Below are positions 1 to 64,000 of a DNA stretch of 64,000 bases, piece after piece. Location of the stretch: positions 1-64,000 of the forward strand of contig JAOZHU010000018.1 in the NCBI GenBank assembly GCA_026014705.1. The letters run 5' to 3'. This DNA is from Candidatus Bathyarchaeota archaeon (GTDB lineage Archaea; Thermoproteota; Bathyarchaeia; Bathyarchaeales; Bathycorpusculaceae). Both the position numbers and the translations under genes were made by a program. The stretch's first letter is position 1. Every line of letters begins with the position of its first letter. The notes below the pieces were generated by a model, which saw nothing but the letters and a program-made list of their open reading frames with translations, was not told where the DNA came from and did no database searches.

Positions 1-10
1 GGAGATAAGC

Positions 11-1423
11 ATGAGCAAAAAAGTAGCTCTGCTGCTTGTTCTCGTTTTCCTGACAGCGTCATGCATTACGGCAGCGAAGCCTGCGTTGTCTTCCGTTACC
101 GTGGCTGAAGACACCTGGGTCTCTAAAGCGCCGATGCAAGTCGCGAGGAGCAGCTTAGGCGTTGCCGTTGTAAACGGAAAGATATACGCCATCGGGGGTG
201 ACGCCAGAAATGGTAAGTGGCCCTATACCGGCTCAATAGTAGGTACAAACGAAGAGTATGATCCAGCAACAGACAGATGGACCTTCAAAACGCCAATGCC
301 GACTCCTCGGTGCGACTTTGCCATAGCGGCTTATCAAAACAAGATTTACTGCATGGGCGGAATAACAAGCATTGATGATACAGGTTGGCATGTTACGGGA
401 GTGACGGAAGTCTACGATCCAGCAACAGAAACTTGGGAAACCAAAAAACCTATGCTTACACCCAGATTTGCGCTTCAAGCCAACGTTGTTGACAGCAAGA
501 TCTACCTTATAGGGGGTTATGCCCCCGAGAACCCGGATTTAGGTAATTCCACTTCGAACCTTAACGAGGTTTATGATCCAGCAGCGGATTCTTGGACCAT
601 GAAAAAGCCTCTGCCTATTGCGACGAGTGATTATTCTTCAGCCGTCGTTGATGGCAAAATATACATCACGGGAGGGCTGTCGAGCGCGCCCAAATCTAAC
701 CTGAATCAGATATACGACCCTGAAACGGACATGTGGAGTCAAGGCGCGCTGATGCCGTTGGGTGTGAGGTATGGAGCGGCAGGTGCAACTACTGGCGTGA
801 ATGCGCCTAAACGAATCTATGTCATCAGCGAGTTCGCCGAGTGGAGTGGAACCCAAGTTTATGAGCCACTGAAGGACAGTTGGACATTTGGCAAAGCTAT
901 GGCTACAAAACGCCAGAGTCCCGCTGTTGCAGTAGTAAACGATTTGTTGTACGCTATTGGAGGATACATTCGAACTTACCCAGAATCATATAGTTTTGGA
1001 GATATCATTACGCAATATGCGTCAAATGAGCAGTATACGCCTTTTGGGTTCGGGACTGTTTCTCCTGTTGTGGCGGTTTTGTCGCCTGAAACCAAGAATT
1101 ATGCTTCAGGCAGTGTCTCCTTGGTTTTCACGGTGAATAAGCCTGTCTCGTGGATGGGCTACAGCCTCGACGGGCGAGACAACGTCACAGTCACAGGCAA
1201 CACCACACTGGCAGGATTAACCGCGGGCTTGCACAACGTCACAGTCTACGCAAAAGACGAATACGAAAACACAGGCGCCTCAGAAACAATCCCCTTCACC
1301 GCAACCACGGAAAAGGCGCCAGAAACCCAGCCTTCACCAGCAACAGTAGCCGCAGCCACAGCAGCCTCCACGGCTGTTACGGGCATAGGACTGCTCATCT
1401 ACTTCAAGAAGCGTAAACAGTAA
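11..1423 (+). CDS. Secreted kelch-repeat (beta-propeller) surface protein
   Basis: A 470-residue cell-surface protein of unknown partner. An N-terminal signal peptide (about residues 1-25, a hydrophobic run after MSKK) is followed by about six kelch motifs spanning roughly residues 35-345. Each has a Gly-Gly pair, then Y-D-P-A-T/E and a Trp 4-6 residues later, as in kelch beta-propellers. Residues 350-430 look like an Ig-like domain, and a Pro/Thr linker leads to a C-terminal membrane anchor (about 448-464) ending in KKRKQ. The start is supported by GGAGATA at the very beginning of the window. Kelch propellers usually bind proteins or sugars; nothing in the sequence names a ligand. A remnant of a related C-terminal anchor lies after ubiA near 60.4 kb. 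Confidence 0.85.
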   Translation: MSKKVALLLVLVFLTASCITAAKPALSSVTVAEDTWVSKAPMQVARSSLGVAVVNGKIYAIGGDARNGKWPYTGSIVGTNEEYDPATDRWTFKTPMPTPRCDFAIAAYQNKIYCMGGITSIDDTGWHVTGVTEVYDPATETWETKKPMLTPRFALQANVVDSKIYLIGGYAPENPDLGNSTSNLNEVYDPAADSWTMKKPLPIATSDYSSAVVDGKIYITGGLSSAPKSNLNQIYDPETDMWSQGALMPLGVRYGAAGATTGVNAPKRIYVISEFAEWSGTQVYEPLKDSWTFGKAMATKRQSPAVAVVNDLLYAIGGYIRTYPESYSFGDIITQYASNEQYTPFGFGTVSPVVAVLSPETKNYASGSVSLVFTVNKPVSWMGYSLDGRDNVTVTGNTTLAGLTAGLHNVTVYAKDEYENTGASETIPFTATTEKAPETQPSPATVAAATAASTAVTGIGLLIYFKKRKQ

Positions 1424-1532
1424 AGGGAAAGCCATTTCGAAATCGCCTTTATGTCCAGCGCAATTGGTTATCCTCAAACCGTAATCTTAATAATATATCG
1501 GGTTTTTTCATCAACTCTCGGGTTTGCCGACA

Positions 1533-2678
1533 TTATTTCCGCTTCCTAAACAGTTTCTTACCGTCTATTTCAGTGACGTACTCGAAGCCTACCTCAATTA
1601 GTGCCATTGCCTCCTCTACCGTTGAAACGGCTTTAACGTGGTATTCGTTTGCGTTTTCTGAGAACAGCACTTGCTCGATGTTCACATAGATTTGAGTCGG
1701 TAGAACGCTTCTGTGTCCTAATAGCCGTCTTACGTGGTCTATGTCGTGGGTTTTGTGGTATTCCATTGTTCCTTTCCAGTGGCGTATCAGGTGAAAGTGG
1801 ATTCTCGCTAGGCGTGGGTTCTTGACTTTTGCAGCTATGAGTGTTCGTGTTCTTGCTAGTGAACGCGCTGCGTCTTTTGCTATTGTTCCGCTGAATATTC
1901 TTTCATGGGTTTTCGGCATTGCTTGAAGCATAGCGGTGAGTTTGGGTGAAATCTTAAAGATTCTGGGTAAGCTGCGTTTTTCAGGCGTGTTTAAGGTTAA
2001 CACGTTGTCTTTTTCGTTTAGCGCTGTCCATGTTAGGCTCAGAACTTCCCCTATTCGCATCCCCGTTTCTTTGATTGTTTGCAGTATTGCAGCGGTCTTT
2101 TTTCCGCTTCCTGCTATTAACTGGTCTAGCTCTTCCTCTGTTGGGATAAACTCAGGTATTGGTGAACGCGCCACGTATTTGGGTGCTTTCCATGTTTTGC
2201 CTTGCCAATTGAGAAAAGCGGTGTATGATACTGTGTAGTTTGCTTTTGTGTTTATGGATTTCTTGATTTGGGCTAGGTACTCCTTTACGCTTTCAGGGTT
2301 ATCTATGTTTGCATGTCGGCTTAATCGTTTGAGAAAGCTGATGTAGTTGTGTATCGTGTATTCTGATTTGCCTTCTTTGTTTAGGTAGAAAGCGAATTGC
2401 AGTAGTTTTCCCCTTGCTTCTTGGCTTATTTCTCCCGCAACAGTTTTGATTTCTGTTGCAGTGCCCAATTTTTTCGCCTTCGTTGAGACGCATAATTGGC
2501 GATTTCCAGTATTGCTTTCTCGGGAATTTAAGTTTTTGTCATATGTCTCTTCAGAGCTTTCAGAAAACCGATAACCGCAAGAACAACATAGCCATCGTTG
2601 AATTTTCTTTCCTTCTATTAAGTAGCGTAATCCGTCACGGTATAGTTTTTCTGAACTGCATTGTGGGCATCGAGGCAT
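1533..2678 (-). CDS. Tyrosine recombinase with N-terminal zinc ribbon
   Basis: Site-specific recombinase of 381 residues. The N-terminus is a zinc ribbon of the kind seen in transposase/InsA-like proteins (C4-x2-C7 and C31/C32-x-C34 in WLCCSCGYRF). An Arm/SAM-like helical domain follows at about 87-170. The catalytic domain shows the expected residues: Arg208 in TGMRIGEV, H296-x-x-R299 in HLIRHW, His322 in LLGH and a candidate nucleophile Tyr331 in QIYVNIE. It is closely similar in plan to the recombinase at 58004-59269 on the other strand, including the C-terminal DGxxLFRK ending. It lies at the edge of a block of small DNA-binding genes, so it probably came with an integrated element. No att site is recognisable beside it. 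Confidence 0.85.
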   Translation of the reverse strand: MPRCPQCSSEKLYRDGLRYLIEGKKIQRWLCCSCGYRFSESSEETYDKNLNSRESNTGNRQLCVSTKAKKLGTATEIKTVAGEISQEARGKLLQFAFYLNKEGKSEYTIHNYISFLKRLSRHANIDNPESVKEYLAQIKKSINTKANYTVSYTAFLNWQGKTWKAPKYVARSPIPEFIPTEEELDQLIAGSGKKTAAILQTIKETGMRIGEVLSLTWTALNEKDNVLTLNTPEKRSLPRIFKISPKLTAMLQAMPKTHERIFSGTIAKDAARSLARTRTLIAAKVKNPRLARIHFHLIRHWKGTMEYHKTHDIDHVRRLLGHRSVLPTQIYVNIEQVLFSENANEYHVKAVSTVEEAMALIEVGFEYVTEIDGKKLFRKRK

Positions 2679-2800
2679 TGGAAAAGCCAGCTATTTTAGA
2701 TTTTATATGTGTGTTTCTGTGTATATGTAGAGACTGGGTTCGGTATGTAACCAATTTTCAAACAATAGACTTTTTGTAGAGACAAAAGCCAATGACGAGG

Positions 2801-3061
2801 TCATATGCTGTGCCTTTCAAGCCATTGTTTTCCCGCATTGGTTACTTTCCAGAAGGGATGTTTGTATTCGATAAGACTTGCTCTTTGCAAATCTTCAATG
2901 TATTTCTTTATGGTGTTGTCGGTTGCTCCGCCTTCTGTGATTTCCCATTTGGTTTGTTGTAATATTGCTTGGACTGTGGCTCCATCTTCTTTGGTGGACA
3001 ACCATTTTAACAATTTTTTCAAAATATCGGACCTTTCACTCTGCGGCATTTTCCGCATCAC
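2801..3061 (-). CDS. Small winged-helix protein
   Basis: An 86-residue protein with a winged-helix pattern: helices over residues 8-20 and 25-37, a recognition-helix segment with TDNTIKKYIEDLQRASLIEY, then a wing and the ending WKVTNAGKQWLERH. This resembles the archaeal family of short wHTH proteins that act as transcription regulators in viruses and plasmids. Its start overlaps the end of the ribbon-helix-helix gene upstream by 26 bp, so the two are probably co-transcribed and co-translated. GAGGAGTG lies just before the GTG-ATG start pair. The specific target is unknown. Confidence 0.6.
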   Translation of the reverse strand: MMRKMPQSERSDILKKLLKWLSTKEDGATVQAILQQTKWEITEGGATDNTIKKYIEDLQRASLIEYKHPFWKVTNAGKQWLERHSI

Positions 3062-3212
3062 TCCTCGCTTCCTTTGGATTAAGAAACTCTCTTAGGGCTT
3101 CACGGATTACTTGGCTCATGTTTTTGAACGTGCCATTTTCGATAAGCTTCTCCGCTTTTTGTCTTGCTTCTGCTGGCAGTCGTAAAGCAATACGGCAATC
3201 ATATTCTTTCAT
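3036..3212 (-). CDS. Ribbon-helix-helix (CopG/Arc-type) regulator
   Basis: A 58-residue DNA-binding protein. The N-terminal strand (EYDCRIALRLP) is followed by two helices with NMSQVIREALREFL, the classic ribbon-helix-helix pattern. Such proteins dimerise and bind operators as repressors, often of their own operon. I choose the ATG at 3212 rather than the longer frame from 3293, because a TATA box (TATATATTT, 3231-3239) is centred 23 bp before it. That implies a leaderless transcript beginning at this codon, and the longer frame would start upstream of the promoter. Downstream it overlaps the winged-helix gene; divergently it faces the HTH gene at 3278, with a palindrome between them. Confidence 0.75.
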   Translation of the reverse strand: MKEYDCRIALRLPAEARQKAEKLIENGTFKNMSQVIREALREFLNPKEARSDAENAAE

Positions 3213-3230
3213 TGTTACCACTGTCAAACC

Positions 3231-3277
3231 TATATATTTCAAACACAATAGAAAGGAATCTATAGGGAAACTTTCCC
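3231..3277. promoter_or_regulatory. Divergent promoter region with palindromic operator candidate
   Basis: The minus-strand TATA box at 3231-3239 drives the ribbon-helix-helix gene. At 3265-3277 there is a perfect palindrome, GGGAAA-C-TTTCCC, lying against the ATG (3278) of the divergent gene. Its position over the likely transcript start makes it a candidate operator for the ribbon-helix-helix protein. The palindrome is seen directly; its use as an operator is inference. Confidence 0.5.
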
Positions 3278-3808
3278 ATGCTGAAACTAACATTAAATGA
3301 GGAAAAAGTGCGGAAAGAATTGCTTAAATTCCCTAATGGTATCAAAGCTACCCAACTAATGAAACAAGTGTTCTTGAAAAAAACCCCTCTCTACACTGCC
3401 TTGAATCGCTTGGAAAAGAAAAAATTAGCTTTTAGAGGAGCCCATAATCTATGGTATCCGAATCCATCAGAAAAAGAGCAATCAACCAAATTAGATGAGT
3501 TCATCGAAAAACGCTTAGAGGCAATAAGACAGGCAAATCTTACAAATCCTAAATTGGCTTTTTGTGATTTGCTTCTCTTCATGTCTGCTCTGCCATCTCA
3601 CATACAAGAAGATCTTAAAGCTGAAATTATGGTCGCACTTGTTGAAATCAGCAAATCGGGGACACCGCAGCTCTTTGAAAAAGAAGCACAAAGGCAAGAG
3701 AGGCAAAATAAACTCATTTCCCTAATAGTGGTCTATTTTGTTAACAAAATCCCCTTATTGTTTAATGCTCAATCTGGTTTAGAAAAGAAGAATCTCAGAA
3801 GCGCCTAA
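3278..3808 (+). CDS. HTH-domain protein of unknown function
   Basis: 176 residues. Residues 1-60 look like a winged helix (ELLKFPNGIKATQLMKQVF, then TALNRLEKKKLAFRGAHNLWYP), the pattern of small replication/regulator HTH proteins. The rest is helical and charged, with no motif I recognise, and the C-terminus (VVYFVNKIPLLFNAQSG) is moderately hydrophobic. It is transcribed away from the ribbon-helix-helix gene across a short region holding a palindrome. Its AT-rich composition matches the neighbouring accessory genes and contrasts with the more GC-rich core genes after 5.8 kb, consistent with acquired DNA. Confidence 0.5.
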   Translation: MLKLTLNEEKVRKELLKFPNGIKATQLMKQVFLKKTPLYTALNRLEKKKLAFRGAHNLWYPNPSEKEQSTKLDEFIEKRLEAIRQANLTNPKLAFCDLLLFMSALPSHIQEDLKAEIMVALVEISKSGTPQLFEKEAQRQERQNKLISLIVVYFVNKIPLLFNAQSGLEKKNLRSA

Positions 3809-4026
3809 TAGTAATGCATGATATAGTGCGTAATAGTTTTTAATGGGCTTTTTCCACACAGTTATGTTACTAATCATTAATTACTACAATATTTACATTA
3901 GTCTACATGACACAAGCGATAAACAACAAACAAAAAAAGACGCACAAGCGACAAAAAAAATGACATGCAACAAATCTTAAATCTGCTGTGCAAAAATAGC
4001 TTAAACGAGGGGGTGAAGGGATAATT

Positions 4027-4497
4027 ATGAGTGCTAAAGTGGTCGCTGTAGCTTTAGGAGTTCTATGTGCAATTCTGGCTGTTGCTCTTGCTTACGCATT
4101 TTTTATCAATAATGTAATGCTTCTGGGCTTAGATAGTGAAGTATCCTCACTTCAATCGCAGATTGCTAACTTACAAAACCAAATTAGTGCGTTGAATGCT
4201 ACAATAACTAATATTCAAACTCAAGGTAGGGGCACAATAGTAAGTCAGGTACAGGTATCAGGAAGTTTGCATAGCACGCAAACTGGTACGATTTATTTCT
4301 TGCAGTGTGCCAAATTCTACTCCGAGGATGCAATAAAAGCCAGTTCTCCAATTGTAAATGGCAAATACAGCGTCTGGCTTGTTGGTGGACAATCATATGA
4401 CATCTTTGTTAACAGGTACCCAGCTTATTCAGACATAAAGCCAGATTTCACGCTCTATGTTCCGTCTGGAGTAACAACATTTACAGCAGACTTCTGA
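4027..4497 (+). CDS. Membrane-anchored extracellular protein with coiled coil
   Basis: 156 residues. Residues 5-30 form a signal anchor (VVAVALGVLCAILAVALAYAF). A short coiled coil of repeating Q-I/L-x2-L (SSLQSQIANLQNQISALNA) follows, then an outside domain of about 90 residues of beta type (LHSTQTGTIYFLQCAKFY... SGVTTFTADF) that resembles carboxypeptidase-regulatory-like folds. A very strong ribosome binding site (GAGGGGGTGAAGG, 4007-4019) lies 7 bases before the ATG, so expression is probably high. Proteins of this form are common in archaea and on archaeal mobile elements. No specific function can be given. Confidence 0.6.
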   Translation: MSAKVVAVALGVLCAILAVALAYAFFINNVMLLGLDSEVSSLQSQIANLQNQISALNATITNIQTQGRGTIVSQVQVSGSLHSTQTGTIYFLQCAKFYSEDAIKASSPIVNGKYSVWLVGGQSYDIFVNRYPAYSDIKPDFTLYVPSGVTTFTADF

Positions 4498-4574
4498 AAG
4501 AGATTGATAAAGCAACACCTCATTTCAAGAAGCCCTTGACTATCAAACTCACTATAGAAGCTATTTGTTCTGGC

Positions 4575-4955
4575 TCAAGCCATGTAGAATAATTCTGGCT
4601 TCTGCTGCTTAAGGTTATAAAGTGCTTTTGCCAGAGTTAGCTCAAGCAATATCTTGTCTGTATTAATGGATGCCTCTATTGTCTGTTTCTTGTTCATTAG
4701 GCTGTTCAGTTCATATATTAAAGAAGCCTTCTGATTTTGTAACAATTTAATGCTGCTGGCTAAATCATTCTTTTTCTTAAGCAGAGTTGCAGTTTCACTG
4801 CGAAGAATAGGCGCTAGGCGTTTCTTGTAACGTAGTTTTCTTATGGCTGCTTCAGTGCGGTTTAGCCTTGTCGATATTTCTCTTGTGGTTAAGCCTTCGC
4901 TGGTTAAGGCTTCTATTTGTTCCAGTTCTTGTTTTGTGGTTCTTTTTCCGCCCAT
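4575..4955 (-). CDS. HTH DNA-binding protein with coiled-coil tail
   Basis: 126 residues. Residues 7-45 are a helix-turn-helix of the Myb/SANT or sigma70-r4 kind (LEQIEALTSEGLTTREISTRLNRTEAAIRKLRYKKR), followed by a long helical segment with heptad character. It lies 14 bp after the end of the recombinase-like gene on the same strand, so the two are probably one transcript. This could be a recombination directionality or partner protein, or a regulator of the element; the sequence alone does not decide. Confidence 0.6.
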   Translation of the reverse strand: MGGKRTTKQELEQIEALTSEGLTTREISTRLNRTEAAIRKLRYKKRLAPILRSETATLLKKKNDLASSIKLLQNQKASLIYELNSLMNKKQTIEASINTDKILLELTLAKALYNLKQQKPELFYMA

Positions 4956-4969
4956 ATATTAACCCCGCG

Positions 4970-5599
4970 TTACTCACTTATTTCCATTGCTTCATCCTGC
5001 GCTTCTTGGTCAAACCCTAAATACGCTTCCAAAGCCTTCAAACTCTTAATTCCGCTAATTGCCTTCAGATGTGTGAATGTGCCTTTTTCCCTGTTCATGC
5101 CTATCTTGCTAAGTTTTCTCAGTCTGAAATAGTGAGGGTAGTATTCTTGCCCGAGAACACATTTGGTTATTCGCCATGCTGTGGTGCTGCTTATGTGTGG
5201 AAAAAGCCATCTCTGCTTCAACTGTTTCTGGTGAACCATTAGCTTGCCTTCAACGGTTTCGTAAGAATAGACCGTTTTCTGTTTTAACCGCTTAGGCTTC
5301 TTAATGTATGACACAAGGTACTCTTCTACACCATAGAATCTTCTAGGGATTTTTAGCGGTGGCACTGTATCACCATGTTTCTTTCGTTGGTGAAAGTCCA
5401 CTATCACGTGAGTATCAGTTATCTCTATGTCGTCTTTGGTTCTTTCGTAAACTTCGCTTTTGCGGGCGCCTGAATGCCACAGCAAAACAAGATAGGCTTT
5501 TTGCTCCAGTCCCAATTGGGAGTTTTCCAGTTTTTCTTTGAAGGTTTCTACTGTCATTATGGCTTTTTGTTTGCCGTGCTTGTATCTATGTTCATACAT
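4970..5599 (-). CDS. Divergent tyrosine recombinase / integrase catalytic domain
   Basis: 209 residues comprising little more than a tyrosine-recombinase catalytic domain. Recognisable are the first Arg box (LLWHSGARKSEVYERTKDD), a beta-hairpin basic region (QRKKHGD), the second Arg region (HYFRLRKLSKIG, in place of HxxR) and a candidate Tyr in LEAYLGF near the C-terminus. There is no N-terminal arm or zinc ribbon, unlike the other two recombinases in this window. Small integrases of this kind are found in archaeal viruses and plasmids. The second ATG (residue 15, MTVETF) is an equally possible start. Confidence 0.65.
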   Translation of the reverse strand: MYEHRYKHGKQKAIMTVETFKEKLENSQLGLEQKAYLVLLWHSGARKSEVYERTKDDIEITDTHVIVDFHQRKKHGDTVPPLKIPRRFYGVEEYLVSYIKKPKRLKQKTVYSYETVEGKLMVHQKQLKQRWLFPHISSTTAWRITKCVLGQEYYPHYFRLRKLSKIGMNREKGTFTHLKAISGIKSLKALEAYLGFDQEAQDEAMEISE

Positions 5600-5789
5600 T
5601 GCAATAACATACCCCTATTGTTTCATTTTCCATGTAACTGTGCAGTAACAAAAAAGAGGGGAAATAGTGATGCGGGAGATATATCCACACGGAGAAAGGT
5701 TAATAAACTCCACACAGCGAATACATCATACTCGCTTCCTAGCGATGGACTTCTAAAGAATCCAAGTTTTAGGGAGACCGAACCAGAAA

Positions 5790-6443
5790 ATGGCACAAAA
5801 CAACACAACTAACCAATTAACGCTCAAAGGAACCACAACCATAGGAGTCACCTGCAAAGACGGCGTTATACTAGCCTCCGATACACGCGTAACCATGGGC
5901 TTCTACGTCGCCCATAAAGCAGGCAAAAAAGTCTATAAAATCGACGAGCACTTAGGCATGACAATCGCAGGAACGGTAGCCGACGCCCAAAAAGTCGTCG
6001 ACATACTCACCGCCAACGCACAGCTGTACAGGATAAACCTAAACCGACCCATGCCCGTCAAAGCCGCAGCACGACTCGTCGCCAACTTACTTTTCACTAA
6101 CAGATACATACCCTTAGCAACGCAAGTTCTTGTCGGCGGCGTAGACAACACAGGGCCACACGTTTTCAACTTAGACCCATTCGGAAGCCTAACCGAAGAA
6201 AAATCCGTCGCCACAGGCTCAGGCTCACCCGTAGCCTACGGCGTACTCGAAGACAAATACCGCGAAGAAATGACAGTTGAAGAGGCACTACCCGTCATCG
6301 CGAAAGCCGTGAACGCGGCAATGAAACGCGACGTAGCCAGCGGCAACAACTACAACATAACAGTAATCGACCACACAGGCTACCGCGAACTAACAACCGA
6401 AGAAAAATCCACTCTCCTCGCAAAACAAGGGAAGTTAAACTAG
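5790..6443 (+). CDS. psmB: 20S proteasome subunit beta
   Basis: Catalytic beta subunit of the archaeal proteasome core, a threonine protease. After a 14-residue propeptide ending in Gly14, autocleavage would expose Thr15 (GTTTIGV) as nucleophile. The other active-site residues are at the expected spacing: Asp31 (SDTRVTM) and Lys47 (HKAGKKVYK), together with the SGSP motif. The length, 217 residues, is normal for the family. It overlaps the aCPSF1 gene by one base (TAGTG), which suggests translational coupling; this neighbour pair recurs in archaea. It starts at ATG 5790 with GGGAG about 14 bases upstream, and a TATA-like element (TTAATAAA) lies near 5700. Confidence 0.97.
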   Translation: MAQNNTTNQLTLKGTTTIGVTCKDGVILASDTRVTMGFYVAHKAGKKVYKIDEHLGMTIAGTVADAQKVVDILTANAQLYRINLNRPMPVKAAARLVANLLFTNRYIPLATQVLVGGVDNTGPHVFNLDPFGSLTEEKSVATGSGSPVAYGVLEDKYREEMTVEEALPVIAKAVNAAMKRDVASGNNYNITVIDHTGYRELTTEEKSTLLAKQGKLN

Positions 6444-8362
6444 TGGCACGAAACTCGGACAAAGAAAAAATCGAAATAACTCAATACATACTCCAGCACG
6501 TCCCCATCGAAGCAGAAGTAACCCGCATAGAATACGAAGGACCCATGCTCTCAGTTTACGCCAAAAAACCCGAAGTCCTCGTCGACCAAAGCAGCATAGT
6601 CGCCGAAATCGTCGGCGTAATCCGCAAACGCATAGTTATACGCCCCGACCCCTCAGTCAGACTCCAAGAAACCGAAGCCGAAAAAATCACCCGCGAACTC
6701 ATCGCCCCCGAAGCCGAAATAACCGACATACACTTCGACCCCAGCCTAGGCGAAATAATAATTGAAACCAAAAAACCCGGCGTAGCCATCGGTAGAAACG
6801 GCACCGTCCTCCAAGAAATCATCAAAAAAACCAAATGGCGCCCCCATGTGCTGCGAAGCCCGCCGTTGCGCTCAAAAATGGTCACCCACATGAGGCATTA
6901 CCTACACTCAGAAAGCAAAGAACGCGAACGCATACTACGCACAATAGGCGAAAGAATCTTCAGACCCAAAACCTACGAAGTCGGCGACGTCCGCATGACC
7001 GTACTCGGCGGCGCACAAGAAGTAGGCCGATCAGCCTTCCTAATCAAAACACGCGAAAGCAGCGTGCTGCTGGACTGCGGCATAAACCCCGGCTCCCAAA
7101 GACCCTTTGAATCCTTCCCAAGATTCGACTCACCCGAATTTCAAATAGACGCACTAGACGCCGTCGTCATAAGCCACGCCCACCTCGACCACTGCGGCTT
7201 AGTACCATTCCTATACAAATACGGCTACGATGGCCCCGTCTACTGCTCGGCACCCACCTCAAACCTAATGACACTGCTGCAGCTGGACTACTTGGACGTA
7301 GCAAGCAAACAAGGCGTAACACCCTACTACGACCAAAAAGACGTACGCGAATGCGTTTTGCACACGATTCCACTACGATTCGGCGTAGTAACTGACATCG
7401 CACCCGACATACGCTTGACGCTGCACAATTCAGGACACATTTTAGGCTCAGCAATGTCACACCTGCACATAGGCGAAGGCTTACACAACGTAGTCTACAC
7501 AGGTGACTACAAGTTCTCCCGCACCATGCTGCTCGAAGCCGCAGCAACCGAGTTCCCGCGAGTCGAAACAGTAATAACCGAAAGCACCTACGGCGGCGCA
7601 GACGATATCATGCCCTCACGCGTTGAAGCCGAAGAGCACCTAACCCGCGTGATAAACACGACTTTGGATCGCAAGGGCAAAGTGCTTATTCCAGTGCCCG
7701 CTGTGGGCAGAGCACAGGAAATCATGCTTATTATAGACGGCTACATGAAGCGCGGATTAATGAAGGAGGCACCCGTATTCATTGAAGGCATGATTTCGGA
7801 AGCTACAGCTATTCACACCGCATATCCCGAGTACCTAGGCAGAGAAGTCCGCCACAGCATACTGCATGAAGAAGTCAACCCGTTCCAGTCCGACTACTTC
7901 ACAATCGTGGAGCACCCCAGCGTGCGGCAAAGCATAATCGACGGCGACCCCTGCATTGTCTTAGCGACATCAGGCATGTTGGAAGGCGGACCTGTGATTG
8001 AGTACTTCAAGAACTGGGCTGACAACGAAAAGAACACTATAATCTTCGTGAGCTACCAGATTGAAGGCACCATGGGCAGGCGCGTGCAGAAGGGCGTAAA
8101 CGAGGTCACGATGATGGATAATGAAGGCAAAATGGCGGCAGTGCAAGTCAAACTACAAGTCGAATCCATCGAGGGCTTCTCTGGGCACTCGGACAGGCGG
8201 CAGCTCATAAGCTATCTAACGCATCTTAAGCCTTCACCCGAGCGGATTTTCGTGTGTCACGGTGAAAAATCGAAAATTGCGAATTTGGCTGGCTTCATAG
8301 ATAAAAAAGCAGGCATCAGCACGATTGTGCCGGGAATCATGGAGACTTTTAGGCTGCTGTAG
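6443..8362 (+). CDS. fttA: aCPSF1/FttA, KH-domain beta-CASP ribonuclease
   Basis: Archaeal transcription-termination and RNA 3'-end nuclease, homologous to eukaryotic CPSF73. The 639 residues hold two N-terminal KH-type RNA-binding domains (about 1-70 and 70-180, with VAIGRNGTVLQEI as a GxxG loop). A metallo-beta-lactamase domain follows with the zinc motif SHAHLDHCG (about 240) and TGDYK, interrupted by the beta-CASP insert (about 390-520). The C-terminal ligand motifs GHSDRRQL and CHGE are present. All zinc-binding motifs look intact. It starts at GTG 6443, overlapping the psmB stop. Its 3' end overlaps convergent sepF by 14 bp. Confidence 0.96.
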   Translation: MARNSDKEKIEITQYILQHVPIEAEVTRIEYEGPMLSVYAKKPEVLVDQSSIVAEIVGVIRKRIVIRPDPSVRLQETEAEKITRELIAPEAEITDIHFDPSLGEIIIETKKPGVAIGRNGTVLQEIIKKTKWRPHVLRSPPLRSKMVTHMRHYLHSESKERERILRTIGERIFRPKTYEVGDVRMTVLGGAQEVGRSAFLIKTRESSVLLDCGINPGSQRPFESFPRFDSPEFQIDALDAVVISHAHLDHCGLVPFLYKYGYDGPVYCSAPTSNLMTLLQLDYLDVASKQGVTPYYDQKDVRECVLHTIPLRFGVVTDIAPDIRLTLHNSGHILGSAMSHLHIGEGLHNVVYTGDYKFSRTMLLEAAATEFPRVETVITESTYGGADDIMPSRVEAEEHLTRVINTTLDRKGKVLIPVPAVGRAQEIMLIIDGYMKRGLMKEAPVFIEGMISEATAIHTAYPEYLGREVRHSILHEEVNPFQSDYFTIVEHPSVRQSIIDGDPCIVLATSGMLEGGPVIEYFKNWADNEKNTIIFVSYQIEGTMGRRVQKGVNEVTMMDNEGKMAAVQVKLQVESIEGFSGHSDRRQLISYLTHLKPSPERIFVCHGEKSKIANLAGFIDKKAGISTIVPGIMETFRLL

Positions 8363-8732
8363 GCAGAGGCTCGTTTGAAACAGGCGTTTTCTCTCGCCAA
8401 ATCCTCACGTTCGGCGGACAGAGGACAACTCGTTCTTCGCCTAGCCGGGCGATGTCTCCGCTGATTGATGTGGCGAATTCAGTTAACGCTGTTACAGCTT
8501 GTTTCACATCGTCGATGCTCTTGTTTGCGAGCGGTGTTATGCGGAGAATAAGGATGTTGCCGTTCTTGACTTCGGCTTTGATGTTTTCCAAGTCCGCTAA
8601 GTCACGAAGCGGCATGGCTTTCAAGTAAGTTTTAGCTGCCGGCACTTCGGCGGTTTCTGGAGGAGCCTCTGTCACGGCGGCGTTTTCGTCTTCCTCCCTT
8701 TTCGGTTTGCGGAATATTCCAAGCGTGGGCAA
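8349..8732 (-). CDS. sepF: SepF-like cell-division protein
   Basis: 127 residues. The C-terminal 90 residues match the SepF domain: a conserved YLKAMPLRDLADLENIK opening, a central strand GNILILRITPLA, the helix VKQAVTALTEFATSISGDIARLG and the ending ERVVLCPPNVRIWR. In archaea, SepF tethers FtsZ to the membrane. The usual N-terminal amphipathic membrane-targeting helix corresponds here to a short start (MPTLGIFRKPKREE), joined by an Ala/Pro/Glu-rich linker. No ftsZ lies in this window. The gene ends inside the 3' end of aCPSF1 on the opposite strand. Confidence 0.9.
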   Translation of the reverse strand: MPTLGIFRKPKREEDENAAVTEAPPETAEVPAAKTYLKAMPLRDLADLENIKAEVKNGNILILRITPLANKSIDDVKQAVTALTEFATSISGDIARLGEERVVLCPPNVRIWREKTPVSNEPLPTAA

Positions 8733-8863
8733 GTTACTCCTCTCTTCTTAGCTATGTAGTAGGCTTCAACAGTTAAGCATTTCTAAATTCCAAGCCTAAA
8801 TCCAGACAATCACTACGAAGTTTATTGATAAGTAAGTTATGAAATCACAATAAAGATTATCTA

Positions 8864-9367
8864 TTAGACGTTTAACGTTTTGGCGAGGTTCCATATTTTG
8901 TCGCTGACGTAATGCACGCTTTTGACAACGGCGCCCTGCTTTACGGTTCTCGCTTCAGCTGCATCATACAAAATCTCGCCTATAGCCAAAGGCTTCCCAT
9001 GCTTCACATCTGTCACCAAAACAACTGCGCCTTTGCTGAATTCGCCCTCTATGCGCACGATACCCGGAGCCATAATATCCGCCCCGTTGCAAACGTGCCG
9101 CACTGCACCCATGTCCACCACCACTCTGGGCACATGGTCAGCAATTTCCGTGAAAATCAAAGTTGGAAAAACCTCCGCGCCCGCCTTAAACAGCGCTGGT
9201 TTGCCGTCTATCAGGTAGATTTCGGCAGCTTCAGCCTCTACAACTTCCACGTTAGCCTTAGCGTCCACAACCGCGTCTAAACTAACTCGCAGCTTCTCGG
9301 AAGCCCTGTTCAGAAGCGCCTTTGCCTCTTTAGTTTTCAAAGCGTACCTGCGGTTTCTCCGAGACAT
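8864..9367 (-). CDS. PUA-domain RNA-binding protein (MCTS1-like)
   Basis: 167 residues with a C-terminal PUA domain (about 78-160: VVVDMGAVRHVCNGADIMAPGIVRIEGEFSKGAVVLV, then GEILYDAAEARTVKQGAVVKSVHY). The N-terminal pre-PUA part contains the E-I-Y-L-I-D-G-K-P strand typical of the archaeal MCTS1/Tma20-like group. Such proteins bind RNA and are linked to translation initiation or ribosome recycling. Here that role is inferred from the family, since no substrate-specific domain is attached. The gene stands alone on the minus strand between the AOR gene and sepF. Confidence 0.85.
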   Translation of the reverse strand: MSRRNRRYALKTKEAKALLNRASEKLRVSLDAVVDAKANVEVVEAEAAEIYLIDGKPALFKAGAEVFPTLIFTEIADHVPRVVVDMGAVRHVCNGADIMAPGIVRIEGEFSKGAVVLVTDVKHGKPLAIGEILYDAAEARTVKQGAVVKSVHYVSDKIWNLAKTLNV

Positions 9368-9519
9368 CTACGGTTCACTACAATACGACTCTTGCGCGGA
9401 AGAGCCTAATAAGAACTAAGTATTTCACGCCTTAAGTTACGCAGGGCAGTCTACGTCACGAGCCAGCATAATGGGACTGCTATTTTTTGGCATTGAGCGG
9501 GGACAGCCATTGTGCAGGT

Positions 9520-11643
9520 TTACTGGTGCGCTTTAAGAAGCTCAAGCACGTCGGGAAAATCTATGCCCAGCGCTTTGGCTTTATCTACTGTTGGTACTCC
9601 GTTCATTGTCCACCCGCGCCGTTTGTAAACTGCGTCTTTCAGTTTCTCATACTCTGCCTCACGATGCTTCCGCAAGATACTCAGTTTCTCTTGAGTTGAC
9701 TTTCCAGTTGGGTCTATGCCGAGTTTCTCTTTAAGCTGCTTGTCATAGCGTTCCACACGGCTCTCGTATTCTTCAGGGGTCACTGGTCCCGCAGCGCGGT
9801 AAGGCACTGCGTCATGCTCTCGCTTACCGTAGCCCATGCGCAGATTGAATATACGTTGAAAGTTGTAGACCCGTTCACTCGTCAGCAGCATGTCTTCCAC
9901 TGTGACTTTTCTGCCTGTCACCGCGTAGAACAGTTTAGCGTAGTTTTCAACGTGCGCCATAAACTTGGCGGGTTCCTTCGTCTGCTTGTTGCCTTCAGGC
10001 ATAACGTCGTTCCACGGCAGTTTGCATAAGCCGTTCAAGCCGAACCATGTGCGCCACATCGGGAACCAGTAGAGGCTCTCAGCTTTCTGTTCGAAGGTCG
10101 GCATCAGGTTGTATACCATGTCAAGGAAAATCAGCCATGCCTCGTCATGCTGAGGACCTTTCAGTGTCAAACCGTAGCCGCCCTGCTGTGCCAAAGATTC
10201 TTTTGTCACGTATTCGGAGAACTCTAAGCCTTTAGACTCCATGCCGATATCCCGCAGGACAGCAGCATTGGCTTTGTATTTTTCGGCAAATAGTTGTTTC
10301 ATTCGTCTTACGCCTTGCCCTACCACTGCGCCGAAGCCTTCGCCGCGCGCCATCTGGTGCACAAGCTCCAATGCTGCCTCTTTGTTGCCGAAGCGCAGGT
10401 CCAAGCCGCCTGTTACTCGCTTGTCAATTAAGCCTAGTTCGCAGCATTCCATCGCGAAGGCGACTGCTGTTCCCACGCTGATGGTGTCTAAACCGTAAAT
10501 GTCACAGTAAAAGTTAATCTCAATTACGTAGTCAGCGTCGAATATGCCGCAGTTGCTGCCGACGCCCGCCACTGTCTCGTATTCAGGTCCATTCACGAAG
10601 ACCCTTTGCCCCTTGTACGGTCCAGTTTTGAGCACGAAATCCTTCACGACGTGTGAGCACGCAAGGGCGCAGCCTAGCCAGCAGCCGTCAAATCCAGAGT
10701 GGAACTTCTTTCGGTACACTTCCCTGCCCAGTTTCACCGCGTCAGGGTGACTGCCATATCTGAAATTATTCACTGGCAGAAGGTCAAAATCGTTCATGGC
10801 GTCTACGAGCTGCGCTGAGCCAATAATCGACATCTCATTCTGCTTGGGGTCAAGCGTTCGTATCTCCTTGTTGTACGCAGTACCAACTTGCTTCACAAGT
10901 TCGGCGTCAGCGGGACCGTTGCTTTCAACAGTGATTTGTCCAGAATACTTAACCACAATAGCTTTCACGCGCTTGTTGCGCAGCACTGTGCCTATGCCGC
11001 CTCTGCCCGCCTGCTTAAACCTGTGCACACGCCGAGCCGCGTCAAACCATGAGACATTCAGGCACCCCATCAACGTGTGCTCCGCGCCCGGACCAGACGA
11101 CACAACAGAAATGCTTCGAGGGTTGCCTTCACCGTATTTTTCGCTCAACGCGTCAGTGACTAAATGAGTTTCCGACGGAAGTTCCTCGGCGTTTTCTACC
11201 TGAACAGTGCAGGCGTCGCCGTCGATAAATATGACAACTTCGGATGCGGCTTTGCCTTGAATTTCAAGGGCATCCCACCCTGCAAACTTCAGGTAAGGAC
11301 CAAAGTACCCGCCAACATTTGAGTCTACAACTATGCCCGTTAGAGGCGAAATGGAAACGGCTATGCTTTTTCCGCTGCCTGGGTAAACAGGGATGCCGCC
11401 TAATGGACCCGAGGCTATGCAAATTTCGTTTTCGGGGTCGTCCCACTTTACTATGCGGTTTTTCGGCAGCGAGTTCCACAGCAGCCACAGATTGAAGCCT
11501 CGACCGCCTGTGAACGTGTTTTTCATTTTTTCAGAAACGGGTTTGCTTGAAATTTTCATTTCTGCGAGGTTAATGTATAATGTTCGGTTGTTGTAGCCCT
11601 TTTCCAGCTTTTTTGGCTCGTATTTAAAATCAACTAGTGCCAC
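9520..11643 (-). CDS. Aldehyde:ferredoxin oxidoreductase family protein
   Basis: A 707-residue tungsten/molybdopterin enzyme that probably oxidises an aldehyde or related substrate with ferredoxin as acceptor. The N-terminal domain has the AOR features GGRGFN and GPLGG...PGSGK, and the cofactor-binding QAGRGGIG. The iron-sulphur ligands are C-x3-C-x3-C (GCWLGCALACSHV), with a later Cys in GLNGLCKLP as the likely fourth. The first spacing is x3 rather than the common x2, suggesting a less typical AOR subfamily. The C-terminal 60 residues are charged and helical. No ferredoxin or cofactor-synthesis gene is adjacent, so the substrate cannot be assigned. Confidence 0.9.
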   Translation of the reverse strand: MALVDFKYEPKKLEKGYNNRTLYINLAEMKISSKPVSEKMKNTFTGGRGFNLWLLWNSLPKNRIVKWDDPENEICIASGPLGGIPVYPGSGKSIAVSISPLTGIVVDSNVGGYFGPYLKFAGWDALEIQGKAASEVVIFIDGDACTVQVENAEELPSETHLVTDALSEKYGEGNPRSISVVSSGPGAEHTLMGCLNVSWFDAARRVHRFKQAGRGGIGTVLRNKRVKAIVVKYSGQITVESNGPADAELVKQVGTAYNKEIRTLDPKQNEMSIIGSAQLVDAMNDFDLLPVNNFRYGSHPDAVKLGREVYRKKFHSGFDGCWLGCALACSHVVKDFVLKTGPYKGQRVFVNGPEYETVAGVGSNCGIFDADYVIEINFYCDIYGLDTISVGTAVAFAMECCELGLIDKRVTGGLDLRFGNKEAALELVHQMARGEGFGAVVGQGVRRMKQLFAEKYKANAAVLRDIGMESKGLEFSEYVTKESLAQQGGYGLTLKGPQHDEAWLIFLDMVYNLMPTFEQKAESLYWFPMWRTWFGLNGLCKLPWNDVMPEGNKQTKEPAKFMAHVENYAKLFYAVTGRKVTVEDMLLTSERVYNFQRIFNLRMGYGKREHDAVPYRAAGPVTPEEYESRVERYDKQLKEKLGIDPTGKSTQEKLSILRKHREAEYEKLKDAVYKRRGWTMNGVPTVDKAKALGIDFPDVLELLKAHQ

Positions 11644-11749
11644 AGTTTTTCACCTTAAGTGCGTGTTCCTTTATTGAGAGGGATTAATGGCAAATAGGCT
11701 TTTCGCTATGCCGTTACCGTCCGAAACCGAGAAGAAAGTTTTAACAGGG

Positions 11750-12991
11750 CTATTTTCGGGTTTGCCCGTTGCCGAGGATGAAGTATTTCGTAGTGGTCAA
11801 ATGTTGAACGCTCATGGGTCCACGAGCATGCAGTTTTTGCGTGCTGATGCCGATTTCCGCGCCCAAACCAAACTGGTTCCCGTCAGTGAAACGTGTGGAA
11901 GCATTCCAGTAGACCGCTGCTGAGTCTACTTCCCTGATGAAGCGCATGGCTTTATCGAAACTTGCCGTCAAAATTGAATCCGAATGTTTAGTGCCATACT
12001 TGTTTATGTGCGCAATCGCCATGTCCAAGTCTTTCACAACCTTAACGCCGATGATTAAGTCCAAATATTCAGTGTACCAATCCTCTTCAGTCGCAGGCTT
12101 CACGTCTGCAACTATTCTCACCGTGTTCTCGCATCCTCTAACTTCAACGCCTTCCGCCCTGAGCGCAGCAACGGCAACGGGCAGAAACTGCTCCGCTATT
12201 TTTTCATGAACCAAAAGTTTTTCCGCGGCGTTACACGTTCCAGGTCTCTGACATTTTGCATTCACAATTATAGGAACCGCTTTGGTCAAATCGGCGTCTT
12301 CTTCAACATAAATGTGGCAGTTTCCAGTCCCCGTCTCGATAACTGGAATAGACGCTTTCGCCACTACTGCTCGTATCAAATCAGCGCCTCCACGGGGAAT
12401 CAACACATCCACATACTTGCGCATCTGCATAAACTCTTCAGCCACGCGCCTATCAGTTGAACTAACAACCTGCACAGCGTCAACAGGCACCGCAGTACTT
12501 GCCAACGCACCCCGCAGCGCGTCGCCTATTGCAACGTTGGAGTTTATGGCGTCTGAACCGCCGCGCAGAATCACGGCGTTGCCTGATTTTACGCAGATCC
12601 CCGCAGCATCAGATGTAACATCGGGTCGAGACTCGTAAATTATGCCCACCACGCCCAGCGGCACACGCATTTGCCCAATGACTAAACCGTTTGGTCTAGT
12701 CCATGTGCTGATGATTGTGCCTATGGGGTCAGGCAGCGCCGCAACTTCTCGCAAGCAGCGTGCCATATTAGCAATTTTGCGTTTGTCCAAAGCCAGCCTG
12801 TCCAGCAGAGACAGCTTTAAGCCTTTAGCTTTAGCTGCGTCCGCGTCTTTCTTGTTGGCTAATAAAATCTTTTCGGCGTTTGCTTCAAGCGCATCCGCCA
12901 TTTTGCACACAGCTTCTGCTCTGGCTTCACCTGAAAGCTTAGCCAGTTGGACAGAGGCAGCCTGCGCTTTCTTGCATATGTCCAGTATCAT
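11750..12991 (-). CDS. proA: Gamma-glutamyl phosphate reductase
   Basis: Second step of proline synthesis from glutamate: NADPH reduces gamma-glutamyl phosphate to the semialdehyde. The 413-residue length is normal. The active-site Cys is in CQRPGTCNAAEKL, and the cofactor region is seen in VPLGVVGIIYESRPDV and GSDAINSN. Its ATG lies inside the end of proB (4-bp ATGA overlap), so the two are translated together. A proC gene is not in the window. Most archaea lack proBA, so these genes may derive from bacteria; this is known of the pathway in general and is not shown here by codon usage. Confidence 0.97.
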   Translation of the reverse strand: MILDICKKAQAASVQLAKLSGEARAEAVCKMADALEANAEKILLANKKDADAAKAKGLKLSLLDRLALDKRKIANMARCLREVAALPDPIGTIISTWTRPNGLVIGQMRVPLGVVGIIYESRPDVTSDAAGICVKSGNAVILRGGSDAINSNVAIGDALRGALASTAVPVDAVQVVSSTDRRVAEEFMQMRKYVDVLIPRGGADLIRAVVAKASIPVIETGTGNCHIYVEEDADLTKAVPIIVNAKCQRPGTCNAAEKLLVHEKIAEQFLPVAVAALRAEGVEVRGCENTVRIVADVKPATEEDWYTEYLDLIIGVKVVKDLDMAIAHINKYGTKHSDSILTASFDKAMRFIREVDSAAVYWNASTRFTDGNQFGLGAEIGISTQKLHARGPMSVQHLTTTKYFILGNGQTRK

Positions 12992-14118
12992 TTCTCTTCC
13001 CTCGCGAGTGTTATATGTTTACGTTCAATAACTTCTTTTTGGCGAATGTAACCTAGCTTCTTCTTGATTTCGCTAATTTTTAACCCCTTTATCAAGTTTA
13101 ACTCGCCGCTCGTGTAATTCGGGTTTCCCTTGGCGAACTCGACATTATTCTCGTCTACTATGCCGACAACATCACCCACGTTAAAGTGCCCGATAACCTT
13201 GCTCACTCCCACGGGCAAGAGACTTGAACCTTTAAGTATCGCCTTTTTAGCGCCGTCATTAACGTATATTTGTCCCTTTACTGATGCGCAATAGGCTATC
13301 CACCGTTTCACAGCAGGCATGCGTGTCTGCGGCTTAAAGTACGTGCCGACCTCCTTGCCGGCGAGAATATCAAGAAGCACGTTTTCTCTTCGGCTGTTAG
13401 CCACAACCACGGGTATGCCGCATGTTGTTGCGATTTCCGCTGCGCGTACCTTGCTTTGTATGCCGCCTCGCCCCAATTTACTTTTGCCGTTGAGCGTGCT
13501 CTTCAGTTCAGAAGTGATGTTTTCCACAGTTTTTATCAGCGTTGCCTCAGGGTCATGTGGGTCAGCCGTGTACAAGCCGTCAACATCCGAGAGTATTACC
13601 ACAAGGTTTGCCCTAATCGCGTTGGCTACAAGAACAGAGAGGATATCGTTGTCGCTGAAATTCACTCGGTAGCCCTCAGTAAGCGGCATCAACTCATCAA
13701 CAGAGGTCACGTCGTTCTCGTTTATTATTGGTACAACACCCAATTTCAGCAGCATCTCCAGAACATTGCATGTATGCACGTAGGATACTCTGTTGGACAA
13801 ATCTTCGGCGGTGAGCAGGATTTGGGCAACTTTCAACCCGTGTTCCTTGAAAAATTCTCTGTACTTAGTCATTAGCACGCTTTGTCCCGTAGCTGCAGCC
13901 GCTTGCTGGAAAACAATGTCGTTCGGCTTCGATGCTACGCCAAGCTCGGCTTCACCAGCGGCTACAGCACCAGATGTTACCAGCACTATTTTGTCGCCTT
14001 GTTTACACGCGGCGGCTATTTGGCTGCTTAGTCTGCGCATTTCCTCTTCGTCAAGCTTGCCTTCGCTCGTAGTTATGCCGCTGGTGCCAACTTTCACCAC
14101 AACTAACTTTGAAGCCAT
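12988..14118 (-). CDS. proB: Glutamate 5-kinase with C-terminal PUA domain
   Basis: Phosphorylates glutamate in the first committed step of proline synthesis. The amino-acid-kinase domain runs to about residue 255 (KVGTSGITT, VTSGAVAAGEAELG, PIINENDVTSVDE, LSDVDGLYTADP, GRGGIQSKVRAA). A C-terminal PUA domain occupies about 275-365. I chose ATG 14118 (MASKLVVVKVGTSG), because the kinase fold begins there and AGGAG lies 8 bases upstream; a longer frame reaches 14190. The final 20 residues beyond the PUA are basic and helical. proB and proA overlap by 4 bp as an operon. Confidence 0.96.
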   Translation of the reverse strand: MASKLVVVKVGTSGITTSEGKLDEEEMRRLSSQIAAACKQGDKIVLVTSGAVAAGEAELGVASKPNDIVFQQAAAATGQSVLMTKYREFFKEHGLKVAQILLTAEDLSNRVSYVHTCNVLEMLLKLGVVPIINENDVTSVDELMPLTEGYRVNFSDNDILSVLVANAIRANLVVILSDVDGLYTADPHDPEATLIKTVENITSELKSTLNGKSKLGRGGIQSKVRAAEIATTCGIPVVVANSRRENVLLDILAGKEVGTYFKPQTRMPAVKRWIAYCASVKGQIYVNDGAKKAILKGSSLLPVGVSKVIGHFNVGDVVGIVDENNVEFAKGNPNYTSGELNLIKGLKISEIKKKLGYIRQKEVIERKHITLAREEK

Positions 14119-14265
14119 CCCGTATTCTCCTATCGAGTATTGTGCAAACGATACTGAACTTTTTATGGTTAGTCCCCATATGTTTATCAACCTTAAAAAT
14201 GCAACTCTGCAAAGTGAAGGTTAATTATGCCTCAAACGTATAAAACTGGAAGGCGAAATTAAGCC

Positions 14266-15363
14266 GTGAAAATCACCGAAAAAAACCTCGCAAAAGGCTT
14301 CATGAAAGTAATCCCAGAATCGATGGACGACCTCTGGCACTTGTACAATGTCATCTACAAGGATGATGAAGTTTACGCTTACTCGTCAAGAGCAATTAAA
14401 TCTGACCAAGAATACTCGCGCCCAAAAAGCGCCGAACGCGTCTCTGCTTTCATGGGTGTCACCGTAGAAAGCGTAAGCTGGGACAAGTTTCTCGGAAAAC
14501 TTCGCGTTCACGGTTTGATTTGCCACGCGCCAGAAATTATTCCAGAAGGTGCCCATCATACGCTGAGCATCGCGCTAAACCAACCAGTGACGATAGTCAA
14601 GAAAGAATGGCCTAGACACGCGGTTGATAGGCTATTGCGCGCCAGCGAAGCCGAAAAACCCCTGCTAATCGTAGCCATCGACGATGAAGGCTTCGCAATA
14701 GCTGAAACCAAACAGTACGGCGTAGACATAAAAGTGGAGGAACGCATCAAACTGCCTGGAAAACTCGAGGCAGAAAAACGAAGCACCTCGTTGAAAGACT
14801 ACTTCAACCGCGCACTGAACAGCCTAAACCAACTGTGGGCAACTCAGCACAATCTCATAGTAATCGTAGGCGTCGGCTTCATAAAAAGCGACTTCGCAAA
14901 ATTCGTCGCAGACCACGCAAGCGACTTAGCTAAGGCTGTCGTAGACGTGAAAAGCGTTAACAACGGCGGAGTAAGCGGCATCTACGAAGCCGTACGCTCC
15001 GGAGTCCTGCTAAAAGCCGCAGCGCAACTGCGCATAGTTGATGAAACGGAAACAATGGAAGAAGTCATGAAACGCCTAGGCAAAGGCGAAAACACAATCA
15101 CCTATGGAATAGACGCAGTAGAAAAGGCAGTGCAAACAGGAGCCGTAGAAAAACTAGTAATAGCCGACACAATGCTACGCGAGTCTCCAGAGGAACAACG
15201 CCTGCACTTGGAAACACTTCTGCACGAGGTGGAGCAAAGACGCGGCAAAATAGCCGTCGTCAGCACCGAACATGAAGCAGGCTCCAAACTCCTTGCCTTA
15301 GGCGGAATCGCAGCGCTCCTCAGGTTTCCAGTCTACGGTACTGCTTCAGGAAACAGCACATGA
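14266..15363 (+). CDS. pelA: Pelota homologue, mRNA surveillance factor
   Basis: 365 residues. Pelota resembles eRF1 but lacks the GGQ motif. With aEF1A it rescues ribosomes stalled on broken messages. The N-terminal Sm-like domain starts MKITEKNLAKGFMKVIPES, with the typical DDLWHLYNVI. Middle (about 130-260) and C-terminal (about 265-365) domains contain the eRF1-like strands LIVAIDDEGFAIA and TYGIDAVEKAVQTGAVEKLVIAD. It starts at GTG 14266, and no GGQ is seen. It is divergent from proBA across about 150 bp and convergent with the threonine aldolase gene. Confidence 0.95.
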   Translation: MKITEKNLAKGFMKVIPESMDDLWHLYNVIYKDDEVYAYSSRAIKSDQEYSRPKSAERVSAFMGVTVESVSWDKFLGKLRVHGLICHAPEIIPEGAHHTLSIALNQPVTIVKKEWPRHAVDRLLRASEAEKPLLIVAIDDEGFAIAETKQYGVDIKVEERIKLPGKLEAEKRSTSLKDYFNRALNSLNQLWATQHNLIVIVGVGFIKSDFAKFVADHASDLAKAVVDVKSVNNGGVSGIYEAVRSGVLLKAAAQLRIVDETETMEEVMKRLGKGENTITYGIDAVEKAVQTGAVEKLVIADTMLRESPEEQRLHLETLLHEVEQRRGKIAVVSTEHEAGSKLLALGGIAALLRFPVYGTASGNST

Positions 15364-15409
15364 CCCTTACACTACCGTTTTCTTTAGGGTTCCAGTTTTC
15401 AGGCGTTTA

Positions 15410-16473
15410 CTATCCCTGAATTGGAGCGGCAAGGTCCTTTGCCACATCTTCAACCGCAGAGACTGCTCGCTCGATGTGTTCTTTCTCGATACCTCTGTGC
15501 GTCACCATTCGAATCTTATGCTTGTCAAATGCTAAAGCAAGAACCCCTCTTTCTTTAAGCTTCAGAAGAAACACATCGTCATCAACGTTTAAACCTTTCA
15601 CGTCGAGGAGAACCATGTTCGTCTGCACCCGCTCCATGTTAACCGCTATGCCCTTTGTCTTAGTCAAGCCTTCAGCCAACCGCCTAGCGTTCGCATGGTC
15701 TTCCGCCAACCTGTCAATCATCTTCTCCAACGCAACAATACCCGGTGCAGCAATGATTCCAGCCTGCCGCATGCCCCACCCAGCAACTTCCGCAATTTCC
15801 GCGCCCTGCCAATAAACTCGTGGCTGCCGACAACAAGCGAGCCAACAGGGCAACTTAAGCCCTTTGACAAGCAAAACATCAGATTATCCACATACCGAGT
15901 TAGCTCTTTCACATTGACTCCTAACGCTACTGCAGCATTAAAAACGCGTGCGCCATCCATATAAAGACGCAGACCATGGGCTTCCGCAACAGTGCGTAGC
16001 GCATACAGTTGCTTCGGAGCTATTACTGTCCCACCATGCCTGTTGTGCGTGTTTTCAACGCAAATTAAGCTAGGTTCCGGAAAATGAATATTTTTGGGTC
16101 TTATGGCGGCTTCAACCGCATCAGGGTCCAATGCGCCGAATGCGCTCTTCAGCGGCCAAGGAAACAGTCCAGCTATGGCGGAGATCCCGCCCACTTCATA
16201 CCAGTACATGTGCGATTCTGATTCGAGAATTACTAACTCGCCGCGTTTCGTGTTGCTCATTAGCGAAACCAGATTCGCTTGGGTTCCGCTTGTAACGAGA
16301 AGTGCCGCTTCTTTGCCCATCTTTTCAGCCGTCATCTCTTCAAGTTCGTTAACGGTTGGGTCTTCTCTGAAAACGTCGTCACCTAGCCTTGCGTGGCGCA
16401 TGGCTTCTAACATTTCGTCGGTGGGCAGAGTCACGGTGTCACTTCTCAAATCAATAAGCCCGTCCGTTTGCAT
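15410..16473 (-). pseudogene. Threonine aldolase, broken by one frameshift
   Basis: PLP-dependent low-specificity L-threonine aldolase (threonine to glycine plus acetaldehyde), split into two frames. The 5' part (from 16473) has IDLRSDTVTLPTDEMLEAM, the PLP-stacking region THNRHGG, DGARVFNAA and the Schiff-base lysine in LSKGLSCPVGS. The 3' part supplies GMRQAGIIAAPGIVALEKM onward to 15410. They join if one base is added to the four-C run at 15774-15777: on the coding strand GGTGGGGCATG would become GGTGGGGGCATG, giving LLGGGMRQAG as the family expects. No other lesion is seen. So this is either a one-base assembly error in an intact gene, which I favour, or a recent pseudogene. Confidence 0.9.
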
Positions 16474-16588
16474 TGGTAACCGCTTCCTCTATCGCTTGTT
16501 AACTTAAACCCTTAATTAACTTTTGATTATAAGCTCGAAAGAGATATAGAATGGTTAGCGTAAATGGCAAGTGACAGGGTGTCTAGTG

Positions 16589-17365
16589 ATGGTTGATTGG
16601 AATCTGTTCGGTGTCGAGTTTTCCGTGGTAATTGAAGTGGTAGTCATCGCTGCTGTAGCCATAGCGCTTGAGCGGCTAATTACGCGGTACCTTTCATGTT
16701 TCGCTAAAAGGGCTAAAATGGAACGTAGCGCAGCAAACAATTTGACGCTCACTTTCAGAATCCTAATCCTCATCGGCGCAGTGCTTGCGATAAGCCGCGT
16801 AGGCGGATTGCAAGCGGAGTGGGTTGTTTCTATCTCAGCCATCGGTGGGGCGGCATTAGGTTTTGCTTCTCAGAAGACTCTTGGGAACTTCCTTGCTGGG
16901 CTCTTTCTGTTAGCGGCACGCCCCTTCAGGGTCGGTGACTACGTGCGCATCGGAACCGCTGAGGGCATAGTTCAGGAAATTACAATCAACTACACCAAAG
17001 TGCTTACTATAGGCAACAACACGGTTTCGTTAAGCAACCTGCAGGTTCTAGACCGCGACATAACCAACTACGCTTACGAAAACAGGAAAGGGTTAACTCT
17101 TCACTGTTACACTTTTGAAATAGCCTTTGACCACCGAGTTTCAACGGAGAAACTTGCGGAGATTTTCAACGAGGTCTTTCAGAGATACACTCACACGCTG
17201 CCTAAGAAGCCTAGCTTCATGCTTACGCGGTCAAGCGCGTTTGAACGCGTTTATGTGGTTTATCTTTACGTGGAGCACCCTGAAGACATATTCGCGTTGA
17301 GACCGCAAATCGCTGAAGAAGTGTTCAAACGCTGGGACATAGAAAGAGCCAAAGCGCAAGCCTAA
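16589..17365 (+). CDS. MscS-family mechanosensitive channel
   Basis: 259 residues from ATG 16589. Two or three membrane helices come first (about 10-30, 55-75 and 84-108); the last is the pore-lining TM3, with Gly/Ala-rich ISAIGGAALGFASQKTLGN. The MscS beta domain follows (RPFRVGDYVRIGTAEGIVQEITINYTKV) and an alpha/beta C-terminal domain with EHPEDIF. It opens under membrane tension to release solutes on osmotic downshock. The GTG at 16571 is possible, but AGGGTG sits properly spaced before the ATG at 16589. The cupin gene follows in the same direction. Confidence 0.93.
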   Translation: MVDWNLFGVEFSVVIEVVVIAAVAIALERLITRYLSCFAKRAKMERSAANNLTLTFRILILIGAVLAISRVGGLQAEWVVSISAIGGAALGFASQKTLGNFLAGLFLLAARPFRVGDYVRIGTAEGIVQEITINYTKVLTIGNNTVSLSNLQVLDRDITNYAYENRKGLTLHCYTFEIAFDHRVSTEKLAEIFNEVFQRYTHTLPKKPSFMLTRSSAFERVYVVYLYVEHPEDIFALRPQIAEEVFKRWDIERAKAQA

Positions 17366-17411
17366 TCAGTGTCCTATGCATGTACAGACAAAGGGAGAGG
17401 CAACAGATAAG

Positions 17412-17759
17412 ATGGCAAAAAACAAAACTTCAGCAAGCAGCAAGCCGCTTACGGCACAGGCTGCAGCCCTGACAAGCTTGATTGATTACCAAGAAGGCTC
17501 AGTTGTAAGCCGCACAGTAATCGATAAAGAAGCAGGAACAATCACGTTGTTCGCCTTCGATAAAGGTGAAGGCTTAAGCGAGCACACCGCTCCTTATGAC
17601 GCGCTGGTTTACGTTTTCGACGGTGAAGCAGATGTCGTCATATCGGGTAAACCTAGGCGTGTGAGGCAGGGTGAAGTGACCATTATGCCCGCTAATGAAC
17701 CGCACGCCTTGAAGGCTGTGACGCGGTTCAAGATGCTTCTTGGTATGGTAAGGTCTTAG
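17412..17759 (+). CDS. Small cupin-domain protein
   Basis: 115 residues holding a single cupin barrel. Motif 1 appears as SEHTAPYDALVYVFDGEADV and motif 2 as GEVTIMPANEPHALKA. The metal ligands expected of cupins are partly present: His in SEHTAP, Glu in DGEADV and His in PHALKA. It is likely a small metal-binding protein or sensor of unknown ligand. The ATG at 17412 is preferred over 17376 because AGGGAGAGG precedes it at a workable distance. It follows the channel gene by about 45 bp. Confidence 0.85.
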   Translation: MAKNKTSASSKPLTAQAAALTSLIDYQEGSVVSRTVIDKEAGTITLFAFDKGEGLSEHTAPYDALVYVFDGEADVVISGKPRRVRQGEVTIMPANEPHALKAVTRFKMLLGMVRS

Positions 17760-17778
17760 GCACTGTTTTGCTGCGGGG

Positions 17779-18417
17779 TTACCTGAGAGCGGCTTTCTTT
17801 CCAGTGGCTATGTAAATGATTGCCTCGCCGACATAAGTCGTGTGGTCAGCTATCCGCTCTAAAAAGCGGGCTACCAGAAGGTTGCACAGGGCGCATTTTG
17901 TTTGGGTAGGCGACTCTGCTAAGTGGTCTAGGTACTTGAAGAATAGTTCATCCACTTTGTTTTCGTCTTCAGCCAAGCTTTTAGCTACTTCAGCGTCGAG
18001 GTTTTTCAGCGCTTTTGTGCTTTTGCTGACCATTAAGGTGACTTTTTTCATTAGCTGCTTCATTGGACCCCAAGCAAGTGCACAGTTTTCCAGTTTGCTG
18101 AATCTTTTGTGGGTGAGGGATATGTCCCATGCGTATCTGCCGTATCTTTCGAAGTCGTATGCGATTTTCATGTAGGAGTTGATTATCCGCAGGTCTGAGG
18201 CGACAGGCTGGTATTTGGCTATCAGCGCGAAGGCTTTTTCTTCAATTTCCACGGTTAGGGCAAGCAAGACCTCGGATAATCCTTTGACTTCTTGGGTTGT
18301 GTCTTTTCCATGCATGAAACCGTTGAGGGATATGCCTACTGTTTTTTCTGCGATTTCGCCCATTTTGTAAACCATCACGGTTAACTGCTCTAAGCCTGTA
18401 TCTAAGAGTCTGCTCAT
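17779..18417 (-). CDS. phoU: PhoU-family phosphate uptake regulator
   Basis: 212 residues, all helical, with two PhoU repeats (E-K-A-F-A-L-I-A-K-Y-Q-P-V-A-S-D-L-R and E-R-I-A-D-H-T-T-Y-V-G-E-A-I). PhoU dampens the Pst importer when phosphate is plentiful and signals to regulators. It is the last gene of the pstS-pstC-pstA-pstB-phoU run, 12 bp after pstB, so it belongs to one transcript. It lacks the AbrB domain of the other PhoU protein encoded at 22468. Confidence 0.93.
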   Translation of the reverse strand: MSRLLDTGLEQLTVMVYKMGEIAEKTVGISLNGFMHGKDTTQEVKGLSEVLLALTVEIEEKAFALIAKYQPVASDLRIINSYMKIAYDFERYGRYAWDISLTHKRFSKLENCALAWGPMKQLMKKVTLMVSKSTKALKNLDAEVAKSLAEDENKVDELFFKYLDHLAESPTQTKCALCNLLVARFLERIADHTTYVGEAIIYIATGKKAALR

Positions 18418-18429
18418 TGTTTTTTCACC

Positions 18430-19194
18430 TCACCCGAATTTTCCAGTTATATATTTCTCCGTTAATTCGCTTTTTGGGTTCTCAAACAAGGCGTTTGTCT
18501 CCCCGTATTCGATGAGTTTGCCCAAGTAGAAGAAGGCGGTGAAATCTGAGACGCGTGCCGCTTGCTGCATGTTATGGGTGACTATTACTACGGTGTAGTT
18601 TTCGGCGAGTTGGCGAATTAAAGTTTCAATTTTCGCTGTTGCAATGGGGTCAAGCGCTGAGCATGGTTCATCCATCAGGATTACCTCAGGGTTAACAGCC
18701 AGCGCCCGTGCAATGCAGAGTCTTTGTTGTTGACCGCCTGAGATGCTTGTTCCAGGTTTTCTCAAGTCATCTTTCACTTCGTCCCATAATGTTGCTTGCT
18801 GAAGGCTTTTCTGCACTATCTCGTCGAGTGCTTGCCCTTTTTTTGCGCCTGCAAGTTTTAATCCTGCAGCTACGTTGTCGTAAATTGACATTGTTGGGAA
18901 GGGGTTCGGTTTTTGGAAGACCATGCCTACTCTTCTTCGAATCTGCACTGGGTCAACTTCGTCTGCGTAAATGTTTTGTCCATCTAGAAGCACTTGCCCA
19001 GATATTCTAGCCTCTGGCACCAGTTCATGCATTCGGTTCAATGTGCGGATGAACGTGGATTTGCCACATCCTGAAGGACCAATAATCGCTGTGACTACGT
19101 TGGCTTTAATCGAGAGGGTGATTTCTTTTAAGGCTTGTTTCGGTCCGAACCACGCGTTCAGGTTTTCAGTTTTCATTTTTTCAGTGGTGTCCAT
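18430..19194 (-). CDS. pstB: Phosphate ABC transporter ATPase
   Basis: 254 residues, a complete ABC ATPase: Walker [11 protein letters not shown]-loop [21 protein letters not shown], signature [16 protein letters not shown], Walker B VILMDEP and switch His in [14 protein letters not shown]. The KPNPFPTMS and SALDPIAT motifs are specific to PstB. It powers phosphate uptake through PstA/PstC. It lies between pstA and phoU with spacings of about 10 bp. Confidence 0.98.
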
Positions 19195-19204
19195 TTTCGT
19201 GTTT

Positions 19205-20035
19205 TCACCTTTTGAATCGACCTTTAGTGGCTATTCTCACGACTATGTTGAGTGCCAGCACTATTAAAATCAGCACTAAGGCGGCTCCCCATGCTTGAGC
19301 TTGAACCTCTGGCGATGGCTGCCGCGAGTTTAGGAAAATTCTCAGCGGCAGAGCGTCCATGGGTTGGTTGAAGCCTTGGAAGAAGTAGCTGTTCCCCAAT
19401 ATTGTCAACAGTATAGGCGCTGTTTCGCCAGCTATTCTGGCAACTGCGAGAAGCGTGCCTGTGACTAATCCTTGACGCGCTGCGGGCAGCACCACGCGGA
19501 GAATGGTTTTCCACTGGTGGGCACCCAGCGCTAGCGAGGCTTCGCGGATTGAGTTCAGTACAAGCTTGAGCGCTTCTTCGGTTGTTCTCGCCACGATGGG
19601 AATCATCATGAACGAGAGTGCTATGGCGCCTGCGAGGGGTGAGAAGCTTCCTGTTACGCCGATGACGATTATGCTGAAGGCGGTAATGCCGACAACTATG
19701 GATGGGAACTCCGTTAGGATGTCGTTGATGGTTCGCATTGTTGAAGCGTATTTGTTGTCGCCGAACTCGGCTAGGTAAACGCCTGATAATATGCCTATTG
19801 GAACCCCGATTAGACTGGTTAAGCCAATCAGGATTAGGGTTCCTTGGATTGCTGGTCCTATACCGCCTTCCAAGCCGTTAGAAGTTAGGAATTGAATACT
19901 TAATTGGGATGCGCCTCTTGCAATAACTTCGAAGAGTATGCTTGCTAAGGGAACGACAGCGATAACGACGCAGCAGAGACAGAGGACATAAGCGGCTTTG
20001 TTTTTGAACTTCCTGATGCTGTAGCTGTTTAGCAT
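19205..20035 (-). CDS. pstA: Phosphate ABC transporter permease PstA
   Basis: 276 residues with six predicted membrane helices and the EAA loop [26 protein letters not shown], which contacts PstB. PstA-type features are [20 protein letters not shown] and the ending with RIFLNSRQP. It starts one base after pstC ends, so the two are translationally linked. With PstC it forms the membrane channel of the phosphate importer. Confidence 0.97.
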
Positions 20036-20036
20036 T

Positions 20037-20978
20037 TTACTCCACTGCGCCTCCTTTAACCTTTAAAACCCTCGTGACCAGAATGTGGGCTAGTATGTTT
20101 ATCAAGAGGCTTAGCAGAAGCAAGACTAAGCCTGCGCCGATGTAAGCGGATTTCTCCAACGGCGTGGGCGCTTCTAGGAAGCCGTTTGCTATTAGAGATG
20201 GCAACGTTTGTCCTGGCTGGAACAGCGATGTGGGCATCGCGTTTGGACCAACAGCGTTGCCTATTACCATTGTGACTGCCATTGTTTCGCCTATGGCTCT
20301 GCCTAAGCCGAGGATTATGGCGCCTAAAATGCCTGAGCGCCCGTAGCTTAGAACCCAGTGGCGGATTACTTCCCATTTTGTTGCGCCGATGCTGTAGGCG
20401 CCTTCGCGGATGGAGTTGGGAACTGCGCTGATTACTTCTCTTGAAACAGACGCAACTGTGGGAATAATCATTATCGCGAGGATTATGCCTGCAGTGAAGA
20501 TGTCCAGCCCGAAGGGTGTTCCGCTGAAAATCGGAATCCACCCCAAGTTGGCGTTAACCGGTATTTCTATGTAGTTTAGAACCCAGAAGCGAAGAACAAA
20601 CAGCCCCCAGAGACCGAATATGACGCTGGGCACCGCTGCCAACAACTCAATTAAGTATGAAACTGGCACTCTGATGGCTTTCGGCGCCATTTCTGCGAGA
20701 AAAATGGCGATGCCGAGGCTCAATGGCACGCCTATCAAGAGAGCAATGCCTGAGGTGACGAGCGTTCCAAGTAAGTAGGGGAGAACTCCGAAGGATTCTC
20801 TACCTTCAACAGGGTTCCAGTTTGTTCCCATAAAAAAATCGAGCCCAAACCGCTGCAAGACCTCCGTTGACCCCGTGGTCAATATGTAAACGCTTGCGAT
20901 GAGGATAACAGCAGCGGAGGCTACTATTATTCCTGCACTGAATCTGAATATTTTGTCCCCTGTTATTTTGATTTTCAT
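20037..20978 (-). CDS. pstC: Phosphate ABC transporter permease PstC
   Basis: 313 residues, six or more membrane helices, and the EAA loop EVISAVPNSIREGAYSIGATKWEVI. The N-terminal FFMGTNWNPVEGRESFGVLPYLLGTL is the periplasm-facing PstC hallmark. It partners PstA. The gene is first after pstS, with about 58 bp between them, a gap long enough for a processing site but without a visible promoter. Confidence 0.97.
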   Translation of the reverse strand: MKIKITGDKIFRFSAGIIVASAAVILIASVYILTTGSTEVLQRFGLDFFMGTNWNPVEGRESFGVLPYLLGTLVTSGIALLIGVPLSLGIAIFLAEMAPKAIRVPVSYLIELLAAVPSVIFGLWGLFVLRFWVLNYIEIPVNANLGWIPIFSGTPFGLDIFTAGIILAIMIIPTVASVSREVISAVPNSIREGAYSIGATKWEVIRHWVLSYGRSGILGAIILGLGRAIGETMAVTMVIGNAVGPNAMPTSLFQPGQTLPSLIANGFLEAPTPLEKSAYIGAGLVLLLLSLLINILAHILVTRVLKVKGGAVE

Positions 20979-21036
20979 CTGGTCACGCTTTCATTGTATA
21001 ACATAAAAAAACTGGTGGAAGAAGTTCATCACGCTT

Positions 21037-22320
21037 CTAACTTGTTATGAGCGTTTGCCCGTTGAACGTTATTGACCGCAGTGTTGCCTCGTTTATCTGC
21101 ACCAAATTCGACGGAAGCGCCGCATACTGCAAGCTTGCTGCAAACTGTTGACCATCGTGTACTACGTACCATATGAAGTCTACAAGCTGCTTGGCTTTGT
21201 CTATGGTCATTCCCGGGATAACATTGAGCTCTTGGTACAGCAGCATGTACGTGGGGACCACTATTGGATAAGCTTGGCTGCCTGGCGCGTTGAGAATGTT
21301 TACTCCTGCCCAGTCGCCGCTTCCAGTGGGTAAGCCACTGGTTGGAATTGATTCGGCTGCGGCTGTTGTTGACGCAAGCGTCGGCATTATAAAGTTGCCT
21401 GCTGGGTTCTGAATTGCTGCTACGGGCATGCTGTTTTGCAGTGCGTAGGCTAATTCAACGTAGCCTAAGGCGTACTGTGTTGAGTTGACTGTGGCTGCAA
21501 CGTTGGCGTTTCCGCTTGCACCGATTGTGGTGCCTGGCCATTGGACGGTTGTGCCGCTTCCGACTTGAGTGTTCCATGTCGAGCTTACTGCGCTTAGGTA
21601 TTTGGTGAACCAGTTGGTTGTGCCTGAGCCATCGGATCTGCGGACTTTAATTATGTCCTGGTTTGGAAGAGTTACAGTCGGGTTCAGGGCAGTTATTGCT
21701 GGGTCATTCCATTTTGTTATTGCGCCTAAGTAGATGTCGGCGATTATTGTTCCTGTCAGTTTTAGCCCAGTTGAGACGCCTGGCAGATTGTAGGTTATTG
21801 TTATTGCGCCGATTGTTTCTGGAATGTGCAGCGCGTTGGGTGCCGCTGCTCTCTGAGAGGCAGTTAACGCTGCGTCTGTGCATGCGAAGTCAACTGTTTT
21901 GCTTGTGAAGGCGGATATTCCTGCGCCGCTGCCGCCTCCTTGATAGTTTATTTGGACGTTTGTCCTAACCTGCGTGGTGTAATGCGAGATTATGGCGTTT
22001 ATTAGCGGTTGCGGGAAAGTTGCGCCTGCGCCGTTTAGCGTTGCTGGCCCTGGCGTCGGAGTAGGAGGTGGCGTGGGAGTTGGTGCAGGCGTAGCCGAAG
22101 GAGTTGGCGTCGGAGTGGCAGTAGCGGATGGTGTCGGTGTAGGCGACGACTGCGGCGTTGATGAAGGCGTGGGACTTGGCGTTGGCGTCGCTGTTGCAGT
22201 AGGGGTAGGTGAAGGGGTAGCTTCTGATATTGGTTGTGACAAATACGCATAACTCCCTATACCTGTTATAACTATGGCTATTGCGACTATTGCAAGGGCT
22301 ATCGGCTTTGTAATTTTCAT
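21037..22320 (-). CDS. pstS: Phosphate-binding protein PstS with Pro/Thr stalk
   Basis: 427 residues. An N-terminal signal anchor (about 6-27) is followed by a striking low-complexity stalk of alternating Pro, Thr and Ser (about 35-93), then the PstS domain opening [12 protein letters not shown]. Phosphate-contact motifs are seen in [18 protein letters not shown] and [15 protein letters not shown]. The stalk, likely O-glycosylated, would hold the binding domain off the membrane, in keeping with an S-layer cell. This is the first gene of the pst run. A minus-strand TATA-like element near 22370-22379 gives a leader of about 30 bases. Confidence 0.96.
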
Positions 22321-22426
22321 TACCTATTACTTCTCCATGTTTTTTTCAGCATCTAAAAAGCCGAGTTTTGTTATATTGTTTCTCGCAATAGTATCAATAG
22401 GCTATTTTCTCTTCCATAAACTATAT

Positions 22427-22454
22427 AGATAACGCATTTATAAATAGACATATC
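22427..22454 (+). promoter_or_regulatory. Leaderless promoter of the AbrB-PhoU regulator gene
   Basis: TTTATAAATA at 22437-22446 is centred about 26 bp before GTG 22468, so the transcript should begin at or near the start codon. AGATA (22427-22431) and TATCT (22450-22454) flank the TATA box as a short inverted pair and could be a regulator site controlling both this gene and divergent pstS. The box is clear; the operator is speculative. Confidence 0.55.
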
Positions 22455-22467
22455 TCTAAATTATAGA

Positions 22468-23544
22468 GTGGTATTTAGATTGCAGCCTCGTCAGATTGAA
22501 GAAACAAGAAAAGTGCAGTTCACAGGCGGCTCCACGTACATAATATCTCTGCCTAAAAAGTGGATTGACCAGAACAACCTCAAAAAAGGAAGCGTAATCC
22601 AACTACGCGAGGAAGAAGGCGGCGCACTTCTAATCACAGCAACCAGCAAGGTGCAAACGCAGACAACGGAAGAAGCCCTGATTAAAATTTCGCCTAAAGA
22701 CAATTCTGCCGCAGTAATCCGGAAAGTCGTCTCCGCGTATCTAGTGGGTTACAGCTTAATCCGTATAAAAGCAGAAAAACAGCAACAACTCTCAACAGAG
22801 CAAAGAAATAATCTGAAAAACTTCGCGAGACACATGCTTGTGGGAACAGAAATCGTAACGGACAAGCCTTCAGAACTGACTTTGCAGGTTTTGCTTAGCT
22901 ACCCCGAGCTGTCCATTCAAAGCGCCTTAAGGAGAATGGGTATAATAACAGCTTCAATGCATCGGGACGCCATAACCGCGTTGAAGACGCTTGATTATGC
23001 TTTAGCCCGAAGTGTCGCCGCCACCGACAATGAAGTGGATAGATTCACGCTGTACATTGTTCGCCAGCTTAAAATGGCAGTGCAGAACCCGCGCATAATC
23101 AAAGACATAGGTCTAAGCAACGCGAGAAACTGTTTGGGCTACCGGTTAGTGGCTAAATCTGTGGAAAGAACGGCAGACCACGCAGTCAGCATAGCCGAAA
23201 ATATGCTGCCTCTAAGACAGCGGTTAAGCGCTGAAGGCATCAAAAAAATTGAGGAAATGAGCGAAATAGCGATTACCATGTTTGAAACAGCCGTCGATGC
23301 CCTTCTACGTCAGGACTTTAATCTTGCAGAAAGCATAATTGAGAAGATTGACCGTGTTGTCTCGCTGGAAAAAGAAGCAGTGAAAGCTTCCCAGCAAATA
23401 GGCATCGACGAAGCGGCAAACCTGCGGTTAATAATTGAAAGCGTGAGGCGCACAGCAGAATACGCCGCCGACATTGCAGAAATTGTGCTTAATCTCACGG
23501 TGGAATCCATAATAAGCGGGGAACACTCAGCCAAACCATTATAG
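22468..23544 (+). CDS. AbrB-PhoU fusion, phosphate-response regulator
   Basis: 358 residues. The N-terminal 50 residues are a SpoVT/AbrB swapped-hairpin DNA-binding domain (RKVQFTGGSTYIISLPKKWIDQNNLKKGSVIQL). The rest is two PhoU helical repeats (RLVAKSVERTADHAVSIAENM and RLIIESVRRTAEYAADIAEIV). In archaea this fusion sits beside pst genes and is thought to link transport status directly to transcription. Here it is divergent from pstS and is the obvious candidate to control it. It starts at GTG 22468 according to the TATA box. Its last 6 bp overlap the convergent nitroreductase gene. Confidence 0.93.
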   Translation: MVFRLQPRQIEETRKVQFTGGSTYIISLPKKWIDQNNLKKGSVIQLREEEGGALLITATSKVQTQTTEEALIKISPKDNSAAVIRKVVSAYLVGYSLIRIKAEKQQQLSTEQRNNLKNFARHMLVGTEIVTDKPSELTLQVLLSYPELSIQSALRRMGIITASMHRDAITALKTLDYALARSVAATDNEVDRFTLYIVRQLKMAVQNPRIIKDIGLSNARNCLGYRLVAKSVERTADHAVSIAENMLPLRQRLSAEGIKKIEEMSEIAITMFETAVDALLRQDFNLAESIIEKIDRVVSLEKEAVKASQQIGIDEAANLRLIIESVRRTAEYAADIAEIVLNLTVESIISGEHSAKPL

Positions 23545-24180
23545 CTCGGCACAGCGTTGCCCAAATGCTCTACCCCAATAATCCCAATAGACAAACTGCG
23601 CCAAAGTTTTTCTCGACGGAGTTTTAGGCTTCCCCGCTGGATAACCCATCGCTATTAACGCTTGAGGCTCAACATCCAAAGGCACCTTCAAAACCTCGCG
23701 TACATCTTTCTTGCAGAAGGCAGGTGCAGAAAACCAGCAAGCACCTAACTCGTTAGCATGCGCTGCCAACAGCAAGTTTTGGATTGCGGCGCCCAAACTC
23801 TGCAGAGCCAAATCACGTTCCCACTTCAGTCTCGCTTCATCCGCGTATTCAATCATGCCCTCTGTTGATATACACGCCACTACAAGCACAGACGCCCTCA
23901 AGAGACAATCCACAGAAGCATTAGCCATCTTCTCTCGAGCGCCAACAGCCACACCATCTTTAGCCAAGTCCGCCTTCCAAGCGTCCGCCATGGCCTGCGC
24001 CAAATTATGCTTAACGTTAGCAGTGGTTACAATTATGAACCGCCATGGTTGAGCATTATGTGCCGAAGGCGCCCACCGTGCTGCCTCTAAAACCTCACGG
24101 ACAACACTAACACCAATTTGCCTCGAAGAAAACTCCCTGACGCTGCGCCGCGTTTTAATCAAATTCACAATATCCATCAT
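23539..24180 (-). CDS. Nitroreductase-family flavoprotein
   Basis: 213 residues from ATG 24180. The fold is the FMN-dependent nitroreductase type: TRRSVREFSSRQI at the start (FMN-phosphate Arg residues), EAARWAPSAHNAQPWRFIIV, an inserted helix with KWERDLALQSLGAAIQNLLLAAHANELGACW, and the ending IAMGYPAGKPK. These enzymes reduce nitro compounds, quinones or F420-linked substrates; the actual substrate is not evident. The frame opens from TTG 24189, but GGTG precedes the ATG and the family starts near MDIVNLIKTRRS. It is convergent with the AbrB-PhoU gene. Confidence 0.9.
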   Translation of the reverse strand: MMDIVNLIKTRRSVREFSSRQIGVSVVREVLEAARWAPSAHNAQPWRFIIVTTANVKHNLAQAMADAWKADLAKDGVAVGAREKMANASVDCLLRASVLVVACISTEGMIEYADEARLKWERDLALQSLGAAIQNLLLAAHANELGACWFSAPAFCKKDVREVLKVPLDVEPQALIAMGYPAGKPKTPSRKTLAQFVYWDYWGRAFGQRCAEL

Positions 24181-24371
24181 AGACACCAATTATTCAATGC
24201 GGCAGAGACGCATTTTAGCCTATATGCACCTACTTTAAATAAGGGGCTGTAGACCACACGAGCGCAACAAAACCCATTTATAGTTTATATAAGGGGGATA
24301 AAGAAAAAATTCACACGCCAGCATCCACCCAACCTCACTTCGATGAGAAAAAACCAATGTTGCTTTCAGAA

Positions 24372-24420
24372 GTATTAAATACCCTAAGCCACATGAAATA
24401 CGCTGCAAGCATGGAGTGAA
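24372..24420 (+). promoter_or_regulatory. Promoter and Shine-Dalgarno of the aldolase gene
   Basis: GTATTAAATAC (24372-24382) is a palindromic TATA element predicting a transcript start near 24405. GGAGTGA at 24414-24420 is a good ribosome binding site 5 bases before ATG 24426. So this gene has a short leader, unlike its leaderless neighbours. Confidence 0.55.
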
Positions 24421-24425
24421 CAAAA

Positions 24426-25343
24426 ATGCTTGTAACAAACAAGGACCTAATGGTTCCCGCACGCAAAAAAGGCTACGCAATCCCAGCGTTAAACGTGCAA
24501 AACCTCGAAAGCCTAACCGCAGTTGCGGAAGCCGCTGTAGAAGAAAAATCACCAGTTATCCTCCAAATCACACCAAGCGTCATCAAATACGCTGGCTTAG
24601 CCTACATAACGGCACTGGCAAAAACCGCAGCCCAACAGGCTCCAGTCCCAATATCCATTCACCTTGACCACGGCGAAGACTACGAAACCGCAGCCAAATG
24701 CGTCGAAGCAGGCTTCACAAGCGTCATGATTGACGGCTCATTCCTAAAATTCGAAGAAAACATCGCCCTAACCAAACGCGTAGTAGCCATAGCCCACCCA
24801 AAAGGCGTTTCCGTCGAAGCCGAACTAGGCAAACTCGCAGGAATCGAAGAACGCAGCGTAGAAGAAAAAGACGCCATTCTAACTGACCCAGACGCCGCAG
24901 CAGAATTCGTAGAAAAAACCGATGTCGACACACTCGCCGTGGCAATCGGCACATCGCACGGCGCATACAAGTTCAAAACCGAAGCCAAACTCGACCTTGA
25001 ACGATTGAAAACAATCAGCCGAAAAATCCAAACCCCGCTTGTTCTGCACGGCGCAAGCAGCGTTCCCAACTGGCTCATCGAAAAAGCCACAAAGCACGGT
25101 GCACAACTCAGCGGCGCAAAAGGCATACCCGAAGAGCACATCAAACAAGCCATCGCACTGGGCATAGCAAAAATCAACATAGACACAGACCTGCGTTTAG
25201 CATTCACAGCCGCAGTTCGAGAAGCACTCACAAATTCACCCAAAGAATTCGACCCGCGAAAAATCCTTGGACCAACAAAACAAGCCATGAAAGAAGTCGC
25301 CAAAGCCAAAATGCAGCTGTTCGGAAGCTCAAACAAAGCCTAA
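24426..25343 (+). CDS. Class II fructose-bisphosphate aldolase family
   Basis: 305 residues, a zinc-dependent aldolase of the FbaA/GatY/KbaY type that cleaves or forms ketose bisphosphates. Zinc ligands are visible in IHLDHGEDYE, IGTSHGAYKF and VLHGASS, with the substrate-phosphate site in KINIDTDLR. The length and motif order match the class. Most archaea use other aldolases, so a class II enzyme may have been acquired. Whether the substrate is fructose- or tagatose-bisphosphate cannot be decided by eye. It stands alone, with its own promoter and Shine-Dalgarno. Confidence 0.92.
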   Translation: MLVTNKDLMVPARKKGYAIPALNVQNLESLTAVAEAAVEEKSPVILQITPSVIKYAGLAYITALAKTAAQQAPVPISIHLDHGEDYETAAKCVEAGFTSVMIDGSFLKFEENIALTKRVVAIAHPKGVSVEAELGKLAGIEERSVEEKDAILTDPDAAAEFVEKTDVDTLAVAIGTSHGAYKFKTEAKLDLERLKTISRKIQTPLVLHGASSVPNWLIEKATKHGAQLSGAKGIPEEHIKQAIALGIAKINIDTDLRLAFTAAVREALTNSPKEFDPRKILGPTKQAMKEVAKAKMQLFGSSNKA

Positions 25344-25505
25344 AAACCATTGCACAGTTTTTCTACTATACTCCACTCTTTGAGGGCTACTCGAGACTCA
25401 GATTTTAGCATGTACCTTAAAGTGCAGACATTTTTCGTGTGAAAACTTCAAAAACGAGAGTCCTGCATTGCTTATAAAGAGATTACGTTATATACTGCAT
25501 GTTCA

Positions 25506-25513
25506 TTTAAATA
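25506..25513 (+). promoter_or_regulatory. TATA box of the tbp gene
   Basis: TTTAAATA centred about 25 bp before ATG 25535 predicts a leaderless tbp transcript. No ribosome binding site is seen before the ATG, in agreement. Confidence 0.65.
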
Positions 25514-25534
25514 GACAAAGACACGGGAATTCAA

Positions 25535-26095
25535 ATGAGCAAACGAAAACCTCTAATATCCATCCAAAACATCGTCGCCTCAGTCTCTCTGAACCAGAGA
25601 ATAGACCTGCAGAAAATAGTTGAAAAGTTCCCACAAACCGAATACAACCCAAGCGTGTTCCCAGGGCTAGTGTTCAGACTGAAAAAACCTAAAACTGCGA
25701 CGTTGATTTTCGGAACAGGCAAAATGGTCTGCACAGGCGCAAAATCTGAAAAAGAATCACGAGGCGCCGTGGAAAAAGTAGTCAAAGAACTGCGAAGCCA
25801 AGGCATCCAAATAACAGAAAAACCAATTGTCAATATCCAAAACATCGTCGCGTCCGCAGAACTAGGCGGAGAAATCGACTTAGAAAGTCTCGTATACAAG
25901 CTAAGCCGAGTAATGTACGAACCTGAACAGTTTCCAGGTGCAGTCTACAGAATGGATGAGCCCCAAGTGGTTTTTCTAATATTCTCCGCTGGAAAACTCG
26001 TGTGCGTCGGCGCAAAAAAAGAGGAACAAGTTTACGAGGCTGTTGACAAAATTCAGAAACTGCTGGAAGAAAAAGACCTAATATACTACTCATAA
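25535..26095 (+). CDS. tbp: TATA-binding protein
   Basis: 186 residues, the general transcription factor that bends promoter DNA at the TATA box. Two imperfect direct repeats are clear: ISIQNIVASVSLNQRIDL...FPGLVFRLKKPKTATLIFGTGKMVCTGAK and VNIQNIVASAELGGEIDL...FPGAVYRMDEPQVVFLIFSAGKLVCVGAK. The phenylalanine pairs that intercalate into DNA lie in F-P-G and L-I-F. Length is typical, with a short acidic end. Its own promoter has a good TATA box. The last 6 bp overlap the convergent nucleotidyltransferase gene. Confidence 0.98.
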   Translation: MSKRKPLISIQNIVASVSLNQRIDLQKIVEKFPQTEYNPSVFPGLVFRLKKPKTATLIFGTGKMVCTGAKSEKESRGAVEKVVKELRSQGIQITEKPIVNIQNIVASAELGGEIDLESLVYKLSRVMYEPEQFPGAVYRMDEPQVVFLIFSAGKLVCVGAKKEEQVYEAVDKIQKLLEEKDLIYYS

Positions 26096-26803
26096 ACCGT
26101 CTTTTCTCAATCTCCTGCGAACGGCAGGATTAACCTCAGCAAGCTTCCTAAGCGCCATTTCAAAAGTTTCATTAACAGCCAACTCTTTCTTCACAAACAC
26201 GCCAGTTCGCCCAACTTCATCTCGCCTTAAAAGTGCACGGACACGGTCAAACACGGTCTCAACAGAAACACCGAGAATTCTGGCGACGTGCTCTTCGCGA
26301 CCGACAACGCTGCTTTCCACGTGTCCCTTTTCCGCTGGTTCTATCAGCATGAGCCGTTTATCCACACCTGCCACGCGAACGCTCTCTTTAAGCTGGTTGA
26401 GGGTTATTTCGCCGCCGAAGCGGTAGAACTCATGTTCGATTTTGCGCATGTGCATAAGGGGAAAGGTGATGCTGGTTTGTTCGTCTATCTCAATGTGCGC
26501 TTTCATGGCGTAGGTTGGAGTGGCTTGGACGATTAGGCGAGTGTTAATTGGTATTGTTGCTTTTTCCAGTGCGGTTTCTACCATGAAGGATGATGGCGGC
26601 TCGGGGATGAATATGTCGATGTCGCTTTTCGGGTTTACGTCGCCTCTTGCTATGCTGCCATGCGCTATTGTTTGAAGGTGGAATTTTTCCAGCGTTGTCA
26701 TTATTTGCATTGCTTTTTCGCGGTATTTCCGTAGTAGCCTCCATTGTGTCTCGGTGTAGGTTACTTCGTTGTAGCTTGCTTGTTTTTCTGGTTTTGCAGC
26801 CAT
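26090..26803 (-). CDS. Nucleotidyltransferase-domain protein with C-terminal HTH
   Basis: 237 residues. The nucleotidyltransferase motif is in HGSIARGDVNPKSDIDIFIP (about 48-67), with both catalytic Asp residues of SDIDI and a further strand near H-I-E-I-D. The C-terminal part (RILGVSVETVFDRVRALLRRDEVGRTGVFVKKELA) looks like a helix-turn-helix. This archaeal combination is widespread but uncharacterised; proteins with this core transfer nucleotides to proteins or RNA. It is a standalone gene convergent with tbp and divergent from the tRNA thiolase gene. Confidence 0.85.
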   Translation of the reverse strand: MAAKPEKQASYNEVTYTETQWRLLRKYREKAMQIMTTLEKFHLQTIAHGSIARGDVNPKSDIDIFIPEPPSSFMVETALEKATIPINTRLIVQATPTYAMKAHIEIDEQTSITFPLMHMRKIEHEFYRFGGEITLNQLKESVRVAGVDKRLMLIEPAEKGHVESSVVGREEHVARILGVSVETVFDRVRALLRRDEVGRTGVFVKKELAVNETFEMALRKLAEVNPAVRRRLRKDGL

Positions 26804-26863
26804 TGGTATTGCCGTCTTTTTGTTTGAAGTTATGGTGTATGGTTTATTTAGTCATTTGCCAAC

Positions 26864-27835
26864 ATGAAGCATGTTGATTTGAAGTTGATGCGTGTAAACG
26901 TTCCAGCGTTGTGCAGTGCATGCGGGCAGCGGGAAGCGTTCTTTTTTAGGCGGTATTCTGGTGAACGGCTCTGCAGGAAATGCTTTGCGGAATCTGTTGA
27001 GGCTAAAGTGCGGGTTACTGTTGCCAAGTATGGCATGTTCCGTTTTGATGATAGGATAGCTGTGGCGGTTTCAGGTGGGAAAGACAGCATAAGCTTGTTG
27101 CGTGTGCTGGTTAAGATGGAGCGTTTTCGTCCTAAGGCGTCGCTTGTGGCGGTTACGGTTGATGAAGGCATCAAGGGTTATAGGGATGAGGCGATGAAGA
27201 TTGCAGCGGCGTATTGCGGCAATCTGGGTATAGAGCATCATGTTGTTTCTTTTAAGGAGTTGTATGGTTTTACGTTGGATGAGTTGGTTGCTGGGAAGCG
27301 GCTGAAAGGTGAGAGTGGGCTTACTTCTTGTGCTTATTGTGGGGTGTTGCGGCGGAGGGCGCTTAATGTGGCTGCGCGTGAGGTGCATGCGACGAAGATT
27401 GCTACGGCGCATACGTTGGATGATGAGGTGCAGACGATTCTTTTGAATATTTTTCATGGTGATGTTTTGCGTTTGGCTAAGGAGAAGCCTGTTACTGATG
27501 AGGTGCATGAGCGGTTTGTGCCGAAGGTTAAGCCTTTCTGTGAGGTTCCTGAGCGTGAGAGTGCTTTGTACGCGTATGTTAAGCGTGTTCCGTTTCAGAG
27601 TACTCCTTGTCCTTATGCTTCGGAGGCTTTGCGGAATGATATTCGCGTTATGCTTAACCGCGTTGAGGAGAAGCATGCGGGCACGAAGTTTACGATTTTT
27701 AACGCTATCGAGCGCATACGACCTGCTTTTAATGGGGTTGCAAAGAATAGTCATTATGAGGAGTGTGTCGTATGTGGTGAGCCTGCGTCTCATGGTTTAT
27801 GCAAAGTGTGCCAGATGCTTAGAGAAGTCGGTTGA
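26864..27835 (+). CDS. ncsA: tRNA 2-thiolation protein (TtuA/Ncs6/CTU1 family)
   Basis: 323 residues. It activates a uridine in tRNA by adenylation and inserts sulphur, using a thiocarboxylated ubiquitin-like donor. The order is: N-terminal zinc finger (CSACG, CRKC), PP-loop SGGKDS (about 70-75), the catalytic CAYCG Cys pair, further Cys in PCPY, and a C-terminal zinc finger (CVVCG, CKVC). All five Cys sites expected for the iron-sulphur/zinc enzyme are present. It could start at 26864 or the ATG 24 bases later. TTTATTTA near 26840 would give a very short leader. A hairpin follows the stop. Confidence 0.93.
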   Translation: MKHVDLKLMRVNVPALCSACGQREAFFFRRYSGERLCRKCFAESVEAKVRVTVAKYGMFRFDDRIAVAVSGGKDSISLLRVLVKMERFRPKASLVAVTVDEGIKGYRDEAMKIAAAYCGNLGIEHHVVSFKELYGFTLDELVAGKRLKGESGLTSCAYCGVLRRRALNVAAREVHATKIATAHTLDDEVQTILLNIFHGDVLRLAKEKPVTDEVHERFVPKVKPFCEVPERESALYAYVKRVPFQSTPCPYASEALRNDIRVMLNRVEEKHAGTKFTIFNAIERIRPAFNGVAKNSHYEECVVCGEPASHGLCKVCQMLREVG

Positions 27836-27843
27836 TGCTGTAG

Positions 27844-27880
27844 GGGGGCTGTTGCTTGGAGAAAAGTTTAGCCCCCTTAT
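27844..27880 (+). terminator. Terminator-like hairpin after the tRNA thiolase gene
   Basis: GGGGGCT (27844-27850) pairs perfectly with AGCCCCC (27870-27876) around a 19-base loop, and TTATTTAT follows. It starts 8 bases after the stop codon. Archaea usually terminate at T-rich tracts without hairpins, so this could equally be an RNA-stability element. Confidence 0.5.
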
Positions 27881-27956
27881 TTATAGTATAAATAGATTTG
27901 CGGTTGGGAGTGTTTTGTTATAGTAATGTTTACATGTTGTTGGGTGTAATTAGGTT

Positions 27957-28193
27957 TTGGTGTTTGTGGTGACGTGTTACTTTAGGCACTTGGGTGGAGT
28001 TTTCCAGAAGGCGGGAATTGAGGTTACAAAGGAGAATAGGCAGAAAATTGACAGGATCATTCATGAAATTGTCGGCGTGGACTACAAGGATTGCCCTGCG
28101 GTTTGGCGTCAAGTCAAGAAGCGTTTGTCGGAAGATGAAGCCGCGTTTGTTGTGGCATTAAAAAATGCGTGGAACAGCCACAAAAATGCTTAA
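27957..28193 (+). CDS. Small conserved archaeal protein of unknown function
   Basis: 78 residues or fewer; GTG 27969 (VTCYFRHLGGVF) is an alternative start. It is helical, with a Cys near the start, RQKIDRIIHEIVGVDYKDCPAVWRQVKKRL in the centre and W-N-S-H at the end. The regular charged composition and codon bias match its neighbours, and I recall similar small proteins in archaea, but I cannot name a function. It lies 39 bp before the RNase HI gene in the same direction and probably shares its transcript. Confidence 0.65.
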   Translation: MVFVVTCYFRHLGGVFQKAGIEVTKENRQKIDRIIHEIVGVDYKDCPAVWRQVKKRLSEDEAAFVVALKNAWNSHKNA

Positions 28194-28232
28194 CATAGCC
28201 CAGTGCGATGTGGAATTGGCGAGCGAGCAAGT

Positions 28233-28664
28233 ATGTACAAGCGGTTGATGGTTTATTCGGACGGCGGCGCAAGAGGCAACCCGGGTCCCGCCGCGGCAGC
28301 TTGCTTGGTCACGGCTGAAAGCGGTGAAGTGTTGGTGGCGAAGTCGCGTTACCTTGGTGTACGCACTAATAATCAGGCTGAGTATGAGGCGCTGATGATG
28401 GCGTTGGATGCGGCGTTGGCGCTTGGCGCTGAAGAAGTCGTGTGCCACCTCGACAGTGAATTAGTAGCTAAGCAACTTCGCGGGGAGTATGCCGTGAAAA
28501 ACCGAGAGTTGAGGCAGCTGTGCAGCCGAGTTCAAGAAAAAGTGAAGCGGTTCAAGCTTGTAAGTTTCGTGAACATGCCCCGAACCAACAGTAAAATTCA
28601 GAAGGCAGATGAGCTTGTCAATGAAGCCTTAGACGCCGCAGCGGGTAAAACTCGAAAGACATGA
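28233..28664 (+). CDS. rnhA: Ribonuclease HI
   Basis: 143 residues from ATG 28233. It cleaves the RNA strand of RNA-DNA hybrids. The catalytic acids are in place: Asp in YSDGGARGNPG, Glu in NNQAEYEAL, Asp in CHLDSELV and the final Asp in KADELVNEAL. It belongs to the short archaeal/bacterial type without the basic handle region. An upstream ATG at 28203 would add ten residues without family support. It may be co-transcribed with the small gene before it. Confidence 0.95.
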   Translation: MYKRLMVYSDGGARGNPGPAAAACLVTAESGEVLVAKSRYLGVRTNNQAEYEALMMALDAALALGAEEVVCHLDSELVAKQLRGEYAVKNRELRQLCSRVQEKVKRFKLVSFVNMPRTNSKIQKADELVNEALDAAAGKTRKT

Positions 28665-28742
28665 GAATGAGCGGTACGTGCGGTCTCTTAGCGTTCAAAG
28701 GCAAAACAATAGCAAACACAAACCAACGGAGGTGACGGCTGA

Positions 28743-30056
28743 ATGGTTACAAGAGTTCAAGGTAATGCAAGAGGCAGCATCTTAGGTTCACCTACGACGG
28801 TGACTCTCAATTCTGCTCCCATGAATGGCAATGTGCTCATCACTATTATAGGGCTTGTTGGCGCGAGTGGAGTTACAAGCATAAGCCAAACTGGAGTCAC
28901 ATGGAGTAGGCAAGTAAACATAAAGGCTTCAAGCAGTGTCATCAGTGAAATATGGCTTGGCACGGTCGGCAGTGGAGCATCTACAACCTTAACTGCTTAC
29001 AGCGACTGCTACACTGGCTATAGACAACAAGTCGACGTATGCGAATACTCTGGAATAGCAGCAAACCCTCTTGATAAAACTGCCGCTAATGCAGGTCTCA
29101 GTACATCAGGGAGCACTGGAACGACCGATACGACTACGCAAGCTAATGAATTGTGGATAGGGGCAATAACCGTGTGCAGTAGTGCATATTCTACACAAAC
29201 CAACCCGACTCAAGGATTTACGCTTTTAGATGGTGCAGATGGTTCAGCTGAAAGTTATGCATATGGTTATCAGTCTACTGCGTATTTAGAAAAGGTAGTT
29301 ACTTCAACAGGACAAGCAAACTCGGGAACAACTGCAGCTAACAATTCGAATTGGGCTGGTTGTATTGCAACTTTCAAAGCGAGCAGTGCATCAACTATTG
29401 TCGTGCCTTACGATGGACGCTATGCTGGCGAGGGAAGCAAACAGACGGTTATATACAGCTCAGCTGACCCGATAATTGATGTCCAGTCGAATCTTACTGA
29501 TATTACGAAAAGTGCTGTCATCGAGAACCTAATCATCTGAGGTAACGGAAGCAACACAGGCATTCGTCTCCAAAATGTGCACAATTGCCAGATAAGAAAC
29601 ATCACCATTGTTAACTGCGACGTAGGAATAAAACTAACAGCTACTGGAAGCGGCTGAACGCAATCTAACCACATAAAGCATGTGCGCATGGCATGGGTGA
29701 ACAAGGGTATACAATTCGCTCCAGGGGGAACAAACAACTTCGGTTTCACACACATAGACGACGTTGGTATTTCGTTGAGGGATGCGCAGAATTTAAGGGG
29801 CATAGAAGTAGGAATAGGATGTAGAATTTACAGTTCGTTTATAAAAGCTAACATCTGGTCAACTCAATCATGTGACGGCATGTGGATTGACGGCTTAGTT
29901 ACCCTGTGTTTCATTAACTTAAACCATGAAAAGACAACGCCTGGAACAGGTGGATGCGGAGTAAATATAGGTCAAAATGCCACTATTTGCAGTAGTGTAA
30001 ATCAGGGTTTCTTTTTAGTTGCAGGCAACTTCAACACCAGTATACAATCCCTATAG
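28743..30056 (+). pseudogene. Beta-helix surface/virion protein interrupted by two TGA codons
   Basis: A single reading frame runs from ATG 28743 to TAG 30054-30056, broken only by TGA at 29538-29540 and TGA near 29655. The N-terminal 215 residues are a beta-sandwich-like domain (EYSGIAANPLDKTAANAG, NELWIGAI). After the first TGA the frame continues as a right-handed beta-helix (SNTGIRLQNVHNCQIRNIT, NFGFTHIDDVGISL). There is no frameshift, and codon style is even on both sides of each stop. GGAGGTGA at 28728-28735 is a strong ribosome binding site. The second TGA falls in GSG-x-TQSN, where Trp is plausible. It is either a young pseudogene or a gene read through at TGA. It resembles adhesins or tail-fibre-like proteins. 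Confidence 0.7.
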
Positions 30057-30299
30057 CAAATCACATGACATTGTCTACAAGACTTATTAGCAGACCACTT
30101 TTTTAAAGAAAACAAACATCCATCTTTTTATTTCATATAAATCTCATCTTGAGGTAATGTGAAGCTATAACTATTTTTTAAAAAAGAACTCAAAAAGGTT
30201 CTATGGTTGGAATCTGCAATCCTGAGATTGCTTTGTTTTACAGTATTAAGAAAGCTTTATGCAATAGGATTTTGCTACCTTTTTTCGAGCGTAAATTAA

Positions 30300-31478
30300 G
30301 TGAAAAAACACCGCGAAAACGAGATGAAAACTTGCGTTTTTCTTGCTTTACTTCTATTTACATCGGTTAGTATTATTCTTTCATGGTCGACAGCATCAAC
30401 TGATCAAGTACCTTTACGCACCTATAATAAAGGAAACTATTTGTTTGGTTTAGCTTCTGCAGAACAGCAAAATATTACAATATACACTGACGATATGTTT
30501 CTTGACAACGATGATATTATTGTTATCAAGGACGCTCAGTTAGATTTGAATGGCAGTCTGCTGATGACTGGTAACTCAACGTTAATACTTGATAATGGCA
30601 TCTTATATCCGGCTTTTGAAAAAGGAGAGCATTCCTACATATTACGTGACAACGCAAGAATTATAATGCAGAGAGGCTCCAAAATTGGAAGCGGTATATT
30701 CGATTTCATAATTTATGACAATGCTTTGGTTAACATGTCAGATTCTTATTTAGAAAAGAGTATCACGATAGATTTACCAAATGCAACTCTACATGCAGTA
30801 AAATCTCAAATCCGCTCAGTGTGGCTTTACGCGCCGTCTCGGCTTCAAATCACTAATTCTACTGCAGAACAGTTGCTATGCTTTGGTGACGCCCGTATAG
30901 TCGATTCACACATTCAAAGTCTGGTGGTGGCGCAAAATGCTTACCCAATATACGTCGATTTAGTGAACTCTACTTACGATCAACTTGACACAACTAATCT
31001 TGGAAAAGGCATAGTCCATATTAAGTGGTATCTAATGGTTTCTGTAGAGTCTCAAGGAACGAGTCTACAGGGCGTCAATGTTCAAGTCTATTATGCGGCT
31101 AATGATTCACTTGCAGCACATCAGACTACTTCAAGCGACGGCAGAGTTCGATTTGAATTACCTGAATGGGAAATTACCGAACGTGGGAACACCTATCTTG
31201 GAAGCTATACAATAAAAGCAAATAAGGACGAAACACAGACACAGGAAAGTATCATTCTAAACTCATCTAAGCAGATAACAATTTCAATGTCGATAAATAA
31301 TTCAGAGAATCCTCAAGCAGTTCTTTATACATTTCTTGTTATAATCGGCGTATTGGTTTTGGTATTTGCAATATTAGTAATTCACTTCTCAAAAAAGCAA
31401 ATAAAGAAGAAAGATTTGCCTCACCTTAAACTACACCACATAGATGAATATCTGACTACTGCTTGGGATAGCACTTAG
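30300..31478 (+). CDS. Surface protein with signal peptide and C-terminal membrane anchor
   Basis: 392 residues. The start may be GTG 30300 or ATG 30324; the latter begins a clean signal peptide (MKTCVFLALLLFTSVSIILS). Residues 65-230 are a repetitive beta-solenoid-like stretch (LDLNGSLLMTGNSTLILDNG, then DNARIIMQRGSKIGSG), followed by an Ig-like carboxypeptidase-regulatory domain (about 245-320). A membrane helix lies near 335-360, with a basic cytoplasmic tail of about 35 residues. Many Asn-x-Ser/Thr sites suggest glycosylation. The 243 bp before it are AT-rich without another gene. Confidence 0.75.
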   Translation: MKKHRENEMKTCVFLALLLFTSVSIILSWSTASTDQVPLRTYNKGNYLFGLASAEQQNITIYTDDMFLDNDDIIVIKDAQLDLNGSLLMTGNSTLILDNGILYPAFEKGEHSYILRDNARIIMQRGSKIGSGIFDFIIYDNALVNMSDSYLEKSITIDLPNATLHAVKSQIRSVWLYAPSRLQITNSTAEQLLCFGDARIVDSHIQSLVVAQNAYPIYVDLVNSTYDQLDTTNLGKGIVHIKWYLMVSVESQGTSLQGVNVQVYYAANDSLAAHQTTSSDGRVRFELPEWEITERGNTYLGSYTIKANKDETQTQESIILNSSKQITISMSINNSENPQAVLYTFLVIIGVLVLVFAILVIHFSKKQIKKKDLPHLKLHHIDEYLTTAWDST

Positions 31479-31522
31479 GAGCCAGCCAAATCTATCGAGA
31501 TCTATCGTGAATAGCGACATGA

Positions 31523-31975
31523 AAACATCCAACACAACAAACGGCGTATAGTGCTTGGATCGTTAAGACTGATGCTCAAGGAAATTCCAAATGGAGCTAT
31601 CATTTTGTGCAATCTGGTTTTGGTGCTTTGTTCAGGTCAATAGCGCAATTGGCTGATGGCGGCTACATTGCGGTTGGAAATCCAGCGTTGGTGAAAGTAG
31701 ATTCTTCTGGCAACTTACGTTGGAACTCCACTGGCTATAATGCTTATTCTGTTTCAGCTTCTCAAGATGGCGGGTTTGTGGTTGCAGGTGGACTAGGAGA
31801 TTTACTGAGCCCAAACCAAGAAATTTGGGTTGCGAAGTTTGCTCCAGAATCAGCGTTTTCGCCTGATGGAACAAGCCCGCCGTCACCAACAGCATGGGTT
31901 GTGGTTGCTGTAGCGGTAGTGTCTGTTGTTGGCATAGGTCTCTTTGTCACATTAAAGAAAGTTAGTCTTCGTTAG
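31523..31975 (+). pseudogene. 3' remnant of a beta-propeller surface protein
   Basis: The frame is open from just after a TGA at 31520-31522 and reads like the middle and end of a delta-60/propeller-type surface protein: AYSAWIVKTDAQGNSKW, then IAQLADGGYIAVG and ASQDGGFVVAGG. It ends in a Pro/Ser linker, a membrane helix (WVVVAVAVVSVVGIGLFVTL) and a basic tail. No convincing start or signal peptide precedes it; GTG 31607 starts inside the repeat unit. I read it as the 3' end of a deleted gene. The direct repeat ATCTATCG (twice in 31490-31510) lies just before it and may mark the deletion point. Confidence 0.65.
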
Positions 31976-32057
31976 CACGGACAGAAGCAATAACTGCAAC
32001 GCATCTAAGCCTGTCTCCCAAGTGCTTGTCTATAGTGGCTGCGAAAAATATTTATGA

Positions 32058-32070
32058 ACTATATATAGAC
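32058..32070 (+). promoter_or_regulatory. TATA box of the ABC importer genes
   Basis: AACTATATATAGA predicts transcription from about 32090, giving a leader near 107 bases before the permease ATG 32197. A 26-codon ORF (ATG 32110 to TGA 32190, Asn/Ser/Thr-rich) occupies most of this leader, with its stop 4 bases before the permease ATG. It might be a leader peptide or chance. Confidence 0.5.
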
Positions 32071-32196
32071 TTTGAGAAAGAGAATCAACTAAAGAGCGGT
32101 TAGCACACGATGACAACTAACAATTTAGAAAGCAAGACAAACTCCACGGAAAACAGCGATTTCAGCAATAATAATCTTGTTCTGGACTGAGCTGGC

Positions 32197-33876
32197 ATGA
32201 ACCGACAAATGCTTCAGCGCAAAATCACCGACGCCCTGAACGCATTGTCATCGAAAAAACCCGCCAAATACGCAATGTACCTAACCGCCATAATCGTCTT
32301 CCTCGTACTCATCCTAGTCCCGCCCATACTAGGCATAATGATAAAATGGGGCTCACTCCAACAAGTTATAGACCAACCGCAACTCATCAGCAGAGCACTA
32401 GGCGCAGTAGCAAACTCCTTCGCCATAGCGCTATTCGTCTCCGCATTAGACGTCATAGCAGGAATCCCCATGGCGTGGCTCATCACCCGAGGAAAATCCA
32501 AGTGGCTAAGCGTCCTCGACACTTTGGCGGACATACCGTTCATCGTGCCAACCGCAGCGCTCGGCTACTCGCTACTGCTCTTCTGGAACGCGCCCGAAGG
32601 CGTGTCAGCATTATTCGGCGGCTCATTAGTGTCCACAGGCTGGCTGCTTGTCATACTGCTTCACTTCACATTCTCATACCCCGTTGTCGTGCGCGTGCTG
32701 GTCGGCGCGTTGCTTGACTACAAGAGAGAGTATGAGCAGGCTTCACGAACATTAGGCGCAGTGCCGTTTATGGCGTTCCGCACCGTCACATCGCCGATAC
32801 TGAAACCTTCACTAATAGCAGCGTTTATCCTCTCGTTTGCAAGGTCACTTTCCGAAACCGGAGCCACGTTCATTGTCGCAGGAGTCTTCGAAAACGGACC
32901 AGTATTCATCCAAAACATGAAAAACGACTTTTCAAGCGGACTTGTAACTCAAACCGCGTACGAAGGCGCAACCGTATTCGCAAGCGTAATACTAATCGCC
33001 ATATCCTGCACAATCTTCGCCCTCATCCGCATTTTCGGTTCAAAACTAAAGCTACCCTTCAAGGGAATATGGCCCAATGTGGAAAGGAAATTGAGTTATT
33101 CAAAAGCCGTTAATTCCAGAAACACAATCACGCTCATAGTTTTCGTGACAATAGTGCTGATACCAGCGCTCTTCGTGGCGCTACCAGCCTTCGAAGCAGT
33201 TTTCACGGACACCTTGCCCGCTGCGTTTTCAGGCTCAGGCGTATGGAGTGACTTCTGGCAAAGTCTGCTGCTTTCGTACGGTCTCGGCGCAATCGTCACA
33301 GTTCTCGGGTTAATCATGGGTTTACCGATGGCAATACTAATAGCACGGAAGAAATTCGGTAAATCGATTGCAGCATTGCTGGACATCCTCGTCAACATAC
33401 CTTTGATTGTGCCGTCAATAGCATTAGGCGTTTCCCTCAAATTCTTCTGGAAAGAAAGCCTCCCCTTCATCCCCGAAATGCTACTGCTAATCTTCGCCCA
33501 CTTGGCAATCACCTACCCCTACATCGTCAAAGCGATGGCAGCAGCCTTCGAAAGAATAAGCATGGACATGGAAGAAGCAGCGCGAACACTAGGAGCTAAA
33601 CCCTTCAGCCTATTCACAACCATAATCATGCCGTTGACTAAGTACTCTATACTTTCAGGCGCAATAATGGTTTTCACCCGAAGCGTAAGTGAAACAGGCG
33701 CCACACTCGCAGTGACAAACCTACGCACTGCCCCCGTGGTCATAGTTGAATGGGTGAAAGGCACCGTCCACGCGACATCGCTGGAAATAGGCTTGGGCTG
33801 CGGCTTACTCGTGCTGCTGTCATTCCTAATCCTTTTCGCACTCAGACTATTAACAAGAGGGAAAGGAAGGTACTAA
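32197..33876 (+). CDS. ABC importer permease, two fused permease halves
   Basis: 559 residues made of two homologous six-helix halves. Each half carries an EAA loop (EQASRTLGAVPF and EEAARTLGAKPF) and a matching SETGAT stretch (ARSLSETGATFIVAG and TRSVSETGATLAVTN). Fused permeases of this kind are found in iron(III), thiamine and related importers of the ThiP/FbpB type. The SETGAT motif also resembles the molybdate/tungstate permeases. The substrate cannot be settled, because no binding-protein gene is adjacent. It is 61 bp upstream of the ATPase gene and co-oriented. Confidence 0.9.
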   Translation: MNRQMLQRKITDALNALSSKKPAKYAMYLTAIIVFLVLILVPPILGIMIKWGSLQQVIDQPQLISRALGAVANSFAIALFVSALDVIAGIPMAWLITRGKSKWLSVLDTLADIPFIVPTAALGYSLLLFWNAPEGVSALFGGSLVSTGWLLVILLHFTFSYPVVVRVLVGALLDYKREYEQASRTLGAVPFMAFRTVTSPILKPSLIAAFILSFARSLSETGATFIVAGVFENGPVFIQNMKNDFSSGLVTQTAYEGATVFASVILIAISCTIFALIRIFGSKLKLPFKGIWPNVERKLSYSKAVNSRNTITLIVFVTIVLIPALFVALPAFEAVFTDTLPAAFSGSGVWSDFWQSLLLSYGLGAIVTVLGLIMGLPMAILIARKKFGKSIAALLDILVNIPLIVPSIALGVSLKFFWKESLPFIPEMLLLIFAHLAITYPYIVKAMAAAFERISMDMEEAARTLGAKPFSLFTTIIMPLTKYSILSGAIMVFTRSVSETGATLAVTNLRTAPVVIVEWVKGTVHATSLEIGLGCGLLVLLSFLILFALRLLTRGKGRY

Positions 33877-33937
33877 CATGCAATTTATAACCTCCAACTT
33901 CATAACAATAAACCGAAAAAAAAAGGGAAACTAAGCA

Positions 33938-35041
33938 ATGCCTGACGTCCGCGTAATCAACTTAACAAAAAAATTCGGAGAAATCACAGCCTTAGACAAA
34001 ATCAACCTCCACATACACGACCAAGAATACTTCTCTCTTTTAGGCCCAAGCGGCTGCGGAAAAACAACATTGCTGAGGCTAATCGCAGGGCTAATTGAAC
34101 CGAACAGCGGAGAAATCTACATCGGCGAAAAACGCGTAGACAACGTTCCACCTGAAGACCGCGACATAGGCTTCGTGTTCCAAACCTTCGCGCTTTTTCC
34201 ACACATGACCGTATGGGAAAACGTGCTCTACGGTCCCAGAGTAAAGAACTTTGACCTGAAAGAAGCTGAAACCATAGGTGACGAAGTACTTGAACTAGTC
34301 AAATTGCACGAGCGGCTCGAAGCATTCCCCAACGAGTTAAGCGGCGGAATGATGCAGCGAATAGCCGTAGCGCGGGCACTCGCAGCAGGCGCCAAAACAC
34401 TGCTCTTAGATGAACCGCTCGGACAGTTGGACGCCAAAGTGCGAAACGAAATAAGGTACGAAATCAGGAAAATGGCTAAGGATTTGAATTTAACAGCCAT
34501 CCACGTTACGCATGACCAAGCCGAAGCCATGTCGATTTCTGACCGAATAGCCGTTATGAAAAAAGGAAAAATCGTACAGATAGGCTCGCCACAGGAGCTC
34601 TACCTGCACCCAAACAGCCTATTCGTGGCGCATTTCATAGGCGAATCCAATTTTCTGGAAGGCTCAGTGCTGCAAGCTGCCAACGGAGAGCTTAAACTCG
34701 AGTTACGCGGCGGCGTCAAAATCGACGCAATAGGCGACTGCGTTGGAAAAGGCGACAGAGCAGTTTTAGCCATAAGACCTGAACTGTTCACTGTCGAAGT
34801 GGGCGCACACAAGGGCAAAAACACGCTGAAAGGCAAGATTGAGAAAGTCACTTTCGAAGGCACATTCATCCGATACGTTATTAGGCTTGAAAACAAAGAC
34901 GCCGTCGTAGTTATTAAGCCCTCACTGGCTGAAACTTGGATGAACATAGGCACAGAAGTCACTCTAAGCTTCGACATAGAAAAAGCACACGTTTTCGCCT
35001 ACCCAGCGACAGGCTTAACGGAAGAAACAGCCGTCTCATAA
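33938..35041 (+). CDS. ABC importer ATPase with TOBE domain
   Basis: 367 residues. Walker A GPSGCGKTT, Q-loop VFQTFALFPHMTVWENV, signature LSGGMMQRIAVARALA, Walker B TLLLDEPLGQLDAKVR and switch His VTHDQAEAMSISDRIAVM are all intact. The C-terminal 130 residues form TOBE/MOP-like strands, typical of the CUT1/FbpC/PotA-type ATPases that regulate the importer. It pairs with the fused permease upstream. The GT2 gene converges with it from the other strand after 9 bp. Confidence 0.93.
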   Translation: MPDVRVINLTKKFGEITALDKINLHIHDQEYFSLLGPSGCGKTTLLRLIAGLIEPNSGEIYIGEKRVDNVPPEDRDIGFVFQTFALFPHMTVWENVLYGPRVKNFDLKEAETIGDEVLELVKLHERLEAFPNELSGGMMQRIAVARALAAGAKTLLLDEPLGQLDAKVRNEIRYEIRKMAKDLNLTAIHVTHDQAEAMSISDRIAVMKKGKIVQIGSPQELYLHPNSLFVAHFIGESNFLEGSVLQAANGELKLELRGGVKIDAIGDCVGKGDRAVLAIRPELFTVEVGAHKGKNTLKGKIEKVTFEGTFIRYVIRLENKDAVVVIKPSLAETWMNIGTEVTLSFDIEKAHVFAYPATGLTEETAVS

Positions 35042-35050
35042 ACCGCCTTT

Positions 35051-37036
35051 TTACTTAATGCTTTGAGAAACCCCATGCAGGGTTTTCTCCCAGTAGAAAG
35101 GACGCGTAATCAGCTGCAACAAACCTCGCCAAGCGCCTATGCTAATCAGAACCCAGTAAACGGGCATAGTCAAAGCCAAAGGAACAAAATAGTAACGCCG
35201 CTGCTTTACGCAGGTCCACAGATACAGAAACAGGAAAGACAAGTTGCCGACCACAAGATTGAACACGCATATCCACTCTATTGGAAGAAGAAAAAAACTG
35301 CTGAAAGCCCCAGGCGCAACAAGGCTGACTGCTGTGATTATCCACAGAAACGGGTTAATTATAGGCATATAAATTCCGCCGCCGAAGGTGAACTGAAACA
35401 GAAGAAACTTGCGCCAACCAAGCTCTCTAAGAAGCCTAATCGGGTGCCTCATGTGAACAAGATACGTCTGCGCATGCCCCTTGTACCACCGTGAGCGTTG
35501 ACGAATCCAACTGCCAAGCTTTATCGTAGCTTCCTCATACGTGTAACAGTCCAGCATGGCGGTTCGCAGTTTTCTTCTCGAAAGCCTAATTCCAATGTCC
35601 GCGTCTTCAGTGACGTTGTAGGGGTCCCAGCCGCCGAGGTCACGCAACTGGCTGACTCTGAAGTGGTTGCTCGTGCCGCCTAAAGGTATGGGAACATCAA
35701 CCCTGTCTAAGCCTTCCAAGTAATAATCATACCAATACGAGTATTCTATTGAAAACCAGCCTGACAACGCGTTCTCTTTGGCGTTATAAAAGTTTAGTTT
35801 CGACTGCAGACAAACTACATCGTTTGGCAGTTTCGAAAAGGCAACTGCGGCTTTTCTCAACTGATCCTCGTCAGGATTATCCTCTGCGTCAAATATAACG
35901 CAGTATTTGCCTCTGGCTCGCAGCAAGCCATAGTTGCAGGCCCGCGGCTTGGTGGTGATGTCAGCTACAGGTATGACTACAGGTTCAAAAATCTTAAGAA
36001 ACTCGCGGTAACCTTCAGCGGGGATACCCTCTACACTTTTCGATGGCTCCCCAAACAACCCAAGCTTTCTGGCTTCGCTAAGGGTCTCCTCGTCTTTTTC
36101 TTCCATTAAAATTTTCACGTCAAGCTTGTCCTTCGGGTAATCCATTCTGTACAGGTTGCGCATCACGTGAGGCAGAACCGCGGCTTCACGGTACACTGGA
36201 ACTAAAACAGTGTAAACAGGCAACTCGTCATCCTTCACTTCGCTCAGCTGCTTGTGAGAAAGATAAGCGACGCTCTGCGGTTTCTGAAAGCCTCTGGCAG
36301 CAATGTAAATTTTCAAAGGCGTAATGAGAAAGTAAACCACGTTTATTGCCGCGAAGATAACCGCGAAAGTCACAGCGGAACTGATTATTGCCGCAACTAG
36401 TAGCACTTGAAACAGAATGAAAACAAACATTTTCTGCCCTGAAGTGAGAACCCTGTACGCTGATTCATCGGGGTTTCTGTAGTAAAGGTCAAGCAACGCA
36501 CTTTTCTTGTGGATTTCACTGTACACTCTTTCTTTTGCCATTTCAACAGAGTCTAAAGAAGCCACAACCCACGTGACTTGCCGTTCACCAAGCAGATGCT
36601 GCATAATCAGCAAGGCTTTGCGGTCAAGCGGATTCGCCAAAGCCATTTTAGCGGTTGCCTTGGTGATTTCCAGCGGAATAATAAGGTAGTCTTCGATAAC
36701 ACGGTATGGCAAAGCAGTTAGAAAACGACAAGCTTGCTCGTTGCTGCACAATCTTTTCAATTGTTGCTGCGTCATAAACGGTAACCCAAAAGCAGTGGCG
36801 AGGTCTGCAAAAAAACCTTCAGGCACTTTCACTTTTGCCTTCCGCAGTGTTGAAACTACGTCTTCAGCCCCAATGTCAGGACTTTCCAAAAGTTTCGTTT
36901 CGGCAACGCCATGCTTCTTCAGTAAACGTATTATTTCTTCCTTGCTGATACGGAAATCCAAGTGCTGTTCGTGCTGGCGTTGGCTGGGAACCGCTTCAAT
37001 TTCGATTCTCTCGGTTTCAACGCTGGGCTTTTCCAT
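35051..37036 (-). CDS. Membrane GT2 glycosyltransferase with GspE/MshEN-type N-terminal domain
   Basis: 661 residues. Residues 30-190 match the type II secretion ATPase N-terminal (MshEN) fold, with repeats such as FADLATAFGLPFMT and LPYRVIEDYLIIPLEITKATAKMALANPLD. In bacteria related domains bind cyclic-di-GMP. Two membrane helices (about 205-245) precede a processive GT2 domain with DAED, GGTSNHFR, TEDADIGIR and the QxxRW-type motif RQRSRWYKG; three or four more helices end the protein. It resembles NfrB/cellulose-synthase-like polymerases that make and export a polysaccharide. No partner genes are nearby, so the polymer is unknown. Confidence 0.9.
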   Translation of the reverse strand: MEKPSVETERIEIEAVPSQRQHEQHLDFRISKEEIIRLLKKHGVAETKLLESPDIGAEDVVSTLRKAKVKVPEGFFADLATAFGLPFMTQQQLKRLCSNEQACRFLTALPYRVIEDYLIIPLEITKATAKMALANPLDRKALLIMQHLLGERQVTWVVASLDSVEMAKERVYSEIHKKSALLDLYYRNPDESAYRVLTSGQKMFVFILFQVLLVAAIISSAVTFAVIFAAINVVYFLITPLKIYIAARGFQKPQSVAYLSHKQLSEVKDDELPVYTVLVPVYREAAVLPHVMRNLYRMDYPKDKLDVKILMEEKDEETLSEARKLGLFGEPSKSVEGIPAEGYREFLKIFEPVVIPVADITTKPRACNYGLLRARGKYCVIFDAEDNPDEDQLRKAAVAFSKLPNDVVCLQSKLNFYNAKENALSGWFSIEYSYWYDYYLEGLDRVDVPIPLGGTSNHFRVSQLRDLGGWDPYNVTEDADIGIRLSRRKLRTAMLDCYTYEEATIKLGSWIRQRSRWYKGHAQTYLVHMRHPIRLLRELGWRKFLLFQFTFGGGIYMPIINPFLWIITAVSLVAPGAFSSFFLLPIEWICVFNLVVGNLSFLFLYLWTCVKQRRYYFVPLALTMPVYWVLISIGAWRGLLQLITRPFYWEKTLHGVSQSIK

Positions 37037-37219
37037 GTTTTAACCCGGCTTAGAAGGGCTATTAACACTCTCTATTTTCAATATATTAAGACTTACGATT
37101 ACCAAATAAATATCTACCATAAATCCAGACATGCACAACCCAAAAACAGTTTGATGGTTCGCAGACGGCAAGGTTAAAAAGCGCTCGCAGAGTAAGCTAA
37201 AAGCCTGACAGAACACAGG

Positions 37220-37227
37220 TTATAAAA
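37220..37227 (+). promoter_or_regulatory. TATA box deciding the prs start
   Basis: TTATAAAA is centred about 22 bp before ATG 37245. The alternative GTG at 37233 lies too close to be transcribed, so the shorter form of Prs is the likely product and its message is leaderless. Confidence 0.6.
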
Positions 37228-37244
37228 AGAGCGTGAACACAAAA

Positions 37245-38129
37245 ATGAAAATTATCATAGGCCCTGCCAGCAAGGAGTTAGCCGAAAAAGTCGCAGAACT
37301 AACGAACGCCGAAAAAATACCTGTAGCATACAAGACATTTCCAGACGGCGAAGCATACGTCCGCTTGGAAAGTTCAGTTCAAGGCGAACACGCGGTTATA
37401 GTGCAGACGACATGTGCCCCACAGGACAGCAACCTTATACAGCTAGCTTTCTTAGCTGACGCTGCCCGCAGAAATGGCGCTACAAAAGTTACCGCGGTTG
37501 TGCCTTACTTGGCGTATGCGCGTCAAGATAAAATGTTTCTACAAGGTGAAAACGTAAGCATCGAAACTGTCGGCGGTATGCTTGCATCTGCTGGCGTAAA
37601 CGAGTTAATCACTGTAAATGTTCATCAAGCGAGCGCACTGGCGAAGTTCCCGTTTTCAGCGCGGAGCCTCAGTGCAATTCCTCTGCTAGCTGAGTATTTC
37701 GTCTCAAAGGGCATGCGGAAGGCTTTTGTGTTGTCTCCTGACAAAGGCGCCTTGCATATTGCACAGCAAGCTCAGTTGGTTTTGGGTGGCGGTTGTGGGC
37801 ATTTAGAGAAGCAGCGTGACCGCTACACGGGAAAGACGAGCCAAACGGGTAAGGGTTTAGACGTTAAAGGTGAATCGGTGATTATTTTTGACGATATCAT
37901 CAGCACAGGTGGAACAATTGTGGGTGCAGCGAAGATTCTGCGTGAGCTCGGCGCTGCTCATGTTTACACAGCTTGTGTTCATCCCTTACTAATTGGAGAT
38001 GCCGAAAAGCGGATTCTCGATGCAGGAGTTGAGGAGATTGTGGGCACCGACAGCGTACCCAGCGGCGCGAGCAAGGTTTCACTGGCACCGTTAATAAGCA
38101 AAGAATTAAAGGCGCTGAAAAGTGGCTAA
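37245..38129 (+). CDS. prs: Ribose-phosphate pyrophosphokinase
   Basis: 294 residues from ATG 37245. It makes PRPP from ribose 5-phosphate and ATP for nucleotide, histidine and tryptophan synthesis. Recognisable are the N-terminal GPASKELAEKVAE, ATP loop PYLAYARQDKMF, the conserved VNVHQ, the flexible loop region KQRDRYTGKT and the PRPP-binding site VIIFDDIISTGGTI. It overlaps the next gene by 8 bp, so prs, the tRNA methyltransferase and rnz form one operon. Confidence 0.96.
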   Translation: MKIIIGPASKELAEKVAELTNAEKIPVAYKTFPDGEAYVRLESSVQGEHAVIVQTTCAPQDSNLIQLAFLADAARRNGATKVTAVVPYLAYARQDKMFLQGENVSIETVGGMLASAGVNELITVNVHQASALAKFPFSARSLSAIPLLAEYFVSKGMRKAFVLSPDKGALHIAQQAQLVLGGGCGHLEKQRDRYTGKTSQTGKGLDVKGESVIIFDDIISTGGTIVGAAKILRELGAAHVYTACVHPLLIGDAEKRILDAGVEEIVGTDSVPSGASKVSLAPLISKELKALKSG

Positions 38130-39159
38130 GCTCTTTTTTCTGCTAAGCGGCGAATTTGAGTCGCTGTCGTTTGCCGAATTGAAGGCTATTCTGGAAACTG
38201 AAGGCTACACGTACACAGTCACTGAGAAACTGGACCAAACGGTGCGGTTAGAAGCAGACGTCGAGTGCGTTAGGCAAGTTCTTCGAAGGTCAGCATACAC
38301 GCGCGTTTGCGGATTGGAGCTGTTCACCTGCGAAGCAGATAACGATGCTGTTGCAGAGGCAGTCAGTTCGGCAAATTTGGGCGATGTTCTCGAGGAAGGC
38401 GAAACGTTTGGAGTGCGCATAAGACGCATCAAGGAATACTCCACAAAAGATGCGACGATGACGCTGGAAAGTTTACTCGGGAAGCTTATACTCCAAAACG
38501 CGAAACGCGCAAAAGTCAACCTTGACAAACCTGATAAGACTTTCTATGGAATCCTCACCAACGGTAAACTTATCTTCGGAGTGAAACTTGCTGAGATTCA
38601 GCCGAAGCCCTTTGTGGAGCGCAGACCCCGCAAAAAACCGTTTTTTCATCCGTCAGCGATGAATAGTAAACTAGCCCGCTGCATGGTTAACCTTGCGCAT
38701 GCACGTGAAGGCTCATGTTTATTAGACCCGTTTTGCGGTACTGGAACCACTATCATCGAAGCAGCACTTATCGGCGTGTGTGCTGTCGGAGTCGACGTGC
38801 AGCGGAGAATGGCTGATGGCGCAAGACGGAATTTGAGACATTTCTGTTTGGACGCGGAGGCGATAGTTATAGCTGACGCACGCAAACTCCCGTTTACGCA
38901 TGTAAGCTGTGTTGTTACTGACCCGCCTTACGGCAAAAGCGCAACTACGCTTAAGAGCAGCACTAAAGCGATTGTTGAGGGCATTTTCACGTCTGCGCGT
39001 GAACTTCTCAGTGAAGGGCAACGGATTTGTATAGCTTCACCTAAAACAATAGGCATCCAAGCTATTGGTACACGATTGGGGTATAAGCATTTGGAGTCTC
39101 ATTTCGCTTATGTGCATAGGACTTTGACGCGGGAAGTAGCCGTGTTCGAAAAACCATAA
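38122..39159 (+). CDS. THUMP-domain tRNA guanine-N2 methyltransferase
   Basis: 345 residues. An N-terminal THUMP domain (about 50-160) binds tRNA; the C-terminal Rossmann methyltransferase has the SAM motif LLDPFCGTGTTIIEAAL and catalytic VVTDPPYGKS. This layout matches archaeal Trm-G10 (Trm11 family), which makes m2G or m2,2G at position 10 of tRNA. The start, GTG 38122, lies inside the end of prs. The gene ends 13 bp before the preferred rnz ATG. Confidence 0.92.
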   Translation: MAKLFFLLSGEFESLSFAELKAILETEGYTYTVTEKLDQTVRLEADVECVRQVLRRSAYTRVCGLELFTCEADNDAVAEAVSSANLGDVLEEGETFGVRIRRIKEYSTKDATMTLESLLGKLILQNAKRAKVNLDKPDKTFYGILTNGKLIFGVKLAEIQPKPFVERRPRKKPFFHPSAMNSKLARCMVNLAHAREGSCLLDPFCGTGTTIIEAALIGVCAVGVDVQRRMADGARRNLRHFCLDAEAIVIADARKLPFTHVSCVVTDPPYGKSATTLKSSTKAIVEGIFTSARELLSEGQRICIASPKTIGIQAIGTRLGYKHLESHFAYVHRTLTREVAVFEKP

Positions 39160-39172
39160 GGTGCAATACAAA

Positions 39173-40096
39173 ATGAGCATACGTGTGACTTTCTTAGGGA
39201 CTGGTGGCAGCGTTCCTACCTCGGCGCGGAGTTTGCCAGCTGTGCTTGTTCAACGTGGAAACGAGCAATTGATGTTTGACTGCGGGGAAGGCGTGCAGCG
39301 GCAGATGATTAAGGCGAAAGCGGGTTTTCATAAGAAGCTTAAGGTGTTTATTTCGCACATGCATGGCGACCATGTGTTGGGGTTGCCTGGGCTTTTACAG
39401 ACTATGGCGCTTATGGATAGACAGAAAAAAGTAGACATTTACGGTCCTGAAGGTATACGACGGTTTTTGGAAGGTACAAGAGAGGTTTTGCAGTTTGCAT
39501 TGACGTTTCCGCTTGAAATCCACGAGGTATTTAATGATGGCAAGATTTGCGAGGAAGAGGACTATGTCGTTGAAGCCGCGTGGTCCAACCATGTTATTCC
39601 GAGCTTGGCGTATGCCTTTGTGGAGAAGCCGCGCCCCGGGAAGTTTTTTCCTGTCAAAGCCAGGGCATTAGGTGTTCCTGAGGGCGAGTTGTGGTCTGTG
39701 CTTCAACGCGGAAAGAAAGTTACTCTGCCAAGCGGCGCAGTTGTTGAGCCTGACGAAGTGATGGGTGAACAGAGGCGTGGCAGGAAAATCGTTTATTCAG
39801 GCGATACGAAGCCGTTTGAAGGTTTTGTGCGGTTTGCTGCTTGTGCAGATTTGCTAGTTCATGAGGCGACGTTGGATGATGCGTTGGCTGAGAAGGCGGC
39901 GGAGGATGGGCATTCTACGCCTAGTCAAGCCGCGGAAGCCGCTGTAAAAGCGAAAGCGAAAAAGCTTGTTTTAACGCATGTTAGTGCAAGGTATGCTGAT
40001 GCGCGTGTGCTTTTGGAGCAAGCGCAGAGGGTTTTCAGGGATACGGCTGTGGCTGAGGACTTCTTGCAGTTGGAGTTGCCGCTTATTGATTGTTAG
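39173..40096 (+). CDS. rnz: Ribonuclease Z
   Basis: 307 residues from ATG 39173 (GTG 39161 is also open). It is the metallo-beta-lactamase endonuclease that trims tRNA 3' ends. It shows TFLGTGGSVPTSAR, the zinc motif SHMHGDHVLGLPGLL, the exosite arm (FVEKPRPGKFFPVKARALGVPEG), VYSGDT, HEATL and the C-terminal ligand in LTHVSARY. It is the third gene of the run beginning with prs, placing two tRNA-maturation enzymes together. It overlaps the convergent isomerase gene by 4 bp. Confidence 0.96.
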   Translation: MSIRVTFLGTGGSVPTSARSLPAVLVQRGNEQLMFDCGEGVQRQMIKAKAGFHKKLKVFISHMHGDHVLGLPGLLQTMALMDRQKKVDIYGPEGIRRFLEGTREVLQFALTFPLEIHEVFNDGKICEEEDYVVEAAWSNHVIPSLAYAFVEKPRPGKFFPVKARALGVPEGELWSVLQRGKKVTLPSGAVVEPDEVMGEQRRGRKIVYSGDTKPFEGFVRFAACADLLVHEATLDDALAEKAAEDGHSTPSQAAEAAVKAKAKKLVLTHVSARYADARVLLEQAQRVFRDTAVAEDFLQLELPLIDC

Positions 40097-40875
40097 GCGA
40101 GCAGTTGCTTCAGCGTTTGCAGGCTTTCTTCCACATGCTCAATGGATTCAACTATTACTGTTTTGCTGTATGATATTTGTTTGAGTGTTTGGGCGAATTG
40201 TTGCCAGTTTATTTTTCCGTAGCCTATGCCTAAATGCTGATCCAGTTCGCCCATGTTGTCGCTAGCGTGGATATGTGCAATTTTGTCTTTGAACGCGGTT
40301 AGGAAGAGTGTTATTTGCTTGTTTATGTTTGCGTGTCCGATATCTAAAACTAAGTCTACGTCAAGGTTTGTTTCTTTGTAGAATTCGGTGAAGTGTTCTA
40401 CGCTTTTCATGATGAACGGGTAAGGTTCAGGCACGTTTTCCAACGCAATTTTCACGCCGTGGTCTGCTGCCAGTTTGCACAGTGCGCGGATGCTTTGAAG
40501 GTTTTGTGCCCAGTCTTTGCCCGGGTAAAAAGAGCTGATTCCTGTTTTAATGCCGGGGTGAAATACCCACAGCTTAGCGTTTAGTGCGGCTGCGTAGGCC
40601 ATTGACTGCTTCAAGCGTTTAAGTGAAGCATTCAGCAAGGGTTTTGAGGGTGAGGCAATGTTTATGTCTGCGAAGGGCGCGTGAACCGTGCATTCTAAAC
40701 CATAAGCGTTTGCTGCTTCATTAAGCGCTTGAACGCGTGTTTTGTTTAGGGCGTGCGCGCCATCATCTACAATTTCGATTAGCCGCGTGTTCACGGTGGC
40801 TAGGTGCCGAGCCATTTTGGTGAATGGCTCGTTTAACGTGTAGAGCATTGACAGACCGATTGTAGGTTTGGTCAT
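40093..40875 (-). CDS. Sugar phosphate isomerase/epimerase (AP endonuclease 2-type TIM barrel)
   Basis: 260 residues of the xylose-isomerase-like TIM barrel superfamily. Metal ligands are apparent in TVHAPFADIN, VFHPG, IALENVPEP, LDIGHAN, IHASDN and VIVESIE. Members isomerise sugars or act as endonuclease IV; the lack of the longer zinc-cluster signatures of endonuclease IV favours the isomerase side. The substrate is not evident. It is convergent with rnz. Confidence 0.85.
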   Translation of the reverse strand: MTKPTIGLSMLYTLNEPFTKMARHLATVNTRLIEIVDDGAHALNKTRVQALNEAANAYGLECTVHAPFADINIASPSKPLLNASLKRLKQSMAYAAALNAKLWVFHPGIKTGISSFYPGKDWAQNLQSIRALCKLAADHGVKIALENVPEPYPFIMKSVEHFTEFYKETNLDVDLVLDIGHANINKQITLFLTAFKDKIAHIHASDNMGELDQHLGIGYGKINWQQFAQTLKQISYSKTVIVESIEHVEESLQTLKQLLA

Positions 40876-40935
40876 CGCATTTTTCCCTTCAAGGTTAATT
40901 TGATGTTGCTGTTTCGGGCTTAATAACCTAATCTA

Positions 40936-40964
40936 GTACGGATTCCCTCCGTACAGGTCATGAC
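40936..40964. repeat. Two adjacent palindromes at the edge of the defence island
   Basis: GTACGGA-TTCCC-TCCGTAC (40936-40954) is a perfect 7-bp inverted repeat. Two bases later GTCATGAC (40957-40964) is a perfect 8-bp palindrome. They lie about 60 bp upstream of the isomerase start and 80 bp before the next plus-strand gene. Use as an operator, recombination site or terminator is possible but not shown. Confidence 0.5.
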
Positions 40965-41043
40965 TCCACACGGTTTTTCGCGGCACATTTCCCCTTTTTT
41001 TCTTTTTCCATCCTTTATTCCCCATGGAGGCTGATAGCAGAGC

Positions 41044-41586
41044 TTGAGCGAGGGAGTTCCAGTCTCGGTTAATCAGCCCAAAAATCTGATTTGTAATTTT
41101 CGTGCTCCTAACTTGGAGCAGTACCAGCGTTGGAAGGCTTTTGTCAAGTGGGCTAAAGATAACGGTCATGACGTTTGCCACTTAACCCTCAGCTTGACAG
41201 ATTCCTTTATGAAAGGAATCGAAGGATCGGCTCAGGTTCGTAATGGCCAACAAGTTGTAAATATTCAACAGAACAATGTTTTTCAGTATCAGGTTTCTAA
41301 GCCGAGGCGTGAGCCTTATGATTTGAGTTGTGTGAGAAAAGAGTTTCAGAAAACATTCAGTAGTGTTCTTTTTGAGGCGTATGTTCTTAACAAGGCGAGA
41401 GATTTAACGCGGGAATTCAGTTATCGCGATTTTTTAGAGCTGAAACATGACGCTTTTCGGCGAATCATATTGCGTTTAAGGCGTAAGGGAAAAATCGTGG
41501 CTAATCCTCAACGCACTGTACCGAGATTCTACTTCTTATCTGAGAGAATCAGCGAATACTCTCCGGATAGGAGAGCAACACAGTAA
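41044..41586 (+). CDS. Accessory protein of unknown function
   Basis: 180 residues from TTG 41044, the first possible start after an in-frame TAG at 41035. The N-terminal half (LEQYQRWKAFVKWAKDNGHDVCHLTLSLTDSFMKGIEG) is helical. The C-terminal half (FSYRDFLELKHDAFRRIILRLRRKGKIVANPQRTVPRFYFL) looks like a winged-helix DNA-binding end. I do not recognise the family. Its place at the border of the defence island and an uncommon start suggest an accessory gene. Confidence 0.5.
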   Translation: MSEGVPVSVNQPKNLICNFRAPNLEQYQRWKAFVKWAKDNGHDVCHLTLSLTDSFMKGIEGSAQVRNGQQVVNIQQNNVFQYQVSKPRREPYDLSCVRKEFQKTFSSVLFEAYVLNKARDLTREFSYRDFLELKHDAFRRIILRLRRKGKIVANPQRTVPRFYFLSERISEYSPDRRATQ

Positions 41587-41805
41587 AACAAATGTTTACA
41601 AACAGAGAAGCTGAAGGAAAGTTGCGTCTCAATCCGTCAAGTTTTTCCCATAGTTATTTTTAAGCCGTTCATCTTGATGTGTTTTTGAAGTTTTGGATTT
41701 TGATATGTACTGTGCACTTTGTATTTAGTGATTGTGTATTTGGAAGGTGGGCGGTTTTGTATTATGCGGGGTTCTCTTTCAGAGTTTGTATACGTTTGAC
41801 AATAA

Positions 41806-41818
41806 ACTATATATATTG
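41806..41818 (+). promoter_or_regulatory. AbiE promoter with repeated TTGACAA
   Basis: AACTATATATATT is centred about 27 bp before ATG 41839, giving a leaderless message. TTGACAA occurs on both sides of the box (near 41796 and 41816), so an antitoxin bound there would block TBP. AbiEi-type antitoxins are known to repress their own operon; the exact operator here is inferred. Confidence 0.55.
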
Positions 41819-41838
41819 ACAAAAGTATATTATGCAGC

Positions 41839-42663
41839 ATGGGCTATGAATCTTCAGTACCGCGAAAAATACTACAGTACATCAGTGGCAAACAGACAGT
41901 TTCCATAAGAGACATTGCGCAGATATTCGAGTTGAAACCCACAACAGCAAAGATCTATTTAAGTCGTCTTGCACGGACAGGGTCAATCAAGAAGGTTGGA
42001 AGGGGTCTCTACCAAATCGGAAAAGGCGAGACAGTTGTTATGCGCCCTTCTCCGGAACTCGCCAGGATAGCAAGCGAGCTTCGAGAAGCTTTCCCTATGG
42101 CGAAATTTGCTATCTGGTCTCTGCAAATGCTTTCTGGTTATTCGCATTACATGATTGGGAAAGACGTCGTATTCATTGAAACAACAAAGATGTTATCTGC
42201 AAGCATGCGAGATATACTCGCGTCTAAGGGATATCGAACAGTATTGAAGCCTGGAAAAAGAGATTTCCAAGAATACACGTACTATCCTGACCGACCAATA
42301 TTCATTCTGGAACGAAAGGAACAATACGGTCTCACAGTGTTTGAAGGCAATCTAATCCCAACTCCAGAGCGAATTTGGGCGGATGTCTTCTACTTAGTCA
42401 CTAGGAAGAACTTGACTTTTGATCCTTTTGAGCTTGGGGTTATTTTTTCAGCCATGGTTGACCGGGAAGGAATAAACTTCAGCAGGCTGCTAAGGTATTC
42501 TGAGCGCCGAGGAATCTTTAGGGAAATATTGATTTTCCTATATGAATTAATGAAATCCAACTCAAAGGTGGGAAAGCACATTACAGAAAATATTTTGTTA
42601 GGCAGACGTGAAACTCTTAACACAATCTTATTCATGATCGAGGGAGCTAGAAGAAATGATTGA
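41839..42663 (+). CDS. AbiEi-type antitoxin / transcription regulator
   Basis: 274 residues. The N-terminal winged helix (VSIRDIAQIFELKPTTAKIYLSRLARTGSIKKVGRGLYQIG) followed by the antitoxin domain with AKFAIWSLQMLSGYSHYMIG matches the AbiEi family. In type IV toxin-antitoxin systems AbiEi opposes the AbiEii nucleotidyltransferase and represses the pair. The 8-bp overlap with the toxin gene is typical of such pairs. It is the first plainly defensive gene of the island. Confidence 0.85.
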   Translation: MGYESSVPRKILQYISGKQTVSIRDIAQIFELKPTTAKIYLSRLARTGSIKKVGRGLYQIGKGETVVMRPSPELARIASELREAFPMAKFAIWSLQMLSGYSHYMIGKDVVFIETTKMLSASMRDILASKGYRTVLKPGKRDFQEYTYYPDRPIFILERKEQYGLTVFEGNLIPTPERIWADVFYLVTRKNLTFDPFELGVIFSAMVDREGINFSRLLRYSERRGIFREILIFLYELMKSNSKVGKHITENILLGRRETLNTILFMIEGARRND

Positions 42664-43822
42664 CACTAGCAAAACTGTGGGATCAGCTGAAACATTCGAT
42701 CCTGAGAAGATTAACGCGTTACTTTCTCAAGGCGTCATCAATAACGTTGCTAATTTGGAGAAGGCAATCTTTAGTCTCGAATACTTGGGGCAACTGCAAG
42801 AAGAGGGCTTGGATTTCATTTTTAAGGGTGGCTCCGCAATACAGGTAATTCTGCGGGACAAATGGACGAGGTTAAGCGTAGACGCGGATATTTGTTCTGG
42901 TGTGTCTGAAGAAGAGTTAATTGACATTTTTAATAAAATTCACCAAGAATTCCAAAAAGAAATTTTCTCTTTCAGACCGAGAGAACGAGAGATTTTAGGA
43001 GACGTCCCCTTCTATCATTACAGGATAGAGGCTCCAGCAATTACCGAGGTTGAGGCAAAGAGGACTTTTCTGCTTGATGTCATGGGGATTAAGCCCAAGT
43101 ACCCTGTGAATCAGGTCGAGCTTAAGACTTCCTTTTATGATTCGTCTGTGAGCGTTTTTGTTCCAACTGTAGGTGCCCTTCTTGGTGATAAGCTTTCCAC
43201 CATTGGACCCCGCACGATGGGACGGCGCTTGGTTGATTCGCGGAATGGTCTTGAATATGCGAAACATTTCTATGACATAAAGAATTTGCAGGAAGCTGAT
43301 TTCAACGTGGAGGATTGTGGTAAGGCGTTTCATGAGGCAATTGCGATGCAACGAAAGATTCGCAATGTGGACTTTTCGCTGTCGGAGTGTTGTGAGGATT
43401 TGTTTTTTACATGTCAAGTGGCGAGTTTACCTCAACAAACTGGCGAAGAGTTAATTCAGAAATTGCAAGGCGATCAACGATCTCGGGCTTTGTCGGAGCT
43501 TAGAATACTGAGAGATGGTTTGGCACGGTTTCGGCCGTTTTTGGTTCGAGGGTTAACTTACACTTGGGATGAATTAAGGTATTGCGCTTCATTGACGGCA
43601 TTATTGACCAAAATGGTGCAGCTGGATCTATCGGAGGAGAAAGTGAAGGAAATTCTGGGGTCAGACACACCTGCCACGAGAGAGGAAATTGAACCAATTA
43701 TCTCGAGAATTGAAGGTATTCCGAGAAAAGACCGCTGGTTTATACAGTTAGATGAAATAGGAAACTTTCCAAGGCTATTGAAGACTTGGCATTCTTATTT
43801 CTTTTTGGGTGAGATTAGCTGA
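42656..43822 (+). CDS. AbiEii-type nucleotidyltransferase toxin
   Basis: 388 residues. The nucleotidyltransferase core is visible in FIFKGGSAIQVILRDKWTRLSVDADICSG: GGS, then DAD as the metal-binding pair. Later motifs are E-V-E-A-K and LLGDKLSTIGPRTMGRR. AbiEii-type toxins add nucleotides, for example to tRNA ends, halting growth when the antitoxin fails, which blocks phage spread. At 388 residues it is longer than many AbiEii proteins; the extra C-terminal part is helical. The core acidic residues are present, so it is probably active. Confidence 0.88.
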   Translation: MIDTSKTVGSAETFDPEKINALLSQGVINNVANLEKAIFSLEYLGQLQEEGLDFIFKGGSAIQVILRDKWTRLSVDADICSGVSEEELIDIFNKIHQEFQKEIFSFRPREREILGDVPFYHYRIEAPAITEVEAKRTFLLDVMGIKPKYPVNQVELKTSFYDSSVSVFVPTVGALLGDKLSTIGPRTMGRRLVDSRNGLEYAKHFYDIKNLQEADFNVEDCGKAFHEAIAMQRKIRNVDFSLSECCEDLFFTCQVASLPQQTGEELIQKLQGDQRSRALSELRILRDGLARFRPFLVRGLTYTWDELRYCASLTALLTKMVQLDLSEEKVKEILGSDTPATREEIEPIISRIEGIPRKDRWFIQLDEIGNFPRLLKTWHSYFFLGEIS

Positions 43823-44060
43823 AAGATTCGAATAGATTCAAAAATTTGTTTTTAAGGCTGTTATCAGATGACGGGTCAAAATGCTTAATTCTCTCCGATT
43901 GCGTTGCCGCGTAGTAAACATGGTGCAAGTTTTAGCAAATTTTTACTGCAGTTACCCATAAAGTGGGACACTACATTAAATTTTCAGCAATGGCAGCCGC
44001 CTCTGCCGGACTCCGTTGACAGCCCGTTTATAAGTAACTTGTCAATGCACTTCCAAGCTA

Positions 44061-44068
44061 TTTATAAA
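44061..44068 (+). promoter_or_regulatory. TATA box of the candidate structured RNA
   Basis: TTTATAAA predicts initiation near 44090, inside or just after the left hairpin and before the nested stems. A second TTTATAA lies near 44027. No protein-coding start lies at the predicted site. Confidence 0.4.
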
Positions 44069-44089
44069 CAATTTACGACGAGCATTACA

Positions 44090-44277
44090 AAACCATGTAA
44101 TACTCGTAGTATGCCAAAAAAGCTGCATAGGACTTGTCCGATAAAAGTAGTCGGGCCAAAGCCTTTAGGGACTACTACTTCTCGGGTGGGGTACTGGCGT
44201 CCCTTGCCCGTTCTAACGTTGAACCTGGCAGTTTCCATTATCGGTAGTATGCAGAAAAAAAAGGAATTCTTTTTTAT
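44090..44277 (+). ncRNA. Candidate structured RNA with nested stems
   Basis: Several perfect inverted pairs nest as in a folded RNA: outer CTGCATA 44123-44129 with TATGCAG 44248-44254; next CCGATAA 44138-44144 with TTATCGG 44238-44244; inside these AGTAGTC 44146-44152 with GACTACT 44170-44176, CGGG 44183-44186 with CCCG 44207-44210, and GTTC 44210-44213 with GAAC 44221-44224. The last two share one base, so one would shorten. A TATA box lies before it and a T-rich run after it. A separate hairpin (44078-44107, 12-bp arms with one mismatch) overlaps the start. It is not a tRNA, and I recognise no known family. Its place between AbiE and a restriction-modification pair suggests a defence role or a regulator, but this is inference. 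Confidence 0.45.
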
Positions 44278-44316
44278 TCATTCTACCGAGGTTCCTCAGA
44301 AATAGGTGACAAAGAG

Positions 44317-44325
44317 TTTTATAAA
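44317..44325 (+). promoter_or_regulatory. TATA box of the DNA methyltransferase gene
   Basis: TTTTATAAA is centred about 27 bp before ATG 44348, so the methyltransferase message should be leaderless from that ATG. The upstream GTG (44306) would lie before the promoter. Confidence 0.6.
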
Positions 44326-44347
44326 CTGGGCGCTAAAGAAGAAGTCG

Positions 44348-45457
44348 ATGAAAACTGTACACAAAATGCTTTTCAGCGATGCTCGCGAGATGAAAGAGCT
44401 CAGGGATAATTCTGTAGATTTGATGGTTACTTCGCCACCGTACCCGATGATTGAAATGTGGGACTCTATTTTCTCGAAGCAAAACCCAGCGATAGCAGAC
44501 GCGTTAGAAAACAATGAGGGGGATAGAGCCTTTGAATTAATGAATAAGGAGCTCGATAAAGTCTGGAAAGAAGTTTACCGAGTTTTGAAGGAAGGCGGAT
44601 TTGCTTGCATCAATATTGGCGATGCGACAAGGACTATTAGCAAAGAGTTTAGGCTGTATGCGAACCATTCAAGGATCTTGCAGTATTGTTTGAGTTTGGG
44701 TTTTAGTCCTCTCCCTGAAATATTGTGGAGAAAGCAGACAAACGCTCCCAACAAGTTTATGGGCTCTGGAATGCTGCCTGCGGGCGCCTATGTTACTTTG
44801 GAACACGAGTACATTTTGGTTCTAAGAAAAGGTAGCAAGCGTAAATTCATTAATGAAGATGAAAAAAGTCGTAGGCAAAAAAGCGCGTTTTTTTGGGAGG
44901 AACGAAATGTGTGGTTCTCAGATGTTTGGGAAGACTTGAAAGGAACCAGGCAAAATAACATTGATAAGACTATTCGTGAGAGAAGCGGAGCTTTCCCATT
45001 TGAGTTAGCGTATCGATTGATTAACATGTTTTCGCTCAAGGAAGATACTGTGCTAGACCCGTTTTTGGGGACTGGGACGACCACTATAGCTTCCATGGCA
45101 GCGGGCAGGAACAGCGTAGGAATCGAGATAGATCCAAAATTCAGGGCGCACATCTTCTCAAGGTCTAAGAGCATTGTTAATTTTGCTAATCAGCTAATAG
45201 AGAATAGAATAAAGAACCATGCGAGTTTCATTCGAGAGAGAATAAAAGCCAAGGGAAGATTGGGTTATGCTAACAGGTATTATGGGTTTCCAGTTATGAC
45301 GAGCCAAGAAACCGAAATAGTTTTTGACGAACTAAGCAGGATTATAGCGAAGGGCAATGATATTTTTGAAGTTGAATATAAGGAAAATCCGAGTTGGTTT
45401 TGGAAGGATGGCGAGATTGCGAGCAAGGACAAGGTGTCATTGACCGAGTGGACTTAA
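44348..45457 (+). CDS. Type II DNA methyltransferase (beta class), partner of a MjaI-like enzyme
   Basis: 369 residues. Catalytic motif IV is TSPPYP near the N-terminus and the SAM motif DPFLGTGTTTIASMAAGRNSVGIEID comes later, the beta-class order. SPPY indicates an amino-methyltransferase, N4-cytosine or N6-adenine. Next to a MjaI-family endonuclease, N4-cytosine methylation within CTAG is the likely function, by analogy with M.MjaI. It starts at ATG 44348 according to the TATA box. Its 3' end overlaps the convergent restriction gene by 21 bp. Confidence 0.9.
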   Translation: MKTVHKMLFSDAREMKELRDNSVDLMVTSPPYPMIEMWDSIFSKQNPAIADALENNEGDRAFELMNKELDKVWKEVYRVLKEGGFACINIGDATRTISKEFRLYANHSRILQYCLSLGFSPLPEILWRKQTNAPNKFMGSGMLPAGAYVTLEHEYILVLRKGSKRKFINEDEKSRRQKSAFFWEERNVWFSDVWEDLKGTRQNNIDKTIRERSGAFPFELAYRLINMFSLKEDTVLDPFLGTGTTTIASMAAGRNSVGIEIDPKFRAHIFSRSKSIVNFANQLIENRIKNHASFIRERIKAKGRLGYANRYYGFPVMTSQETEIVFDELSRIIAKGNDIFEVEYKENPSWFWKDGEIASKDKVSLTEWT

Positions 45458-46263
45458 TCCTTTTAGCCTTTTGATTTCCTCTGAAATCTCGTTAATTACT
45501 TCTGTGTTGTGAATTGCTTTTCCTTTGTCGGTTTTGACGGAAATTATGTAGAAGACTTTGCCGCCGTATTTTTCTGTGAATTTCTTGTGGGTTTCCTTCT
45601 GGAATTGGTATTCGTTGATGATTTGTGGTATGTATGCGAATCCAGCGGGCTTTATCTGCAGTCCTATGTATCTGTCGTTAATTTTTATGAAGAAATCGAC
45701 GTTGTAGAGGCGGTCCCACTCGTCTGGGGCAGGTTCAATCTTAACGCCCAAGATATTTTGTAGCTGCCCATAGATGGTTTGGATTTCAGATTGGTAGCCG
45801 TCGTAGGTTCTGTCAATTACCAGTTCAAGGACAAAGTTAATGCAGTCTTCCTCGGTTAATTCCTCGATTTCTGCTCTGCACACTTCGGTAACCTTAACGT
45901 ATAGTTTTCTTCCAATTTCTTCTAGTTGTTCTTTTGTGCGCACGTTGTTGAAGTAGTATTTTCTCCAGTCTTCCAATGATTTTGGTGCACATTTTCGTAT
46001 TTCTTCTGCTACGTGCCCGACGTGACGGGGTCTGTTTAACTGCCAGCGCATGTTTGCTTGATTAAGAATCCATTCCTTAGGCAACTTCTCTTCCTCATAG
46101 AGGAAACTACTACATCTTTTTTTTGTTGTACATTAAAATATGTTTTGTTCAAGATAGTGCTCAAGAATTTGGCAATAATTTGTTGGGGTGCTTTAGACTT
46201 TCGGAGTTTTCCGATCACCTCTTTTTCTTCGGTAGTCCAAAGAAAGATAAGTAACTTAGACAT
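45437..46263 (-). CDS. MjaI-family type II restriction endonuclease, with probable frameshift near its N-terminus
   Basis: The frame read from TTG 46084 gives 215 residues opening PKEWILNQANMRWQLNRPRHVG. It has a nuclease core VDFFIKINDRYIGLQIKPAG (Asp, then Q-x-K in place of E-x-K), as in the MjaI family, which cuts CTAG. Upstream, from ATG 46263 with AGGTG before it, a second frame encodes a SANT/Myb-like segment (FLWTTEEKEVIGKLRKSKAPQQ). The two join in frame if one base is added to the eight-T run 46117-46124, or by a -1 slip on the A-run of the message. Joined, the protein is about 275 residues and has no unnatural start. I therefore give both parts as one gene; the alternative is a separate small HTH gene, 46036-46263. 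Confidence 0.75.
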
Positions 46264-46301
46264 AAAATACACCTTATCTAACTGTGGCGGTTGAAAGATA
46301 G

Positions 46302-46550
46302 ATGCCACGAAGTTCCGAGAAACAGCGCGAAGCCATAAGAAAGATAATGCAAATTTGCACTCGAGTTTTTGCTATCCAAATGCTTGCCGAATGTCGTGAA
46401 AAAACGAAACTTGGCAAGTGCTGGAAAGTAATTTTCCACAAGAGTGAAAACATCTCTGCTTTTGTTCCCCAAAGCCAAAACGAGTTTGAGAAGATTCATA
46501 GTGCCGTCAGGTTGAGTACAGTGAAGCAAGAAAAATGTCTCCTGAAATAG
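46302..46550 (+). CDS. Doubtful small ORF before nurA
   Basis: 82 codons, basic and Cys-containing at the N-terminus (QREAIRKIMQICTRVFAIQMLAECREK), with no family that I recognise. It ends 21 bp before nurA and could be the first gene of that operon or a decayed fragment. No clear ribosome binding site is seen. It is listed because otherwise this stretch holds nothing. Confidence 0.25.
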   Translation: MPRSSEKQREAIRKIMQICTRVFAIQMLAECREKTKLGKCWKVIFHKSENISAFVPQSQNEFEKIHSAVRLSTVKQEKCLLK

Positions 46551-46571
46551 CCAAATGGAGTCTCTGAAAGA

Positions 46572-47753
46572 ATGAGTGAGCCCCCAAGAACAGACCTTGA
46601 TTTCCTCCCAGAAGCTTTAGTTGAAGAAATGCTTCGTAGTCAGAAGGAAATGATAGAACAAATTGAATGCGCAATGAAAGAAATGTCTACTACAAAGAAC
46701 AAGTTGCGAGATAAACTTTTAGAAATAGGTCGTTTGAAAAACGTCTCCGAGTTTGTTAAAGTTAAGAGCTACCCAACAACATGTGGGGTTGATGGTACTT
46801 ATTCCATAATTAAACAACTTTCGATTGACTCTGTAGCATTGGCTGCTTTTGCGGTTGAAGGCCTTATTCCGCCAAGAGAAAGCCGCTTTTGGGAAAAACC
46901 CCACCATTTGCTGAAAGTCTTTCCAGTGGTCCATTCGCCCAAGACTATCGATCTCTGTAGGCATCTAATGTTTTCTTTCGAACTGGAACTTGCTACCAAA
47001 GCACCGCATCGAGTTGTTTTTCTTGATGGGTCGCTCACTTCCCAACTAATCGCCTTAGGACAAGGTCTGGCTACACTTGATGAAGGTGAAATTGCGCCAC
47101 CCAAGGCTCTATCCGATTTAGTCGAGCAACGACTTGAAAAGTCATTAGAAGACTACCTTACTGTTCTGACCTCTCCAAGAGTTGACCGAATGTTTGTAGG
47201 AGTTCCAAAATATACGAGTCGCACCGAGATAATTAGTGAGCTTCTCAAAGGCGATCTTAATATGCCTATTCTTTCTCAGTGTGATGATAAAGGACTATTG
47301 TCGATCATACTTGAGCCTGGCGATGTAGTTGGGCCAATCGAACTTCAAAAACCCCAAGGCCCATGGCATATTAGTGGAATATCCAGCATAAGAAGGTCGC
47401 AATTCATTAAACTTAAAGATGATGTAGCTCGTGCCCTCGATGATTTGTATGTACTCTATTTCAAGCCAACAGAAATGCATCCGGCTCTCAGGATTGAAAT
47501 CAACGGGTCTGTTGTTGGAAATGAACGGAAACTGTCAATTCTACTAGAAGCGTTATTTGATCAAACTGCCATTCCTGGCGTATTCGAGCCTTATCCGCTT
47601 TACATTGCAGATATGTTTGTAAAGCACATTCATGGCGGTCTATCTGAACTTAGAGAAGCTGCACTTAGCGATCTTGGAAGAACAAAAGGAATTGACGTAT
47701 CAGATTTTTATCTCTCATTACATGACTATAGAACTGAGAGTGGTTTCGAATGA
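46572..47753 (+). CDS. nurA: NurA-family nuclease
   Basis: 393 residues. The NurA domain (RNase H-like fold) is marked by CGVDGTYSI (first Asp), VVFLDGSLTSQL (second Asp), FVGVPKYTSR and the C-terminal YPLYIADMFVKHI with its Asp. NurA is a 5'-3' exonuclease that works inside the hexameric HerA pump. The stop overlaps the herA ATG by 4 bp (ATGA), as expected of obligate partners. mre11 and rad50, the usual companions in chromosomal repair, are absent. With its setting among restriction and toxin genes, this looks like a defence-type nurA-herA pair. Confidence 0.87.
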   Translation: MSEPPRTDLDFLPEALVEEMLRSQKEMIEQIECAMKEMSTTKNKLRDKLLEIGRLKNVSEFVKVKSYPTTCGVDGTYSIIKQLSIDSVALAAFAVEGLIPPRESRFWEKPHHLLKVFPVVHSPKTIDLCRHLMFSFELELATKAPHRVVFLDGSLTSQLIALGQGLATLDEGEIAPPKALSDLVEQRLEKSLEDYLTVLTSPRVDRMFVGVPKYTSRTEIISELLKGDLNMPILSQCDDKGLLSIILEPGDVVGPIELQKPQGPWHISGISSIRRSQFIKLKDDVARALDDLYVLYFKPTEMHPALRIEINGSVVGNERKLSILLEALFDQTAIPGVFEPYPLYIADMFVKHIHGGLSELREAALSDLGRTKGIDVSDFYLSLHDYRTESGFE

Positions 47754-49461
47754 ATGAGTTGAGCGAGCGAGTTCAACAGAGTGAGTGGATTGGAACAATA
47801 AGTTCACCCTCAACAAATACTAGACTAAGTGTCGATATTTTGGAAGAAGCTTACGAGAAAGGATTGGTTGGCAACTTTTGCACTGTAGAGTTTGTTCAGA
47901 ATGGGCAGCCAGCCTACGCGATAGGGCAAATTGCATCTGTAACTAGGTTAAACCCTTATTTAGAGCGACATTCAGTGAGAAAAATTACCAGCATACGCGG
48001 AGAAGCGAATCCACTTACTGGCAAGCATGATGTCCAGACTGTTGAGCTAATAATAACTTCGGTTTTTGAATGGTAAAATGGCGCGGTAAAACCTGCCGTT
48101 ATTGGCACAGTTCCCCAGACAGGGACCCATGTTCATGCGTTGAATCAGGAGGTTGTAGATAAGCTAACCGAAAAATATGCAAAAGAAATAGTATATATTG
48201 GAAAAATGTACAACACGTCAATTCTTCTCCCAACAATGTTTAGACATTTTGGAAAAGGCCCGAGAGGACTCGGTGAAGCATACCATATTGGAATTTTTGG
48301 CAAAACAGGTTCGGGGAAATCATATTTAGCTCGCATGATAATACTTGCGTATGCACAACATCCTGAGATGTCCTTGCTCTTAATAGACCCAATGGGGGAA
48401 TATGCACGGGAAGCATCCAGCTTGGGTCCCATGAAGAAAATATTAGACCATATAGGGAAGCCCTTAGAAACCTATGGAATATCTACTATTTGCTTGGCTG
48501 AGTCTGAGTCCTTGCGAAGAATTCTTATGCAAACTAGATTTTTTCAAGAACTAGGTATTCCTTCGGAGGAGTATCAGATAAATGGAGCATTCCTTGTCAA
48601 ACAGTTCTTTGAAGCAAACAGAAATGGCGTTCAGACAGTAGCAGAAGGTATTGCCCCGTTAAACAGTAGAACCGCCTTCAATCAGCTACTAAATTATATC
48701 GGCAATAATGTTCAACGAATTTACGTATCACAAGAACCACGAAATCGAGTTTTAGATAGAATAGCCAATAATCGCGTAGTTTTGGAGAGAATATGGAATT
48801 CCGTAATTTCTTTGTTTGTACTTGAAAAAGGAAAGATACGATTGCAAGACTTGATCAATAAAGTTTGCACTACACCAAGCGTTTCCATACTGGATCTTTC
48901 GGAACCATCGACGGAAACATACTTTTGGAGTGATGAGGTTATGGCTATTGTATTAAGTGAAATTCTTGCAAGGCTCAGAGAAGTTGGTAATCAGTTCTAT
49001 CGTTCGGATAAGTTACTGAATTTGCTTACAATAACTGACGAAGCCCATCGTTTTGTACCTCGCGAAAGGCCTGTAGTTGAGGAGTTTTCCACTTTAAAGA
49101 AGGCTTTCATTGATGGAATCCGAGAAACTAGAAAATATGGTTTAGGCTGGTGTTTTGTCAGCCAGTCTATTGCTAGCTTGGATTTTGAGATACTTCGTCA
49201 AATGAGACTTTATTTTTTTGGTTATGGCCTAGCTTGGGGCGGTGAGCTTCGAGCACTAACAGACCTCGTTGGCAGAGGGGGCATCTTGATTTATATCAGA
49301 GTTTCAATGATCCTCAGACTTCGCTAGGGGACAAGAAATATTCATTCATGGCATATGGACCTGTTTCTCCATTATCTGCTTCAGGCGCACCATTATTCTT
49401 TGACGCACTTGATTACTTCAAGGAATTCGAAGCTAAGCTTATGCGAGATAAATTTCGCTGA
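47750..49461 (+). pseudogene. herA: HerA-family DNA translocase, interrupted by a stop and a frameshift
   Basis: An N-terminal HAS-barrel (47750-48073) is followed by an in-frame TAA (48074-48076). The same frame then continues without loss (NGAVKPAVIGTVPQTGTHV) into the ATPase with Walker A FGKTGSGKSYLARM, Walker B SLLLIDPMGEYA, and EAHRFVPRERP. At the five-G run 49277-49281 the frame shifts. With one G added it reads GRGGHLDLYQSFNDPQTS on to FKEFEAKLMRDKFR and TGA at 49459-49461, a natural HerA ending. So two separate lesions hit one gene, while nurA beside it is whole. Nonsense plus frameshift suggests true decay, unless both are sequence errors. Confidence 0.88.
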
Positions 49462-49518
49462 TTACACGAATAATAATCGAATGCTGTGATTTAGTTCAAA
49501 TTTCATGCTTATTGGACT

Positions 49519-50697
49519 TTACTCACTAAGTACTGATAGTGTTTCCTCAAAGAAGGTGTCAGGACAAAAGTTCTGCCAACGGTTATCTCGTTCACTTCGA
49601 GGCAAGCACCATCTTATTTTCCAATATTGAAATAAGTCGCTGAAAGATCGGTTATACCATATGGGTTTCTCGTTAAAGTGAATGACATTGTATAAATTAG
49701 ATACATTGGGAAAAATGTAGTATCCTCTTTTTATGTTATGGAAAGAGAATTTTGGCAATCCTAACAAACAAAGAGCTTTGCTTATTAACCTGAGTTTTCG
49801 TGATGTTCCAGTTCCGTAGCCTCTTTTGGTTTCTATATTGTTCTCCTTCAAGAAAGCAAGCAGCTCAAGATAGAGCTTCTCCGAAATGTGGAAAGTGCCA
49901 GCTCCGGATGTAAAACCTATAAATGAGCTCACCTGGTCTTTGTTATATACAATTCGATCGTACATACTGCTCTTTCCATAGGCGCTGGAAGTAGTAACGA
50001 AGAGAAGATTTGCGGGTATCTTTCTCTTGCTCATCAAAGTTTCCCTATTTCCATACTTGCATGCATATAGGTCCCGGATTTCATTGGAGACCAATGACAA
50101 TGCTACCATCTTCCCACCAATTAGTTGATTATAAGGTGGGAGTGCGCCAACTCTTTGCGCATACATTGACTGATTAATCCAATAGTCGATATTAGTACCG
50201 GTTAGTTCGAGGAATCTATCTCTGGGAGGAGATCTCAGTGGTGGACTTTGCAGATACAATAGACCGAAGGGTGCATTATGACCTTTGTCCCAAAGGATGA
50301 ATCTCATCTGTCGTCCAATAGGCTTATCAAAAGGTAGGCTCCACCAAATAAGGTTCCACCAAAAGAAAAGCCGCGACTCGATTGTGTTAGGTTTAACCTC
50401 CACTAATTCCAAATCTATTCTTTTTGGGTTCAGTTCCTTACCGCTGATTGTGTGGTTTCTCGCTATTTTCATGTTTTTCAGCAAGAAACTTCTGTGGAAG
50501 GTCAATTGCTCCAGTTTCTTCTGCTCGTGTATTTTTCTAAGAATGGATTTTTCTTCGCATTTCGGCACAAGGTGGGGATTTACACAAAAACCTTCCGATT
50601 TGATGTGCGCGATTATTTTTTCTCTCAAGCCTTCCCTATCCAAGCGTGAAAATCTGTGGTTGTCTTCTACTGATTGCAAAGAGTAAGGTTCTTGCAT
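49519..50697 (-). CDS. DUF4338 / DruA-like protein
   Basis: 392 residues. The central part (RFILWDKGHNAPFGLLYLQSP, then RDRF, INQSMYAQRVGALPPYNQL and GGKMVALSL) and the later LLFVTTSSAYGKSSMYDRI, GFTSGAGTFHI and KRGYYIFP match my recollection of the DUF4338 family. That family includes DruA of the Druantia anti-phage systems. The remaining Druantia genes, such as the large helicase DruE, are not beside it, so this is a lone DUF4338 gene and its activity is unknown. It is divergent from a 49-codon ORF and the kinase operon. Confidence 0.65.
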   Translation of the reverse strand: MQEPYSLQSVEDNHRFSRLDREGLREKIIAHIKSEGFCVNPHLVPKCEEKSILRKIHEQKKLEQLTFHRSFLLKNMKIARNHTISGKELNPKRIDLELVEVKPNTIESRLFFWWNLIWWSLPFDKPIGRQMRFILWDKGHNAPFGLLYLQSPPLRSPPRDRFLELTGTNIDYWINQSMYAQRVGALPPYNQLIGGKMVALSLVSNEIRDLYACKYGNRETLMSKRKIPANLLFVTTSSAYGKSSMYDRIVYNKDQVSSFIGFTSGAGTFHISEKLYLELLAFLKENNIETKRGYGTGTSRKLRLISKALCLLGLPKFSFHNIKRGYYIFPNVSNLYNVIHFNEKPIWYNRSFSDLFQYWKIRWCLPRSERDNRWQNFCPDTFFEETLSVLSE

Positions 50698-50845
50698 GTC
50701 TACTCAATTGACCAAATCGCAAATAAATCTTTGTCAAAATAGCGCTATGCTTTCAACAAATGGGACGACTGAAGTTGTTAATATTTTATCTAACCAAATT
50801 TCAGACGACGAACTCAGTTTAATCATGCAAACTGTGTATTCTTAG
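50696..50845 (+). CDS. Possible 49-residue protein divergent from the DUF4338 gene
   Basis: ATG 50696 to TAG 50845, sharing its start bases with the divergent ATG. The peptide is polar with a plausible amphipathic end (EVVNILSNQISDDELSLIM). It might be a small regulator or antitoxin. No ribosome binding site is seen, so it may be chance in AT-rich DNA. Confidence 0.25.
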   Translation: MSTQLTKSQINLCQNSAMLSTNGTTEVVNILSNQISDDELSLIMQTVYS

Positions 50846-50852
50846 CTTAACC

Positions 50853-50865
50853 TTAAATATATTTT
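50853..50865 (+). promoter_or_regulatory. Promoter of the kinase-ATPase operon
   Basis: TTAAATATATTTT predicts a start near 50883, about ten bases before ATG 50893. No other promoter of similar quality is seen before the four genes that follow, consistent with one transcript from here to about 56.46 kb. Confidence 0.5.
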
Positions 50866-50892
50866 CAGAAATAGTTCAATTGTGGCTATGAG

Positions 50893-53436
50893 ATGGCTAC
50901 CTCATCGGAAAAAGAACTACTTCAACTTGATGAAACGACAAAAAACGAACTAATGTCCGGCAACCTCTGCAACACCTGCGTAAAAATTAGAGGGAAAGAA
51001 TACAACTTAGAGTCGGTTGCAGGTTCAGGCTTCAAGGGAGTTGTTTGGAAAGCTAAGGATGAATGGGAAACCCCGGTAGCAATCAAGTTTGCAATTGTAG
51101 AAGATTACCAAAATAAGTCCTTTTTGCAGGAAGTCAATTTAGCCAAAAAGCTACTTGGCTATCCTAGGTTCGCACAATCAATCGACGCTCAAGTTGTTGA
51201 ACTCCCTTTGCCTTCTGGTCCTAAAAAGCTTGTGTGCTTCGTGGAAGAGTGGATTGACGGATATACTCTTGATGTTTTTCTTGAGAAAGGACAATTCTCA
51301 TGTTCGTTTTTTCTACAATTTGTCAGAATGATGAGTGAGGCACTAAATAACTTATATTATTTGGGACTTTGTCACGACGACTTAAGAGCAAGCAACATCA
51401 AAATATCCCCTCCAAAACCGGGGTCGTTTGAACCTTATGAAACTGAAGTGAAGATAGTTGACACAGGTTCTCTAAAACGCGCTCCTTCTGTTAAAGAAAA
51501 AGATGATCATCACTGGTTTGTGCAACACATTGTAGACGTAAGAAACGCTATTTACAGAAAGAAAAGACTTTCAAAAATTGAAAAGAGTTACTTGGGGGCA
51601 ATAATTCCACTTATTGATAAGATGCTGGATGAGGACAGAGGGGTGGCGTTAATCGATCCCGCAAAAATCGTAGAGCTTTTCGAATTAACTTGGAAGGAAT
51701 GTGGTCGTTCAATTGAGGAACGCGAACAAAAGCTCAATGACCCGTTTTATTATATTTCAGCTGAAACAATTAGCAGCGATAAACTTCTTGTTGAGTTGTT
51801 TGCAGAATCATGTCCTTGGAAAACTGATGTGCTTAGCCCTGACCCAATAGTGCTCACTGGTCCTAGGGGTTGTGGCAAATCAACAATTTTCCGTCGCGTA
51901 AGCTTGAAAGGAATGTTATTCAAAGGCATTGACGAGATTAAGAACTCAAGCATAGCAGGTTTCTATATATCATGCACTACTGATTTGAGAAACCACATAA
52001 ATTGGATAAAGAGCGAAAATCTGGTCAGGCGATTCCGCGGTGATATTCTCCACTACTTCAATCTTTTGATTACAAGAGAAATTGTTGCTACATTCATTTC
52101 GGTGGCAAAACGTGAAGACAGAGAATCCCTATTTGGGTTTGGTCTTTCAGAAGAGAGGAAATTTTACAATTTTCTTGTTAACAAACTCATGATAACTGAA
52201 GCAGACCGCCTTCGTCTTCAAGGCGTCTCGCCTTTGGCTCACGCTTTGGACTTAATAGAGGGTGAACTAGAAAAATGTCACGAAACGATGGTGAGAGGGT
52301 TATCTGTCTCCAAGAGGACCCAACAATCATACATTTCTGAATTGACCAACTATCTAAATAAAAATATTCCCTACCTTCATGAAAGAAAAATCGTTTTCTT
52401 CATCGATGATCTCTCCACGCGTCAGATACCTAAGGAAGTCCAGACAGTTTTAAACGATGTAATTCATGAAAGAGCAAAAAACCACATTTTTAAAATATCT
52501 TCGGACAAATATGGATGGATAGGACTAGACTCTTTAGCTGCAGTAGGGGAAAAAACACGCGAATTCAAGGAAGTAGACTGTGGAAAATTCTATCTCGTTG
52601 ACGCAGACAAAAAAATTAAAGAACAATTTGCTAGGGAGCTTTTAGCAAAGCGCTTGACAATGTCAGGTTACAAGGGAACTCCTGAGGAAATTATAGGTAG
52701 GTCTTCATACATTGAAGGATCTTTGGGCAAAGCAATACGTGACAGAGCATATAAGAGAAATCGGGTTCATGATGTGTACTTTGGCTTAGAAACAATTACT
52801 GACCTTTGCTGCGGCGACATATCTGTTCTATTGGAAATTTATAGGCGAATTTTCAAGAAAGGTCAAGTACACGTAGACAGCCACTTACATGTGCCGCCTT
52901 ACATACAACATCAAGCAATCAAATCGACGTCGAGAGAGCTATATAATTACATTAAAAACTATCGTCCTTATGGTGAGGAAATGTTTGCTATAGTCACTCA
53001 CTTCGGGAGGCTTTCTAACAGGATTTTGAGAAAAGGAAGTTTAATACGTCAAAGAGACAAATTTGTTGTGCCCCAAACAACCAGAATTGAAGTTGATGAA
53101 GATCCAAGCCAGCCTCAGATAGCGTACACAGCACAACAAAAGGATATAATTGTAGAATTAGTTAAACGCGCGATTTTCATAGAATTGGATCCTGGTAGCG
53201 CGAGGCGTGGCTCAACTCCATCGCTTCGCTTGCAGTTGCGGCCAATACTTTGTCCAGCATTCATGACTACACCATTCAAGACGTTTCCTATTAAATGGAC
53301 ACCGGAAGATTTCAGATATTTCTTAATGGATCCCGAGCAGAAATGCCATATTGAATACAGAAAAATCAAGAAAGCGAAACCCGATGAGACTACTCCTAAA
53401 CTTCTTGATTTTAACACTGCTACAGGAGTGAACTGA
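50893..53436 (+). CDS. Protein kinase fused to P-loop ATPase, head of candidate defence operon
   Basis: 847 residues. Residues 38-270 are a Ser/Thr kinase-like domain: SVAGSGFKGVVWKA (glycine loop), Lys65 in VAIKF, catalytic loop HDDLRASN (161-168; HDD in place of HRD) and DTG (190-192) in place of DFG. Residues 285-660 are an ATPase with Walker A GPRGCGKST (323-331) and Walker B IVFFIDDLS (about 500-508), as in ORC/STAND-like or Sll1717-type P-loop proteins. The last 180 residues are winged-helix-like (FGRLSNRILRKGSLIRQRDKFV). A sensor-switch role for the operon is inferred from other kinase- or ATPase-headed immune systems. I do not recognise this exact fusion as a named system. Confidence 0.8.
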   Translation: MATSSEKELLQLDETTKNELMSGNLCNTCVKIRGKEYNLESVAGSGFKGVVWKAKDEWETPVAIKFAIVEDYQNKSFLQEVNLAKKLLGYPRFAQSIDAQVVELPLPSGPKKLVCFVEEWIDGYTLDVFLEKGQFSCSFFLQFVRMMSEALNNLYYLGLCHDDLRASNIKISPPKPGSFEPYETEVKIVDTGSLKRAPSVKEKDDHHWFVQHIVDVRNAIYRKKRLSKIEKSYLGAIIPLIDKMLDEDRGVALIDPAKIVELFELTWKECGRSIEEREQKLNDPFYYISAETISSDKLLVELFAESCPWKTDVLSPDPIVLTGPRGCGKSTIFRRVSLKGMLFKGIDEIKNSSIAGFYISCTTDLRNHINWIKSENLVRRFRGDILHYFNLLITREIVATFISVAKREDRESLFGFGLSEERKFYNFLVNKLMITEADRLRLQGVSPLAHALDLIEGELEKCHETMVRGLSVSKRTQQSYISELTNYLNKNIPYLHERKIVFFIDDLSTRQIPKEVQTVLNDVIHERAKNHIFKISSDKYGWIGLDSLAAVGEKTREFKEVDCGKFYLVDADKKIKEQFARELLAKRLTMSGYKGTPEEIIGRSSYIEGSLGKAIRDRAYKRNRVHDVYFGLETITDLCCGDISVLLEIYRRIFKKGQVHVDSHLHVPPYIQHQAIKSTSRELYNYIKNYRPYGEEMFAIVTHFGRLSNRILRKGSLIRQRDKFVVPQTTRIEVDEDPSQPQIAYTAQQKDIIVELVKRAIFIELDPGSARRGSTPSLRLQLRPILCPAFMTTPFKTFPIKWTPEDFRYFLMDPEQKCHIEYRKIKKAKPDETTPKLLDFNTATGVN

Positions 53437-53437
53437 G

Positions 53438-54550
53438 TTGATTTACGTACATGAAGTAGATCTAGCAGATATTATGCCTCAACTGCCCGAAATATCGAAA
53501 ATACAGATGGAAAGAGACTTCTCAAAGAACACATATGATGATCTCTTTCTTTGTGCTCTGGGTTTCGAGGACAGATGCCCTTGGATTCCACGCATGATTG
53601 CTGAAAAAAATGAATACAAATCTGATGAAGCGATTTATTTTGAATACTCTACTAATCCTGAAGATAACGAGATTAACAGGACCGAACTCTTACTTGCTCT
53701 GGGAAAGTTTGCAACGTTATCTCTACCCATGCAGTGCGACATTGACGACTTTACAACGATTTTTCGGCAAAAAATAATGACCGTCTGCAAGAAATGTGGC
53801 TGTCCAAAGATCACGTTCGACATTAGTGTCTGCTCTTCAAGGTTGCTGCTTCAGATTTTGAAAATACTTTTTGAGTTTGATGTCGAACTTCGCATCGTTT
53901 ATTCCGAAGCAGCCATATATCATCCAACTCCAGAGGAGGCAAAAAAAGGAAACTTGAACAATAATGAAGAAGTTCTGACCAAAGGAGTCAGTAATGTTTT
54001 TCCGAGTAGTGAGCATCCGGGTTACAACCTCGATTCACTTCCCGAAGCAATTGTCGCCTTTGCAACTTTCAACCCCAGAAGAACAAATGCAGTTATCGCT
54101 TATATCGACGAGAACCTACTCGGAAAATCATCGGAAAGACTGAATTGGATAATCGGGATTCCGCACGCTCAAGAGGATCAATGGCGAATCGGATTTGTTG
54201 AATCAGTAAACAAGATTCCCTCAAATTCTCAGATTTTTAGGGTATCAACCTTTGATTATAGAGATACGTTAAAACTACTGCATAAATTGTATAAGCAATA
54301 TTCTATGCAATATCACCTAAATATTTCACCCTTGGGCTCGAAAATGCAATCGATAGGTATTGCTTTGTTTCATTACATGAAACCCGAGGTTTCAATAATT
54401 TTTGCGCCGCCAATGAGGTACAACGCTAATAATTACTCGGAAATGTGCAAAGACACATGGATTATTAATTTCGGCAGTCTTGGAAAGATCAGAAATGTCC
54501 TTGACGAGGTAGGAATGGTTAAAATCAAAACAAAACAGTTACCGAAATAG
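53438..54550 (+). CDS. Rossmann/CARF-like protein of unknown function
   Basis: 370 residues, starting one base after the kinase-ATPase stop, so tightly coupled. Conserved-looking motifs are FLCALGFEDRCPW near residue 35, FDISVCSSRLLLQILKILF near 130, and YHLNISPLGSKMQSIGIALFHYM near 300. The last resembles the G-T/S-K-x-M turn of CARF-type Rossmann domains (as in Card1/Can2) that bind cyclic oligonucleotides. No nuclease or nucleotidyltransferase motif is visible. It could be the ligand sensor or a target of the kinase. The CARF comparison is my reading of a short motif and is weak. Confidence 0.5.
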   Translation: MIYVHEVDLADIMPQLPEISKIQMERDFSKNTYDDLFLCALGFEDRCPWIPRMIAEKNEYKSDEAIYFEYSTNPEDNEINRTELLLALGKFATLSLPMQCDIDDFTTIFRQKIMTVCKKCGCPKITFDISVCSSRLLLQILKILFEFDVELRIVYSEAAIYHPTPEEAKKGNLNNNEEVLTKGVSNVFPSSEHPGYNLDSLPEAIVAFATFNPRRTNAVIAYIDENLLGKSSERLNWIIGIPHAQEDQWRIGFVESVNKIPSNSQIFRVSTFDYRDTLKLLHKLYKQYSMQYHLNISPLGSKMQSIGIALFHYMKPEVSIIFAPPMRYNANNYSEMCKDTWIINFGSLGKIRNVLDEVGMVKIKTKQLPK

Positions 54551-54592
54551 CAACGGACAAATGTTATATTTCAGTGCTTGAGCATATGAAAT

Positions 54593-55711
54593 GTGACCTT
54601 CATGAGCGATTTCAGTCGAGTAGTAATGCTAACTTCAACTGAAGACCCTTATTTCAGAGATGCTTTAGATCTGATGTTTTATCCATCTGCCGTTGCCTAC
54701 AGATTTAGATACAACCGAAAATGGGTTTCAAAAGAATTTAAACGCGACAATGGGCAACTATCAAAGACCAAAATAGCTAACCTTGTTGGAAAGCGAGCAC
54801 TGATCGTTCATATTTTGACGGAAAAAAAGAATGGTAACTATGAGATACGTGAGTTTTTGCCACTAAGGGAGGCTCTCATAAATGAGGCCATTGTTGTAGG
54901 CGAGTTTCTCTGGCTAGGTTTTAAACTAGGCGATTGGGTTTTATACCGCAACGACATAAAAGAAAACGAACCAAACCAGTATCACAAAATTCTCAAAGCC
55001 GCTATCTGTCCTGATTCCATGGATATAGAAAACAGACTGGTAGTCCAAACTGAGATAATTGGGATTGAAACAATACCTGATAATGCTCAACTAGAAAATA
55101 CTGAAACATTGAGTAATTGGACTCGAATCGCTAAAGGCATAAGTCGCTTCTCAAAAGTCCGTCGAGATTCTAGCAAGAATGTTGTATTTATGAAATTCGT
55201 TAGAATAAGAGATGCAACAACTAATGAGATTCTGAACGTGAAAGCGATAGACCCAGGTAAACAAGGTTTTGAGCTTAAATCAGAACGCTCGTATGCTATT
55301 GACATTGTTGAGTATACTGACCAAAAAACTGAGCCTTTTGAACTCGAATTGCAGGCAGAAGAGGAAGTAGTCTCGCCGACTATTTCTAAAACGGAAATTC
55401 GAGGAAAATATGACGTTCTACATTTTCTAGTTTTTTGCAAGCCTGTAAACAGGGATAGCGTTTCGACACTTTCATTTGAACCTAAGACTGAAAATTATGC
55501 AATAAGCAGGGCATTCTTCTGGATAAAAATCAAGACGAGAAAATGGGTCTATGTTGGGATTCCCTTATTCTTTTTTGCTATTTCAACTATTTTTACAAGC
55601 GAACAATTCTTCAGACTAATATCAAATCAAGCTATTGACATAGGCGCTTTAGTTTTTGGTTCAGTCGGCACTGTATTTTCAACAATTAGCTTATTCTATT
55701 TGAGGAAATAA
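54593..55711 (+). CDS. Membrane protein with C-terminal helix pair, candidate effector
   Basis: 372 residues from GTG 54593 (ATG 54602 is equally possible). The first 310 residues are soluble and mixed alpha/beta (SSKNVVFMKFVRIRDATTNE, KSERSYAIDIVEYTDQ). Two membrane helices follow at about 317-334 and 346-369 (WVYVGIPLFFFAISTIF and IGALVFGSVGTVFSTISLFY). A large soluble part ending in a short hairpin membrane segment is the layout of several membrane-disrupting immune effectors; for this gene that is inference. I find no known domain. It lies 42 bp after the preceding gene and 13 bp before the ASCH gene. Confidence 0.55.
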   Translation: MTFMSDFSRVVMLTSTEDPYFRDALDLMFYPSAVAYRFRYNRKWVSKEFKRDNGQLSKTKIANLVGKRALIVHILTEKKNGNYEIREFLPLREALINEAIVVGEFLWLGFKLGDWVLYRNDIKENEPNQYHKILKAAICPDSMDIENRLVVQTEIIGIETIPDNAQLENTETLSNWTRIAKGISRFSKVRRDSSKNVVFMKFVRIRDATTNEILNVKAIDPGKQGFELKSERSYAIDIVEYTDQKTEPFELELQAEEEVVSPTISKTEIRGKYDVLHFLVFCKPVNRDSVSTLSFEPKTENYAISRAFFWIKIKTRKWVYVGIPLFFFAISTIFTSEQFFRLISNQAIDIGALVFGSVGTVFSTISLFYLRK

Positions 55712-55724
55712 GGAGAATAACGCA

Positions 55725-56069
55725 ATGAAAACTCTAAATTTCTTCCCCTATTATGAAGCGCTTTTAAGGAAGAGAAATAAATGCACCACAATTCGTTTAG
55801 GTGACCAAAGAAGCAAATACGCTGCTGGTGATAGAGCTATAATTACAATTGGCTGGACTGAAAATGAAGCAAACCTAAGATTACAACAAATAGAGATTGC
55901 AGAAGTTTGCTTCAAAAGAATAAGAGATATCACGATTGAGGACTTGAATGGAGAAAGCCCTGACTGCACGCAAAAAGAGGCTGTACCTTTTGTTCTGTCA
56001 GCAATATATCGTAAGACCGTCTCTGCTGAGGATTACGTCACAATTATAAAATGGAAATACATTAATTAA
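55725..56069 (+). CDS. ASCH-domain protein
   Basis: 114 residues. The ASCH fold (related to PUA) is suggested by LNFFPYYEALLRKRNKCTTIRLGDQRSKYAAGDRAIITIG at the start, and a helix-strand ending with EDYVTIIKWKYI. ASCH proteins bind RNA or modified nucleosides, and some cleave acylated nucleosides or act as RNases. It is the fourth gene of the operon. The stop (TAA) is followed at once by an in-frame ORF. Confidence 0.7.
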   Translation: MKTLNFFPYYEALLRKRNKCTTIRLGDQRSKYAAGDRAIITIGWTENEANLRLQQIEIAEVCFKRIRDITIEDLNGESPDCTQKEAVPFVLSAIYRKTVSAEDYVTIIKWKYIN

Positions 56070-56073
56070 ATCA

Positions 56074-56459
56074 ATGGTCGAAAAATAAGCCGAGGCGAGA
56101 ATATTCCTCCAAAAGTTGATAGAATTATTGACTGCAACTATTACATCGAGCTCGATGAAAAAATTGTATTAAAGCTTCCATATTTTGGACCTCTTGGCAG
56201 AAGAATTTACGTACGATGGCAGCAAGATGGAGTCACCTTGACAAAAGAGTTGTTTGTCCAAAGAACTGATGCCTTCACCACGGATCTCATAGACCTATTG
56301 AACAGTTTAAAGAAGGGGGAAATTTTCGAAATAATGTATTCTTGCGGATTCGACGGTTTTATAAGAATATTCTTGGATGAACACGGAAAATTTCTGGGCG
56401 AATTTTCAAGCAAATCTGAAAAATCTTTGCAGGAAGTAAAGAGCAAACTCGGAATATAA
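56074..56459 (+). CDS. Fifth operon gene, probably frameshifted at its start
   Basis: ATG 56074 reads MVEK and stops. If one A is added to the five-A run 56081-56085 it continues MVEKISRGENIPPKVDRIID and on to TAA near 56459, giving about 129 residues: YYIELDEKIVLKLPYFGPLG, then LFVQRTDAFTTDLIDLL and DGFIRIFLDEHGKFLG. Without the added base, only the last 73 residues have a start (TTG 56238), yet the upstream coding looks just as natural. The family is unknown to me. The gene ends the operon before a 17-bp inverted repeat. Confidence 0.5.
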
Positions 56460-56500
56460 TTGCTTGAACGAGCAAAAACCTGAGCGGAGTGTTCTTAGGC

Positions 56501-56554
56501 TTAGAAGAAGAAAAACAAACTTGATTTAGGAAATTGATGTTTTTCTTCTTCTAA
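56501..56554. repeat. Perfect 17-bp inverted repeat
   Basis: TTAGAAGAAGAAAAACA (56501-56517) and its exact complement TGTTTTTCTTCTTCTAA (56538-56554) are separated by 20 bases. It lies about 40 bp after the fifth operon gene and 135 bp from the 3' end of the convergent regulator. A two-way terminator (T-rich on both strands) is likely; a mobile-element end is the alternative. Confidence 0.7.
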
Positions 56555-56688
56555 CTTATTAGGTTCTTGGAAAAGGATGCGGATTAAGAATCAATAATGA
56601 AGGCAGAATACACTCAAAACATTTTTATCCAGTCCATAATATGTGATTGGAAGCTAGGTAACGCCCTCGAGAATTCAGGTTTTGCCTA

Positions 56689-57534
56689 CTAGCAGATTGA
56701 GCTTGTTTTTCGGGTGTTAGCTGGTTCTCTGAAGGCACCGCTGGACTCTGAGCTTTTTTCTGGAGTTAGCTTTTGTTTGCTGAACATTTCTACGGCGTGT
56801 TTTATGTAATATGTTTCTTGTATTCTCTCCTCAAGGTGTTCTTCGGCCAACTGGCGCAGTCTATAATTGCTTGTTCTGCCTTTAGGCTTCAGAAAAAGCA
56901 TTAATTGGAAGAAAAGATCCGTAAACTTCTCTTTGAAAGCTTCCTCTATTGTGTAAGGCAGGTATTTGTTCTCTTCAGCTTCCTCTTTCTTGAAATCCTC
57001 TTTCCTTGTTGCCTGAAACAGAAGATAGACCAGCGGTTTCTTGTATGGCGAAGGTGGGTTATTGCATATGAGGGTCGCAACAACTACTAATCCTTTGACT
57101 ATTCCAGGAAAATGCTCAGACAACCATCTAATTTCCTGAAAAGGCACATATTTTTGCAATTGCCCCTGTTTCTCTAAGAACTCTATAATTTCGTCCCGAA
57201 TCTCATCGTCAAAGCTCGTCCAATACTCAGCTTCCTTGCCTTCTGCTACTCCGATTTCTGGTCGAGGAAAATAGGCAGCTAGATGTGTAACGGTTCCTAC
57301 AAAAGTCAGGTTATAGAGTTTCTTCGGACGCTTCTCCCTTTTTCGACTTGGAATAAGCATTAATGCTCCGTGTTCGGTTAGGTTTTTGAGGCAGAAGTGG
57401 ATTGTTCCATGGCTCAGTCCTGGCAGCTCTGTGTACAGGTCATACTCTGTTTTTGGTCCGTGCTCAGCTATATGACCCAATATGAGCGCTGTCTTCGGAA
57501 CTTTTCCCCCTTTTACTATCTCTTCAGCAGGCAT
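56689..57534 (-). CDS. Winged-helix regulator with long C-terminal region
   Basis: About 281 residues from ATG 57534 (GTG 57567 is also open). A winged helix spans about 14-75 (LILGHIAEHGPKTEYDLYTELPGLSHGTIHFCLKNLTEHGAL), then a helical region of about 200 residues with charged segments (RKEDFKKEEAEENKYLPYTIEEAFKEKFTDLF). I prefer 57534 because the TATA-like element TTATTTAA (57571-57582 region) would start transcription near 57553, after the GTG. It faces an AbrB-like gene across one shared promoter, suggesting a regulatory pair. Confidence 0.6.
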   Translation of the reverse strand: MPAEEIVKGGKVPKTALILGHIAEHGPKTEYDLYTELPGLSHGTIHFCLKNLTEHGALMLIPSRKREKRPKKLYNLTFVGTVTHLAAYFPRPEIGVAEGKEAEYWTSFDDEIRDEIIEFLEKQGQLQKYVPFQEIRWLSEHFPGIVKGLVVVATLICNNPPSPYKKPLVYLLFQATRKEDFKKEEAEENKYLPYTIEEAFKEKFTDLFFQLMLFLKPKGRTSNYRLRQLAEEHLEERIQETYYIKHAVEMFSKQKLTPEKSSESSGAFREPANTRKTSSIC

Positions 57535-57614
57535 ATCCCAGTAACCAGTGAGATAATTGTGAAGCACTACTTAAATAATTATCGCCCAATATTATCCCAG
57601 CAAACCACTGAGAT
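57534..57614. promoter_or_regulatory. Shared divergent promoter flanked by direct repeats
   Basis: A near-palindromic AT element TTAAATAATTAT (57571-57582) can serve as TATA box for both directions. Around it lie two copies of a 21-22 bp repeat: TATCCCAGTA-ACCAGTGAGAT (57534-57554) and TATCCCAGCAAACCACTGAG plus AT (57593-57614). Each copy covers the predicted transcript start of one gene, a fitting place for repressor binding. Confidence 0.6.
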
Positions 57615-57620
57615 GAAAGC

Positions 57621-57902
57621 ATGGGCATCCCAAAAATCGTAGAGCATAAAATAATCATACTGCGAAAACGTGACGGCTCAACCCAATACACTCTGACGCT
57701 GCCAAAAGAATACGCTGAAGCGCTACGAAAAGAAGGCGTAGACTCTCTTTTCATCGTTTATGACCGAGGGTTAGGCGCCTTCCCAAAAGTTCCAGGCTTT
57801 ACCGAAAAAGCGTTAACCACTTTCATGCAGGAACACTCAGCGCTTCAAGAACTTTTCGTTGGAGCAAAAGAAATTCAAGAGACTTCTAAGCTGCTGCCGT
57901 AA
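57621..57902 (+). CDS. AbrB/SpoVT-like small DNA-binding protein
   Basis: 93 residues. The N-terminal half (HKIIILRKRDGSTQYTLTLPKEYAEALRKEGVDSLFIVYDRGLGAFP) has the swapped-hairpin AbrB pattern with T-L-P-K in the loop. The C-terminal half is helical. Similar small proteins act as antitoxin-type or transition-state regulators. It is divergent from the winged-helix gene and lies about 100 bp before the recombinase gene in the same direction. Confidence 0.65.
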   Translation: MGIPKIVEHKIIILRKRDGSTQYTLTLPKEYAEALRKEGVDSLFIVYDRGLGAFPKVPGFTEKALTTFMQEHSALQELFVGAKEIQETSKLLP

Positions 57903-58003
57903 CAGACGAACTGATTCCCAGCAAAGCATAGATAACATCCCATCTAGGCTAGGAATTTCGTGGTTAAAATAACCTGAACAACGAGAAAAGGAAGTTAAAA
58001 GGA

Positions 58004-59269
58004 GTGAACGAACCTACATCCGAATCTTTATCTGATTTAGGCGTGTTTGAAAGCGAAGCTAATACTACAAACAGCGAGCCAAAATACGATAGAGTTAACC
58101 GCACGTGTCCACACTGTAAATCCAGAAAGCTCTGGCGAAACGGCTACCGGTTCACTCCTTTCAATGACAAAATTCAACGCTGGCTATGCTGTAACTGTGG
58201 GCGGCGTTTTTCAGACCCTCAAGACGTTGAAAGGGCATGGAGCACGCTTGAACGCATTGAAAGAATTCAATCGAAGTCAATAAAAAGCAGAGACGACAAA
58301 GATAATATTCGCCAAATATGCGTCACGGAGACGAAAAACTTGGCAGCGGAACAAAACCAGCAAACAATAGAAGTTCCGCGAAAAACCGACCTGAAAAGCG
58401 CAATCGTAAACTTCCTCTGGCACTGCAAGAAACGCAACTACTCTCCCGACACCATCAGAGCATACGGCTTCAGCCTACAACAACTCGTGAAGCTCGGCGT
58501 GGACCTATACAACCCCGAAACCTTCATGGAAATCCTGGCACAGCAAACACAGCTGTCGCAAACCCACAAATACAGCCTCCGCAAAGCCTACACCAGCTTC
58601 CTCAACGCAAACAAAATCGAAGCAGAACTGCCCACCTACAGAATCACGCGCCCCCTGCCTTACATACCTCCTGAAGAATACCTCGACCAACTAATAGCCA
58701 GCAGCAGCGTACAAATGGCAGCCTTCCTAGAAACGCTAAAGCAGACTGGAGCCAGACCTGGCGAAGTGTGGCGACTCAAATGGACCGATATAGATATAGA
58801 AGGCAAGAAAGTCCACATCAGCCAACCTGAAAAAGGGTGCAACGCAAGAATACGCCCCATCGACGCCAAACTGCTAAACATGTTGCTCGCGTTGCCACGA
58901 AAACAGGAACGCATCTTCACCTACGGATCCCGAGACTTAGCCTGGAAAACCTTCGCACGGATGCGGCAAAGAGCAATACACAAACTCGGCAACCCAGAGC
59001 TGCGCAAGATCGACTTCTACACCTTCCGCTACTGGCGAGCAACCATGGAATACCGAAGATTACATGACTTCGGTGCCGTCATGATACTGCTCGGACACAA
59101 ATCGCTAAAATATGTCCTGTTATACGCGCAGCTAAGCGACGCCTACGCGCATGGCGGATACGTATGCAGAGAAGCAAGGACAACCGCGGAAGCAAGACAA
59201 CTCATCGAAGACGGATTCGAGTACGTAATGGATAAGGAGGGCGTTAGCCTTTTCAGGAAGCTTAAGTAG
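58004..59269 (+). CDS. Tyrosine recombinase with zinc ribbon, paralogue of the first
   Basis: 421 residues. A zinc ribbon (CPHCKSRKLWRNGYRF, then WLCCNCGRRFSDP) follows about 30 extra N-terminal residues; then a helical DNA-binding domain and the catalytic domain with TGARPGEVWRLKW (first Arg), YTFRYWRAT (Tyr in place of the usual His before the second Arg), LLGHKSLKYVLLYAQL (His and candidate Tyr). The ending DGFEYVMDKEGVSLFRKLK matches that of the recombinase at 1533-2678. It starts at GTG 58004. The second half is much more GC-rich than the island before it. The two paralogues face opposite ways 55 kb apart. Confidence 0.87.
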   Translation: MNEPTSESLSDLGVFESEANTTNSEPKYDRVNRTCPHCKSRKLWRNGYRFTPFNDKIQRWLCCNCGRRFSDPQDVERAWSTLERIERIQSKSIKSRDDKDNIRQICVTETKNLAAEQNQQTIEVPRKTDLKSAIVNFLWHCKKRNYSPDTIRAYGFSLQQLVKLGVDLYNPETFMEILAQQTQLSQTHKYSLRKAYTSFLNANKIEAELPTYRITRPLPYIPPEEYLDQLIASSSVQMAAFLETLKQTGARPGEVWRLKWTDIDIEGKKVHISQPEKGCNARIRPIDAKLLNMLLALPRKQERIFTYGSRDLAWKTFARMRQRAIHKLGNPELRKIDFYTFRYWRATMEYRRLHDFGAVMILLGHKSLKYVLLYAQLSDAYAHGGYVCREARTTAEARQLIEDGFEYVMDKEGVSLFRKLK

Positions 59270-59310
59270 CAGACCAGCAAGTGTAGTAATCCAGAAAAAA
59301 GCATGTTGCA

Positions 59311-59330
59311 GGGCCCGTAGTCTAGGCTCA
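59311..59330 (+). other. Possible tRNA 5'-end fragment beside the recombinase
   Basis: GGGCCCGTAGTCTAGG, 41 bp after the recombinase stop, resembles the first bases of an archaeal tRNA (acceptor strand, TA, then D-stem). The matching 3' acceptor strand and the rest of a cloverleaf are missing. It may be a leftover of an att site; it may equally be chance. Confidence 0.25.
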
Positions 59331-59479
59331 TCAGCGTTTCTTGAATGTCCTACTGCGTTAGCGTTGTTTTGTGCTTTGCTAGATACAGCATTTGAGTTTT
59401 GGTGGTAAAATACCACGCTGTAGCGGTTTTCTTGTTTTTGCAGTGTTCCAAGAGTTAAACTTGTTTCAGTTGGCAATGC

Positions 59480-59487
59480 TTAAATAA
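59480..59487 (+). promoter_or_regulatory. TATA box of the ubiA gene
   Basis: TTAAATAA is centred about 25 bp before ATG 59509, implying a leaderless message from that ATG and excluding TTG 59500. The 210 bp between the recombinase and this box hold no gene, only a short hairpin (GTGGT/ACCAC near 59400). Confidence 0.6.
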
Positions 59488-59508
59488 GGTCGCGTTGCCT
59501 TGTGCGGT

Positions 59509-60408
59509 ATGTTGCGAGATTTGAAGGGTTTCGCCCAGTTCATTTCTGCAGAGCGCGGCTTGATGCTTTTTATGATAAGCGTAGGCGCTGCGTTTCTCAT
59601 GGGCGAGACTGTCGCGTGGCTCAGCGCTGTGTTCCTCGGATTAATTGTGTTCTGCGTTTGGAGCGCTTCGGATGCGATAAACAATTTCTTCGATGTTGAC
59701 CTCGATGTGTTTTCTGACCCAATGCGAGCAGAGTACACTAAGAAACTCGGCAAACTCGGTTTATTCATTGCCGTAGCGTTTACTGCAGCGTCTTTAGCTT
59801 TAGGTGCGGTTACGATGGTGCCGTACGTTGTGTTGTTTGTGGCGCTTGGCCTAGTGTTCGGTGTAGTGTACTCTGTGCCGCCTTTTAGGCTCAGGAAAAC
59901 CGTTTCTAAACCAGTGGTTAATTTCACTGTTGGCGCCGTACCTGTTCTGATTGTGGCCGCATTTTTCAACGTGTTTTCAGCGGACATCCTGACGCTGGTG
60001 CTGCTCATCGGCGTGACTACGGCGGTCAACAGTTTGTGGGAAGATTTGGCGGATTATGCTTCTGATTTCGCCAGTGGCTCTCGCACAATTCCAGTCATTA
60101 TGGGTTTCAAGCGGGGACTTTTCTTCACAATAATAATGGGCTATGGCTTGATTCCGCTTATGGTGCTGGTTGGCGCGTGCTTCCAGCTGGGTTTGATTTA
60201 CTATTTTGCTTTGGCAACGCTTGCGGGGTTTGTTTCGCTTCGATTGTTCCAGCAGAGGTGCACACTGTTCAAGGATGACAAAGCGGATAACGGCGAGCTG
60301 TTAAGGCTGGGTGAAGCCTTGGCTAAGGACTTCGCTGTTGTAGCCGTCATATTCACGCTAAGCCTCATGATTAGCAGTTTGCTGAAAGCACATGCAATGC
60401 CCTTCTGA
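59509..60408 (+). CDS. UbiA-family membrane prenyltransferase
   Basis: 299 residues and about eight membrane helices. Both Asp-rich prenyl-diphosphate motifs are present: NNFFDVDLDVFSDP (first, NxxxDxxxD) and DLADYASDFASGSRTIPV (second). In archaea such enzymes attach isoprenoid chains to glycerol phosphates (GGGP/DGGGP synthase), quinones or haem. Context does not decide among them; the second motif with D-x3-D and SGSRTIP is like the DGGGPS and quinone groups. Confidence 0.9.
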   Translation: MLRDLKGFAQFISAERGLMLFMISVGAAFLMGETVAWLSAVFLGLIVFCVWSASDAINNFFDVDLDVFSDPMRAEYTKKLGKLGLFIAVAFTAASLALGAVTMVPYVVLFVALGLVFGVVYSVPPFRLRKTVSKPVVNFTVGAVPVLIVAAFFNVFSADILTLVLLIGVTTAVNSLWEDLADYASDFASGSRTIPVIMGFKRGLFFTIIMGYGLIPLMVLVGACFQLGLIYYFALATLAGFVSLRLFQQRCTLFKDDKADNGELLRLGEALAKDFAVVAVIFTLSLMISSLLKAHAMPF

Positions 60409-60439
60409 AAAACCCTCCATTACTTTTCAGCACGGCTTC

Positions 60440-60494
60440 CGCGGCTGTTGCGAGCATAGGCTTGCTGATCTACCTCAGAAAACGAAACCGCTAA
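60440..60494 (+). pseudogene. Remnant of a C-terminal surface-protein anchor
   Basis: A short frame reads TASAAVASIGLLIYLRKRNR and stops, almost the same as the anchor of the kelch protein at 1.4 kb (AASTAVTGIGLLIYFKKRKQ). Nothing upstream continues it beyond a few codons into the end of ubiA. It is a fragment left by deletion or recombination between surface-protein genes. Confidence 0.55.
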
Positions 60495-60527
60495 CAATAC
60501 TATAACGTATTTTGATTCTGTGAGTTT

Positions 60528-61937
60528 TCATGTGGCTGTTCCGTAAATGTCGATTTGAACCACAGCATCCGTCGAGGAAGCGCTTGATTTAGCATCAACC
60601 AGAATAGCCCAAATAACATTCTGCGAAGGAAACAGCCTCAACAAATCGTCATCCGACAGCCACAAACTTGAACTATTCGTAAAAGTTTTCTCCACGTTTC
60701 CCGCTATTACGTTGTCCAAAAGCTCCAAACGGAACCTAACTGTAACCGTTTCTCCGCTGGCGAAGCTGCCTTGCACGCGTATTCTCGGCTTGAAACTTGA
60801 AATCGTAAGCGGACGCGCGTGAATGCTCTCCACATCGCCATACTGGCTGCTTACGCCCAGTGGGATTTTGACGTTTTCTCTTCGGAAGACGCTGCCCAAC
60901 CCAGATATCCACTTGCCCGAAGGATTATGGATCCTCGCCGTCCAGTTGCCCAAAAAACTTACGCCGCCGTCAAAAGTCGGCGGAGTCACCGCACTAGCGC
61001 CTAATACGATGGCGTAAAGATTCACAGGCTCAGATGCGAATGACTCGAAAACCACGCCAGAAATCAAAGTCTGAAACATCGTGCCTTCAACCAGAAGTCC
61101 TATCTGGTTGCTCTGCCCGGTTTCACCCATCCAAAACCTGCAGTTCAACAGTTGGCTATCCGAGCACTCTGCGTCGCGCTCAACCTTTATGCCCACCGAA
61201 TCGTCAACGAGATTAAAAAAGCAGCGGCTAATCTCCGTGCTCGCGTAAGAGCCAGTGGCGTTACCCGTCGGCGTTCTAAAAGCTATGCCTTCCGCGGAAT
61301 TCACGAAGCGGCAATTCTCAATCTTGTTGCCCTCACTCCAAGTCTCCGTGTTTACAAACTCAATCGCTGTCGAGCAGTTTATGAAAGACATATCCGCAAT
61401 GGTCGTCCCGAAAGAATTCTCAACCCTCAAAGTGCAATTCACAAAAGTCAAACCAGACACATGATTGTTCTGCGACTCAGCATAACTATCGCCCCTTATG
61501 GTCAGCTTTCTGCCGTTGCCTATTATCGTTGCTCCGTCGCTGACTATTCTCGCATTCGCCTTGTTAATCACATTGATATCAGCGGTTAACGGGTAATTGC
61601 CCGATTTGATGTAAACGAGGGTGCCCTTAGCTATCGCTTGGCTTATAACCATCGAGGCAGCAGTCGAAGCGAAATCGACTGAACCGCTGGTTTGATTCTT
61701 CGCTTTATACACGTCTCCGTCGCGGAAAACCACATACCCGTAAATTGAATCGTCAGAAGAGTAATCCCGCCGCAACGTGCTAAGCTTGTCATTCAACAAG
61801 CGAACATTGTCAACTATCAAGTAAGTGTTAAAAGCCGAAAACAGCAGTGCAAAAACGCAGACAATGACAAGCACACGCGTTGAAACTGTCAACCTCATGG
61901 CAAACTTCATCCTGAAACTGCACGCTAAATCATGCAA
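60528..61937 (-). CDS. Membrane-anchored right-handed beta-helix surface protein
   Basis: 469 residues. An N-terminal signal anchor (RVLVIVCVFALLFSAFNTYLIV) is followed by a short coiled region, then an SGNYPLTADINVINKANARIV lead-in and a beta-helix of the pectate-lyase/NosD kind (about 110-330; NNHVSGLTFVNCTLRVENS, TTIADMSFINCSTAIEFVN). A C-terminal beta domain closes the protein. Proteins of this form bind or cleave polysaccharides; no catalytic residues can be picked out. The start may be ATG 61937 or 61910; TTATTTAA on the minus strand near 61960 precedes both. Confidence 0.8.
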   Translation of the reverse strand: MHDLACSFRMKFAMRLTVSTRVLVIVCVFALLFSAFNTYLIVDNVRLLNDKLSTLRRDYSSDDSIYGYVVFRDGDVYKAKNQTSGSVDFASTAASMVISQAIAKGTLVYIKSGNYPLTADINVINKANARIVSDGATIIGNGRKLTIRGDSYAESQNNHVSGLTFVNCTLRVENSFGTTIADMSFINCSTAIEFVNTETWSEGNKIENCRFVNSAEGIAFRTPTGNATGSYASTEISRCFFNLVDDSVGIKVERDAECSDSQLLNCRFWMGETGQSNQIGLLVEGTMFQTLISGVVFESFASEPVNLYAIVLGASAVTPPTFDGGVSFLGNWTARIHNPSGKWISGLGSVFRRENVKIPLGVSSQYGDVESIHARPLTISSFKPRIRVQGSFASGETVTVRFRLELLDNVIAGNVEKTFTNSSSLWLSDDDLLRLFPSQNVIWAILVDAKSSASSTDAVVQIDIYGTAT

Positions 61938-62027
61938 AACTAAAGTTACAACTTCATCGTTAAATAAGGTTTGTCATCACGCCAAAAAGCGCAGGCTCTA
62001 AAAAAAGAAAAAAGGGAAGATTGCAGA

Positions 62028-64000
62028 TTACTTCTTTCTAAGCAGCAGTATGCCGACAATGGCAACCGCGATTATTATGGCGATGGTTGCAGCCACAATA
62101 GTCATTGTAGGATCAATAGGCTGCGGGTACGCTGGCGGTTCAGTTGCTGGAGGCGCTTCGTCTACATATATGAAAGTCTCCGCGTACGACGGATAATACG
62201 ATTCAGAACCCGCGAACGTGGCGATAATTGTGTATTTGCCTGGAACTTCTGGAACAAACGCGTGCCCGAAGTTGCCGCTCATGTCGCTTGTAGCCGTGCC
62301 AATATGTACAAAGTTGCCGTTAGGGTCAAGCGTGTCCAACGTTACTTGAACACCTTTAACGTTGGTTGGGCATGGCTTCTGCATATACACGTACTCCATC
62401 CAAGCGCTCATGCTCTCGTCAGACACCGCTGGAACCCCATTTGGGAACCGCGCTGCTTGTTCATTCTGCTTTGTGCCCGCAGCAATGTCCATGACTGTTC
62501 CTTCTATAAGCACCTTGTTGCCGTGCACTGAAACCTTCGGCGAAGCCGTAACCGTGGTGGCGCTCGGACCCTTACCGATGCAGTAGATGCAGTTGTCATA
62601 GTAGCTATAGTATGTCAAGTATCCTTCCGCCGTAATCATTGTTGCTGTTCCTGGTCCTCCAGTTTGACCAGCCCAGCTTAGTAGTGACCAAATTTCTTCT
62701 CCTGTTGTAGCGTTTATGCAGCGTACTCTCTCGCCCTTGTACAGCGGATAATTAGGCGAATGCTCATTGTTGAAAGCGTAGACTTTTCCGTCAGCGATAG
62801 CGCCTATGAAGATGGGGTAGTTGCCCCAAGGTGTTTCGTCTCCGCTGTTGGTATTGTTGTAAACCCAAAGCACTTTTCCAGTTTTCCCTGAATAGCAGAT
62901 GAGCTCGCCACCGTAACCCTCCGCGTAAATGTTGCCGTAGGCAATCTTGCATCTGGTCCCGCCGCCTTCTCCGCCGCCGTAGTATGAGTAAGCCTTCGTC
63001 GCTCCGCTCACTGGTCCCCACAACTGGTTGCCAGTGTCAAGATCATAACCTATATACGACATCGTTTCCACTTCAATCATAACGAACACGCGATTCACCG
63101 TGTCTATTGGCAACGCATGTATTCTGCGCGTAAGGTCGTTTGGAGGCGCCGTATAGTTCTTTATCCACAACAGTTGACCTCTTGATCCTGGCTTGTCGCT
63201 TATCGCCCATATCGTATAGGGATTCGGAGTGTACTTGTCGCCTACGCCAGCCGCTATTGCACTGCTTCTGCCAAGAATTATGTCGCCAGGTAACACTTGA
63301 ACAATTGCCGGTGCCGACAGCCCTGACAAATCAGCGTTTATGGTCACGTTCCACGAATACGCATTACTCATGTCTACGACTTTGCCGTTGGGTCTCCATT
63401 GATACGCGTTGGTTCCCACGCCGCCGTATGGGTCAACCAGTTCTAAACCCACGTTTTGACAAGTATTATTCCACAAAGCCAGCCATCCACTGCGCCTTGT
63501 CGTACTGTAACTGAACACGTAACGCACTATCTCGCCTTTGCTTGTGTACACTTCCGTGCCCGTCGGGACGTTGGTCAAGTTGAACATGAACTTGCCCGTG
63601 TACGGATCAAAGGCGCTCCAAGTAGTTCCAGTAGCCACCCACAATGCACCGCCAACTACGCCGTGCTGGTTCTGCGACTCATAATTAAACAGTTGCCCGA
63701 AAGAAGGCACAAGTATCGTGTTCGGTGCACCAGTTGACGTGTTTCCAATAGTATACGCCAAGTCGTCTCTATGCCATATTACTTCGCCAGTACGCAAATC
63801 CAAGCATGTGTAACCTCCACCTGTAGCTGAATGCCCTAGCGGGTCCGCGTAGTAGAGCCTTCCGTACATGATCATTGCATTGGTGAACCTGCCTTCATAT
63901 GAACCGCCTGAGTAGAAGCCAACTCCTGGGATCTGGGTGTCTCCGCCTACGATGCCGCCCATTTCAATTGGTCTCTTCCACATTACGTGCGCACTATTAG
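62028..64000 (-). CDS. PQQ-type beta-propeller surface protein (5' end beyond window)
   Basis: At least 651 residues, with the frame open to the window edge, so its start lies outside. Repeats with W-x-S/A and D-x-x-T-G-x-x-x-W/L (CLDLRTGEVIWHRDDL, AFDPYTGKFMFNLTN, GYDLDTGNQLWGPVSG, CYSGKTGKVLWVYNN, CINATTGEEIWSLL) mark a PQQ/quinoprotein-like propeller. An Ig-like domain follows (PKVSVHGNKVLIEGTVMD, then GKYTIIATFAGSESYYPS). It ends in a Pro-rich linker and membrane helix with LLLRKK. No PQQ ligands can be picked out, so it is probably structural or a binding protein. Confidence 0.85.
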   Translation of the reverse strand, partial: NSAHVMWKRPIEMGGIVGGDTQIPGVGFYSGGSYEGRFTNAMIMYGRLYYADPLGHSATGGGYTCLDLRTGEVIWHRDDLAYTIGNTSTGAPNTILVPSFGQLFNYESQNQHGVVGGALWVATGTTWSAFDPYTGKFMFNLTNVPTGTEVYTSKGEIVRYVFSYSTTRRSGWLALWNNTCQNVGLELVDPYGGVGTNAYQWRPNGKVVDMSNAYSWNVTINADLSGLSAPAIVQVLPGDIILGRSSAIAAGVGDKYTPNPYTIWAISDKPGSRGQLLWIKNYTAPPNDLTRRIHALPIDTVNRVFVMIEVETMSYIGYDLDTGNQLWGPVSGATKAYSYYGGGEGGGTRCKIAYGNIYAEGYGGELICYSGKTGKVLWVYNNTNSGDETPWGNYPIFIGAIADGKVYAFNNEHSPNYPLYKGERVRCINATTGEEIWSLLSWAGQTGGPGTATMITAEGYLTYYSYYDNCIYCIGKGPSATTVTASPKVSVHGNKVLIEGTVMDIAAGTKQNEQAARFPNGVPAVSDESMSAWMEYVYMQKPCPTNVKGVQVTLDTLDPNGNFVHIGTATSDMSGNFGHAFVPEVPGKYTIIATFAGSESYYPSYAETFIYVDEAPPATEPPAYPQPIDPTMTIVAATIAIIIAVAIVGILLLRKK

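Follow-up and report, generated by a model that had tools for sequence, protein, structure and literature searches.

The locus described here, part of a 64,000-nucleotide window (the whole stretch of DNA that was analyzed), is best read as the DruA version of a modular system that occurs widely, a defence switch with an interchangeable DNA-facing partner in which DruA replaces a methyltransferase. We give this reading a probability of about one half. The system would have three parts: a switch protein in which a Ser/Thr kinase is joined to an ORC/CDC6-like AAA+ ATPase, a CARF6 protein that would sense a nucleotide-like ligand, and a DNA-facing enzyme that would tell self from non-self, a methyltransferase in most relatives and DruA in this locus. 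Ever since Druantia was described, DruA has, to our knowledge, lacked an assigned role, and its one-for-one exchange with methyltransferases beside a fixed kinase-AAA-CARF6 core offers a testable idea of what that role may be. The survey further points to a large family of operons that combine a methyltransferase, a kinase and CARF6 and show no evident nuclease; such a family would carry immunity based on nucleotide sensors beyond CRISPR and CBASS. Neither the DruA variant nor the partner swap turned up in the literature searched, the 2020 CARF classification paper lying outside its scope.

Layout of the locus

Four open reading frames follow one another on the forward strand with gaps of 1, 42 and 13 bp, as the sequence-only reading had described: gene 1 (50893..53436, +; 847 amino acids), a Ser/Thr-type kinase fused to an ORC/CDC6-like AAA+ ATPase; gene 2 (53438..54550, +; 370 amino acids), a CARF6 protein with a TTG start 1 bp past gene 1; gene 3 (54593..55711, +; 372 amino acids, alternative ATG at 54602), a beta-rich protein whose C-terminus holds two membrane helices; and gene 4 (55725..56069, +; 114 amino acids), a small ASCH-like protein. 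The claimed TATA box is likewise present, an archaeal-type TATA-like element, TTAAATATA, read from the sequence at about 50853..50861 (+), ~30 bp before the ATG of gene 1. Divergent from gene 1 and 195 bp upstream lies DruA (DUF4338/PF14236; 49519..50697, −; 392 amino acids). Profile searches agree with the defence neighbourhood noted earlier, identifying AbiEii-like, NurA-like and HerA-like genes and an MjaI-type restriction enzyme with an N6/N4 methylase in addition to DruA; an Rfam search of the window found no RNA.

The operon claimed for this region is real, but its boundary had been drawn too narrowly and the conserved unit is a different one. In the neighbourhood survey that had been suggested as a check, genes 1 and 2 recur together and DruA recurs with them, whereas genes 4 and 5 are missing from every other locus and gene 3 is limited to 6 of the 84 listed. 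The five-gene unit was rejected because genes 4 and 5 are not conserved beside the core.

A recurring kinase-ATPase and CARF6 core

The fusion of a kinase-like domain to a P-loop ATPase, proposed for gene 1, is supported by profile searches, with a Pkinase match (3.8e-10) at about residues 37–200, containing the motifs HDDLRASN and VDTG, and a match to the ORC-CDC6-like family PF24389 (1.2e-37) at about residues 284–606. The Ser/Thr kinase precedes the AAA+ part, the P-loop of which reads GPRGCGKS, with an Arg inside. Kinase residues K65, H161, D163, N168 and D190 are kept in 73–75 of 75 family members, and the Walker B DD in 74 of 74. Judged by its sequence, the Ser/Thr kinase looks active.

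Gene 2, described earlier as a Rossmann protein with a CARF-like GSKMQ turn, matches the PADLOC CARF6 profile PDLC01917 (7e-21). GSKMQ falls among the invariant or near-invariant residues of the family, the alignment showing GFExR, Y155, Y161 and GSK to be invariant; a PDB sequence-profile search with gene 2 matched no chain. We propose that gene 2 is a CARF-type sensor of a nucleotide-like ligand. That ligand is probably made by something other than Cas10, considering that in this 96%-complete genome neither a Cas10 nor a CD-NTase reached its cut-off (no Cmr2 match; Csm1, 17.1 bits against 170; SMODS, 17.4 bits against 26.5). A role as a type III CRISPR accessory was rejected, the genome having no Cas10 match above cut-off.

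Wherever the locus is not cut by a contig end, homologues of genes 1 and 2 lie tens of base pairs apart or are fused, with the CARF6 gene always directly downstream of, or joined to, the gene 1 homologue. This holds across at least 84 distinct loci spread over more than 20 phyla, counts that describe the nearest relatives because the survey was seeded with a Walker A pattern, building in Walker A conservation, and had an upper limit of 80 loci. The invariable adjacency or fusion in uncut loci supports the idea that the two proteins are a functional pair. Single-sequence scans with gene 1 (genome and viral contigs) and gene 3 (viral contigs) returned no relatives; an alignment-based scan recovered those that single-sequence scans had missed. 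The core appears as three genes (kinase, AAA and CARF6) in Bradyrhizobium, as two in the Bathyarchaeota locus and as a single protein in Loktanella (1752 bits to PDLC01925), split forms being the majority among its relatives.

Gene 1 matches positions 42–715 of the PADLOC model PDLC01925 (3.1e-24) and gene 2 positions 872–1182 (1.3e-10). By these matches, the two genes are a split form of the CARF-kinase-AAA architecture described in 2014. The suggestion of an undescribed system stands in part: the core is not undescribed, as its architecture was reported in PMC4012209 and is modelled in PDLC01925, but a search of libraries and literature found no named defence system made up of these genes.

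DruA and the exchange of partners

DruA matches PF14236 (1.9e-58) and the PADLOC DruA profile (8e-70), is present in a single copy in this genome and was found in 1 of 101 genomes searched. The sequence-only reading had left it outside the unit as a bystander. Another 16 loci, from seven bacterial phyla, have DruA next to the core, giving 17 DruA loci among the at least 84; in 12 of the 17, DruA overlaps the core or is separated from it by less than 100 bp. DruA thus belongs to the recurring set, as the partner that sets this variant apart.

Most of the other loci carry a partner of another kind. An N4/N6 DNA methyltransferase stands beside the core in 37 of the at least 84 loci, at a median gap of 1 bp, with the catalytic SPPY in 37 of 37 and a position upstream on the core strand in 36 of 37; a C5 methyltransferase and/or a thymidine-phosphorylase-like gene occurs in 20 loci, the C5 methyltransferase in 15. 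Among the 84 loci listed, DruA never co-occurs with a methyltransferase or thymidine-phosphorylase-like gene. Partner type follows the core tree with 3 changes (unassigned loci left out), and distances among the DruA proteins correlate with those among the cores (Mantel r 0.68, p 0.0001). Since few independent changes on the tree underlie the swap, its exclusivity may partly reflect shared descent.

The AF2 model of DruA (pLDDT 84, pTM 0.80) has a GNAT-like predicted fold. Nearly all PDB matches listed in the fold search are acetyltransferases, with single Foldseek matches being weak (best E 0.0097 and low TM-scores among the matches listed); a sequence search of the PDB gave nothing useful. 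A GNAT domain in DUF4338 has been reported before, with DUF4338/DruA read as a candidate protein-modifying co-effector and not as a DNA modifier (PMC10853773). This opens a different explanation of the locus, namely that DruA is an effector whose GNAT domain acylates host proteins and halts growth once the core is triggered, sharing its place with methyltransferases for different reasons. Beyond the published co-effector reading, which allows for action on proteins, it accommodates the position of DruA, found upstream or downstream of the core and on either strand, unlike the N4/N6 methyltransferases, which are almost always upstream; with such freedom of placement, expression of DruA may be uncoupled from that of the core. 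Effectors of such systems, however, tend to be variable additions; DruA instead takes the place of methyltransferases, with zero overlap in the 84 loci listed, and the methyltransferase loci show no other effector that recurs in DruA's stead. We consider an effector role conceivable but doubtful.

Genes 3, 4 and 5

Gene 3 ends in two hydrophobic helices, at about residues 318–336 and 347–365, as had been noted. Among the at least 84 loci, its homologues occur only in DruA-type loci, five as separate genes (L021, L024, L025, L033 and L059) and one, in L113, as a relative fused to a radical SAM domain; present in six DruA loci, gene 3 is an optional component. Its predicted structure has low confidence (pLDDT 57), and the fold search, pointing to RhoGDI/PapD/MSP-type beta-sandwich domains, was not relied on for that reason. 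Searches of plasmids returned no relatives, and a sequence search of the PDB nothing useful. In L026 and L028, a protein encoded downstream likewise ends in two membrane helices, but it was rejected as a homologue, its 14–17% identity to gene 3 being unconvincing.

The match of gene 4 to the ASCH family PF04266 scores 20.6 bits, just short of the 21.2-bit cut-off. No homologue of gene 4 was found in the other core loci surveyed, and it probably lies outside the core. In L113, a different ASCH gene adjoins the gene 3 relative. The fifth ORF, said to begin about 4 bp past gene 4, does not: the ATG at 56074 is in another frame, and although the gene 5 frame is open from 56070 to 56459, its only usable start is a TTG at 56238, 168 bp on. 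Gene 5 (56238..56459, +), with no family match and no homologue, is therefore doubtful or frameshifted.

Proposed mechanism

The order of events that we infer for a defence function, with DNA as the substrate of DruA, would begin with DruA modifying or reading DNA at host sites, and with the AAA+ part assembling either with DruA or on DNA. On detection, through CARF6, of foreign DNA or of a nucleotide derived from infection, the AAA+ part would turn the kinase on, and the kinase would phosphorylate cell targets, stopping infection. Gene 3 might serve as a membrane-anchored optional part, membrane-acting or docking. An executing role, which the sequence-only reading gave to the membrane or the ASCH protein, would be conjectural, and for ASCH it finds no backing in recurrence. 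We know of no phage-defence experiment on any member of the kinase-AAA-CARF6 family. A more specific version, which we put forward only tentatively, would make DruA a GNAT-type DNA modifier in a restriction-modification-like system, with the CARF6-gated kinase-AAA+ switch as a restricting arm lacking a nuclease, and DruA and methyltransferases as interchangeable markers.

Alternatively, the nucleotide-sensing core could control the expression or activity of neighbouring restriction-modification and other defence genes without being a defence system itself, given that CARF domains are often ligand-sensing regulators (PMC4012209) and that restriction-modification genes adjoin the core in several loci. 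The conserved neighbour, however, is a partner enzyme at 1 bp median spacing and not a set of varied targets, and recurring nucleases near the core are limited to Vsr, in 6 of the at least 84 loci, making a purely regulatory module unlikely.

A variant of Druantia, in which DruA works as in type I and the kinase-AAA-CARF6 proteins replace the DruE helicase, is suggested by the homology of this DruA to plasmid-encoded ones of Nitrosococcus, Pseudomonas and Meiothermus that lie next to a DruE-type helicase. Yet none of the 17 DruA loci contains DruE, the one locus of the survey with a strong DruE match (L032) has no DruA in the sequence examined, and the remaining Druantia-type proteins encoded near DruA on the Nitrosococcus and Pseudomonas plasmids do not recur either, leaving this relationship distinctly improbable. 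Chance assembly of unrelated genes in a shared defence island is the default for genes 4 and 5, which do not recur with the core, and is contradicted for DruA and genes 1 and 2 by the adjacency or fusion of the latter in all uncut loci and by the recurrence of DruA and gene 3 across phyla, so that for the locus as a whole it is scarcely credible.

Comparison with known systems

Druantia type I shares a DruA homologue with this locus, but has the DruE helicase where this locus pairs DruA with kinase-AAA-CARF6. The window contains no DruE-sized ORF or DruE match, and canonical Druantia was rejected on the lack of DruE. BREX type 2, with the kinase PglW carrying an ORC/CDC6-like domain and the methyltransferase PglX (PMC12839542), resembles our reading of the locus in combining a kinase, an ORC/CDC6-like ATPase and a DNA-modifying enzyme with no evident nuclease. 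It differs in that a CARF6 sensor is present here and the Walker motifs are intact, whereas the ORC/CDC6-like domain of PglW is reported to be degenerate (PMC12839542); the nine locus proteins scanned with PADLOC matched no BREX profile. MADS, the methylation-associated defence system, also links a kinase and an ATPase to DNA methylation, but the profile matches are weak (MAD6, 4e-10; MAD8, 0.001) and confined to the kinase and P-loop regions, with the MAD6 equivalog cut-off missed by a wide margin (21 against 460 bits).

The closest relative is CARF6 CARF_STK_AAA (PDLC01925), corresponding to the Zn ribbon-kinase-AAA+-CARF-wHTH family of Makarova et al. 2014 (PMC4012209), in which domains and their order are alike, including the Arg in the P-loop. 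The known form is a fused polypeptide with an N-terminal Zn ribbon, whereas this locus has two genes and no evident ribbon (no CxxC..CxxC at the start of gene 1); the known form is paired with a C5 methyltransferase and/or a thymidine-phosphorylase-like gene, and this locus with DruA. Because split forms prevail among the relatives, we file the locus as a variant of CARF_STK_AAA and not as its fused form.

Gene order and surroundings of the locus

The sequence-only reading had proposed five co-directional genes as a candidate undescribed defence system, and for four ORFs on the forward strand the arrangement was confirmed: gene 1 (50893-53436), gene 2 (53438-54550, 1 bp after gene 1), gene 3 (54593-55711, 42 bp after gene 2) and gene 4 (55725-56069, 13 bp after gene 3). 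The fifth ORF is doubtful; its frame is open at 56070-56459 with TTG at 56238 as the first start codon, the ATG located 4 bp past gene 4 (56074) lies in a different frame, and gene 5 may be a frameshifted ORF. The postulated TATA box was found as a TATA-like box about 30 bp ahead of the gene 1 ATG, and the domain calls were all recovered, namely a kinase and an ORC/CDC6-like AAA+ ATPase (gene 1), a CARF-like Rossmann protein (gene 2, CARF6), C-terminal membrane helices (gene 3) and a borderline ASCH domain (gene 4).

Elsewhere in the window, a NurA-like gene, a small ORF and a HerA-like gene run in one direction (46572-49327), the HerA-like ORF having just 395 aa and possibly representing a truncated gene, and an N6/N4 DNA methylase is convergent with an MjaI-type restriction endonuclease, forming a type II restriction-modification pair (44306-46084). 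ORFs at 1533-2678 and 58004-59269, the latter a tyrosine recombinase, have a similar N-terminal Zn-ribbon-like sequence and may be the borders of a mobile island.

Linkage and conservation of the core

An alignment-based scan of genome contigs for the nearest relatives returned at least 80 loci in more than 20 phyla; adding loci from other searches and removing duplicates gave 84 distinct loci (L numbers; coordinates after a colon are those within a locus). Recurrence of the gene set held for the core, genes 1 and 2, linked across more than 20 phyla, and not for genes 4 and 5, which recurred with the core in none of the survey loci. The CARF6 gene is directly 3′ of the ATPase gene or fused to it in every listed locus uncut by a contig end, with adjacency in L013 judged by eye and a gap of 248 bp in L039 that varies with start codon choice. 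Kinase, ATPase and CARF6 are three consecutive genes in Bradyrhizobium and parts of a single 1206-aa protein in Loktanella, indicating that the association outlasts gene fission and fusion. Kinase residues K65, H161, D163, N168 and D190 of gene 1 are conserved in 73-75 of 75 relatives and the Walker B Asp-Asp in 74/74; conservation of Walker A, the motif used to seed the survey, does not count as independent evidence.

Loci departing from this plan were also observed. A same-family archaeon (L012:844-9582) carries a TIR domain instead of the kinase, in the order phosphoesterase, HSP90-like ATPase, TIR-ORC/CDC6 ATPase, CARF6 and DNA methylase. ATPase-CARF6 pairs lacking the kinase in L013:894-5855 and L020:5206-10156 are accompanied by a C5 methyltransferase and HD-CE or PRTase-CE proteins, which suggests additional effector swaps.

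Alternative partner genes

Neighbor clustering across the 84 listed loci revealed a third component beside the core, present as alternatives. An N4/N6-type DNA methyltransferase is found in 37 loci, with an SPPY motif in 37/37 and an upstream, same-strand position in 36/37 (median gap 1 bp). A C5 methyltransferase occurs in 15 loci and a thymidine-phosphorylase-like gene in 14, both being present in 9 (20 in total), some accompanied by Vsr. DruA, a DUF4338 protein, is the partner in 17 loci including the window, and in none of the 84 does it occur together with either methyltransferase or the phosphorylase-like gene; 10 loci have no partner type, several of these being cut by contig ends. On the core-protein tree, partner type changes 3 times when unassigned rows are excluded and 9 times when they are included, compared to a mean of 36 after shuffling, which supports long-term co-inheritance of partner and core, and the value of 3 implies few independent swaps. 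DruA pairwise distances likewise track core distances (Mantel r 0.68).

The phosphorylase-like gene (thymidine/pyrimidine-nucleoside) lies upstream of the kinase-AAA(-CARF6) gene in the 14 loci, all within L077-L099 (e.g. L078:5827-7038), and overlaps its start in many of them.

DruA

DruA (49519-50697, reverse strand) is transcribed divergently from gene 1, at a distance of 195 bp on its upstream side. It is single-copy in the host genome, and one of the 101 genomes searched has a copy; the other 16 DruA loci belong to Planctomycetota, Gemmatimonadota, Bacteroidota, Actinomycetota, Spirochaetota, Pseudomonadota and Thermodesulfobacteriota. The C-terminal half resembles a GNAT fold, a judgement made ahead of the fold search, and the matches listed for the AlphaFold model (pLDDT 84, pTM 0.80) against the PDB were almost all acetyltransferases, each weak. 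Mom of phage Mu exemplifies a GNAT fold that modifies DNA, and a DNA-modifying role of DruA would suit its exchange with methyltransferases. Alternatively, DruA could be an effector acylating proteins, a reading in line with the annotation of DUF4338 as a GNAT domain and possible protein-targeting co-effector (PMC10853773).

Gene 3 and the proposed CARF6 signal

Homologues of gene 3 within the survey are confined to DruA-type loci (L021, L024, L025, L033 and L059). In a relative of the host (L113:6202-8976), a membrane domain of the gene 3 type is joined to a radical SAM enzyme and a convergent ASCH gene adjoins, arguing that gene 3 is a mobile module. Its predicted structure was too poor for interpretation; gene 3 is probably a membrane anchor or sensor.

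No Cas10 or CD-NTase scored above curated cut-offs in the host genome (96% complete), so that CARF6 probably senses a ligand other than Cas10-made cyclic oligoadenylate. ThyX is found beside the core in 7 loci (L010, L025, L029, L039, L050, L072 and L074) and a ThyA-like gene, identified by sequence, in 2 (L049 and L065); these unrelated thymidylate synthase kinds overlap with the core in some loci and, together with the phosphorylase-like gene, provide a tentative lead towards a pyrimidine-nucleotide link.

Proposed mechanism

In the favoured reading, an enzyme that marks or reads DNA, in this locus DruA, would tell self from non-self, CARF6 would detect a ligand linked to infection, and the kinase would be switched on by the AAA+ domain. 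How the unit is composed is well supported; for a defence function the support comes only from neighborhood and family context, and the direction of signaling and the DruA substrate are offered as hypotheses. A regulatory module is one rival reading.

Comparison with known systems

The module might also be read as a Druantia variant, as DruE, the helicase of Druantia type I, adjoins DruA on three plasmids; DruE is absent from all 16 other DruA loci. For the DruA-linked variant and the exclusive partner scheme we found no name or description in the literature searched, although priority is not certain. The kinase-AAA-CARF6 core, on the other hand, is an already known architecture. The PADLOC profile PDLC01925 (CARF6--CARF_STK_AAA) matches gene 1 with positions 42-715 and gene 2 with positions 872-1182, showing that the pair is a known fused protein split over two genes. 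The family of that protein was described by Makarova et al. 2014 (PMC4012209) as a Zn ribbon, kinase and AAA+ fused upstream of CARF and wHTH, with an arginine within the P-loop of the AAA+ domain, and gene 1 carries the same arginine (GPRGCGKS).
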